A stretch of DNA of 34,134 nt from a virus. The stretch lies in the IMG/VR virus record IMGVR_UViG_3300044695_002636, positions 1 through 34,134 of that record. The stretch is one strand, 5' to 3'. Both the position numbers and the translations under genes were made by a program. This document shows positions 1-34,134 of the stretch, piece by piece. Under the pieces are notes generated by a model. It saw nothing but the letters and a program-made list of their open reading frames with translations. It was not told where the DNA came from and did no database searches. Within the stretch, counting starts at the first letter, position 1, and each line of letters begins with the position of its first letter.

Positions 1-187
1 TGCTTAGCACCGTTCCGTTGGTTACTTCAAACCGTATTGACTTGGCTAGTTTGCCACTTGCGTTTACAACGCTTTCAAACGTGCCATTTGCGCCCCTGCG
101 CTGTATTAGCTTGGTTTGGATGTCATTCACCAACTGCTCGGTTAATTTGACCCCTAATTCGTTTAATCTCGCCTCTAGGTTAATCAT
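1..187 (-). CDS. HK97 gp10-like tail completion protein, 5' part (3' part cut by contig start)
   Basis: This is the N-terminal 62 codons of the gene that is complete apart from its first two codons at 33634-34134. The ATG at 187-185 overlaps the stop of the preceding 140-aa gene (ATGA overlap), which fixes the start; the protein begins MINLEARLNELGVKL. Joined across the circular junction the product is about 168 aa, usual for HK97 gp10-like tail completion proteins that sit at the head-tail interface. Base 128 (C, giving GTG) differs from its counterpart 34081 (T, giving GTA); both encode Val. Confidence 0.75.
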   Translation of the reverse strand, partial: MINLEARLNELGVKLTEQLVNDIQTKLIQRRGANGTFESVVNASGKLAKSIRFEVTNGTVLS

Positions 188-606
188 GGCTCACAAACTT
201 TGCTCGATTTGATTTGAAGTTGAAACCTCACAAACATTCCGTTTGTCACACCGCTAAACTGCTTATAAAACGGTTCTGCTTCATAGTTGCTCACTATCTT
301 GCCACTACCCTGTAAAGCTAGGTGAAACCGCCTTTGCATCGTGTCGGCTTCGTCTGTGCTGTTTAACAAGTCATCTGCCCCATCGTGTGGCGAACCGTCA
401 AACAGGAACGCCATTAATATATTCGGGTTCACGTCTACGCCCATTGTAGTCGGGTTTTGAACACGAAAAGGGTATAGGTGTATTTGTGGCATCGGGTTGT
501 CCTTGATGGCTAAATTCGCATCGCTAACACGCCCATGATAGAACGTGCCGTTCGGGTTAATAGTTTGGCAAATGCCTTTTATGAAGTCTACGGTGTCTAA
601 GTACAT
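184..606 (-). CDS. Putative neck/tail-terminator-type protein
   Basis: This 140-aa protein is read directly before the gp10-like protein with a 4-bp stop/start overlap, and after the tail-assembly chaperone pair. It has no motif I can name. It has a mixed alpha/beta composition, no membrane segment and no signal peptide. The size and position fit a tail terminator or head-tail closure protein, which usually neighbours gp10-like proteins; this is inference from context. Eight bases of the form TAnnTTTG lie 4 nt before its ATG (611-618), so it may also be expressed from its own, possibly leaderless, transcript. Confidence 0.55.
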   Translation of the reverse strand: MYLDTVDFIKGICQTINPNGTFYHGRVSDANLAIKDNPMPQIHLYPFRVQNPTTMGVDVNPNILMAFLFDGSPHDGADDLLNSTDEADTMQRRFHLALQGSGKIVSNYEAEPFYKQFSGVTNGMFVRFQLQIKSSKVCEP

Positions 607-618
607 ACGGCAAAAATA

Positions 619-909
619 CTATTTTCTCATCATTTTCTGCTGTTGCTGTTGTGCGGCTTGTAAATCTTTTTGGTACATGGACTTTTCAAAGTCGTGGAGT
701 AGAATGTCGTAAATCAAAGTCGCCTGCATATTTGTGACTTCTTCAATAGTCTTGCCCCATCTGTCCATCATGGCGAATATAGTTGCTTTCGCTCCGAACT
801 TTTTAAACCTGTCCACATTCGCTATCGCCTCCGCTTGACTTGGTTTGTAGTCGTTTAGTCTTTTATAACGCTCAAAGAATTGTTTGAGTGCAGAAAAAAA
901 AAAGCGCAA
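619..909 (-). CDS. Tail-assembly chaperone C-terminal extension (-1 frame, GT-like)
   Basis: This 96-codon frame lies in the -1 frame relative to the upstream 148-aa gene and begins at the T10 run (plus-strand A10 at 894-903). The only in-frame start is a TTG at 909 just before the run, which is a poor start. The simplest reading is that it is reached by -1 slippage on U UUU UUU, giving a fusion of 136 + 91 = 227 aa, like the gpG/gpGT pair of siphoviruses. The product is helical and ends in a Gln-rich tail (QQQQQ) followed by KMMRK. The coding character continues smoothly from the upstream frame. Confidence 0.65.
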   Translation of the reverse strand: MRFFFSALKQFFERYKRLNDYKPSQAEAIANVDRFKKFGAKATIFAMMDRWGKTIEEVTNMQATLIYDILLHDFEKSMYQKDLQAAQQQQQKMMRK

Positions 910-1301
910 ATCGGATTAGCCTCATCCGTAGCCACTTCGCTAAAGTCAATCTCGGTGTATATTTTTGCAATGCCTATCAAAGCGTCCTTCGGTTTGTCAT
1001 GTTGAAGGAGTAAAGACTTCGCCATCTCTAGTTTGCCATAACTTTCACGCCCTATGTCTATCTGTTTGTCCTTTTCCAAATAAGCGTTTGGTGCTTCGTG
1101 CATAAATTGCAATGCCGTAAACAACGCTCCCAATGCTTCGCTGTTTAACTTGTTTAATGTTGTAGTCGGTACACCCAATAAACAACTCGCTTGGTCTAAT
1201 GCTGTTTCATGGTTTAGAAACTCGATGTACTTCTTAAACGGTACATCACCCCAGTTAGTCGGGATGTTTATTATCTCTTCGTTTATTTTCCCTTGTATCA
1301 T
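855..1301 (-). CDS. Tail-assembly chaperone (gpG-like)
   Basis: This 148-aa soluble protein has a pattern I associate with phage tail chaperones: an N-terminal strand, then IPTNWGDVPFKKYIEFL, then helical segments. Its start overlaps the end of the terminase gene by 4 bp. The last 12 codons follow a T10 run; continuing in frame gives a short tail and stop, while a -1 shift enters the 619-909 frame. In siphoviruses such a pair coats the tape measure during tail assembly. Here it lies next to the terminase and far from the tape measure, which is unusual. The family call is by pattern and by the frameshift arrangement, not by a decisive motif. Confidence 0.6.
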   Translation of the reverse strand: MIQGKINEEIINIPTNWGDVPFKKYIEFLNHETALDQASCLLGVPTTTLNKLNSEALGALFTALQFMHEAPNAYLEKDKQIDIGRESYGKLEMAKSLLLQHDKPKDALIGIAKIYTEIDFSEVATDEANPICAFFFLHSNNSLSVIKD

Positions 1302-2389
1302 ATCAAACTGTTTTTTCTTATTCCTGTGCTTGTTTTGTGCTTGGTTAAATACATTGTGCTGTATCGTAGTGGGTCAATGCAATGGTTAAAGGCATCAACT
1401 GGTATCCCTGCTTTTTTATCGTTCCAAATATAGTTAGATAATTCTTTTCGCAAATTGTGCGATGTTGGTGTTATCACTATTTGATAGTCTTGCATCTTGG
1501 TTATCCCTGCGCTCACGCTCCCTGCACCCTTTTCGCATGGCTGAATGTTTAAACCTTTTCGTCTCAAATCGTCTATTAATCTAGGTTCAGCACTATCCGC
1601 AATAATTAACTCATTCGGCTTCGTGGCTTGTTTATTTGCCTCGAATATTTCGTTTGTACCCATACCAACGGTTGAATAAAACTTTTCATCAGCGTAGATA
1701 ATCTTTTTCTTTTCGTCAACCGCCACTTTGACTAAGGTTGTCGGGTCAACACTAAAGCCATAATCTTGTCCGTAAACGTATGGGAGTGAATTATCAAACT
1801 CGCCATGCGTCCAATTCGTGAAGATTGCACCTTGACGGTTTGCACGTTCACCACTTCCGTAAATTGTCCACCAATACTGATTTGACTTTCGGCTTTCGAT
1901 GTCCTCAATCTGCGCTTGTGTTAAATATGGATTGTCTTTGTAAGTGGTTATTAGCGGTGGATATTTTTCGATGTACTGGTCGAGCCAATGTTCCAAACCT
2001 AGTGCAGGGTTATAATCGCAAATAATTCTATGCCTTGTTCGTGGGAATAGTTGGTCAATCGTTTCTTGTGGGAACTGGTGCGCCTCGTTTATCCAAATGA
2101 AGTCACGGCTGCGTCCGTGTATTTTTGCAGGAGTGTCGGCTCCGTAGTAGCTTATTATATTGCCATGTAGATTATAATAGTGTTCGCTTTTATTATGGTG
2201 CAAATCATTATACACCCCACACTCAATTAGAACGTCTTTAAAGTCTTTCCAAGCCGTTGCCCTTAATGCTGTAAAGGTATCACGAACTATATCTATATCA
2301 AGCCCTGTGTAGTTCTCACATAGCCAAATGATGTAATAAATAACTGAGTAACTTTTCCCCGACCTTGTGCCACCTTGTAACAAGGTCAC
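1298..2389 (-). CDS. terL: Terminase large subunit
   Basis: This is the packaging motor ATPase/nuclease. With the GTG start at 2389 the protein is 363 aa, and the Walker A GGTRSGKS falls at residues 6-13, leaving almost no N-terminus. Walker B with catalytic Glu is FIWINE (97-102). The RNase H-like nuclease shows GQDYGF, IIADSAEP and FNHCIDP, supplying the expected acidic residues. An ATG at 2445 in another frame encodes MKNSNPNFRFLKKK and meets this frame at an A9 run (2405-2413); a -1 shift there gives a 382-aa protein with a normal basic N-terminus. Small terminase lies directly upstream. Confidence 0.93.
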   Translation of the reverse strand: MTLLQGGTRSGKSYSVIYYIIWLCENYTGLDIDIVRDTFTALRATAWKDFKDVLIECGVYNDLHHNKSEHYYNLHGNIISYYGADTPAKIHGRSRDFIWINEAHQFPQETIDQLFPRTRHRIICDYNPALGLEHWLDQYIEKYPPLITTYKDNPYLTQAQIEDIESRKSNQYWWTIYGSGERANRQGAIFTNWTHGEFDNSLPYVYGQDYGFSVDPTTLVKVAVDEKKKIIYADEKFYSTVGMGTNEIFEANKQATKPNELIIADSAEPRLIDDLRRKGLNIQPCEKGAGSVSAGITKMQDYQIVITPTSHNLRKELSNYIWNDKKAGIPVDAFNHCIDPLRYSTMYLTKHKTSTGIRKNSLI

Positions 2390-2434
2390 ACGTTGCGACT
2401 TAACTTTTTTTTTAAAAAGCGAAAGTTTGGATTA

Positions 2435-2734
2435 CTATTCTTCATCTTCCTCGTTTAGCCATTCGGGTAAATTCTTCTTTGAAACAGAAACGTCCATTGT
2501 TTGCTTTGCTTTGCCGTATGCTCGGTCTAATAGGACTTCGGCTGCCCTTACATCGCCTTTACTAGCTTTCGCCCTTAACGCCTTTAAAATAGCCTCCCCT
2601 GCCGTTATGCCGTCTTTTTCTTCGCCTAATACATCAGCCAATAGCTTATCCAACTCGGGTAGCTTTTTAGGTCTGCCGTTTGGGTTTAGCGTTTCGCCTT
2701 TCTTCATTTTACGTCCATCATGCGGAAATGCCAT
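2435..2734 (-). CDS. terS: Putative terminase small subunit
   Basis: This 99-aa basic protein carries a NPNGRPKK motif near the N-terminus, as in DUF5681-type and terminase small subunit-like phage proteins, followed by helices and an acidic C-terminus (NEEDEE). It lies immediately upstream of the large subunit, whose alternative ATG overlaps its 3' end, the usual TerS-TerL order. The start overlaps the methyltransferase stop by 17 bp. The protein would bind DNA and recruit the packaging motor. The role is inferred mainly from position and motif; I see no classic HTH. Confidence 0.65.
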   Translation of the reverse strand: MAFPHDGRKMKKGETLNPNGRPKKLPELDKLLADVLGEEKDGITAGEAILKALRAKASKGDVRAAEVLLDRAYGKAKQTMDVSVSKKNLPEWLNEEDEE

Positions 2735-3785
2735 ACGTCTGTTTTTTGTCTGTTATTTTATCCAACCATTGAATTTTAATCTGATTTGCTATTTGTGCAG
2801 TCATTACAGGCGGCACACTCATTCCAATTAAATACCCTGCTTTTACATTTTGAAAATTATAATCAAGTGGGTATGTTCCAACTATACATGCTTCAAACTT
2901 ATTAAACTTACGTGGCTTTGTAGGATGTACTATGCTTGCTGTGCTTCCTTGTGAAATTCCTGTTGTTATTGTAGGACAAACTTCATTTTCTTTTATTTTT
3001 ACTAATTGAAAATACTTCTTTGAACTTTCGCCTTGTTTTATATTTGGATATTCTCTGCCTAAACAATTTGTTCCTAATTCATTTTCGCTAATATTCCAAA
3101 ACTCAAATGTCGCTTCTTTAAAAGTTATTGCATCCTCATTAAATTCTAATTTCAATTTAGGCAATTTCAAATCCTTTCTTTGACAAATAAAGAAAACCCT
3201 TTCACGCTTTTGTGGAACGCCCATAGAAGCCGCATTAAGTAAAAACAACTGAACATTGTAACCAGCTTCGTTAAATGCTTTAAATATTTTTTTTACATAA
3301 ATTTTTGCGTTGCCTTGTATTAATCCTTTTACATTTTCAGCCAATACTATTTTAGGCTGCAACTTTTTTGCAAGTGCTATGTATTCAAAAAACAAATCGT
3401 CTAAAACTTGTTCGGCTTGTCCCTCTTTAAATACTTTCTTTTTGCCCCAATCTTTTTCACGATTTCCAGCCATACTAAATGAAGAACAAGGTGGTGAACC
3501 GTCTAATAAATCCAAATTGTATAATTCATCTGGAATATCGGAACGCTTTACAAAGTGCCTAATATCCTCTAAAAATAAATGCTTTGGTTTGTGGTTTAAC
3601 TGATAAACCTTTGCGATTTTAGGGTCAATTTCAACCCCTCCTAAATGATTAAACCCTGCTAATTTGTAACCCATTGTAGAACCACCACCACAAATAAAAG
3701 TACCAAAAACATTATAATCGTTTTTGGTTATTCCTTTGGCTGGATAGCCATCAGATAAATTCCATTTATAGGGAAACAAGTGCAT
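2718..3785 (-). CDS. DNA (cytosine-5) methyltransferase
   Basis: This 355-aa enzyme transfers a methyl group from S-adenosylmethionine to C5 of cytosine in DNA. The conserved motifs appear in order: motif I FICGGGST (30-37, SAM binding), motif IV SPPCSSFS (97-104, catalytic Cys100), motif VI ENV (150-152), motif VIII QKRER (192-196), and the C-terminal motif X GYLIGMSVPP. The target recognition region lies between VIII and IX, and the sequence recognised cannot be read from it. No cognate restriction endonuclease gene is recognisable nearby, so it is probably an orphan that protects phage DNA from host restriction. It overlaps the ParB-like gene by 20 bp. Confidence 0.95.
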   Translation of the reverse strand: MHLFPYKWNLSDGYPAKGITKNDYNVFGTFICGGGSTMGYKLAGFNHLGGVEIDPKIAKVYQLNHKPKHLFLEDIRHFVKRSDIPDELYNLDLLDGSPPCSSFSMAGNREKDWGKKKVFKEGQAEQVLDDLFFEYIALAKKLQPKIVLAENVKGLIQGNAKIYVKKIFKAFNEAGYNVQLFLLNAASMGVPQKRERVFFICQRKDLKLPKLKLEFNEDAITFKEATFEFWNISENELGTNCLGREYPNIKQGESSKKYFQLVKIKENEVCPTITTGISQGSTASIVHPTKPRKFNKFEACIVGTYPLDYNFQNVKAGYLIGMSVPPVMTAQIANQIKIQWLDKITDKKQTYGISA

Positions 3786-4347
3786 CGTATAGTATTTTTT
3801 CAGGTGTTTGTCCTAATTGTTGTAATTTGTCTTTTACAAAATTATAGTCATCTTCCGTAAATTCTAACTTGATAGTGTAGTTTTGATTTTCAAAGTCATC
3901 AACATTTAACTCTTTGTTTTTATCTGAATAGTCTTCTTCGTCAAATCCTCCGTCTTTTACACCCCACTCCCCTGCATCAAACTCGTATTCATTAGCTACT
4001 TCAAACGTGGTTTCAACATCCCAATCAATATTTGCTTTTGCCGTTGCGTTATCAGCTAAAGCCAACTCACGCCCTGCTTTGCTGTCTAAATCAATATCCA
4101 TGCGCTTCACGGCTATAATTCGAGTGCCATCGCTCTCGACTATCTGTAAATCTTCCAAACCGATTGCCGCTGCATTCTCGATTGTTTTGTTTCCTGCAAT
4201 GATGCGATTGTTTTTGTCTATTAAAATTGAACGCCCTGCGCCAAACTTGCGTAGTGACTTCTCAATTAATGAACCGCCATACTCAGTACCTTTATTAAAG
4301 TTTTTGTCATCATGAATTAAATCCTTGATAGTTGTTTTTTTAGCCAT
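3766..4347 (-). CDS. ParB/Srx-fold domain protein
   Basis: This 193-aa protein has the ParB N-terminal pattern: a basic start, FGAGRSILIDKNNRIIAGN (the R-x-I-x-x-D-x-x-G-x-I-x-x-G core around residues 35-53), then a conserved block ending ELALADN (94-100). The acidic C-terminus follows. Phages often carry such single-domain ParB-like proteins next to DNA methylases, with roles in DNA binding or nuclease/NTPase activity rather than partition. No partition partner (ParA) is present. It overlaps the methyltransferase start, so the two are probably translated together. Confidence 0.8.
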   Translation of the reverse strand: MAKKTTIKDLIHDDKNFNKGTEYGGSLIEKSLRKFGAGRSILIDKNNRIIAGNKTIENAAAIGLEDLQIVESDGTRIIAVKRMDIDLDSKAGRELALADNATAKANIDWDVETTFEVANEYEFDAGEWGVKDGGFDEEDYSDKNKELNVDDFENQNYTIKLEFTEDDYNFVKDKLQQLGQTPEKILYDALVSL

Positions 4348-4349
4348 AT

Positions 4350-4823
4350 CTATTTTTTATCTATCTGCTCCAACTTTTTTTGTGCCCATGCAACGCCCTC
4401 ATCACCACCCCATGCATCCCACATCAAACCACCGCATCCATCTTTGTAAGGTACTTTGCTGTTTTGTCTATGCCGTTCAAATGATGCCATTCGTGCGATT
4501 GTTTCACGGCTAATCGGTTCACGGTTTGCTAACTGGTTTGCCCTTGCCCATCCAACTAAAGTTCCGCATCCTTTCGGGTTGCCACTTTCATCTCTATACT
4601 TCAAAGCACGTTTAGCGTTCTCGGTTGCGGCTTTTGGGTAGTCATTGTACGTTTCAGCGTTTAAGATTTCTTTCTGCGCTTTCAAGTCATTAGCATGGCT
4701 GTATAAACAAAGTCGATATCGTTGCGCTTCGTCTTTGTATTCGCTGACCATAACATCATCACTCATGCAACGCTGGATGAAATCGTCTTTGCTTTCGTTG
4801 GTGTTTGGTTTAGGTATTGGCAT
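4350..4823 (-). CDS. Conserved phage protein with PxPxxxESxxDFIxRCM N-terminus
   Basis: This 157-aa protein has two parts. Residues 1-41 resemble the short segment found at the N-terminus of many phage head-protease-region proteins (MPIPKPN...DDFIQRCMSDD...). The second part carries NAKRALKYRDE, GWARANQLANREPIS and GCGGLMWDAWGG, a combination I have seen in many phage proteins, alone or fused to others, without a firm function. It is not a protease by any visible catalytic residues. It lies between a metallophosphoesterase-linked small gene and the ParB-like gene. TATTTTTG is placed 4 nt before its ATG, suggesting separate, possibly leaderless, expression. Confidence 0.6.
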   Translation of the reverse strand: MPIPKPNTNESKDDFIQRCMSDDVMVSEYKDEAQRYRLCLYSHANDLKAQKEILNAETYNDYPKAATENAKRALKYRDESGNPKGCGTLVGWARANQLANREPISRETIARMASFERHRQNSKVPYKDGCGGLMWDAWGGDEGVAWAQKKLEQIDKK

Positions 4824-4827
4824 GGCT

Positions 4828-4903
4828 CAAAAATAGTAATTAATTTTATTTCTGTTAGCTTAATCATTCATTAACCGCAAAAGTGCGGCATAATGTACAT
4901 TAT
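4828..4903. promoter_or_regulatory. Intergenic control region with hairpin, palindrome and -7 box
   Basis: In the gap between 4905 and 4823 there is a perfect 14-bp palindrome (4890-4903, ATAATGTACATTAT), a hairpin with stem CCGCA/TGCGG (4875-4879, 4884-4888) and loop AAAG, and a minus-strand TAnnTTTG box (4828-4835) 4 nt before the next ATG. The hairpin lacks a T tract, so it is not a convincing intrinsic terminator. Confidence 0.45.
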
Positions 4904-4904
4904 A

Positions 4905-5147
4905 TCATTCTTCTTCGGGTTCGGTTACTCCTTGTTCTTCTTCTAATCCACTAATAAAATCCATTTCATAAACTTGGATAAGTTTAACACCGTCTTCGAT
5001 TTCATCAAAGGTCAATAGCTGAGGCAATTTTAAATCACGTATTTTCCGAAGCGCATCTTTGTAGGTTGGCGCATACACCACAATGTTAGTGCCTTCAAAG
5101 TTTTTATAATCTAATACTTGAAAAGTCCATTGGTATAGCTGTTCCAT
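4905..5147 (-). CDS. Hypothetical protein, acidic C-terminus
   Basis: The chosen start (MEQLYQWTFQ, ATG at 5147) follows the metallophosphoesterase stop by 1 nt; the open frame continues upstream into that gene but that part is not needed. The 80-aa product has a predicted beta-alpha-beta pattern (WTFQVLDY, then VVYAPTYKDALRKI) and a very acidic tail (GLEEEQGVTEPEEE). I recognise no family. It is probably co-translated with the phosphoesterase. Confidence 0.6.
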   Translation of the reverse strand: MEQLYQWTFQVLDYKNFEGTNIVVYAPTYKDALRKIRDLKLPQLLTFDEIEDGVKLIQVYEMDFISGLEEEQGVTEPEEE

Positions 5148-5148
5148 C

Positions 5149-6147
5149 TTACAAAACTTTGCCGTCAATAATAGATTTGTTGTACACTTCAAACTCGCCA
5201 CCCTTTAATACTTTAATAACCGCAAAACCTAAATTCCATTCGTTCAAAGTTAAATAGTCTGGGTTCAGTTCGCAAAGGCATCCAATCACAAAAGTGCCAT
5301 GTACTTTTCCGCTGATGTTTGTTTTCAGCATGGTTTGAGTTTTGTGCTTATCTCCGCAGATGGTGCTTTCGCCCGAACGTAGCCACAAAGTACGTGCCGC
5401 ATTAATACCTCCGCTCCCTTTGTACTCATTGCCATGTATGGCGTAAAGTTTCCCAATCTTCATTACTTGGTTGTTCGCTATCCAAGTAATCCCACGCTCA
5501 CCAAGTCGCAGAATTGTTTGAAGCCTAAACTCCTGCATGTCTAAAATCACTGGTGCTTTCACCCTTAGGTATCGCTCCCATCGCATTTCGTGATTCCCCT
5601 CTTTGAAAAATATTTTAGCTAGTGGAAAGGCTTTTTGTAGCACGTCTAAAAAGTTTCGGCATATTTCAAACTCATAAGCCAAGTCACGCTTCTTCGGGTC
5701 TTGTTCGTGGAAACTAGCTTTGTGCATATCCATAATGTCCCCGAGTAAAAGAATGGTGTTGATGTTTTCTTTTTTGCCGTAGTCAAGTGCAAGTGTCAAA
5801 GCCTTGTTGTTTTGGTATGGCAAATGAACATCGGATAAAACTAGGATGTTGTTGTTAGCCGTTGGCATCTTATAAATCACGCTTGGCTTTTCTTCGCTTT
5901 CGGGAAGTCCGTATGGGTTTTGTGCGCTAAAATCACTTTCCATTGCCAAGTTGGGTGAAGTAGCCTTTCGGGTTTTATTACCCATTGCACCAGTATAGTG
6001 TCTAATAACGGTTCTTGCGTGTTCGGCATCATTAAAAACTAATGGATTTTCATTAAACATTTTCTCGGCTAAAGTATTCTTACTACTATTTGGAAACTTC
6101 TCAATATACTTCATTGCGATTAATCCTAGTTGTGTTGGCTTTGCCAT
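5149..6147 (-). CDS. Metallophosphoesterase
   Basis: This 332-aa protein has an N-terminal helical segment of about 95 residues that could bind DNA, then a calcineurin-like phosphoesterase domain. Metal-binding motifs are SDVHLP (105-110), GDIMD (136-140), GNHEMR (184-189), IHGNEY and GDKHKT, all present and in order. Such enzymes cleave phosphodiester or phosphomonoester bonds in nucleotides or nucleic acids. In phages of this type they lie in the replication block, as here beside nuclease and helicase genes. The exact substrate cannot be read from the sequence. Confidence 0.88.
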   Translation of the reverse strand: MAKPTQLGLIAMKYIEKFPNSSKNTLAEKMFNENPLVFNDAEHARTVIRHYTGAMGNKTRKATSPNLAMESDFSAQNPYGLPESEEKPSVIYKMPTANNNILVLSDVHLPYQNNKALTLALDYGKKENINTILLLGDIMDMHKASFHEQDPKKRDLAYEFEICRNFLDVLQKAFPLAKIFFKEGNHEMRWERYLRVKAPVILDMQEFRLQTILRLGERGITWIANNQVMKIGKLYAIHGNEYKGSGGINAARTLWLRSGESTICGDKHKTQTMLKTNISGKVHGTFVIGCLCELNPDYLTLNEWNLGFAVIKVLKGGEFEVYNKSIIDGKVL

Positions 6148-6190
6148 TGGCTGGTTTATTTAATTGTGGCGAAATTACCGTAATTAATTG

Positions 6191-6427
6191 TCATAATGCT
6201 TTATTTACGTATGCTTTAAATCCTAAATCATTTAACTGCTTTAGTCGGTACTCCTGTAAAGGTTTCAAAGTGTCGGTCTTTTCTTTGCACTCAATAAAGA
6301 TAGCTTCACCGTCTTTCAAACATAATAAATCTGGGATGCCGTTCTTCGATGTCCTAATTAAATTAATCACAAAGTAACCTTTTGCCTCCATTTCTTTTAT
6401 GACTTTGGTTTGGTGCTTACTTGCCAT
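6191..6427 (-). CDS. VRR-NUC-type nuclease
   Basis: This 78-aa protein is a minimal PD-(D/E)xK nuclease. The core reads NGIPDLL (29-35, catalytic Asp33) then FIECKEK (44-50, Glu46 and Lys48), followed by a conserved helix with QEYRLKQL. Stand-alone VRR-NUC proteins of phages cleave branched or Holliday-junction DNA. It overlaps the end of the helicase gene by 31 bp, which suggests coupled translation and joint work on replication or recombination intermediates. Confidence 0.88.
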   Translation of the reverse strand: MASKHQTKVIKEMEAKGYFVINLIRTSKNGIPDLLCLKDGEAIFIECKEKTDTLKPLQEYRLKQLNDLGFKAYVNKAL

Positions 6428-7635
6428 TTCTTGAAGGTCTGCAGGACAAAGTCCTTTTTTTTAGATACTGCTTTATAAATCTGCCACTCAATCCCATCTT
6501 TAGCAAACACCCAAAATATATCACTTTGCTTTCGGTTTATAGTTGTCATTCTATCTCTCGATTGCCAGTAGCTAATCGCACTAAAATCAATATTATAATA
6601 AACTAAAGCCTCCGCACTTGACAAATTAATGCCTTCACGTCCACTTATTATTTGCAAAGCTATGGTTTTATTTGAATTATTGAACTCTTCGATGTTGTCG
6701 GTAACGTCAAAATGCTTTTTAATAGCGTCCAATTCAGCAATAAATTTGTAGAATATAGCTATTTTTTTACCTGCAAACCTTTGTTTTATTGCCACTGCTT
6801 TGCTGTCGTCAAAGTCTATTCGATTGGCGTCCTCAAACTTCACCGTTCCGCTATACATTTGATGAACCTTTTGCATTAACTTGACCGATGTGTCAGCTAA
6901 AACAACTCCGCTTTTACCCTCGATAATCAAATCCTTACTTAGTCGGTCAATAATTGAATAGGTTGACGGCTTCATTTCTACGGTCATGAAGTGTTCGTTT
7001 ATTTCGCTCACAAATCCTGCTTCTTTTTGCGTATAGGTCAACATTATAGGGTCGATGTACTTTATAACCTTTTCGTAGCTAACCACGCTGTAATCGTTTG
7101 ATGTGCCGTATGAAGTGTATTTTAGTTTGATAGTGCCGAAATCATTATGCCATTTATAGAAATTCGCATAGTTTCTAAAAGGTGAATAGTTTGAAACAAA
7201 TAGTTGGTGGAAGATTTGAGCGTTGCTTTCGGGTAGTAGCGTTCCTGTCATTAAAATAACCTTGCAACCGTTTGCACATATTCGCTTCGCTTGTTTTGTT
7301 CTGATGCTAGGTTTCGGGAATGCTGCCAAACTATGGCTTTCGTCAAAGATTACTAGGTCGTAAGTCGATTTGTGTTTATGAAGTTGCTCGTAGTTAATTA
7401 TCGTAATCGGATACGTATAACCTGCTGTGGCGTAATCTTTCTCAATACTGCTTATGGCTTTTAGCTTAGTTACAAATAAAACATTTGAGTAGTTACTGCC
7501 TATTGATAGTGCGATGTGGCTCTTTCCTGTCCTCACTTCATAATTAAGTATCAACAAGCCTTTAGCCTTTAATATTTCGCCACCTTTAGTGACGGCTTCT
7601 AATTGATAATCTCTAAGGGAAAATGTGCTTTGCAT
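6397..7635 (-). CDS. SNF2/DEAD-like superfamily 2 helicase
   Basis: This 412-aa protein opens with a Q-like element (LRDYQLEAV), then Walker A VRTGKSH (34-40), DESH box (98-101), motif III MTGTLLPES, and in the second RecA-like domain ISGREGINL and a motif VI region around YWQSRDRM. These mark a SNF2-like translocase or helicase acting on DNA. An A8 run near the 3' end stays in frame (SKKKDF). It is flanked by the VRR nuclease and a small unknown gene. In phages of this kind, helicase plus VRR nuclease pairs process replication forks. Confidence 0.9.
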   Translation of the reverse strand: MQSTFSLRDYQLEAVTKGGEILKAKGLLILNYEVRTGKSHIALSIGSNYSNVLFVTKLKAISSIEKDYATAGYTYPITIINYEQLHKHKSTYDLVIFDESHSLAAFPKPSIRTKQAKRICANGCKVILMTGTLLPESNAQIFHQLFVSNYSPFRNYANFYKWHNDFGTIKLKYTSYGTSNDYSVVSYEKVIKYIDPIMLTYTQKEAGFVSEINEHFMTVEMKPSTYSIIDRLSKDLIIEGKSGVVLADTSVKLMQKVHQMYSGTVKFEDANRIDFDDSKAVAIKQRFAGKKIAIFYKFIAELDAIKKHFDVTDNIEEFNNSNKTIALQIISGREGINLSSAEALVYYNIDFSAISYWQSRDRMTTINRKQSDIFWVFAKDGIEWQIYKAVSKKKDFVLQTFKKWQVSTKPKS

Positions 7636-7775
7636 AGTTGTTCAATTAACTTATCATTTAATTTAACCCATCTTATCCATTTGCCATCTTTGTCATAAAG
7701 TCCAACCATAGTTATCTTTATGTGACTTCCGTATTTATCTGGAACAATCTCGGCTTTTTTTATTTTTAGTATCAT
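7599..7775 (-). CDS. Small hypothetical protein, 58 aa
   Basis: This short gene fills the gap between the primase-helicase and the helicase. The ATG at 7775 comes 1 nt after the primase-helicase stop; the frame ends with TAG at 7601-7599 and overlaps the helicase start by 37 bp. The product is basic and aromatic, with MILKIKKAEIVPDKYG and KDGKWIRWVKL, which suggests a small beta-rich nucleic-acid-binding or adaptor protein. I recognise no family. Its tight packing between two replication genes supports it being real. Confidence 0.6.
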   Translation of the reverse strand: MILKIKKAEIVPDKYGSHIKITMVGLYDKDGKWIRWVKLNDKLIEQLCKAHFPLEIIN

Positions 7776-7776
7776 A

Positions 7777-10128
7777 TTAAAAAGGTGCTTCGGTTAATTT
7801 TAAATCAATAGAAAACCAACGCTCATGATGTGACTTTCCTTCGTTGTAATCATGGTCAACAAACCTTGCATAACTTTCAAGCCACTTTTTAAACTTCTTA
7901 TTTGTTAGCCACTTTTTATAGTCTTGATACTCGTTGGTGAAGTTTTCAAAAATTGTAGTTTTATTTATACGCTCATTGTGTATTATCGCTCCGTCCTTTG
8001 TCCATTCATAAAACTCAAATGAAGTTTCTTTGATGAACTTGCGCACCACTAGGTTATTGAACTCATTTTGAACTAAGCCGTTTGTCAAATAATACTGCAA
8101 ACAATTAACCATGTAGCTGTCAAACCTTGCCCATTCGCTTTCGCTCCAGTCATCAAAAAGTAAATGACCGAAGTGGTCTAATGGTGTACGGTTTGCGCTA
8201 AAGTAGCTACTCATTTCAATCTCAAACTTTCTACGCTCAAATGAACCCCCAACGCCACCAACGGTGTAATTGGTAGTAATTAATATTTTCGGACTTTTTT
8301 GGATGGGTAGTTTAATCGCATCTTGTCCTTTGTACTCTAAAGTGATACCCTCAGTAATTAAGCTAAAAAGACTTTCAAAACTGAAGTTCTTTTTAACATC
8401 GTCAAACACCAATAGCTGACAATCAGTTGAAACGGTTTGATACGGAAAAGATTTATTGAATTCAAATGTTTTGCCGTCAATCATGCTGACCTTTTTCATT
8501 TTGGCTATGGCGTTCCAAAATAACCCTTTACCACTTCCCCCATTCGGGTTCTCGCTTATTGTTTCGTCATTAAAAATAATCGCTTTATTATTTGCTGATG
8601 TCTTAAAGGTGTGCAGTAAATAACCAATTACTGATTTAAAGGTGTTGTACTTTTGAATGTCCTTGCCACTAACTAACCAAATGAACTCCCGAAATATAGC
8701 TGGGTGGTGGTCTGTTTCAGTAAACTCACGATTTATTATTTGGTTCTTCCAAACATAGCCATCCAACTCTAAATAATCTATTTGTTCAACTCCATCCTTT
8801 GTTACTCTCAAAGCGCAGTTTGAATAGTAAATAAAACATTCAGTTGGTGTATCTTCTTTTAGCTGAATGTCGGCTGACTTTAAAAAAGATAGATAGTTTG
8901 GTGTAAAAAATTGTGGATTTCCTGCAATGTAGTCATAAGGCTTCGCCCCTATTTTATCATTGCTCAATAAATAATCAAGTACAAAATCTTTGATTTTCTT
9001 TTCGTTAGTTTCCTCAATAAAGTTTTGTTCCTTACGGATAAAGGTGTAAGTATTACCATTAGCTGGGTAATACTTCATGAAGTTGTTTTGCTCTAGCCAC
9101 CTCTTAAACTTTAAAGGACTTAATATTATTCGACCTTTGTCGGTTATGTTCCAAAACTCATCAACTTCCATTGACCCTTTTACTCGTTCAATAGTTTCCA
9201 AGTCTTGGATTTCGATGTTATCACGTTGGAGCGATGCTTTGATTTGCTTTGGGTTCTTGCCACTTAGTATTTGCTTTTCAATCGAAGAACGGATTTGACT
9301 ATCCTCAAAAACCCTACTGTTAAACGTATTCTTACCACGTTTATAGGCTGAATTACATATCTGCTCAATCTCACTACTATCAAAGTCGCTTTCTTCGTAT
9401 TTCAATAGCTGTGATAGTGCTGTGTGCTTACTGATGCCAAAGTCATTAAAAGCCATTGCTAACTTAAACAAGTCATTGTTTCTGCTTCCGTTTTGTAGGC
9501 TGTACTTTTTATTAAACCATTTGAAAAGGTTATCTAGTATTTGACTTTCGGAACTCATAGGAACAACAACATCAACGTGCTGTTTGCCTATTTCGCTATA
9601 TTCTTCCAACTCAATCGCATCCCATTGAATAGCGTTTGTGTTGATGTAGATTTCAGGGTCATAACTTTCAAAACAAAATCGGCATATATCTTTGCAAGAC
9701 TTATCGAAGTTAGGGCAATTAAAATGACTTTCTAAAGCGTTAAAATATAAAGTAAAGTTTTCCGCATCCTTTGGTATTTTAACCAATGCTTTTACACCAA
9801 GTCCTGATGGTGAAATAAAAGCAGCATAAACAAACGGTTCATTACTTAGTAGCTTCTTATATTCTACTGCTTCGGCTTCGGTTTTGAATTTATCAAAGTC
9901 AAGTATTAAGAAACCAGATGGTTCGATTAAGCCACTGACTGACCTTGTTGTGAATGTGCCATTAAAGCAAACACCTGGTAAAGACTTCTTGTCTTTTTCG
10001 TCTTTTGTTTTGCGATACTTTAGGACTTTGTCTTTGCTTTCGCCTTGTTTTATTCTGTTTAGGCAAAAGTCAACTGACCTTTGGAAAGGGTTGGCAACGT
10101 CTGTTACCGATTTAAATATTGAAACCAT
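7777..10128 (-). CDS. VirE/BT4734-type primase-helicase
   Basis: This replication protein of 783 aa starts at MVSIFKSVTD (ATG 10128); the frame is open for 55 codons further upstream but that stretch is Cys- and Tyr-rich, contains the promoter, and is not coding. The N-terminal third resembles the BT4734/VirE N-terminal domain (primase-polymerase-like, with LILDFDK and SPSGLGVKALVK). The C-terminal part is a D5-like superfamily 3 helicase with Walker A GGSGKG (about residue 530) and Walker B LLVFDDV (about 570), then ITTNY. It would prime and unwind phage DNA. The non-coding, repeat-bearing region directly upstream is a candidate origin. Confidence 0.88.
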   Translation of the reverse strand: MVSIFKSVTDVANPFQRSVDFCLNRIKQGESKDKVLKYRKTKDEKDKKSLPGVCFNGTFTTRSVSGLIEPSGFLILDFDKFKTEAEAVEYKKLLSNEPFVYAAFISPSGLGVKALVKIPKDAENFTLYFNALESHFNCPNFDKSCKDICRFCFESYDPEIYINTNAIQWDAIELEEYSEIGKQHVDVVVPMSSESQILDNLFKWFNKKYSLQNGSRNNDLFKLAMAFNDFGISKHTALSQLLKYEESDFDSSEIEQICNSAYKRGKNTFNSRVFEDSQIRSSIEKQILSGKNPKQIKASLQRDNIEIQDLETIERVKGSMEVDEFWNITDKGRIILSPLKFKRWLEQNNFMKYYPANGNTYTFIRKEQNFIEETNEKKIKDFVLDYLLSNDKIGAKPYDYIAGNPQFFTPNYLSFLKSADIQLKEDTPTECFIYYSNCALRVTKDGVEQIDYLELDGYVWKNQIINREFTETDHHPAIFREFIWLVSGKDIQKYNTFKSVIGYLLHTFKTSANNKAIIFNDETISENPNGGSGKGLFWNAIAKMKKVSMIDGKTFEFNKSFPYQTVSTDCQLLVFDDVKKNFSFESLFSLITEGITLEYKGQDAIKLPIQKSPKILITTNYTVGGVGGSFERRKFEIEMSSYFSANRTPLDHFGHLLFDDWSESEWARFDSYMVNCLQYYLTNGLVQNEFNNLVVRKFIKETSFEFYEWTKDGAIIHNERINKTTIFENFTNEYQDYKKWLTNKKFKKWLESYARFVDHDYNEGKSHHERWFSIDLKLTEAPF

Positions 10129-10222
10129 AGTAGAAAAAAAGTGCCCCAAAGAATACAAGTGATGCAAGCACAAGTATTCGATGAGGCAATAAGTTTGGAA
10201 TTGTATCTTGCATATACAGTGG

Positions 10223-10253
10223 CAAAAATATAAATTGACAATTAATAAACAAA
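10223..10253 (-). promoter_or_regulatory. Bacteroidota-type promoter for the replication genes
   Basis: Read on the minus strand this is TTTG-N19-TATTTTTG, matching the -33/-7 consensus of Bacteroidota primary sigma factors. Transcription would begin near 10216 and give a leader of about 90 nt before the primase-helicase ATG at 10128. Confidence 0.75.
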
Positions 10254-10283
10254 CTATTTGTAAAATATATTTTTTGCGGCACG

Positions 10284-10450
10284 TTTGCGCCAATTTAACA
10301 AATTCATAAAATATTGATTTTCAACTGCTTAAATAGTTTTGCGCCAATAATCCGATTATTTTCGGGAAAACCTCTGGAAAAAACGTGTTTTTTAAAAAAC
10401 GTGATTTCTATAAAAGAAAATAGGAAAAGCAGGTGAATAATTGGCGCAAA
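10284..10450. other. Candidate replication origin with iteron-like repeats
   Basis: This non-coding stretch upstream of the primase-helicase promoter holds three copies of the 11-mer TTTGCGCCAAT: direct at 10284-10294 and 10338-10348, inverted at 10440-10450. Between them lie two copies of AAAAAACGTG (10378-10387, 10394-10403) around a perfect TTTTTTAAAAAA palindrome (10388-10399). Repeated boxes beside AT-rich DNA and next to the replication initiator gene fit an origin, but no experiment is implied. The rest of the gap is AT-rich with no gene that I can see. Confidence 0.45.
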
Positions 10451-10451
10451 T

Positions 10452-10480
10452 AAAAAACCCCCGATTTCTGGTCGAGGGTT
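10452..10480 (-). terminator. Rho-independent terminator of the early operon
   Basis: On the minus strand a stem of 9 positions (8 paired, one mismatch) with a 7-nt loop is followed by a run of six T. It follows the 10505-10855 gene and ends the early transcript before the candidate origin. Confidence 0.75.
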
Positions 10481-10504
10481 AGTGAATGGTCAAGTAATCA
10501 ATGA

Positions 10505-10855
10505 TTAATACTTCACCTTAATTAACTCTGTAAAATCTTTTTCAAGTTCCAAAACCTTATCAGTAGGTAAGAAAAACATTCGTTCGTTGATGCTGGTCAC
10601 TGCTCTTATTTTCTCATCGCTGTTTTCGATTTCGGCTCGGATTACCTTTTGGCTTTCAATACCAACATACGAAAGTAATTGATTAACGCCTGTGGTGTAG
10701 GCAACTTTCAAACGATGTAAGACGTTTTTAACGCCACTACTTGCGCTTAGTTTTAAATAGTATTCATGTTCAATGTTCAGCATCTTCGAGTAGTATAGTT
10801 GTCGGAAGATTGATGCTGTCAGTTGGTTCAGTAGTTGTTCCTGTTGCTGTGTCAT
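10505..10855 (-). CDS. Hypothetical early protein, helical
   Basis: This 116-aa protein begins with a Gln/Leu-rich helix (MTQQQEQLLNQL) and appears largely alpha-helical. The start at 10855 is preceded by an A/C-rich leader (ACCAAATAAACCAAGCCAAA) like those of other early genes here, although this leader is also inside the upstream gene. The two frames overlap by 86 bp; an alternative ATG at 10783 would cut the overlap to 14 bp. It is the last gene of the early operon and is followed by a terminator. No family recognised. Confidence 0.6.
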   Translation of the reverse strand: MTQQQEQLLNQLTASIFRQLYYSKMLNIEHEYYLKLSASSGVKNVLHRLKVAYTTGVNQLLSYVGIESQKVIRAEIENSDEKIRAVTSINERMFFLPTDKVLELEKDFTELIKVKY

Positions 10856-11036
10856 TTTGTTTGGCTTGGTTTATTTGGTTATAATTAGCAATAATGTGTC
10901 GTAATTCTTCAAAGCAAATGTTTAAAGTTTTGCGTATCTCCTCCCAGTCGGTGCCAACTTTTCGCATCTCAAATGCTTTCTTGTTGGCAATTAGTTCAAC
11001 ATGGTATGGCTTTGTGAAGTCTCGTCTGTAACTCAT
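10770..11036 (-). CDS. Hypothetical early protein, possible HTH
   Basis: This 88-aa protein has a structured N-terminal half (FEMRKVGTDWEEIRKTLN looks like a helix-turn-helix-like pair of helices, residues about 21-40) and a low-complexity, Thr-rich C-terminal third. The C-terminal 28 codons overlap the next gene in another frame. The start overlaps the Gp157-like stop by 4 bp. It may bind DNA, but this is weak. Confidence 0.55.
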   Translation of the reverse strand: MSYRRDFTKPYHVELIANKKAFEMRKVGTDWEEIRKTLNICFEELRHIIANYNQINQAKQNDTATGTTTEPTDSINLPTTILLEDAEH

Positions 11037-11518
11037 TTTACTTGCAGATTTTGCTTTTCAATAATGGTTGCACCTTCAACAAGTACACCGCTTTCAATAT
11101 CGCTTTTAATCGCTGTTTTGTTCACCGTTGGTTTGTAGTCAAAGTATTTAGCATCTAAAAGACTTTCATCGCTAATATGCACCGACTTTGACGAACGGAA
11201 AGACATTTTCACTAGTGGTGTCTTTACTTCGCTCAATTCGTATTTCTGCATGGCAAATCCGATAGTTTCTTTTAGTTTAGCTGTTGCACTATCTATTCCG
11301 TCTTTCATAGCCTTTAATCGCTTTATTTCAGCGTCAATAGCTTTGCTGTCTGCTTCGTTGGATAGTATCACCAATCCGTAGTTAGCGGATTTCTCCGCCA
11401 ACTCGGTTTGAGTGATTGCTAACTTATTAAACAATTCGTCTGTTATTTCGCCTTGTGATGCGATTAATTCATCATTTATGGCTTGTAGTTCCTGGTCGAT
11501 GTGGTATAACGCTCTCAT
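11033..11518 (-). CDS. Siphovirus Gp157-like protein
   Basis: This 161-aa protein matches the layout of the Siphovirus Gp157 family: an N-terminal coiled coil of about 90 residues (IDQELQAINDEL..., DAEIKRLKAMKDGID), then a C-terminal part starting near TPLVKMSFRSSKSVHI. The function of the family is unknown; it often sits beside single-strand annealing proteins. Here its start overlaps the stop of the ERF gene by 1 bp, the same pairing, which supports a role in recombination or ssDNA handling. Confidence 0.82.
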   Translation of the reverse strand: MRALYHIDQELQAINDELIASQGEITDELFNKLAITQTELAEKSANYGLVILSNEADSKAIDAEIKRLKAMKDGIDSATAKLKETIGFAMQKYELSEVKTPLVKMSFRSSKSVHISDESLLDAKYFDYKPTVNKTAIKSDIESGVLVEGATIIEKQNLQVK

Positions 11519-12072
11519 TACTTTTTAACTTTTAGGTTCAACAATTCATTTTCTATTGGTTCAAGTAACTGAAACTTCTTTTTAACGTCCTCGATAGTTG
11601 CTTTGCCTTGCAGTAAAGCGTTGGTGACGTTGGCGAAGTCAATCGTTGCACGTTCTAAGAATGGTTTGGCAACTGGTTTAGGCTGTGAAGCTATATTGCC
11701 ATCATCATCATCTGCACCTACGTTTAGAAATGATTGCATTCCGTAACGTCTTGCGTAAGTAATGCCGCTTCCCTGCGCTTGTGCATCATCTTTTTTGCCG
11801 AATAGTATTTCAGTTTCGCAACTCATCCACTCGCCACTTTCGTGGATTAAAATAGTTTCAACATAATTCTTGCCATCAATCGTAATTGTTGGCTGTAATA
11901 GCGTTATGCCGTTGGTTTGAAGCGATGGCATACACGCCTCACGAATAGAGTTAAGGTCTGCGTACTTGCTTTTGAAAAATGGATTTTTAGCATCCTTAAT
12001 CGCTGTTCCCATTGCGCCTTGTGCTTTCAATAAAGCGGAAGCAATCTTTGTAATTGTTGGTGATGTTTTCAT
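11518..12072 (-). CDS. erf: ERF-family single-strand DNA annealing protein
   Basis: This 184-aa recombinase anneals complementary single strands for phage recombination and genome circularisation. ERF hallmarks are NPFFKSKYADLNSI (30-43), a hydrophobic sheet region, and QAQGSGITYARRYGMQSFL (98-116) followed by DDDDG (121-125). The start at 12072 is preceded by the leader AACCAAACCAAATAAACCT. It sits between an SSB-like gene and the Gp157-like gene, a standard recombination cluster. Confidence 0.92.
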   Translation of the reverse strand: MKTSPTITKIASALLKAQGAMGTAIKDAKNPFFKSKYADLNSIREACMPSLQTNGITLLQPTITIDGKNYVETILIHESGEWMSCETEILFGKKDDAQAQGSGITYARRYGMQSFLNVGADDDDGNIASQPKPVAKPFLERATIDFANVTNALLQGKATIEDVKKKFQLLEPIENELLNLKVKK

Positions 12073-12100
12073 AGGTTTATTTGGTTTGGTTGGTTAAAAA

Positions 12101-12385
12101 TTAAAATGGAAGTCCGCTATCGTCATCAGTTGTATTCGCTGACGTTGCTGGTGCTTTGTAATCGCTTTTAGGTTGCCATTCGTTTAGCACCGCATAATGT
12201 GTGTTACCTTGTTTGTCTGCTTCTTTACGTCTAAGCAAATCAATGTTCACGTAACCTTTGGCGTTGGTATGTTTGTTTAGTTCCTGGATTAGTGTTTTGG
12301 CGTTTATTGATACGCTCACCACTTCACCGAATTTGGTTTCTTTGACTTTGATAAATAGTCCGTTGATGTAGGTTTTGTCTGACAT
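12101..12385 (-). CDS. Putative single-stranded DNA-binding protein
   Basis: This 94-aa protein has an OB-like beta pattern (YINGLFIKVKETKFGEVVSVSIN) and a short acidic C-terminal tail ending in DDDSGLPF, close to the D-D-D-x-PF tip through which SSB proteins contact partners. It is shorter than cellular SSB. It lies directly upstream of the ERF annealing gene. The SSB call rests on tail and context; aromatic DNA-contact residues are not clear. Confidence 0.65.
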   Translation of the reverse strand: MSDKTYINGLFIKVKETKFGEVVSVSINAKTLIQELNKHTNAKGYVNIDLLRRKEADKQGNTHYAVLNEWQPKSDYKAPATSANTTDDDSGLPF

Positions 12386-12396
12386 TTGTTTATGGT

Positions 12397-12612
12397 TTAA
12401 TTGTTAAAAAAGAAATCAAATTGACCGTAATAAAAATCAACTGCAATTCTTACGTTGTAAGATTTTGCTTTATTGATTATATCGCTTAGGCTGTGCGAAC
12501 TTACCCACGTTTTGCATTTTGGTTTAGCATAATAAAATTCAACATTTGAGCAACTTACTATTGGCGTAAATTTATCGCCTAGTATGTCTTGAATGATTTG
12601 GAGTTTGTTCAT
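12397..12612 (-). CDS. Small hypothetical early protein, 71 aa
   Basis: The start is taken at MNKLQIIQDIL (ATG 12612), preceded by ACCAAACCACT, the recurrent early leader; an open extension upstream is hydrophobic and AT-rich and covers a TATTTTTG box (12635-12642). The product is mixed alpha/beta with an aromatic C-terminus (YYGQFDFFFNN). No family recognised. Confidence 0.55.
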   Translation of the reverse strand: MNKLQIIQDILGDKFTPIVSCSNVEFYYAKPKCKTWVSSHSLSDIINKAKSYNVRIAVDFYYGQFDFFFNN

Positions 12613-12634
12613 AGTGGTTTGGTTTAGTGATATG

Positions 12635-12642
12635 CAAAAATA
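12635..12642 (-). promoter_or_regulatory. Possible -7 promoter box
   Basis: TATTTTTG on the minus strand lies 22 nt before the ATG at 12612. No TTTG is found at the expected -33 spacing, so this is a weak call. Confidence 0.35.
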
Positions 12643-12719
12643 TAAAAATAAATTAAAATTAAAGTTTTTTTGAAGATTATTTTTAGTGGGCAAAGTTTCA
12701 TATATCTACGAGTTAGCTG

Positions 12720-12905
12720 CTATTTTACCGACCATTCCGAAAGTTTAGACTTGACAATAAATTTCAGTTCATTAACTTTTGACAATGGACAGCGAAAAGC
12801 AACAGTTTTAGTTTGTTCGTTATATTTAGGTTTAGCACCCGAACCTTGTCGAGTGCCTCCCCTTGTATTTTTACTTTTATCGTGTTTAGATACTATATTT
12901 TTCAT
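12720..12905 (-). CDS. Small basic DNA-binding-like protein (GGxRxGSGxKPK)
   Basis: This 61-aa basic protein has the N-terminal RGGTRQGSGAKPKY signature seen in many small Bacteroidota phage and plasmid proteins, then TKTVAFRCPLSKVNEL, which fits a ribbon-helix-helix strand and first helix. It could be a small transcriptional or replication regulator. It stands between two early small genes. The RHH assignment is inferred from the pattern; the protein is short for a full dimeric regulator. Confidence 0.6.
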   Translation of the reverse strand: MKNIVSKHDKSKNTRGGTRQGSGAKPKYNEQTKTVAFRCPLSKVNELKFIVKSKLSEWSVK

Positions 12906-12921
12906 TTATCGTATTATTTGA

Positions 12922-13164
12922 CTATAATTTTTCGCAAACTACTTCTGCTATTCTACCAGTTCCTACACTTACAATTTTATAAGTTCCTGATACGCTTTGT
13001 CCGTTAGCATCAACACAAGTATTAAATGCTTCACTTATTACAAGAGTGTTCCCTTTCTTGTTTGCGTGTGCAAAGGCATAACATTTCATACCATCAATAA
13101 TTTGAAAGCATTTCATACCGTATCTTACTATTCTGCTTTGGCTATCTTTTACTAAGTTTGTCAT
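12922..13164 (-). CDS. Small hypothetical early protein, 80 aa
   Basis: The start at MTNLVKDSQSR (ATG 13164) lies downstream of a good promoter at 13188-13219, so the open extension to 13218 cannot be translated from that transcript. The product is beta-rich with several Cys residues (GMKCFQ, GMKCYAF, NTCVDA, EVVCEKL). No family recognised. It is the first gene downstream of this promoter, so it is probably expressed early. Confidence 0.6.
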   Translation of the reverse strand: MTNLVKDSQSRIVRYGMKCFQIIDGMKCYAFAHANKKGNTLVISEAFNTCVDANGQSVSGTYKIVSVGTGRIAEVVCEKL

Positions 13165-13187
13165 TGTGTTTGTTTTTAAATCTGATA

Positions 13188-13219
13188 CAAATATACAACG
13201 CTTATTTTGATTGCGCAAA
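13188..13219 (-). promoter_or_regulatory. Bacteroidota-type early promoter
   Basis: Minus strand TTTG-N20-TATATTTG, a full match to the -33/-7 consensus. It drives the 12922-13164 gene and probably the SSB-like, ERF and Gp157-like genes beyond it. Confidence 0.78.
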
Positions 13220-13271
13220 CTTTTTCAAAGTTATTTTCAAATTATTTTTTAAAGTGCTGATAATCAAAGAG

Positions 13272-13337
13272 AAAAAAAACAGCAGCTAACAGCACATATG
13301 CGCCATTAAAACGAGCGCATAGCTGCATCACGTTAGC
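13272..13337 (-). terminator. Probable terminator hairpin
   Basis: A long imperfect hairpin: inner stem TATGCGC/GCGCATA extended by CAGC/GCTG with a 3-nt bulge, and outer arms GCTAAC/GTTAGC (13285-13290, 13332-13337). On the minus strand it is followed by eight T (13272-13279). It overlaps the stop codon of the 13333-13590 gene and ends just upstream of the next promoter. Confidence 0.55.
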
Positions 13338-13590
13338 AGTCATACTCACGTTCTGGCATTCTGCCGTTCTTAATAAAGAAAATCTCTTGGCGTTCCTCAG
13401 CTATGTCATCGCTATCTTTGCCGTTCTCAATCGCTTCTTCAACTTGCTTTAATTCGCTTGGACTTTTAACTTCTGAGATGGTTACATTTTGTAACCATTT
13501 GGTGACGTTGTGCAGGAATAGTTGTTTGTCGGCTACTTCGTACCATCCGCAATAAAGGTTGCCATTAAGTTCAATTTCAAATTTTTTCAT
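13333..13590 (-). CDS. Small hypothetical early protein, 85 aa
   Basis: This acidic protein starts MKKFEIELNG at 13590, preceded by the leader AAATAAACCAAACT. It has an N-terminal beta hairpin and a helical, Glu-rich middle (SELKQVEEAIENGKDSDDIAEE). No family recognised. Its stop codon lies inside a probable terminator stem, which would end this part of the early operon. Confidence 0.58.
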   Translation of the reverse strand: MKKFEIELNGNLYCGWYEVADKQLFLHNVTKWLQNVTISEVKSPSELKQVEEAIENGKDSDDIAEERQEIFFIKNGRMPEREYDC

Positions 13591-13651
13591 AGTTTGGTTT
13601 ATTTGTTTACTTTTGTATTAATACTTTTCATAGGGTATTTGGTTAAAACTT

Positions 13652-13670
13652 GGACGGCTGGTTACCGTCC
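13652..13670. terminator. Hairpin with T tract on the plus side
   Basis: Stem GGACGG/CCGTCC with a 7-nt loop. The T tract (TCTTTTTTT) is on the plus-strand side; the minus side has only AAGTTTT. Since it directly follows the 40-aa minus-strand gene, it may act as a weak terminator or RNA 3' end in that direction. Confidence 0.4.
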
Positions 13671-13677
13671 TCTTTTT

Positions 13678-13800
13678 TTATATGCCTTTCAGCCAACAAA
13701 GCAAAGCAATTCCTCCGCTTGTTATTGTAGCATAAATAAGCAACTGAATGACTGGATTAACTTCGTTCCAATTCTTTATAATGTGCAGGATGAACTTCAT
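13678..13800 (-). CDS. Small membrane protein, 40 aa
   Basis: This very short gene is supported by its ATG at 13800 overlapping the stop of the preceding gene (ATGA), and by a coherent product: a basic amphipathic start (MKFILHIIKNWNEV) and one transmembrane helix (IQLLIYATITSGGIALLCWL), then a short KGI tail. Such single-pass peptides in early phage operons may act on host membrane functions; the role here is unknown. Confidence 0.5.
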   Translation of the reverse strand: MKFILHIIKNWNEVNPVIQLLIYATITSGGIALLCWLKGI

Positions 13801-14006
13801 GGCTTTAATTTTTTTAGGTTATCTAAAATCTCCATCGCTGTTCGTGCGCCTTGTTCCATCATTGGGACTGTTTCGGGTAGCCATGGATTGCCTGTGCGAT
13901 GCTTTTTAGCCGCTAATATTCGGCTATTAAAGTAATTCAAAGCCATTTCGACTTCACTTTCTGTTCTGTCTTTTAGGTAGCTGTACGCCTCTATTGTATT
14001 GCTCAT
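13797..14006 (-). CDS. Hypothetical early protein, 69 aa
   Basis: The start is taken at MSNTIEAYSYL (ATG 14006), which overlaps the stop of the HTH gene by 4 bp. The product is helical with a basic middle (AAKKHRTGNPW). It forms a tight translationally coupled chain: HTH protein, this gene, then the 40-aa membrane peptide. No family recognised. Confidence 0.55.
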   Translation of the reverse strand: MSNTIEAYSYLKDRTESEVEMALNYFNSRILAAKKHRTGNPWLPETVPMMEQGARTAMEILDNLKKLKP

Positions 14007-14221
14007 TTTGTAGAATTTAAAAAGTTTAACCATGATGTTTTCGCCTCGTTGCGCATTTCAATCATTTGCTTGATTGCTTCGTGCGCTTTTTTGGTTTTGC
14101 CGTTTAGAATATTATAGACGGCTGTTTCGCTCACGCCTAGTGCTTTAGCCACTTGTGCGATTGTGACATTGTACTTTGTCAAGTCTGACCAAAGTTCTTT
14201 CAGTTGTTTGTTTGTTAGCAT
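14003..14221 (-). CDS. HTH DNA-binding protein (Cro/XRE-like)
   Basis: This 72-aa protein carries a clear helix-turn-helix: VTIAQVAKALGVSETAVYNI (residues 19-38) with a basic follow-on (NGKTKKAHEAIKQM). It is small, like Cro repressors. It is located in the early operon downstream of the promoter region 14660-14679, whose inverted repeat could be its operator. It overlaps the end of the preceding 55-aa gene by 7 bp. No integrase or opposing repressor gene is nearby, so a role in timing of early expression is more likely than lysogenic control. Confidence 0.75.
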   Translation of the reverse strand: MLTNKQLKELWSDLTKYNVTIAQVAKALGVSETAVYNILNGKTKKAHEAIKQMIEMRNEAKTSWLNFLNSTK

Positions 14222-14382
14222 TTGTTTAAGTTGTTTATACGGTTAGAAAATAATTGCAGTTCGCGAATTGCGATTTGGTTTAGGATGTACACCCCTTGCA
14301 TGTATTTGTGGTGCATCTTGTCTTTTAGTGCTTGGTTGGTTAGGCGTTGCACTTTGTCACGCCTGTTTTGTAGTTGGCTCAT
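14215..14382 (-). CDS. Small basic hypothetical protein, 55 aa
   Basis: The ATG at 14382 is preceded by AACCAAAACCAAACCAACT, the strongest example of the early leader. The 55-codon frame ends at TAA 14217-14215, overlapping the ATG of the HTH gene. The product begins MSQLQNRRDKVQRLTNQALK and is basic and helical throughout (HHKYMQGVYILNQIAIRELQ). No family recognised. Leader, overlap and tight packing support it as real. Confidence 0.6.
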   Translation of the reverse strand: MSQLQNRRDKVQRLTNQALKDKMHHKYMQGVYILNQIAIRELQLFSNRINNLNKC

Positions 14383-14406
14383 AGTTGGTTTGGTTTTGGT
14401 TAGTTA

Positions 14407-14628
14407 TTAATATGCGATTGGTGCCATTGAATATTTGCCATAAGGGAAAACATATTCCTTTTCATAGTCGGTGTGTATTTTGCGCTTTACAAGTTCACCG
14501 TTAATTAGCATAGTTACAAATGAAGATTTTTCACGGTCAACTCGCTCAACTACTTTTATTTGTGGGCGTAGGTCAGCATCAGTTACAAATCTTGCAGTGA
14601 TAGTTGTGTTTGGTGCGATTGTTTTCAT
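14407..14628 (-). CDS. Hypothetical early protein, 73 aa
   Basis: First gene after the early promoter region. The start MKTIAPNTTITARF at 14628 is preceded by AACCAAAACAAAAAACAAACCT. The product appears beta-rich with alternating charged residues (RPQIKVVERVDREKSS) and ends SMAPIAY. No family recognised. Being promoter-proximal, it is likely among the first proteins made after infection. Confidence 0.6.
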   Translation of the reverse strand: MKTIAPNTTITARFVTDADLRPQIKVVERVDREKSSFVTMLINGELVKRKIHTDYEKEYVFPYGKYSMAPIAY

Positions 14629-14659
14629 AGGTTTGTTTTTTGTTTTGGTTAATAATTAT

Positions 14660-14679
14660 AGTGCAAATATAAATGCACT
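14660..14679. promoter_or_regulatory. Early promoter -7 box within an inverted repeat
   Basis: The minus-strand box TATATTTG (14664-14671) is embedded in an inverted repeat AGTGCA-N8-TGCACT (14660-14665, 14674-14679), 8 of 10 positions symmetrical. There is no clear -33 TTTG. A dimeric regulator binding here would block the early promoter; the HTH protein at 14003-14221 is a candidate. Confidence 0.5.
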
Positions 14680-14782
14680 TTTTGAATAAAAAAACATTTT
14701 CCAAACTTTTTTTAAACTTTTTTTTTAGCAAAAAGCAATTACACAATGAAAAACCATTAAAAAAATACCCTAAAAAAAATAA
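14680..14782. other. AT-rich gap between lysis and early genes
   Basis: This stretch between the last lysis gene and the early promoter is rich in long A and T runs (T7, T9, A7, A8). It has only a weak AATGG/CCATT stem (4-5 bp), so transcription end from the lysis genes here is possible but not well supported. No gene seen. Confidence 0.4.
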
Positions 14783-15220
14783 TTATTTGGCTAAAATAAC
14801 CGCAGTTACGCCCAAAATAACGCCCAAACCTACACCACCAACACCCCATCCAACCGATTTTATTAATGTTTTCCGCTTTTGTAGCTTTAGTTGCTTCTTT
14901 AATTCATTGCGATTATCAATGGCAATGTCTTTAGCTAAAGTGAGTAGGCTTATTGTTTCGTTTTTTAAAGCTATAATGGTATCGAGTGAAGCAATATACC
15001 TACGTGAAGCTAAAACCACGCTATCTGCCACGCTAATGACTTTATTCCAGTGGTTTAGTTCCGCTTTGTTTCTGTCGTTTAGTTCGATTTGTTTAATTAA
15101 GTCAATACGACTTACAAGTATGCTATCTGATTTGACTTGCCCATATACTTGTGAGGCTATCATCACTAACATTAAGGTTTCGATAAATAACTTTCGGTTT
15201 AACTTTGCGAAGGCTGTCAT
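14783..15220 (-). CDS. Spanin-like lysis protein with C-terminal membrane helix
   Basis: This 145-aa protein has a basic N-terminus and a hydrophobic stretch (LFIETLMLVMIASQVYG) followed by Gln, which fits a signal peptide. A long coiled-coil region follows (KQIELNDRNKAEL... to LKKQLKLQKRKTL), then a Gly/Val-rich C-terminal transmembrane helix (VGGVGLGVILGVTAVILAK). It overlaps the preceding spanin-like gene by 98 bp in another frame, like Rz/Rz1 pairs. It would help disrupt the outer membrane after the endopeptidase acts. An internal ATG at 15172 is an alternative start. Confidence 0.6.
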   Translation of the reverse strand: MTAFAKLNRKLFIETLMLVMIASQVYGQVKSDSILVSRIDLIKQIELNDRNKAELNHWNKVISVADSVVLASRRYIASLDTIIALKNETISLLTLAKDIAIDNRNELKKQLKLQKRKTLIKSVGWGVGGVGLGVILGVTAVILAK

Positions 15221-15467
15221 AGCTGTATTGTTTTAATTCTAAATCGTGTTTCAATCCTGTGGCTTTCTTAATGGCTTTTAGTTCGTTGGCTTGGCTGACA
15301 TCAATCGCACTTTCTAACCGTTTAATGTATTCTTCCTGTTCTTCAATCAGAATATCCCTAGCATCCATCTTAGCGTCTGTTTGCCCACCGCAATAGGATA
15401 AACTGGTCAATATCAATATCAAAAGAAACATGGCGTAGATTGCCACTATCCAAGGGTGCTCTCTCAT
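15123..15467 (-). CDS. Rz-like i-spanin
   Basis: This 114-aa protein has a short N-terminus, one transmembrane helix (IVAIYAMFLLILILTSLSY, about 7-25), then a periplasmic coiled coil (LIEEQEEYIKRLESAI...). This is the layout of inner-membrane spanins. The gene directly follows the endopeptidase with a 4-bp overlap, and its 3' end encloses the start of the second lysis protein. No sequence family is certain; the call rests on topology and position. Confidence 0.65.
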   Translation of the reverse strand: MREHPWIVAIYAMFLLILILTSLSYCGGQTDAKMDARDILIEEQEEYIKRLESAIDVSQANELKAIKKATGLKHDLELKQYSYDSLRKVKPKVIYRNLNVSDDSLTSIWASQIR

Positions 15468-15928
15468 TGCTTATTTCTGTAATGTGTTTTGCCGCCAATC
15501 TTAACGGCTTCCAATACTTGCCTACGGTTAACACCGTTTGCCCTCAAAGAAACGTGAACCCATGCAGGTTCGCTACTATTTCCAAACTCCCAAATCAACT
15601 GGTCAAAATCTAAACTACTTTCAATAAACTCAAAGATTTGTTTATTCGTTACGCCCCCGAATATGTCAGCATCAATATCAATAGCGCAACCGTTACAATG
15701 GTCACTATTAATCGAACCGCCAATAGCTTTGTTTATTTCTTTGGAGCGAAAAAAAGAACTAATACCAATCGGTTTGCCAAAGTGTTCACGAACTTTATCG
15801 AATACATTTGTAGCTACGTTCTTCATGGCTACTAACTGCCCATCATCTGGGATGTTGTTAATCTGTTTGCGAATAGCATAGTCGCTTTTCGTTGCTTCTT
15901 TTAGGCTTACATATTTGCTTATCTGCAT
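15464..15928 (-). CDS. Peptidase M15-type endolysin
   Basis: This 154-aa enzyme cleaves peptide cross-links in peptidoglycan. Zinc ligands are present in the expected order: SDHCNGCAIDID (76-87, His77 and Asp84) and WVHVSL (123-128, His125). The upstream GISSFFRS matches the typical substrate-binding strand (SGYRS) of the M15 family. No signal peptide is seen, so it depends on the holin encoded immediately upstream. The spanin-like proteins follow. Confidence 0.93.
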   Translation of the reverse strand: MQISKYVSLKEATKSDYAIRKQINNIPDDGQLVAMKNVATNVFDKVREHFGKPIGISSFFRSKEINKAIGGSINSDHCNGCAIDIDADIFGGVTNKQIFEFIESSLDFDQLIWEFGNSSEPAWVHVSLRANGVNRRQVLEAVKIGGKTHYRNKQ

Positions 15929-15930
15929 AG

Positions 15931-16326
15931 TTATTCCGATTTGCGTTCCAACATATTAATCAAAGGCTTCAATATATCCAAGTTAGTAACGCCCTTTATA
16001 TTCTCTCTTACGCTTTGTAATTCACTTACTGCAATAATAGCCACAACCGCTTTGACCATAAAGTCGGCATCACCATAATAACCCCCAATCACATGAGCGA
16101 TTAGTATAGCTAAAAAGTAAGATAGAACCGCATAAAACTTTCTAATCATTTTGTTTGATGTAATTAGTTCGTGCTTTGTCTTTGCCGACATAATGCCTGT
16201 AATAAAGTCAATTAAACTAACTGCACCCACAACAAACAATGTTGATTGTAATGGTGCTAAATAAGTTAATACTGCCGCTAAAGCCAGTCCACCGTATTTT
16301 GAAGAAAGTAGTTTGTAGTCTATCAT
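15931..16326 (-). CDS. Holin
   Basis: This 131-aa membrane protein has three hydrophobic helices: GLALAAVLTYLAPLQ with STLFVVGAVSLIDFITGI, then FYAVLSYFLAILIAHVIGG, then MVKAVVAIIAVSEL. The pattern DFITGIMSA after the first hairpin and SELQSVRENI near the third is typical of the phage holin 4 (Bacillus/Clostridium toxin-secretion type) family. It forms the membrane lesion that frees the endopeptidase, whose gene starts 3 nt downstream. It overlaps the previous gene by 4 bp. Confidence 0.88.
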   Translation of the reverse strand: MIDYKLLSSKYGGLALAAVLTYLAPLQSTLFVVGAVSLIDFITGIMSAKTKHELITSNKMIRKFYAVLSYFLAILIAHVIGGYYGDADFMVKAVVAIIAVSELQSVRENIKGVTNLDILKPLINMLERKSE

Positions 16327-16649
16327 AAATTATCTACGAATGTTTGAGGGTCAATAAAGTTTTCCTCCGTTACGGTTTCGCTGTATGCTTTTATTGCATC
16401 CCAACCGTTCCACCAATAGTTAATTATCAAAACCGCTTCATCAAAATATTCGTTTTCGCTGTCCGCTAAAACTGCGCTTAATTCCCACTCACCAACGTAT
16501 TCAGCAGCTAATAACCTACGTTTAAATTCTTCTTCATGCAAAGCGTTTATTTCAGCAAGGTGCGCTTCTTTGCTCCAAGCATTGTTTATATTATCAATTA
16601 CATCTTGGCTTACTTCTGTTGTCCCATTTTCAGTTATTAGTATAGGCAT
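16323..16649 (-). CDS. Hypothetical protein after the tail fibre
   Basis: This 108-aa acidic protein starts at 16649, one nt after the tail fibre stop, and ends overlapping the holin start. It has a helical middle (LAEINALHEEEFKRRLLAAEY) and a Trp-rich section (NYWWNGWDAIKAY). Its position directly after the fibre suggests a fibre chaperone or a structural accessory, but nothing in its sequence proves it. Confidence 0.5.
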   Translation of the reverse strand: MPILITENGTTEVSQDVIDNINNAWSKEAHLAEINALHEEEFKRRLLAAEYVGEWELSAVLADSENEYFDEAVLIINYWWNGWDAIKAYSETVTEENFIDPQTFVDNL

Positions 16650-16650
16650 C

Positions 16651-18876
16651 TTAGTTCATTTTAATTTGTTGAGTAAAACCACCATAAAGAGTAACCGATT
16701 GCCCTACTGAAATAAGCGCACAACTAATATATAAATACTGCTGAACGGTTGTATTTACGGTCAATGTTGATAATCCCGATGGAGTAACCTCATCTGTACT
16801 TACGTTCTGTGTAAATGAACGCCCAACCAAAGTACCACTTGAACCGCCTTGTATTTGAAAGTTTCGGATATATGTATTAATGTTTGTACTTACGGGTGTA
16901 AATGTGGCTAATTGTGTTTGCTGTCCTATGCTATTTGCACCAACATTGCCATTTATAGGTAATGCCGTTGTGCCTATTCTCATAAGTAGCACAGGTGTTG
17001 ATGTGGTTCTAAGTAAATACGATAACCTAAACAAATAGTTATTGCTATTTACTGGTAATGGGATTACTAGCAATGCCGTTTCAACCGATAACCCAGTTGC
17101 CGTTATGTTTGTGGTGGGTACTCCAATAACAGACAATGCTAAAGTACCTTGTTTTGTAGCCAAACCATCTACTAACGCTTTTGTACTTGCGTATGTTGTA
17201 GAACTTGAAGCAGTAAAGCTATCTGATTTATTCGCTACGTTTTCGGGTGTGAAGCCTAAAGCTGTTGCTATTGTTTTGTTCTTCCAAAGTTGTGTTGAAC
17301 TTTCATAAATCAAAGCATCATTATTCGCTAATGTTCCTGTGTCTATATAAACATTATGCAACTCGTCCAACTCCCAACCGTTCATAATCTTGACGTAAAT
17401 CTTGCCGTTGTTAGCGTGTGCATATTCCACGTAACCAATAACGACTATATGCCCTGTCGCTCCTGTTGGTTTTATATTTGTTATTCGCCCTGCAACCGTT
17501 GGACTTAAATAAAGAACATTTCCATCTGCCCACGTTTCGCCCTGCAAACTTCCAGTCGTGTTTATACCTTCTAATTGCCCAACGGTCATAATAAACCCTT
17601 CTTGATTTGCTGCTATTGTTTCGGTTACAACACCCAACGTATCTGCGCTGTTGTTATCGTTATTAGCTTGTGCTAAATCAACTGCTAACCTTTGCCCTTG
17701 CGCTCCCGATATTTTTACCACTTGATAAGCGGCTTTAGTTAGTGTAGTGTTCGGTGAAACTTTATTGACCACCCTAGCTACTAAGTCAACGCCATTCTTC
17801 AAAGTTACTGAACCGCCTTTTAGAAGCGTTTGCGAACTTCCTAAAGTGTTATTCCATTCTGTCATCCCAACGGCTAATGTTCCATTCGGACTTACATTTA
17901 ACGCTACTTGGTCTGCAATTAAATTGTAAGTACCTAAATCAACATTCTGTGTTGCACCTGTGTATGGCACTAATCCGCTTATTGAAGGAATGTCGCCAGT
18001 AGTCGCAATGGTGTAACTCCCTGCCGCTTTATTCGGGAACTCTAATATAATGCCAGTAGTAGTTGCCGCTGTGTTTTTTAAATTACTTTCGTGTGTTCCG
18101 TTTCCTAATCCTAAAGAACCGTCATTACCTATGTAAGCATAAGTGTCATTTGCATCGTTTGCCGTTCCAACATAGCTATCTGCAACTTCGCTATAAATCC
18201 CTGCCGTATCACCTACGGTTATCATGTTCGTTGTTATACTCCCCTCGTCTGTTACTTCTTGAAGTGTTGGAACACTAGCAACTTGCAACGCCCAAACTGC
18301 TGCACTTGCTGTTTCATCACTACAAACATAAACATCACCATTGTCTAATATCCATCTTGACCCAATAACAAACCCTTTAGTGATGTCATCATTTGCCGTT
18401 GGTGTAAATGTGAAGTTATGGCTCACTTCTCGAATGGTAAAGCCATCTTGTTGCATCGTGTACAAACGCCCTGCTTCCCATTTCAATTCGTAGTCTAATG
18501 AACAAACTAGCGCAACTCCTTTTGCACCCCCATTTCCTGCATCGGTTAAACCCTTTCTTATTCTTGAGTAATTATCAAATTGTATTTGGTCGCCATCTGA
18601 AATCAATATATCTTCCCCATCTGTTTCATTGCCCTCGACTAAAACTTCATTTAGTGTTTGATTTCCACCGCCACCGCCTTGCACCTGCACCCAATCACCT
18701 TGCTCGTTTAGAAAGTAATCATCTTCGCCACTTTCGCTTATACCTAAACAATCTCTAACGTCTTCGCAAATGTTACTAGGTAATTGAGTAGCTGGAAACG
18801 TCAACACAAGTGAAACGCTTTTTGTTTCCGCTTGGATAGTTGTTGCGCTAAAGGTACAAACTATGTCAATTATCAT
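16651..18876 (-). CDS. Tail fibre / receptor-binding protein
   Basis: This 741-aa protein is Thr/Ser/Asn/Gly-rich, as fibres are. It has an N-terminal anchor of about 60 residues, a Gly stretch (QGGGGGNQTLNE, near residue 73), then a shaft with modules such as LVPYTGATQNVDLGTYNL and ALGFTPENVANKS that recur in flavobacterial phage tail proteins, and a beta-rich C-terminal head. It overlaps the upstream baseplate-like gene by 11 bp. It would bind the host surface. No chaperone-type self-cleavage motif is evident. Confidence 0.8.
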   Translation of the reverse strand: MIIDIVCTFSATTIQAETKSVSLVLTFPATQLPSNICEDVRDCLGISESGEDDYFLNEQGDWVQVQGGGGGNQTLNEVLVEGNETDGEDILISDGDQIQFDNYSRIRKGLTDAGNGGAKGVALVCSLDYELKWEAGRLYTMQQDGFTIREVSHNFTFTPTANDDITKGFVIGSRWILDNGDVYVCSDETASAAVWALQVASVPTLQEVTDEGSITTNMITVGDTAGIYSEVADSYVGTANDANDTYAYIGNDGSLGLGNGTHESNLKNTAATTTGIILEFPNKAAGSYTIATTGDIPSISGLVPYTGATQNVDLGTYNLIADQVALNVSPNGTLAVGMTEWNNTLGSSQTLLKGGSVTLKNGVDLVARVVNKVSPNTTLTKAAYQVVKISGAQGQRLAVDLAQANNDNNSADTLGVVTETIAANQEGFIMTVGQLEGINTTGSLQGETWADGNVLYLSPTVAGRITNIKPTGATGHIVVIGYVEYAHANNGKIYVKIMNGWELDELHNVYIDTGTLANNDALIYESSTQLWKNKTIATALGFTPENVANKSDSFTASSSTTYASTKALVDGLATKQGTLALSVIGVPTTNITATGLSVETALLVIPLPVNSNNYLFRLSYLLRTTSTPVLLMRIGTTALPINGNVGANSIGQQTQLATFTPVSTNINTYIRNFQIQGGSSGTLVGRSFTQNVSTDEVTPSGLSTLTVNTTVQQYLYISCALISVGQSVTLYGGFTQQIKMN

Positions 18877-19225
18877 TGCTAACCGAATTTATTACATCAC
18901 ATAAAACAATGTCGGTTATTTTGTTGACCTTAAATCCTGCGTCAAAGTCAGCATCATCTACTTTAGCCACTACTTCAGCATAGACACGCCCTGCAATAAA
19001 ATTAGAACTCGCACCCAAAACAATCGCTTTGACCTTACCCAATAAACTGCTCACAACTTCCATTTCATTTAGTGCTATTTCAACTAAAATGTTTTCACGT
19101 CTTTGGTATAGGTACAAAATAACGTCCTCGCAGTTGCTTATTTGGATAGGGTTGCCATCTTCATCAACTAACTGAATGTTAATGGTCAAGTCTTCACCCT
19201 GCACTAATTGTTTTACTGCTCCCAT
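18866..19225 (-). CDS. Baseplate/upper-baseplate-like protein
   Basis: This 119-aa protein is predicted to be nearly all beta strand (DLTINIQLVDEDGNPIQI, ILVEIALNEMEVV, KVKAIVLGASS, RVYAEVVAKV), similar in pattern to the N-terminal fold of lactococcal upper baseplate (BppU-like) proteins. It sits between the neck protein and the tail fibre and overlaps both, which fits a linker between tail tip and fibre. The family link is by fold pattern only. Confidence 0.5.
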   Translation of the reverse strand: MGAVKQLVQGEDLTINIQLVDEDGNPIQISNCEDVILYLYQRRENILVEIALNEMEVVSSLLGKVKAIVLGASSNFIAGRVYAEVVAKVDDADFDAGFKVNKITDIVLCDVINSVSNDN

Positions 19226-19902
19226 ATTATGCGTCTGTTGTTTTCGTCAAAGTAATATTTTCTATTCTTCACCCCTGCACCAATAATGCTGAATGGCAAT
19301 TTGCTTTTCACTTGTTTGCAAAGTGTATCACGCTCGTAAACTACGCCATCAAGTGTCCAATTAACATCGTTTAAATAGTTAATCATTTCGTTTGCGTAGG
19401 CTGATGTCTGACCTGCTATTGAATTAAGCAACTCGGCACGTCTTTTGTCGCTCACTTGACCGAACCCTTCTTGTTGAAACTGCTCTAATCCCCATTGCGT
19501 ACCGTGCAAACCTAAATAAGGCATGTATCGCTTCATGGTGCAACCTGCTAACCAACGCTTCACAAACACATTGTAGAAGTTCATCAACTCATAATTCCCC
19601 CAATCTGCGCTTGGTGGTGCTTCATTTACTGCGATGGCATCTAATGCGATGTAATAAACGCCATTGTAAAATACTTTATCACCCTCAACATAGGTTCTAT
19701 TCGTTCTGTATTGCTGTGGGTTCGCTAGTATAGCGTTATTAATATCTTCAATTAATTCTTTGGGTAGTTCGTTCTTAACGTCCAACGTCTGCGCTAATAT
19801 CACTTGTTGCTCTATCTGTGCTGTTGGTGTATTCGGACTTAACACCGCAAAGAACGGTGTAATATCCACTACGCTTATCCATGCTTTATTATTCGGGAAC
19901 AT
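19213..19902 (-). CDS. Putative head-tail adaptor (neck) protein
   Basis: This 229-aa protein follows the portal with a 14-bp overlap. Residues 60-90 (TYVEGDKVFYNGVYYIAL) resemble a carbohydrate-binding-type beta hairpin also found in tail proteins; the rest is helical, with RWLAGCTMKRYMPYLGLHG. The position after portal, and a helical core of this size, match the DUF6712-type adaptor proteins of Bacteroidota phages. I cannot name it with certainty. Confidence 0.6.
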   Translation of the reverse strand: MFPNNKAWISVVDITPFFAVLSPNTPTAQIEQQVILAQTLDVKNELPKELIEDINNAILANPQQYRTNRTYVEGDKVFYNGVYYIALDAIAVNEAPPSADWGNYELMNFYNVFVKRWLAGCTMKRYMPYLGLHGTQWGLEQFQQEGFGQVSDKRRAELLNSIAGQTSAYANEMINYLNDVNWTLDGVVYERDTLCKQVKSKLPFSIIGAGVKNRKYYFDENNRRIIWEQ

Positions 19903-21025
19903 TTGGCATATTTATTTGAGTGTTAACAATACCATACTCGCTCAAAGTCCAATCTATACTACTGCCGTACATTGTAGCCATTGTTTCTTGAATTAACCCC
20001 TGCACTGGTTTAACCGCTTCTCTTAATTCTTTTCGTGCTTGTTCTATTGCGTTTGTGTTTCCTAAAACTGCTGCTTCGCTGTAACCTAGTAACACTGGAT
20101 GAACGCCAAATAAACGGCAAATAGAACGCTCTATAATATCACGCTTCGTGTTTGATGCTTCTAGTATTGGCTTCGGGTCGGTTGCTGTGTACGTTGGAGC
20201 TTGTTCGGGTGTTTCAACAAAGTGCGCTAAAACTCCGAAACGTGAAGTCAATCCATCTTTATTTTTCTGTAAGCCTGTGAACTGCGTCATTGCTTCTTCT
20301 ACACGCTGACGGTCTGTTAATCCATCTTCGCCTTCCGTTGTTTCATTTACTCCGCTAAAAGTCATGATACCACCCAAAACAAAGCCATTCAATACGGCTT
20401 CATAATCCATTTTACTCAACTCACTTGACGTTTTTAAATCTTCAAATGCGGCTAAATAATCGGGAAGTCCATAATGCCCACTATCAAACGGATTGCCATT
20501 ATAAACATAAAGTATTTCACCACGCCCACCAAAGTGATTGACATTTATATCCATCGCTTCAAATGTAGCTACTTCGCCCTGAAAGTCTTGCAACTCAACC
20601 CACGCATCTCGTCTGTATTTATCCGTTTGGATTGTCGGGTTATAAAACCAAGTCCCATTTATTCCACGTCTAAATTTCTGCAACGGCATCACTTCAGATT
20701 TCCCTACTCTACCGTTACCAAGTCTTGAAACATGGATAACAACCGCATTAAAATACGACCATGAAGTCGCAAATATTCCTACAAATTTATCTGCTGTTTG
20801 CTTTGAGTTTACTTTGAAACTTGATGCAACTGGTGAAACAAAACCATCCGCTTGAATGTACTCAGCGTATTTCTTTGCGGCTTTCTTCGCCACGCCACTA
20901 TTGTTGATTGCCTCAATTAATTCTAAAGGCAAATTGTCATTCCATCCATAACGAAAATATCCATCACCTTTCTTTTCAGTAGTGACTGGCAAAATGTTTT
21001 TGAATGTTCGTGTATGTTTGCTCAT
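19889..21025 (-). CDS. Phage portal protein
   Basis: This 378-aa protein forms the dodecameric ring at the capsid vertex. Its layout fits small portals: FRYGWNDNLPLELIEAINNS near the N-terminus, a stem/wing region with NGTWFYNP and GRGEILYVYNGNPFDSGHYG, then KMDYEAVLNGFVLGGIM, and a C-terminal clip and crown region (RDIIERSICRLFGVHPVLLG). The start at 21025 overlaps the stop of the GT25-like frame by 3 bases, evidence that the frame is translated. Its own promoter lies at 21868-21899. Confidence 0.85.
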   Translation of the reverse strand: MSKHTRTFKNILPVTTEKKGDGYFRYGWNDNLPLELIEAINNSGVAKKAAKKYAEYIQADGFVSPVASSFKVNSKQTADKFVGIFATSWSYFNAVVIHVSRLGNGRVGKSEVMPLQKFRRGINGTWFYNPTIQTDKYRRDAWVELQDFQGEVATFEAMDINVNHFGGRGEILYVYNGNPFDSGHYGLPDYLAAFEDLKTSSELSKMDYEAVLNGFVLGGIMTFSGVNETTEGEDGLTDRQRVEEAMTQFTGLQKNKDGLTSRFGVLAHFVETPEQAPTYTATDPKPILEASNTKRDIIERSICRLFGVHPVLLGYSEAAVLGNTNAIEQARKELREAVKPVQGLIQETMATMYGSSIDWTLSEYGIVNTQINMPNVPE

Positions 21026-21669
21026 TGTATGCCTTTATAATTAACCTCGATTTCTTTGATAGTGCTAAACCCTTTTGGATGTATCACTAACCGTTCGTTT
21101 GGCTTAATGCAAAGGTGCGATTTTTGATAGTCAATATAGTGTCCGTCAACTATTTTTTTAGGACACGAAAGCATTTCAATTAGATTATTGTACGCTCTCT
21201 TGTGTACGATGTACGCAAACGCTCCCCACGTTTGGTTTTGCTGTGTAAAGTATTGATTAAAATAAAAAGGGTTACGCCCAAACGAACCGCCTAAATAAAG
21301 TATATGCCAATCTTTTGGTAACTGGTTTAAATACTTTTCAAACTTAGGTTTAAAATCTTTTACGAAAGTTATATCATCTTCAAAAATAGCGATGCATTCA
21401 TAGCCTCTTTCTTTAGCTAGTTTAATAGCGTTTAAGTGGCTTTGAATACAAGCATATTCATTATTTGTTACACCTTGTATTGGTGAAACTATTTCCTTAC
21501 CATCAACGGCAATTAGTCTTTCGACTTGAAGGGTCTTCCCCTTTTCTTTGGCTGTGGAATAGAAACATCCTCTAGCCTCTTGTTTGGCACTAACGGTAAA
21601 TCGCTCTCGTCTGTCGACACTTCGTTCAAGGTTGATAAAGACGCTGGGAACTGGGATGTTGATAGGCTT
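21022..21669 (-). CDS. GT25-like glycosyltransferase reached by -1 frameshift or non-AUG start
   Basis: This frame, open from 21699 to its TGA at 21024-21022, has no ATG, GTG or TTG before its conserved domain. From the A9 run it reads KPINIPVPSVFINLERSVDR, matching the N-terminal strand of LPS glycosyltransferase family 25, then ERLIAVDGKEI, CIQSHLNAIKLAKERGYE and IFEDDI (nucleotide-sugar/metal site). The domain is about 215 aa, near full length for the family. It could be made as a 275-aa fusion with the 21513-21848 product by -1 slippage on A9 (21668-21676). Overlap with the portal start supports expression. It may add sugar to phage or host surface structures. Confidence 0.7.
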   Translation of the reverse strand, partial: KPINIPVPSVFINLERSVDRRERFTVSAKQEARGCFYSTAKEKGKTLQVERLIAVDGKEIVSPIQGVTNNEYACIQSHLNAIKLAKERGYECIAIFEDDITFVKDFKPKFEKYLNQLPKDWHILYLGGSFGRNPFYFNQYFTQQNQTWGAFAYIVHKRAYNNLIEMLSCPKKIVDGHYIDYQKSHLCIKPNERLVIHPKGFSTIKEIEVNYKGIQ

Positions 21670-21848
21670 TTTTTTTGACCCTTTTCTTCGCCCATAATGT
21701 CAAAGCAATGCGACTTGCCAAACTTACAGCATAAGTTGTAAAGTTCTTCGCTGATTTGCGTTTCTTTAGTGATAGAAACAATTTGCGTTCCTGCTCGGAA
21801 CACGATAGAACCAACGTCTTTTTTGAGTTTAAATTTTTGAGGTATCAT
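21513..21848 (-). CDS. Small portal-proximal protein ending KKRGRPFKSKD
   Basis: This 111-aa protein is the first gene after the promoter at 21868-21899. The N-terminal 60 residues are structured (IVFRAGTQIVSITKETQISEEL), and the C-terminal part is a linker rich in Ser/Pro ending in a basic, AT-hook-like KKRGRP. Small proteins with this kind of tail are common next to portal genes in Bacteroidota phages. From codon 60 on, its sequence overlaps the GT25-like frame for about 157 nt, both frames carrying recognisable content. It may therefore give two products: this one, and a slippage fusion. Confidence 0.65.
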   Translation of the reverse strand: MIPQKFKLKKDVGSIVFRAGTQIVSITKETQISEELYNLCCKFGKSHCFDIMGEEKGQKKSLSTSQFPASLSTLNEVSTDESDLPLVPNKRLEDVSIPQPKKRGRPFKSKD

Positions 21849-21864
21849 ATTTTGATTTTATTGT

Positions 21865-22473
21865 TTACAAATCTACTTTAATTAATTCCACACCGCAAAT
21901 CTCGCCACGTTCCACTATCTTGTAACGTAGGCTGTTTAAGCCGTCAAACGCCCATGTGTGCTGTGTTCTATTCAATCGCTCTTTATTCGCCTTATATTCG
22001 CTTGTAATGGGTTGCTTTTCGTGCTTTAGTGACTTGTATCTATGCAACTCGAATTTAGTGCGGATGTTGTTTAGCTTTGTTCGGGTATATAAGTCATCAT
22101 CTTCGCCACCCCAACCCCAATAATTATTTGAGAAGCCGTTGCAAGTTAGAAACGCCTCCTCTGTAAACGCTGTTACGCCACCAAAACAAGTATCGTAAGG
22201 TACTTTGTAGTTGAACTGCTCACATAAACCGCTAAAGTGAACCGCTCCATCAATAGGTTGCTTGTAATGCGCTAGGCTTTCGGCTAACAAATCCACATCA
22301 TGAAAGCAAACCGTTTTATCATTGCACTCATTAAAGCCTATATTGAGCAACTTACCACGATTAAATAGTTCGTCATTCGCTTGTTCCACTACTAAAATAT
22401 CAAACCCTTTGTAGTGTTCCACAAATTGTTTAAGGTGGTCAAGTCTGTTTCGGTATGGAACTATTAATTTCAT
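21865..22473 (-). CDS. GT7 beta-1,4-galactosyltransferase-like enzyme
   Basis: This 202-aa cytosolic enzyme carries the near-complete signature of the B4GALT (GT7) family: IVPYRNR (4-10), FNRGKLLNIGF (37-47), the metal-binding DVD (59-61) in FHDVDL, FGGV, the sugar-acceptor loop NNYWGWGGEDDD (116-127), the His of KSLKHE (His151), and DGLNSL (177-182). It lacks the stem and membrane anchor of animal enzymes. It should transfer galactose or N-acetylgalactosamine from a UDP donor; the acceptor is unknown. Neighbours are two further sugar-transfer genes. The promoter of the portal operon overlaps its 3' end. Confidence 0.9.
   Translation of the reverse strand: MKLIVPYRNRLDHLKQFVEHYKGFDILVVEQANDELFNRGKLLNIGFNECNDKTVCFHDVDLLAESLAHYKQPIDGAVHFSGLCEQFNYKVPYDTCFGGVTAFTEEAFLTCNGFSNNYWGWGGEDDDLYTRTKLNNIRTKFELHRYKSLKHEKQPITSEYKANKERLNRTQHTWAFDGLNSLRYKIVERGEICGVELIKVDL
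21868..21899 (-). promoter_or_regulatory. Bacteroidota-type promoter for portal operon
   Basis: Minus strand TTTG-N20-TAGATTTG, a full consensus match, lying across the last codons of the GT7 gene. Transcription would begin about 12 nt before the ATG at 21848. Confidence 0.72.
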
Positions 22474-22730
22474 TGGTTATAGAATAAAAAATATTTAGTT
22501 TTATTTTCATCAACCATAAAGCATATTTCTTCTATTTTAAAAATATCTTCAAACCCATCCACCCAAATGTCTTGGTCGATAGTTATGGGAAAATCTAGTT
22601 CTATATCTTTAGTTGCTTCATGATACTCAAAATTCCAATTATTTTTAGTCATAATTTCACTAATTTTATTTTCTTCATCATGTTGCTTAAATAGCCATTC
22701 AATGTCAGTTATTACAAATTGTGCTTTCAT
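22470..22730 (-). CDS. Hypothetical protein, acidic, in sugar cassette
   Basis: This 86-aa acidic protein (FVITDIEWLFKQHDEENKI, then IWVDGFEDIFKIEEICFMVDENKTKYFLFYNQ) overlaps the GT7 start by 4 bp and follows the glycosyltransferase-like gene by 7 nt. It is mixed alpha/beta with a hydrophobic C-terminus. No family is recognised. Its leader is AACCAAACCAATTAAAT, although this also encodes the end of the previous gene. Confidence 0.55.
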   Translation of the reverse strand: MKAQFVITDIEWLFKQHDEENKISEIMTKNNWNFEYHEATKDIELDFPITIDQDIWVDGFEDIFKIEEICFMVDENKTKYFLFYNQ

Positions 22731-22737
22731 ATTATAT

Positions 22738-23385
22738 TTAATTGGTTTGGTTACGGTTAATTATTGCCCACTCTAGGCACTTATCAATTCGCTCGGTCTG
22801 CTTCACGTCTTTGCCATACTCACGACTATACCACGAATGAATGCCAATCGGTTTGTCATTGATGTTTATGACGGTGCTAATCCCATCTGTTGAAGTTATC
22901 TTGGTAAAGTTAGCGTGTTTGAAGTTCAAATGTAGCCAATAAAATAACCCTGCAAACGGTTCATCTACATTGCCATTCTTTTCACACTGGTTTGCGTACT
23001 CATAAACCTTTGAGTTGTCAAATTTTGACAACTTAGTTTTAATCATGTCCACGTTAAATACATTAAAAAACGGATTGACGTGGAAGAATGATTTCTCTCT
23101 GTGGCTAATCACTCCCTTATCGGGCACACCACAATACGCAAAGTCATTTCGTGTCATGTCAGCAATCACTTGGTCAATTAAGTCCTCATTGGTCACAAAG
23201 AAATCTTCGTCAGCGTTTACGATTATGCCGTTGTAGTTTTCAAGTATGTGAAGCAAGTAGGTAAGCGCACCATGAAATCCCGTGAACTGTTGCAACCTTA
23301 CGAAAGTATTGTCATCACGCCATAATGATTTTGATAGGCTGTAAAGTTTATCATTTGCGCTTCTGGTTATGATTGTTTTTTTCAT
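22738..23385 (-). CDS. Putative glycosyltransferase
   Basis: This 215-aa protein has the features of a GT-A type enzyme: an N-terminal strand (MKKTIITRSANDK), a central GIIVNADEDFFV (about 53-64) whose DED can serve as metal-binding acidic triad, and later a FNVDMI/KNGNVDEPFAGLF section resembling an acceptor region, ending with HSWYSREYG. No exact family is named. It lies in a run of surface-sugar genes between tube protein and portal, which supports the call. Confidence 0.6.
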   Translation of the reverse strand: MKKTIITRSANDKLYSLSKSLWRDDNTFVRLQQFTGFHGALTYLLHILENYNGIIVNADEDFFVTNEDLIDQVIADMTRNDFAYCGVPDKGVISHREKSFFHVNPFFNVFNVDMIKTKLSKFDNSKVYEYANQCEKNGNVDEPFAGLFYWLHLNFKHANFTKITSTDGISTVININDKPIGIHSWYSREYGKDVKQTERIDKCLEWAIINRNQTN

Positions 23386-23663
23386 GCAAATATGTTTTTT
23401 ACTTCACCGCTAAATAGTTTGACGCTATGCTCTAATTGCGTTACTCCATGCCCATCTTTCTTATTACAAAATGTATCGAAGTCACAACCGATATACTCCA
23501 TGTCTTTAAAATACCAAACGAACGCCACGCCATTGGAAACTTCATCCGCTTTTATTCGTTCAAAGCGTTTATCCGTAGCCTCGTAAATACTAGGAAAGTG
23601 TTTAAGTGTGGCTAACCTTGTCAAACTTAAAAGCCAATGTCTATACTTTTCGATTTCGCTCAT
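23382..23663 (-). CDS. Hypothetical protein in sugar cassette
   Basis: This 93-aa protein overlaps both neighbours by 4 bp, so it is translated with them. It has conserved-looking aromatic and Cys residues (FVWYFKDMEYIGCDFDTFC) and ends GEVKNIFA. No family recognised. Its place just upstream of the glycosyltransferase-like gene may mean it takes part in sugar donor or acceptor handling, but this is only context. Confidence 0.5.
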   Translation of the reverse strand: MSEIEKYRHWLLSLTRLATLKHFPSIYEATDKRFERIKADEVSNGVAFVWYFKDMEYIGCDFDTFCNKKDGHGVTQLEHSVKLFSGEVKNIFA

Positions 23664-24001
23664 ATCAGTTTTTTGTAAATGTCAATTCTATCTTTTATGA
23701 ACTCGCACAATTCATATTTCTCCTGCGCCTTAAACTCAATCAGTGCTTTAGTCAAAGCGTATTTATTTACCTTTAAAATCTCTGCATCGCTACTATTATA
23801 CTTCGCTATATTAGTCGTGTAATATTTGCGCATGGAAACCATCGCATCAACCAAACATGAACTGCAATTACCTTTTAATTTCTTATTGAAAATTAGTGTA
23901 TAGTAGTATCGGATAGTTACTCCGCTTAAATTGTTGACGCTACCTTTTGAGATTACATTCTCGTTTAACTCATTTAAAAAAGATAGGCTTCTCACTTCCA
24001 T
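23660..24001 (-). CDS. Hypothetical protein with CSSC motif
   Basis: This 113-aa protein is first in the cassette, directly behind its own promoter (TATATTTG 4 nt before the ATG, so probably leaderless). It contains YYTLIFNKKLKGNCSSC, with the CxxC pair and a following helix, a pattern I have seen in small Bacteroidota phage proteins of unknown role; it could bind metal. The rest is helical and basic. Confidence 0.55.
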   Translation of the reverse strand: MEVRSLSFLNELNENVISKGSVNNLSGVTIRYYYTLIFNKKLKGNCSSCLVDAMVSMRKYYTTNIAKYNSSDAEILKVNKYALTKALIEFKAQEKYELCEFIKDRIDIYKKLI

Positions 24002-24005
24002 TGTA

Positions 24006-24036
24006 CAAATATAGACAAACGTATTTAAAAAACAAT
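24006..24036 (-). promoter_or_regulatory. Bacteroidota-type promoter, likely leaderless transcript
   Basis: Minus strand ATTG-N19-TATATTTG. The -7 box ends 4 nt before the ATG at 24001, so transcription would begin at or next to the start codon. The -33 element overlaps the T tract of the terminator just upstream. Confidence 0.65.
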
Positions 24037-24055
24037 AGCCACTCGAAAGTGGCTA
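24027..24055 (-). terminator. Rho-independent terminator of capsid/tube operon
   Basis: Minus strand stem TAGCCAC/GTGGCTA (7 bp, 24036-24042 and 24049-24055) with a 6-nt loop, followed by TTGTTTTTT. It ends the operon that contains the capsid and tube genes. Confidence 0.8.
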
Positions 24056-24085
24056 AAGTTTATGCAACTAAGGGAGCGAGAAGAA

Positions 24086-24661
24086 TTAAACTACTGCTTT
24101 GCTGATGTTGTCCAAGTAAGCGATTGACGTAGCCAAAGAACCTCCATTTAAGAAGTATTTAGGCAAGTAGCGTTGTTCGCCACTCAAAGTCAATAACATT
24201 CCTGTGTCATCTTGTAAAGCCGTTCCAGTACCACCTGCGAATGCCGATGCTTTCAATCCTTTGTCCAATCCGTAAACTTCAACTTGGTCGTTTTCGTTTT
24301 GGAAAATAACAATCAAATCTTTGGCTTTAAACAAAGTCTCAACTGCTTCACGTTCAGCAGGTGTAGCTGTGAAGATTTTAATCGCTGCGCTGTGGTTAAA
24401 TGTGTTGGTATTATCACCAATCACGCCCTCAATAACACCGTTGTGAGTGTAGTCTTTGCCTGTAACCGTAATCAACTTATAAGCATCGCTCGAATTGTCA
24501 ACCCCCATTGTAATGGTGTTAACGTATCCGTTAGCGTCAGTTGTAGTGCTTACGACTTGGCTCTTTTGCGTTACCCAAACTCTACGGTTTACACCGCCAA
24601 CTTGGTTTTCTTTTTCGCATCCTTGTCCGATGCTTTCTAATATGTCAATGCAATCTGCCAT
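24086..24661 (-). CDS. Probable major tail tube protein
   Basis: This 191-aa protein follows the major capsid gene and ends before a strong terminator. It is beta-rich, with long runs of alternating Thr/Val/Ile strands (KLITVTGKDYTHNGVIEGV, LIVIFQNENDQVEVYGL) and a Gly-rich loop region (AFAGGTGTALQDDTGML), as in tube-forming proteins. Size is near that of siphovirus tube subunits. No definitive motif; the call rests on fold composition, size, and place in a high-expression operon. Confidence 0.62.
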   Translation of the reverse strand: MADCIDILESIGQGCEKENQVGGVNRRVWVTQKSQVVSTTTDANGYVNTITMGVDNSSDAYKLITVTGKDYTHNGVIEGVIGDNTNTFNHSAAIKIFTATPAEREAVETLFKAKDLIVIFQNENDQVEVYGLDKGLKASAFAGGTGTALQDDTGMLLTLSGEQRYLPKYFLNGGSLATSIAYLDNISKAVV

Positions 24662-24685
24662 TTTGTTTTATTTTTTGAATATTAA

Positions 24686-24706
24686 AAGGGGGATTTGCAC
24701 CCCCTT
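24686..24706 (-). terminator. Hairpin between capsid and tube genes
   Basis: Perfect 7-bp stem AAGGGGG/CCCCCTT with a 7-nt loop. On the minus strand only TTAAT follows, so it may act as a partial terminator that lowers tube expression relative to capsid. On the plus side eight T follow after AA. Confidence 0.5.
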
Positions 24707-24714
24707 AATTTTTT

Positions 24715-25716
24715 TTAGAAACCTGCGATTACGTTCAAGTCACCGTAGCCGTATTGGTAGTCAATCATGGCACTAGCTGGTGAAAATACTTTGTCCTCTT
24801 TACGGTCGTAGAATGGCTCGATACTTTCAAAACCGCTACCGTCAATCATGATGTGGTGGTTTGTAGGCAAAGTCAAGATAACTCGGTTCGGGTCAGTTAC
24901 ACTTGGAGGTGAACCTGCTGTGCCATAAAGTGCCAATCCTCTGTCAACGTAGTTAGCGTTAATCATTGGGATGCCTTGATAAGAGATACCAGTAACACCG
25001 TTTTGGATAGATGCTCTGTCAATTAAGTTACCACCTACCGCAGTATTTACTTGTAAGAAACGAGACCATGCTTCGTAAACTTTTTGAGTAACGATGAACG
25101 CCTTAGTTCCGTTGTCAAAAGTTTTAAGCAAATCGCTTTGCGATGTATAGATACCATACAAAGTACCTTCGATGTTTGTCAACGACAAATCGCTGTCAGT
25201 GATTGCACCTGCATCAACCGTTCCGTCATTTGCGGCTACACCTGCTAAAAGTTTTTGATAAACTCCATCCATACCGCTAAGGAAGTTAGTAGTAGATGAA
25301 GTGTCAGCAAGGAATAAAGCGTAAAGTAAGTTAGTGTTGAAAGCGTTTGACTGCTTAGTCACGATACGGTCAACAATCTCTGGAGTAAGTTCACCTTTTC
25401 TCCAACCATCTGGAAGGCTATCGCCCCAAATAGATTTTACAAAGTCGGTGTAGCATTGCTCAAAAGAGAAATCCAACTCATAAGGGTCAAGTGCCTTTTT
25501 AGTGATTGGCGTTCCTGTTTTGTAATCCCATCCACAAGTTGCCTTGATAGTTGGTGCATCGGTAAATTCAGCATCAAAGTAGAGTTCTTTGCCGATTTTA
25601 CCAAAGTGAATTGTGAACGGTAAAGCGTTAATCTTTGGGTCGTTCAATAGCGGTTTATAGAATACCTCATATGGTATCGAACCGTTTGCTGGTAGTGCTG
25701 TTACTGCGTTTGCCAT
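24715..25716 (-). CDS. Major capsid protein
   Basis: This 333-aa protein directly follows the protease/scaffold gene, the standard position. It shows the alternating pattern of an HK97-fold capsid: N-terminal arm, a helix-rich region around FVKSIWGDSLPDGW and ELTPEIVDRIVTKQSNAFNTNLLYALF, P-domain helices near KAFIVTQKVYEAWSRFL, and an A-domain/C-terminal strand region with PNRVILTLPTNHHIMIDG. A P-loop-like tail is not needed. It ends in a stop followed by a hairpin (24686-24706). The fold is inferred; the identity as shell protein is likely. Confidence 0.8.
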   Translation of the reverse strand: MANAVTALPANGSIPYEVFYKPLLNDPKINALPFTIHFGKIGKELYFDAEFTDAPTIKATCGWDYKTGTPITKKALDPYELDFSFEQCYTDFVKSIWGDSLPDGWRKGELTPEIVDRIVTKQSNAFNTNLLYALFLADTSSTTNFLSGMDGVYQKLLAGVAANDGTVDAGAITDSDLSLTNIEGTLYGIYTSQSDLLKTFDNGTKAFIVTQKVYEAWSRFLQVNTAVGGNLIDRASIQNGVTGISYQGIPMINANYVDRGLALYGTAGSPPSVTDPNRVILTLPTNHHIMIDGSGFESIEPFYDRKEDKVFSPASAMIDYQYGYGDLNVIAGF

Positions 25717-25747
25717 GTCTTATTGTTTTTGTTTTTAGTTTATTAAT

Positions 25748-26905
25748 TTATTTGTTTTCCTTTTCGGCTCTACGTTTAGCGATTACTTCCATTGCTGAAA
25801 GTTTAGGCGCATCTTGGTTAGTGTTGTTTGACTGACCTGCTTCGGCTTTGAAGTTCTTGCCAGTTACAAGTAACGCTTCAAAAGACTTCACCTTTGTTGC
25901 AAGTGCAACGATTTCGTTCTTAGTGTCGTTAATCAAAGTTTCTTTTTCGTTTACGATTTCTTCTTTAGCGGCAAGTTGCGCTTTCAAATCTTCGATAGTT
26001 GCGTTTGCTTCTTTTAGCTTTGCATCTTCAACTTCAACTTCTACTTCAACTTCTGTTACTGCTGTAACCACACCACCAACTACGGTGTAAGTAGCTGTAT
26101 CTACAACGTAGTCACCATCTGCTAAAGGTGTCAACATTGTTTCGTCTTCAAATACCAAAGTGCCTTCGGTAAGTGTTGAGCCATCAAAGTGGATTACTTT
26201 GCCGTCAATAGTTTCGGTCATTGCTGCCTTAAAAAGTTTTGATGTGAGTTTTGCAAGGAAAGATTTTATTCCTGTCAACTCGGCTTTGATTTCGGTTTGT
26301 TCTGCCATGTTAATTGTTTTATTTTGATTAGATAAATACGCTGCTATTTTGTACTTGGTGAACGCCTTAATTTCACCGCCCATGATTTCATCTGCAAATC
26401 CTAGTTCTATTGCTTCACTTGCTGTTAGTGTTGTTTGACGGTCTAAGATTGGTTTCAAATCTTCGGTGCTTTTGCCTGTGATAGTTGAGTAGAAATTAAC
26501 TATCTTATTTTCCGCACGTTTCAAATCTTCGGCTAGTGCTTCCAAGTCTTTTGCTTCCATTGCGTTTGGTGCATCGGGCATCCAAAAAGGATTGTGAACA
26601 AAGAACTCGCTGTTTGCGTACATTTTTCTTTTGCCCTTTTTACCTGCTTGGAATATCACCGTAGCGATACTGCCACACATACCGTTCACTATTGTGTTAA
26701 CCGTAAACGGCAAAGACATTAAACGGTCATGAATTGCAAAGCCTTCTGTTACTGAACCGCCACCGCTATTGATAAACACATTTAGTTCTTCAATATCTTG
26801 GTGCTGGTCAAGGAAATTGTTTAACGTAGTCAAGTCGAAAGACGCTTCATCAAAGAAACCTTGCTGACCGATATAACCGTTAATGTAAAGCGTTGCGCTG
26901 TTCAT
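25748..26905 (-). CDS. ClpP-type head maturation protease with scaffold-like C-terminus
   Basis: This 385-aa protein has two parts. Residues 1-175 are an S14 ClpP-like protease: INSGGGSV (46-52), nucleophile Ser79 in GMCGSIAT, His104 in FVHNPF, and Asp155. Residues 200-385 are predicted helical and acidic, with a tandem EVEVEVEVED stretch and a coiled coil (AKLKEANATIEDLKAQLAAK), as in capsid scaffolds that are degraded after shell assembly. It lies directly upstream of the capsid gene. A TTTTTTTG lies 4 nt before its ATG; the intergenic region also holds the plus-strand promoter. Confidence 0.88.
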   Translation of the reverse strand: MNSATLYINGYIGQQGFFDEASFDLTTLNNFLDQHQDIEELNVFINSGGGSVTEGFAIHDRLMSLPFTVNTIVNGMCGSIATVIFQAGKKGKRKMYANSEFFVHNPFWMPDAPNAMEAKDLEALAEDLKRAENKIVNFYSTITGKSTEDLKPILDRQTTLTASEAIELGFADEIMGGEIKAFTKYKIAAYLSNQNKTINMAEQTEIKAELTGIKSFLAKLTSKLFKAAMTETIDGKVIHFDGSTLTEGTLVFEDETMLTPLADGDYVVDTATYTVVGGVVTAVTEVEVEVEVEDAKLKEANATIEDLKAQLAAKEEIVNEKETLINDTKNEIVALATKVKSFEALLVTGKNFKAEAGQSNNTNQDAPKLSAMEVIAKRRAEKENK

Positions 26906-26936
26906 AGTACAAAAAAAGGGAGAATATCAAAGCCAA

Positions 26937-26975
26937 TTTGTTTTTGTCCTAAAATCAAACTATGTTTGTCCTAAA
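26937..26975 (+). promoter_or_regulatory. Plus-strand promoter with duplicated box
   Basis: TTTG-N20-TATGTTTG (26937-26940, 26961-26968) fully matches the Bacteroidota consensus on the plus strand. An 11-bp direct repeat TTTGTCCTAAA at 26943-26953 and 26965-26975 overlaps the spacer and the -7 box, 22 bp apart (two helical turns), as expected of an operator bound by two dimers on the same face. Confidence 0.7.
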
Positions 26976-26985
26976 CTTTTTAACC

Positions 26986-27165
26986 ATGTCAATCCGAAAC
27001 AAATACATCAGCGCATCAGTTACGTTCGTACTATGCTATTTACTTTGCGCCTTTATTGGTGCTAATCTTAACCCTTTGCAATGGTCTGAGTGGGTTAGAT
27101 TGTTTTTCATTATAGCCTTGTTTATTCCTAGTCAGTTAACCAAAACTATTGCAAATGGCAAGTAA
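26986..27165 (+). CDS. Small two-pass membrane protein (plus strand)
   Basis: This 59-aa protein starts at MSIRNKYISAS (ATG 26986), about 11 nt after the expected transcription start; the upstream in-frame ATG lies inside the -7 box and cannot be used. It has two hydrophobic helices (SVTFVLCYLLCAFIGANL and EWVRLFFIIALFIPSQL) separated by a short loop. It overlaps the following RHH-like gene by 11 bp. It is unlike a typical holin in size. The role is unknown; an exclusion or membrane-sensing function is one option. Confidence 0.65.
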   Translation: MSIRNKYISASVTFVLCYLLCAFIGANLNPLQWSEWVRLFFIIALFIPSQLTKTIANGK

Positions 27166-27346
27166 AAAAGACGAAGCAGAAAAGTATAGTAAACAACTCA
27201 AAACGCAGTTCACGCCTTATTGGTGGAAACGCTTAGAAAATCATTGCCAACTTCCGCAGTCAAATACAAGTGTGGCGAAGTTTGTGAGGGAAGCGGCTAT
27301 TGAGAAGTATAATGAAATTTACAACTCCGATAAGTTAACCGACTGA
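27155..27346 (+). CDS. Ribbon-helix-helix-like DNA-binding protein (plus strand)
   Basis: This 63-aa protein reads MASKKDEAEKYSKQLKTQFT and then PYWWKRLENHCQL, with a second helix TSVAKFVREAAIEKYNEIY. A short strand (KQLKTQFT) followed by two helices with the SVAKFVREA pattern fits the RHH (CopG/Arc-like) fold. The ATG at 27155 is preferred over a TTG two codons upstream. It forms an operon with the membrane protein, on the opposite strand to all other genes. Its 3' end overlaps the tape measure stop by 28 bp. It could bind the duplicated box in its own promoter. Confidence 0.68.
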   Translation: MASKKDEAEKYSKQLKTQFTPYWWKRLENHCQLPQSNTSVAKFVREAAIEKYNEIYNSDKLTD

Positions 27347-29553
27347 TTACGGTTGTTCACAAAATTAGTGAACTCGTCATAAACAAGTTTCGGCTGTGGC
27401 ATTTTCGCTATGCTATCGCTAAACATTTTCGCCATTGTATTAGCGTTGTTCACCTCGTTACTCATTGCCCTATCGCTATACCCTCCGTCCGTTGTTGGTA
27501 TGTATCCTGTGGCGAATTTTCTATTGCCTAATTGGAAGTTTGGTCTATTACCAACCGCTAACTCCATCTGCGCTAATACTGGTGCAAATCGCTCCGTAGC
27601 TTTTGCTGTCATTACACTTTCACCTCGTGATAACCTTGCGTCTATGCTGTCGCTCGTTGCTGTTCCTGGTCCATCTAATCCGATTACACCTGTGGCGAAC
27701 TTAGGGGCAGTTGGTGTTGGTGCTTGTTTCAATAAAGCCGTTGCACTTGCTACTGCACCTAAGATAGTAGCGATGGTTGACGCTATAAATATTGGAGTAG
27801 CCACAAATGCACCTGGACCTGTTGCCGTTGCACTTGTTGTAGCACCTGCTATACCTGCCACAATAGATTGAGCAGTACTAATGGCGATTTGAGATAAAGC
27901 TAATAGTTTTTGAAAAGCTACTGCGGCTGCGCCTTGTTCACCAGTTGCGCTAACTAAAGATGAAATAGCATTAGCAAACTGAGAAGCCACTTGAAATTTA
28001 GTTTGTTGTATTCTATCGCTTTCGTCTGCTTCTCTTTGTTGTGCTGCTATACTTGCATCTAATCTTGCTTGTTGTGCGGCTTGACTTTGCTCAAACATTT
28101 TAGCCTCGTCTGCCATTCGCTTTTCATCAGCCTTTACTTTGTCCTCTTGTTGCTTTTTGATTGCTTCGTTATACTCCTCATCAATCTTTAATAAAGCGTC
28201 CTTTTCTTTATTCTTAGTTTCAATTAGCTTATTACTTTCTTCTTTTGTTTCACCGTTTAGCAACTTCTCTATTTCTACTCGTGCCTTTCGTGTTGCAGCT
28301 ATACCATCAGCCGTTTCTTTTTCAACTTTAGCCTCTGCCCTTAGTATTTGTAGCTTTTGTTCACCACTTAAAGTCCGCCCTTTTAATTCCTCGTTTAACG
28401 CTTGTAGTTCAGTCCTTGCTATGCTTACTCGTTTAGCTGCGTTTTCTTCCTCTAATTTTATAATTGTTTCTGCTGCCTTTCTCCTTACCTCGTCTGCCTT
28501 GCCTTTTTCCGCTAACAATATTTTATTATTCTCAATAACAATGTTATTTTTTTCAATAGCTAATTCATTGCGTCCGATAGTTTCGCTCAAGTCATCAAGT
28601 ATCATTGCAGCCTTTGCGCCCTCTTGATATGCTGTTTTAATTTTACTACCTAAACCAACAACGCCAGTACCTAATTGTAACGCTGCATTTGAAGCCGTTT
28701 CTGCCGCCTTTGAAAAGTTACCCTCAAATACTTGTGATATTGCTTCCACAAAGCCGCCTAATGCCTTAAATCTGTTTAGTAAGTTATCTTGTAGAATAGT
28801 ACCTAACTTTTTTATTGTTTCGCCTGGTTTGTCAAATGCGTCTGCAAGAAATCCAAATTGCTTTACACCATCAACAACTAAATCAACTACAACCGAAAAT
28901 ACTTTATTAATACCTGCCATTGCAAACTCTAATTGGTCTGCTACTTCTGCGTTCTTTCCTAGTATTTCTTGTAGTGCCGTAAACAACATTACAACAGCCC
29001 CAATAGGGTTTGCATTCATCACTGCATTAACCCCTGCTTGTGCTGTTTGAAAGCCTTTTAATCCTGGCACAATGCTTGTCAGTTTCCCAGTTAACTCATC
29101 AAACCCTTGACCGTAATTGCCCACATTGCGTGATGTGTTACCTAGTGCCGCCTCTTGTTCTTTTAGTACCGTATTTAATTGTTTAGCGGTTGCGATTTGC
29201 TCTTTAGTTGGCTTCGCTGTTTGCAAAAGTTGATTGTATAAAGCGTTGTAGGCTTTACGGTTTTCTGCTATGCTGTTTTCTTGTGCCTTCCCTGCTTTGA
29301 TGTTATCTTCAGTAGCTTTGGTCATTATCTTTGTCGCACTAGTTTGTTGCACTAAAACATTGTTTAACGCCCGTTGCTCTTTCTCTAATGCCTTTACTTC
29401 CGCATTTTGTGCAATGTATTCATTGGTCTGTTGCTTCCCTGCATCAGTCAACTCCTTTAGCTTTGTTTTAGACTGGGTCAACAAATCGTTAACGTCCTGC
29501 AATGCCGAAACGGTTGGAGTGGTGTCAATCTTAAATATTAGTGTATCTGCCAT
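27319..29553 (-). CDS. Tail tape measure protein
   Basis: This 744-aa protein sets tail length. It has long coiled-coil regions at 20-130 and 340-530, a hydrophobic middle (AISTAQSIVAGIAGATTSAT, then FIASTIATILGAVASATALL near 585-630) and the common LSRGESVMTAKATERF motif of tape measures, followed by a Gly/Asn-rich end. At the usual 1.5 angstrom per residue it would give a tail of roughly 110 nm. In reading direction it lies after the tail hub gene, while usually it comes before. Confidence 0.9.
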   Translation of the reverse strand: MADTLIFKIDTTPTVSALQDVNDLLTQSKTKLKELTDAGKQQTNEYIAQNAEVKALEKEQRALNNVLVQQTSATKIMTKATEDNIKAGKAQENSIAENRKAYNALYNQLLQTAKPTKEQIATAKQLNTVLKEQEAALGNTSRNVGNYGQGFDELTGKLTSIVPGLKGFQTAQAGVNAVMNANPIGAVVMLFTALQEILGKNAEVADQLEFAMAGINKVFSVVVDLVVDGVKQFGFLADAFDKPGETIKKLGTILQDNLLNRFKALGGFVEAISQVFEGNFSKAAETASNAALQLGTGVVGLGSKIKTAYQEGAKAAMILDDLSETIGRNELAIEKNNIVIENNKILLAEKGKADEVRRKAAETIIKLEEENAAKRVSIARTELQALNEELKGRTLSGEQKLQILRAEAKVEKETADGIAATRKARVEIEKLLNGETKEESNKLIETKNKEKDALLKIDEEYNEAIKKQQEDKVKADEKRMADEAKMFEQSQAAQQARLDASIAAQQREADESDRIQQTKFQVASQFANAISSLVSATGEQGAAAVAFQKLLALSQIAISTAQSIVAGIAGATTSATATGPGAFVATPIFIASTIATILGAVASATALLKQAPTPTAPKFATGVIGLDGPGTATSDSIDARLSRGESVMTAKATERFAPVLAQMELAVGNRPNFQLGNRKFATGYIPTTDGGYSDRAMSNEVNNANTMAKMFSDSIAKMPQPKLVYDEFTNFVNNRNQSVNLSEL

Positions 29554-29554
29554 C

Positions 29555-31480
29555 TTAATAAAGTTTTACAAGTTCAACCAATGTACTCACGTTCCTGTTC
29601 GGGTTATAACCGCTTATCTTGCTCACATAAAAATAACTATTGAAGTATTCTATATAAATAGGAATAGTCAAGTCAAGTTGATTAATGTCTGAGGCGTTTA
29701 ACCGTAGTAAGCAAGTGACTATCTTAGCCTTATCCAAAACATCAATAAAAGACTGGTAAAAAGTCGGGATTAAATTATCATCAAACCCTAAATTGATTTC
29801 ACCGCTCTTTTGAAAGTGAGTTAAAAGAATGTCCGTTGTCTGTGCGCTGTTACTTGTGCCGTCTGTGTAGGTAAACGCCACATCATTAAACTTGGCGAAT
29901 AGAATACGCTGGTCTATTTCATCTTTAAACGTGCCGTCATCATTAAATATTTGCAAGTCTGCAACAACTAAACCACCTGTTAATGCTTGTGTACTTGCGC
30001 TAAAATCAATCTCAATTAAATCTTGTTCGTCATCTAAATTCTGGTCATCTAAAGTTATTACTCCATTTGCGAATGTTGCGTTTTGGTTAGGGTCGAACAC
30101 ACTATCATATTGCCACGTGCAAAGATTTCTTTGAGCGTAGCCATCAACCGCAAATGTTATCTGTGGCGTATCGGTTAGGTCTAACTTATTTGACCAATCT
30201 AAAGCGTTTGGAATATTATCATTTAGCTTTTCAAACGGTACTATGTTAACTACTTTGTTTACTTCATCAACTTGAATAAGTGAGCAAGTCAACTTCAAAT
30301 AAGTAGCTAGTAATTCGCTTTGTTTTGTATCGGGTAGTAAACTATTGACGGTTGTAAATTGACGGCTTATAAAGTTAACTGACGGTAAAGCATTTACTTC
30401 AGTTGGAGTAACTACAACCGTATCTGTAATGGTTAATGAAGCATCAGCAACGGTGTAAATTGCAGCCGTTAAAAATGAAATGGTAATTGCGTTTGCATCA
30501 TCTGTTAATGCTGACGGTGTAAGTGTTGCCGTTCCCGAATAAGTAAAAGTGTTTACGCCTACTACCACATCAGCCGCTAATCTTGTATCGGATATGCCTA
30601 TTGAATTAACGTCTATCGTAATATTGCCTACGATTGTAACCGTTATATTTATTACAATGTTATAAGTTACGGTTATTATATCATTTAGAATAACGCTACC
30701 ATCCCAAGTTGCTATTGAACTAGGGTCAAAATAAATATCGCTGCCACTAATTTTAGTAAGCATCATTATTTTATTTGCTGCTGCTGGTGCTGGTAAAACC
30801 AAAGTATTACCAAAGAACTCGCAGTTATATTTATCACCGTTAAAATCTCTCAACCACTCTTTACACAACGGTAAAACCATTAACTGATTAGGATAACCGT
30901 ATTTTAATTTTGTTTCGTTGTTTAGGTTGTAACCTTGTGAAGCCGCCATTTGTTCTAAAAGAAACTCAATCGAAACGCTTGGTGGCTGGTAAGCAATATT
31001 GCCCAAAGCTATTGCAGTAGGTTGCTCAACATTCAAAGCGATTGAACGTGGCACGTCTAAATCGGTTCTAGTTGCAACGTAGTTAGTCAACGTGTGATAA
31101 TAGTCATAAGCACTAAAATCAATATCAGTTAACTTCCCATCCTTTAAAGCCGCAAAGAAATCACTATTCCCACCGTAAATGTTGACGTTGTAACCTTGTG
31201 AGCTTTCTTTTAGCGTAGCAAATGAAATCTGTTGGTCTATACCATTTGAATAGTAACGTGCTTTTAGCCGTCTGTATGGCTTAGTGCCTATGTTATTTAC
31301 ATCATCGGGATTTTCAAAGATAGCTTTGTTCTTTGCCGTTTTTGGAATGGTGAACTCGGCTGACCTTACTCCACTTCGCTTTTCAATTTCGCCAATCTTT
31401 GCAATGGCGTATTCAATACTAATATCCGCATCAGTAGGTAAATCAACTAATTTATCTTCGATGTATAACTCACTAGCCAT
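29555..31480 (-). CDS. Tail hub/baseplate protein
   Basis: This 641-aa protein ends 1 nt before the tape measure start. The N-terminal 250 residues (ISIEYAIAKIGEIEKRSG, SAEFTIPKTAKNKAIFENP) resemble hub-type tail proteins; the region 270-370 is unusually rich in Thr/Val/Ile with strand repeats (TYNIVINITVTIVGNITID), suggesting an inserted Ig-like or fibre-like module. The C-terminal third is again alpha/beta. It is probably the structural base of the tail tip. The overlap with the preceding gene is 8 bp. Confidence 0.65.
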   Translation of the reverse strand: MASELYIEDKLVDLPTDADISIEYAIAKIGEIEKRSGVRSAEFTIPKTAKNKAIFENPDDVNNIGTKPYRRLKARYYSNGIDQQISFATLKESSQGYNVNIYGGNSDFFAALKDGKLTDIDFSAYDYYHTLTNYVATRTDLDVPRSIALNVEQPTAIALGNIAYQPPSVSIEFLLEQMAASQGYNLNNETKLKYGYPNQLMVLPLCKEWLRDFNGDKYNCEFFGNTLVLPAPAAANKIMMLTKISGSDIYFDPSSIATWDGSVILNDIITVTYNIVINITVTIVGNITIDVNSIGISDTRLAADVVVGVNTFTYSGTATLTPSALTDDANAITISFLTAAIYTVADASLTITDTVVVTPTEVNALPSVNFISRQFTTVNSLLPDTKQSELLATYLKLTCSLIQVDEVNKVVNIVPFEKLNDNIPNALDWSNKLDLTDTPQITFAVDGYAQRNLCTWQYDSVFDPNQNATFANGVITLDDQNLDDEQDLIEIDFSASTQALTGGLVVADLQIFNDDGTFKDEIDQRILFAKFNDVAFTYTDGTSNSAQTTDILLTHFQKSGEINLGFDDNLIPTFYQSFIDVLDKAKIVTCLLRLNASDINQLDLTIPIYIEYFNSYFYVSKISGYNPNRNVSTLVELVKLY

Positions 31481-32183
31481 TTTGCATAGTTATTTCAGTA
31501 GCGTAAATAATTCTGACGCTCACATCAAAAAATTTGTCGTTTGTGTTTCGCTTGGTGAATGTTCCTGCCTCAATCAATACTGGCACTATTTCAACCGTTC
31601 CATCTTGTAAAAAGTTTGCGATGTACGCCTGTGAAGTTTGCTTTAAACTTTCCATGTAAGCCAATGCCTCTTGTGGAATATCTCCTGTGGTTAAAATCTC
31701 GCTATCAGTTACGCCTCTACGCTCACTAACGGCTGTCAAGTATTGTGGCGTTTGGTATGTTTCAGCATCGGGTATATCCGTTTCAAAAGTAGTGTTACCG
31801 TTAAATGGGAAGACCGCCCAACCGCCTTGTCTTGTTAACCACGCCAATAATTTAGTGGTGCAATTAGTTGGTAAGTCAATTTGATTGAAAGCTTGTAGGT
31901 TTAACTCCACTATGTACTCCACATCAGTTGCTCCGTAGCTTAATGTGTAACTAAAGGAATAGAACCCAATATCTGCAACGTCTAAATCAATATACCAACC
32001 CAAACTAAAAGGGAACGAACCGAATGGAATAAACCACGCTGGAGTTGAAGTGTAATTCCCATCAATACCTAAACCGTTAAATGTGTATGCTGTTACTCCT
32101 TGCATAATAGCCGCATCGAAGTAATCAGTAATCACTCCGCTATCGGTTGTGTCTTTAACGTAGGTCTTGACTTTCTTAATCAT
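31473..32183 (-). CDS. Putative tail protein, 236 aa
   Basis: The start is taken at MIKKVKTYVKDT (ATG 32183), which overlaps the stop of the preceding gene (TAATG); a longer in-frame ATG at 32264 lies inside that gene. The product is beta-rich and aromatic (AWFIPFGSFPFSLGWYID, FYSFSYTLSYG), with a helical section near QEALAYMESLKQT. It is probably a tail or baseplate component. No family is recognised. Confidence 0.55.
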   Translation of the reverse strand: MIKKVKTYVKDTTDSGVITDYFDAAIMQGVTAYTFNGLGIDGNYTSTPAWFIPFGSFPFSLGWYIDLDVADIGFYSFSYTLSYGATDVEYIVELNLQAFNQIDLPTNCTTKLLAWLTRQGGWAVFPFNGNTTFETDIPDAETYQTPQYLTAVSERRGVTDSEILTTGDIPQEALAYMESLKQTSQAYIANFLQDGTVEIVPVLIEAGTFTKRNTNDKFFDVSVRIIYATEITMQNG

Positions 32184-32821
32184 TAGTAAGGTATTGTCGT
32201 GTAAATAACGGTTATATCTAATCTTCCACTCCCTGCTGTCGGGTTTCCATTTTGAATTGCCCACATTAAAGCCTTGTTTGCAATAATGCTATTCCCATTC
32301 GTTGGCGAACTTGCTGAAACTATTGCACTTTTATTTGCTGTTTGCTCTAAAATAGTGGATATAGAAATCAAACGATTATCCTCAATATCTAATGTGTCAA
32401 AGTATATTGATTGAGTTGTGTTTGTTGCATAAGCCGCTGTGATGTATGTATATTTTACAACTGCTGAAATAGGTATGATTGCCAACCCTGCACCTGCGGA
32501 AGCAATTAATTGCACAGGTGTTGTGTTACCTGCCAATATCTGTGCGCTACTAATCGCAACGGTTACGGATTGCGTACTTCCCAAACCACTCGACATACTC
32601 GCCCATGCTGAACCGTTGTAATATTCAAACTGGCTGTTGTCGGTGTTGTAAATTAGTAAGCCACTCGCTGGTGTAGCGATTGCGTTACGTTGTGCCGTTG
32701 TTAGCTGAACAGCTAAATCTTGATAGCTGTCCACCATGTCATCTAAGATAACTTGCTGAGGTGCGCTAAATGTACTCCCTGCAATGTCGGAAGCTAATTG
32801 TGTTTTGCTTTTTATAGCCAT
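32183..32821 (-). CDS. Putative tail protein with receptor-binding-like module
   Basis: This 212-aa protein has a helical N-terminus (KTQLASDIAGSTFSAPQQ), then ATPASGLLIYNTDNSQFEYY followed by NGSAWASM, a short module that recurs in Bacteroidota phage tip proteins. The rest is Thr/Ser/Ile-rich, predicted beta. It overlaps the previous gene by 10 bp and the next by a few bases. It may form a minor fibre or tail-tip component. Confidence 0.58.
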   Translation of the reverse strand: MAIKSKTQLASDIAGSTFSAPQQVILDDMVDSYQDLAVQLTTAQRNAIATPASGLLIYNTDNSQFEYYNGSAWASMSSGLGSTQSVTVAISSAQILAGNTTPVQLIASAGAGLAIIPISAVVKYTYITAAYATNTTQSIYFDTLDIEDNRLISISTILEQTANKSAIVSASSPTNGNSIIANKALMWAIQNGNPTAGSGRLDITVIYTTIPY

Positions 32822-33582
32822 GATATTTGATTTTCGTTTATTGTTCTTGTTTCTTGTCTATCTCCATCAATAAATAGCTTGGTAAAACCGCACTCGCTTA
32901 TTGAGTTTGCTTTAACGTAGTATCGGTTTAAATCATCAACCGTCAACCCACTATTAGCCACATAGTTTTCACCCTTTAATGAACCGTTAAAAAAGTGGCG
33001 TAGATAGATGTATTCTTTGCCACCTACAATTATTGGTCCATTATCTATGTTGTAATCAACTTCGTCTATGTTGTATTTTATTTTGTATGGCGTAGGAAAT
33101 GCCGCTTGTGCATAGCCGCTTAGATTAAATCTTAACCGCCCATTTAAATCTGCTTCGGGTCTGAATGTAGCGATTAGCTTATAAGGTTGCACCGTTGACA
33201 TATCCACGCCACCAATAATCAATTCTCCACTATTCCAACCTGCATAAACCGTTACACTAGGCAAGTCAACAAACTCACAACCTGCACCAACGGAACTAAT
33301 AACCGTACTCGGATAGGCTGTTTGCAAAGTAAAGTTGCTTTGGCTTGTGATTGACTTCACCACATGAAAACCAGTTAACGCCCCAAAGTTCCGAAAGTAG
33401 ATACGGCTTCCCACTTCTAGGTTAGCACTAAATGAAGAAGTCAACACCACTTGAATAAGACCGTTATTAGGAAAATAAAAGAATGGTCGAGTAGGTAGTG
33501 AGTACACCCATGTGAACTCTCGATGTGCGCTAACCCACTTGTAAGGACGTTGGAAAAGTAAATAGTCGTTGGCTCGGCTCAT
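32812..33582 (-). CDS. Putative tail protein, 256 aa
   Basis: This beta-rich protein has many aromatic residues (FTWVYSLPTRPFFYFPNN, YIYLRHFF) and ends with a strand region (KLFIDGDRQETRTI). Size and place suggest a distal tail or baseplate component. No family is recognised. TAAATTTG lies 4 nt before its ATG, a possible leaderless promoter without a clear -33 element. Confidence 0.52.
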   Translation of the reverse strand: MSRANDYLLFQRPYKWVSAHREFTWVYSLPTRPFFYFPNNGLIQVVLTSSFSANLEVGSRIYFRNFGALTGFHVVKSITSQSNFTLQTAYPSTVISSVGAGCEFVDLPSVTVYAGWNSGELIIGGVDMSTVQPYKLIATFRPEADLNGRLRFNLSGYAQAAFPTPYKIKYNIDEVDYNIDNGPIIVGGKEYIYLRHFFNGSLKGENYVANSGLTVDDLNRYYVKANSISECGFTKLFIDGDRQETRTINENQISWL

Positions 33583-33633
33583 AGTGCAAATTTAAACAAC
33601 TCTAAGCCGTTATTATTTTCGTGTCCTATTTAT

Positions 33634-34134
33634 TTATGCCGCCAATAATTCAAAAATCTCGGATTGGATTTCTGTAACCAATAATTGAGCAAACTCCGCT
33701 TCAATGCTTCGCTGTAACTCTTCGTTAAATATTCCGCTAATTAAATCGCTCCCACCTGCTTGATATATGGTCGAACCCTCTTGATGTATTCGCCTCGCAA
33801 TTAAGAAGGCTAAACTATCTTTGCTTATTCCATCGGGTATAATTCCTTTGTCATCTATCCATTGCCTTATCGCACGTTTAACCGCTCCATCTCCACCGCC
33901 TTTAGTTGGGCCTCTACCGTTTTGCAAATATTGAATATAATCATTGCCGTAAATGCTTAGCACCGTTCCGTTGGTTACTTCAAACCGTATTGACTTGGCT
34001 AGTTTGCCACTTGCGTTTACAACGCTTTCAAACGTGCCATTTGCGCCCCTGCGCTGTATTAGCTTGGTTTGGATGTCATTTACCAACTGCTCGGTTAATT
34101 TGACCCCTAATTCGTTTAATCTCGCCTCTAGGTT
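33634..34134 (-). CDS. HK97 gp10-like tail completion protein (5' end cut by contig end)
   Basis: This is 166 codons of a 168-aa protein; only the first two codons (Met, Ile) are missing here and are present at 182-187. It is mainly helical with a C-terminal coiled region (QRSIEAEFAQLLVTEIQSE); the middle reads SIRFEVTNGTVLSIYGNDY and GPTKGGGDGAVKRAIRQWI, with the GPTK and basic helix of HK97 gp10-like tail completion proteins. The start is on the other copy; a TTG at 34086 is not the true start. The junction is real for a circular unit. Confidence 0.78.
   Translation of the reverse strand, partial: NLEARLNELGVKLTEQLVNDIQTKLIQRRGANGTFESVVNASGKLAKSIRFEVTNGTVLSIYGNDYIQYLQNGRGPTKGGGDGAVKRAIRQWIDDKGIIPDGISKDSLAFLIARRIHQEGSTIYQAGGSDLISGIFNEELQRSIEAEFAQLLVTEIQSEIFELLAA
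33954..34134. repeat. Terminal repeat of window start (181 bp, one mismatch)
   Basis: Bases 33954-34134 repeat bases 1-181 with a single difference (34081 T versus 128 C). It marks contig closure of a circular or terminally redundant genome of 33,953 bp unit length, and not two genes. Confidence 0.92.

Follow-up and report, generated by a model that had tools for sequence, protein, structure and literature searches.

Homopolymer-borne −1 frame switches in the terminase, putative tail-assembly-chaperone and GT25 glycosyltransferase genes of a 34-kb phage

The three coding runs and the genes that they join

The window, that is, the whole stretch of DNA analysed here, is an IMG/VR contig of 34,134 bases, and the related sequences were further IMG/VR contigs and the cultured phages P12024S and P12024L. 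The first and last 181 nt of the contig (1-181 and 33954-34134) repeat each other with a single mismatch; probably, therefore, two strain variants are joined here in a closed circle. This terminal repeat was also considered as a pointer to the sequencing technology and dropped, as it tells nothing in this respect. The family is one of aquatic phages with probable hosts among the Bacteroidota, the hosts being judged only from kinship to flavobacterial and Bacteroides phages. Bacterial genomes searched with the GT25 frame described below gave no relative, and hence neither a host nor a prophage.

On the coding (minus) strand, the window carries three runs of nine or more identical bases inside genes: T10 at 894-903, A9 at 2405-2413 and A9 at 21668-21676. 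An earlier note on this DNA had given exactly these coordinates, which held on re-examination, and had claimed the same −1 shift at each run. ORF lists, the sequence itself and a frame scan of the window all agree that the frame moves by −1 at all three. The 8-base runs at 3287-3294 and 6455-6462, which the note had described as breaking no frame, are indeed both read through without interruption. A fourth run of nine, T9 at 14718-14726, is intergenic (the plus-strand ORF that spans it runs antisense to the gene set), and there are no others in the window; contigs G007 and G008 also contain this intergenic T9. The number of coding runs is ordinary, with 3 observed versus 3.1 expected from synonymous-codon resampling. 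Their placement is unusual: a −1 switch is possible in roughly 270 of the 32,109 coding nt of the window, and by our own estimate the chance of all three runs landing in such stretches is about 1e-6.

The gene for the terminase large subunit (TerL) starts at ATG 2445 on the minus strand. This ATG overlaps the 3′ end of an ORF for a putative small terminase (TerS; 2435-2734, minus strand), a name suggested by its position and by weak PHROG matches of unknown function. From ATG 2445, the 0 frame reads MKNSNPNFRFLKKKLSRNV and then stops (2386-2445), resulting in an unslipped peptide of 19 aa. The A9 run lies 11 codons past the start codon, and a −1 shift there yields MKNSNPNFRFLKKKVKSQRVTLLQGGTRSGK, the start of TerL, after which the −1 frame stays open for 1104 nt (TerL body, 1298-2413, minus strand). 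Both PF04466 and PF17288 are matched by this frame, placing it among the terminase large subunits. A −1 shift is likewise needed in 19 other contigs, 18 of them at A9 and one (L040) at A10, and in every slip contig the Leu codon preceding the lysines is TTA or CTA, which lengthens the run to 9. In 53 related contigs the leader, with its conserved NPNF motif, is in one frame with TerL (for example, MKANPNFDYLHDKINEQRIILLQGGTRSGK), so that the expected slip product is identified by close relatives in which TerL occupies a single frame. Nonsynonymous changes amounted to 0.39 of expectation after the run (−1 frame) and to 0.59 before it (0 frame), the latter value being weakly measured on a short stretch with 16 changes. 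On the TerL tree, seven slip and 30 in-frame lineages require 6 state changes, 5 of which are forced by well-supported branches. L011 and L012, at about 90% identity the nearest neighbours of the window, have TerL in frame with a different leader, which suggests that the TerS–TerL start region has been swapped between phages by recombination.

Directly after TerL follows ORF A (855-1301, minus strand; 148 aa), in which the T10 run at 894-903 precedes the stop by 36 nt. A −1 shift at T10 would lead into frame B (619-903, minus strand; ORF 619-909), which is open for 272 nt and would extend the short product at its C-terminus. Nonsynonymous changes are reduced to 0.17 of expectation in the 0 frame upstream of the run and to 0.03 in the −1 frame of B. 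All close relatives have T10, divergent ones (25-57% identity) have T9 with an equal −1 shift, and at least 30 other contigs have the break, always at T9/T10. An alignment of B proved too diverse to be used for scanning contigs. In L034, L036, L038, L041 and L042, A and B form one 225-aa ORF; they are fused in L040 as well, in a slightly shorter ORF. A −1 shift close to the 3′ end that yields an extended form is what is expected of a gpG/gpGT tail-assembly-chaperone pair. The window protein had no PHROG or Pfam match, and the predicted fused A+B form matched no solved structure, only uncharacterised viral models. Nor does the gene lie immediately upstream of the tape measure, the candidate for which (27319-29553) is several genes downstream. 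Because no known chaperone was matched and the tape measure is not adjacent, we do not assign the protein to gpG/gpGT; the label ‘chaperone’ is putative and describes its architecture only.

The third run joins a 0-frame ORF of 111 aa (21513-21848, minus strand; C-terminus KKRGRPFKSKD) to a −1 frame with a glycosyltransferase family 25 domain (21022-21678, minus strand). The latter is open for 643 nt without an ATG of its own and matches PF01755 with 45.9 bits (E 7.8e-12) against a curated cut-off of 24. The earlier note had placed the A9 run before the GT25-like frame. The break is where the note had put it, but the arrangement is not, since the 0 frame continues for 152 nt beyond the run (100-221 nt elsewhere) and overlaps the GT25 frame. 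Among 12 close sequences, the ratio of observed to expected nonsynonymous changes was 0.32 upstream of the run (0 frame) and 0.26 downstream of the overlap (−1 frame). Within the overlap, only 2 changes were nonsynonymous in both frames versus 9.2 expected; by this depletion the overlap is dual-coded, with constraint on both frames. The window and 38 other contigs, whose proteins are as little as 28% identical, all have A9 or A10 where GT25 connects with the ORF upstream of it. According to lineage, the first base of the run falls on position 1, 2 or 3 of a codon. The run of G011 at L116:8609 is likewise a −1 break of this gene. In most lineages the 0-frame protein ends in K-x-GRP-x-K, a motif whose place relative to GT25 varies; the predicted structure of the 111-aa protein is weak (pTM 0.39). 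The chaperone-like 0 frame of G012 (L118:2755-3524) and G018 (L124:7532-8349) continues for about 65 codons beyond its T9, and this overlap may be dual-coded too.

Adjoining the GT25 gene, the region 21865-23385 contains a GT7-like galactosyltransferase (PF02709; 21865-22473) and a 215-aa protein that resembles another glycosyltransferase and has no Pfam match; structural genes adjoin. Together with GT25, the region could possibly be a cassette for glycosylation of the virion or the host surface. In G010 (L114:2082-3875), a GT7-like domain appears to be fused in frame ahead of the small 0-frame domain, and slippage would there yield a protein with two glycosyltransferase domains. In L116, L159, L162 and L174, the 0-frame protein is longer, and its N-terminal part is similar to a small CxxC protein encoded at 23660-24001. 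The window has the CxxC part and the 0-frame part separately, with glycosyltransferase genes between them.

Frame breaks in related contigs and cultured phages

The structural match of the fused A+B form to a viral model pointed to the cultured Nonlabens phage P12024S. Here, T9 occurs at 23578 in the gene that directly follows TerL, and the −1 frame after it is open for 241 nt, its tail end being the annotated gp39. The spacing is identical in P12024L. Both halves of the P12024S/L gene are homologous to their counterparts in G012 and G018, where the run is T9 too, and the G012 homologue matches phrog_166 ‘tail protein’ (E 4e-4). The P12024S record (JQ823122; L232:23136-23830) lists as separate genes, gp38 and gp39, what are two frames of a single slip-joined gene, and it has no annotation for the −1 product. 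A second P12024S run at 30534 (6H) was rejected as a further break and is an ordinary gene overlap.

Systematic under-calling of homopolymers was one of the two explanations offered by the earlier note, the other being programmed slippage controlling three proteins, and raw data were thought necessary to decide between them. If each run had lost one base in sequencing or assembly, the same sign would be seen at all three, as is the case. However, the same breaks are found in dozens of contigs from many samples and in cultured P12024S, and no ‘repaired’ run, longer by one base, occurs among the TerL, chaperone-pair and GT25 contigs compared. Moreover, breaks accompany both A9 and A10 (TerL in L040; GT25 in L141, L142 and L151), and the in-frame relatives have no run instead of a longer one. 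Runs that lie in frame are read correctly: A9 is in frame in TerL of L081, in G006 (L106:3867), in G005 (L104:13982) and in G023 (L125:8697), and the protease of G011 has an in-frame A10 on the very contig that carries a TerL and a GT25 break. The note's rule that every coding run of nine or more marks a frame break is therefore true of the window but not of its relatives. With these in-frame controls, and with breaks that recur in the absence of any longer copy, under-calling cannot be the cause, and we give it next to no credence. The run of G001 at L097:7235 was discarded as a candidate break, being intergenic.

Nor do two biological alternatives fare better. Phase variation, with which glycosyltransferases and homopolymers are typically associated, would mean that replication slippage toggles the genes and that the sampled genomes are simply in the ‘off’ state; yet when on and off tract lengths were both sought among the relatives, all copies were in the −1 state. 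TerL and a tail-assembly protein are, in addition, expected to be essential, and conservation extends to the 0-frame product of the GT25 gene, which leaves phase variation most improbable. Alternatively, TerL and GT25 might begin at non-ATG codons within their own frames, with the upstream frames unrelated to them. The TerL frame of the window does contain a GTG at 2389, but this codon is absent from L006-L009, so that there is no shared start, and the 53 relatives mentioned above keep the NPNF leader in one frame with TerL. Given the loss of GTG together with the conservation of the leader, internal start codons for TerL are rejected. As to GT25, its ATG-less frame is shut by stops just ahead of the run in many relatives, and we consider the internal-start explanation as a whole to be very unlikely indeed.

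Comparison of the sequences has thus shown the frame breaks to be real, conserved and under selection, i.e. a built-in feature of these genes. The original observation is confirmed in a stronger form than first stated, and programmed slippage gains support from dozens of contigs, from the cultured phages (for one gene) and from selection that switches frame at the runs. Comparison sufficed to separate artefact from reality.

RNA polymerase or ribosome as the slipping agent

The three sites are very probably programmed and used. At all of them, an uninterrupted A or T run of at least nine lies at the frame transition, is kept among homologues while the flanks diverge, and joins two frames under purifying selection. 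By the published criterion, transcriptional slippage is taken as functional when a 9A/9T run is conserved in homologues (PMC1088944). Because the homopolymer sites are never shorter than nine, occur in any codon phase and lack an unusual downstream structure, slippage by RNA polymerase rather than the ribosome is favoured, and is probably the main agent. The use of TTA or CTA for Leu at the TerL sites, by which the run reaches nine, speaks for the polymerase as well.

The main rival is −1 frameshifting by the ribosome, in which tRNAs would slip back by one base and pair anew on A AAA AAG, A AAA AAA or T TTT TTT, as in E. coli dnaX. An in-phase heptamer is present in every run, which is automatic, as any run of nine includes an in-phase A AAA AAA or T TTT TTT; the TerL sites include A AAA AAG. 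A ribosomal heptamer needs only 7 bases, yet no 7- or 8-base homopolymer site was found among the independent lineages, all being of 9-10 nt. The runs also show no conserved interruption, and they lie in any codon phase. A search for downstream stimulatory RNA structure at the window sites revealed nothing unusual (z −1.3 to +0.4). In favour of the ribosome, frameshifts in tail-chaperone genes are classically ribosomal (PMC5009743). Furthermore, two distant GT25 relatives, L159 (2423-2429) and L174 (2504-2510), have no homopolymer but C CCA AAC at the frame switch, which is the sole in-phase XXXYYYZ heptamer in the switch region of each and which, in L159, is followed after about 8 nt by a hairpin (z −1.2). 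A single heptamer could be there by chance; the identical heptamer in both makes chance less likely. CCCAAAC in L159 and L174 argues that the ribosome may serve this GT25 step in the wider family, while for the window we hold ribosomal frameshifting to be unlikely, though a rival to be taken seriously.

If RNA polymerase slippage is indeed at work, the polymerase would add a net one base to some transcripts at the A9 and T10 tracts. Slipped terL transcripts would then be translated normally into full-length TerL. As TerL has no other reading and only the slipped product would be useful, the site may act as a throttle that caps the supply of terminase. The chaperone gene would give a short and an extended protein of the tail-chaperone type, in the manner of gpG/gpGT. 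From the GT25 gene, unslipped transcripts would produce the small protein with the basic K-x-GRP-x-K tail, and slipped ones the same N-terminal domain fused to the GT25 glycosyltransferase. It is a speculative and improbable extension of this model that slippage serves as a shared dial, whereby a single trait of the host's RNA polymerase, e.g. its response to nucleotide pools, would jointly set how much packaging motor is made, in what ratio the tail-assembly proteins appear and what share of the small protein carries a glycosyltransferase.

Comparison with known recoding systems

Transcriptional slippage at 9A/9T is known from Thermus thermophilus dnaX, IS elements and Shigella mxiE (PMC1088944, PMC5009743). 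Like these, the window has runs of nine or more A or T at the frame transition, with their length kept in homologues and no stimulator seen. It differs in that a single 34-kb phage carries three sites, among them one near the start of an essential packaging enzyme, and in that its sites are predicted from sequence. Like lambda gpG/gpGT, the chaperone-like pair consists of a short gene that would shift by −1 close to its 3′ end and so have a short and an extended product. Unlike the lambda pair, it uses a T9/T10 homopolymer, lies directly after TerL rather than directly before the tape measure, has no family match and is fused (A+B) in some relatives.

For terminases, one precedent of recoding has been proposed, namely bypassing in Streptomyces phage Hau3 (PMC5009743). 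Both terminases are thought to need recoding; Hau3 would do so by a bypass at UUA, the window by −1 at A9/A10 near the start. GeneTack clusters of frame transitions include conserved ones such as those of phage tail chaperones, and homopolymers of 8 or more were noted there as slippage motifs (PMC3711429); in the main text of that paper the word ‘terminase’ is absent, and no GT25 fusion was seen. Neither a homopolymer-dependent terminase nor a homopolymer-dependent GT25 was found in the open-licence literature. Likewise, we found there no description of a TerL obtainable solely via a slip 11 codons past its start, or of a GT25 made exclusively as a dual-coded extension that another protein gains by slippage. 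Gene callers cut short or overlook all three proteins, as they do in P12024S for its one. The sister phages with in-frame TerL offer a natural comparison of slip versus no slip.

The dnaX gene is served by transcriptional slippage in T. thermophilus and by ribosomal frameshifting in E. coli. Similar alternatives are seen for the −1 switch into GT25, which is made at a homopolymer in most lineages and at CCCAAAC in L159 and L174, although GT25, unlike dnaX, is a dual-coded phage gene. These distant relatives with their ribosomal heptamer thus provide a natural comparison between polymerase and ribosome.

Follow-up and report, generated by a model that had tools for sequence, protein, structure and literature searches.

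A start-less GT25-type glycosyltransferase apparently reached by a -1 shift at a conserved adenine run in uncultured phages

Introduction

Homopolymer recoding and the fusion of phage genes by a -1 shift are both already known. In dnaX of Thermus thermophilus, nine consecutive adenines on the coding strand give rise, through transcriptional slippage, to two products with a common N-terminus, of which the shifted one is the shorter (PMC1088944). Among bacterial secretion genes, slippage at homopolymers adds a C-terminal domain to the products of Shigella spa13 and mxiE and of Citrobacter tssM1, and tssM1 needs both of its products (PMC5009743, PMC4256274). The phage lambda tail chaperone gpG/gpGT is a case in which a -1 shift near the C-terminus fuses a second domain to the protein (PMC5009743). 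Finally, the methyltransferase gene of Campylobacter phage CPt10 is broken at a poly-A tract, an interruption that its authors proposed to be overcome by transcriptional slippage (PMC2853527).

The locus analysed here belongs to a family of uncultured bacterial viruses in which a sugar-transferring enzyme is apparently made only by a one-base slip.

Results

The window, by which we mean the whole stretch of DNA analysed, is a virus record of 34,134 bases, and its relatives were drawn from IMG/VR scans. ORF111 and the GT25-like frame lie among capsid genes and an adjoining glycosyltransferase family 7-like (GT7-like) gene (Table 1). A -1 shift after CAA AAA AAA and before AGC would join 60 residues of ORF111 to 215 residues of the GT25 frame, giving 275 aa, and the TGA that ends this frame overlaps the portal ATG at 21025-21023. 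The original prediction had placed the A9 run inside ORF111, with a GT25-like domain in the -1 frame preceded by no AUG, GUG or UUG, a stop codon overlapping the portal start, a 275-aa product if decoding shifted, and two frames, both looking real, that code together over about 157 nt. The window coordinates, the domain match and the start-codon scan confirm this layout; the doubly coding stretch after the run measures 152 nt in the window. On the far side of the GT7-like gene, a conserved 215-aa gene with a NADEDFF stretch (22738-23385, minus strand) was noticed that has no Pfam match; its product is possibly another sugar transferase.

Table 1. Positions of the recoding locus, its neighbours and the other long-run junctions in the window
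Feature	Position	Strand	Remarks
ORF111, zero frame, 111 aa	21848-21513	minus	contains A9; ends KKRGRPFKSKD
A9 slippery run	21676-21668	minus (T9 on plus)	zero frame CAA AAA AAA AGC; -1 frame AAA AAA AAG
GT25-like -1 frame, start-less	21699-21022	minus	open from after TGA 21702-21700 to TGA 21024-21022
Dual-coding stretch, 152 nt	21667-21516	minus	both frames open and conserved
Predicted 275-aa fusion, ORF111 residues 1-60 plus GT25	21848-21022	minus	sequence arithmetic
Portal protein, directly downstream	21025-19889	minus	PF04860, E 3.6e-11
Glycosyltransferase family 7-like gene, directly upstream	22473-21865	minus	PF02709, E 4.5e-25
T10 (coding strand), tail-chaperone-like junction	903-894	minus	ORF 1301-855; -1 extension ending at 619
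A9 at TerL -1 junction	2413-2405	minus	zero-frame lead from ATG 2445 into terminase large subunit

The -1 frame matches the Pfam GT25 family PF01755 over residues 15-149 (E 6.9e-12; 46.1 bits against a curated cutoff of 24) as well as PHROG glucosyltransferases (PHROG 2835 and 854), and profile searches align it to the solved procollagen galactosyltransferase 1 and Putative glycosyltransferase R655. Both the N-terminal INL.R..DRR motif and the EDD motif are present: D23 R24 R25 and E101 D102 D103 are invariant in 14 sequences and align to their counterparts in procollagen galactosyltransferase 1. The domain is predicted to be a sugar-transferring enzyme; its structure model (mean pLDDT 52) is too poor to be used as evidence on a GT-A type fold. 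Scanning the window -1 frame upstream of VFINLERS revealed no ATG, GTG or TTG, the first standard start codon of the frame lying 154 codons inside the domain, and the ORF scan of the window listed no ORF of at least 60 aa in this frame.

For ORF111 itself, AlphaFold2 gave a pLDDT of about 90 for residues 11-50 and about 55 beyond them. The protein is therefore modelled as a small folded domain of beta-alpha type, covering about the first 52 aa, and a basic tail that is probably disordered. A fold search with the N-terminal domain returned no interpretable match (best viral match E 0.016 with a TM score of about 0.3; best PDB match E 2.1).

We extracted 22 junction sequences from many separate metagenome assemblies; they fall into four clades. 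Clade 1 (L002-L015) is near-identical to the window (GT25 96-100% and upstream ORF 92-100% identity). Identity to the window falls to 61-62% for GT25, 43-45% for the upstream ORF and 62-63% for the portal in clade 2 (L040/L041), to 59-61% for GT25 and 42% for the upstream ORF in clade 3 (L045-L049), and to 54-55%, 39% and 57% for GT25, upstream ORF and portal, respectively, in clade 4 (L058-L062). The layout is the same in 22 of 22: an upstream ORF of 107-113 aa, a run of A9 or A10, GT25 at -1, and a dual-coding overlap of 146-157 nt after the run. A stop in the -1 frame sits 0-34 nt upstream of every run; this stop is a TGA sharing its last base with the start of the run in clade 2, and is separated from the run by a single codon step in clade 4, where it is the codon just ahead. 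Since the codon phase of the run start (1 in clades 1 and 2, 0 in clade 3, 2 in clade 4) and the residues encoded there (QKKS, EKKN, KKKD/KKKS, LKKK) differ among clades, the feature being kept is the run with its offset and not a lysine motif. Clades with A9, such as that of the window, and with A10, such as L040/L041, share one offset, with neighbouring codons compensating. While the run itself is not improbable in an A+T-rich genome, its conserved position and frame offset are.

None of the 22 junctions carries a run length that fuses ORF111 and GT25 in frame, and in none of these relatives does GT25 form an independent ORF that begins with AUG. The sole standard start upstream of the domain in the whole set is a TTG 23 codons before INLERS in one clade 3 contig (L049). 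Remote GT25 homologues that were checked in other phages (26-27% identity) start with an ATG of their own and lack the run. The start-less fused form thus appears, as far as searched, to be peculiar to this phage group. Searches of reference prokaryote genomes gave no relatives of GT25 or the portal, and searches of annotated phages with ORF111 and the portal gave no match.

The upstream ORF retains its C-terminus, K.GRP.KSK, in all four clades, in agreement with a functional zero frame, and codon conservation in the overlap points in the same direction. Within clade 1, the share of identical codons at shared residues rises in the zero frame from 83.5% ahead of the run to 94.6% in the overlap, and in the -1 frame it is 95.2% in the overlap against 85.5% after it. 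When each clade is represented by a single sequence, codon identity in the -1 frame is 0.72 in the overlap versus 0.55 (permutation p = 0.005); the corresponding zero-frame values, 0.64 versus 0.56, do not differ significantly (p = 0.14), and this between-clade test would be insufficient alone. Dual coding of the overlap, with purifying selection on both frames, is supported by these codon statistics taken together.

A census of runs of at least nine, covering the window together with nine contigs related to it, revealed two further -1 junctions. At one of them, T9 or T10 is associated with the same -1 offset and a conserved extension in 10 of 10 genomes; a family search with the ORF matched no family, and we call it tail-chaperone-like from its position and resemblance. 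At the other, an A9 splits the terminase large subunit (TerL) of the window and of several relatives (L068-L074 and L076-L080 were compared): a short lead beginning MKSNPNFRFL, or a close variant of it, stands in one frame, and the remainder of the protein, VKSQRITLLQGGTRSGKS, continues at -1. L076, L078, L079 and L080 have the same TerL N-terminus in a single frame with no run. In the window, TerL might be initiated from the GTG at 2389, but most split relatives have ATA at this place.

Long runs were also seen in genes that show no change of frame. T10 occurs within apparently unshifted genes for small membrane-like proteins (L091 5591-5600 in G020; L093 1319-1328 in G017), and A9 at L092 3866-3874 (G020) lies in a long uninterrupted gene, which offers a natural control for slippage effects.

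The original prediction named only a -1 shift and did not distinguish ribosome from polymerase; transcriptional slippage would give the same product. We compared A/T runs in genes of three distant genomes with synonymous shuffles, leaving junction runs out. Runs of 7 nt occur as often as expected (50 observed, 50.5 expected) and those of 8 nt are slightly rarer (15 versus 21.1). Runs of at least nine are depleted (3 versus 11.2, sd 2.3), a count made with an imperfect filter that missed one GT25 junction in G003 and retained some antisense ORFs. This signal depends on excluding the junctions, because with junctions included the count is near expectation (9 versus 11.2), and an initial unfiltered tally of the long runs across all ORFs had shown no depletion (18 versus 20.7). 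A threshold near nine has been proposed as a signature of selection against transcriptional slippage (PMC1088944). The depletion of runs of at least nine at a normal frequency of 7-nt runs therefore favours slippage of RNA polymerase, without proving it; long-run depletion could also come from replication slippage.

The same recoding could be performed by the ribosome, through programmed -1 frameshifting at A_AAA_AAA, and this version, one form of the recoding explanation that does not compete with it, is the one to which we give the smaller though still appreciable weight. It is in line with a possible slippery heptamer A_AAA_AAA in the zero frame at every site and with the use of ribosomal frameshifting by phage tail-chaperone genes (PMC5009743). 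The shift among orthologues is always -1, at all junctions; a constant direction has been read as a sign of ribosomal frameshifting, and a direction varying among orthologues as an indicator of slippage, though not an obligatory one (PMC3711429). The constant direction may, on the other hand, have been frozen by the dual-coding overlap. Against the ribosome speak the runs of at least nine present in every clade although seven would suffice, and the fact that heptamers elsewhere in genes are not avoided while runs of at least nine are. No shared RNA structure was found downstream of the run (fold z-scores from -2.3 to +1.7), which also speaks against the ribosome, although a stimulatory structure is not obligatory for ribosomal -1 frameshifting. 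A sequence resembling a Shine-Dalgarno stimulator, AAGGG, stands ahead of the run in only some members of clade 1 and is not conserved. If the gene is recoded, we lean slightly towards slippage by RNA polymerase.

Discussion

We consider it highly probable that a single recoded gene at this locus gives rise to two products, the 111-aa protein and a GT25 fusion reached by a -1 shift at A9/A10. Most decoding would yield the 111-aa protein; in a fraction of events at the run the mRNA would gain one A, or the ribosome would slip back one base, after which the -1 frame would be read into a fusion of about 275 aa, with a 60-residue N-terminal part followed by the GT25-type glycosyltransferase. The enzyme would then presumably act in the late phase of infection, along with the GT7-like gene next to it. 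The central claim of the original prediction, that GT25 is reached by a -1 shift at A9, is supported by the comparison of related phages that it had proposed: frame layout and A run are conserved in 22 of 22 junctions, GT25 has no AUG of its own in any of them, and none is fused. The -1 junctions at T9/T10 in the tail-chaperone-like gene and at A9 in TerL, found in the same genomes, argue for recoding as well; the unshifted runs of 9-10 in some genes (for example at L092 3874) are a point against it. Production of the fusion, the ratio of the two products and the enzyme activity are what we infer from comparative sequence data.

Two alternatives to recoding had been raised with the original prediction, and both appear unlikely. 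GT25 might be translated alone from a non-AUG start just past the run, and indeed ATC or ATT stands nine codons before INLERS in clades 1, 2 and 4, and ATC at the I of INLERS in all; yet clade 3 has CTT or GTT at the former position, and no near-cognate codon except the ATC inside INLERS keeps its place across clades. Starting at that isoleucine would cut the first beta strand, the homology to solved GT25 enzymes beginning upstream, at query residue 11-13, and a non-AUG start leaves both the conserved run and the -1 offset unexplained, which makes this reading improbable. The other alternative, that assemblies under-count the homopolymer and the true genomes hold one long gene, draws on the fact that homopolymers are error-prone in principle. 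It can hardly hold, because A9 and A10 clades have the same offset across separate assemblies: 22 junctions from many metagenome assemblies agree, and the zero-frame C-terminus is itself conserved in four clades, so we regard it as extremely improbable.

Phase variation at the DNA level, in which run length changes in the population and switches the fusion on and off, would make use of poly-A tracts as a known device (PMC3711429). The fused state was, however, seen in none of the 22 contigs and in none of the 10 genomes at the tail-chaperone-like junction, and at the TerL junction such switching would leave an essential gene in the off state; this possibility is very improbable. The layout and offset kept in all 22 junctions, together with the raised codon conservation in the overlap, make under-counting, an ordinary start and phase variation all unlikely.

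On the recoding reading, the fusion would carry an enzyme in place of the basic, probably disordered tail, the N-terminal part of ORF111 being common to both products; this exchange follows from the predicted fold of that part and the predicted disorder of the tail. Targeting of the enzyme to the virion by this N-terminal part is a speculative idea, to which the fold searches with the domain lent no support. The sugar would presumably be added to an acceptor on the virion or the host surface, alongside the GT7-like gene, as gene position suggests. Whether several late genes, namely the tail-chaperone extension, TerL and the GT25 fusion, are all expressed through one shared mechanism of homopolymer slippage seems to us rather doubtful; if true, the infidelity of one RNA polymerase would determine in what proportions packaging, tail and glycosylation proteins are made. 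TerL provides a natural experiment here, with close relatives in one frame or split at A9, on how much slippage a phage tolerates.

The glycosyltransferase of this locus would be made solely as part of a recoded fusion, out of a 150-nt stretch coding in two frames, and standard gene finders overlook it if they insist on a start codon. In the literature searched, the coverage of which was partial, we found neither a phage glycosyltransferase made by a frameshift nor a start-less glycosyltransferase reached only via a long dual-coding overlap and accompanied by two other long-run junctions.

Among described systems, T. thermophilus dnaX is alike in its A9 on the coding strand and its two products sharing an N-terminus, whereas the shifted product here carries a whole enzyme domain from an overlapping frame. 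Addition of a C-terminal domain by homopolymer slippage is common to our locus and spa13, mxiE and tssM1; these are not phage genes, and the accessible portions of their reports describe no conserved two-frame overlap of 150 nt. The CPt10 methyltransferase is a single gene broken towards its distal end, for which the available sections describe no second conserved product and no conservation across clades. Phage GT25 proteins (PF01755; PHROG 2835, 854) share a homologous domain, the remote homologues checked being those with an ATG of their own. Lambda gpG/gpGT resembles the present case in the -1 shift that fuses a second domain near the C-terminus; here, by comparison, the fused partner is a sugar transferase, the run is at least nine nucleotides long, and the gene adjoins that for the portal.
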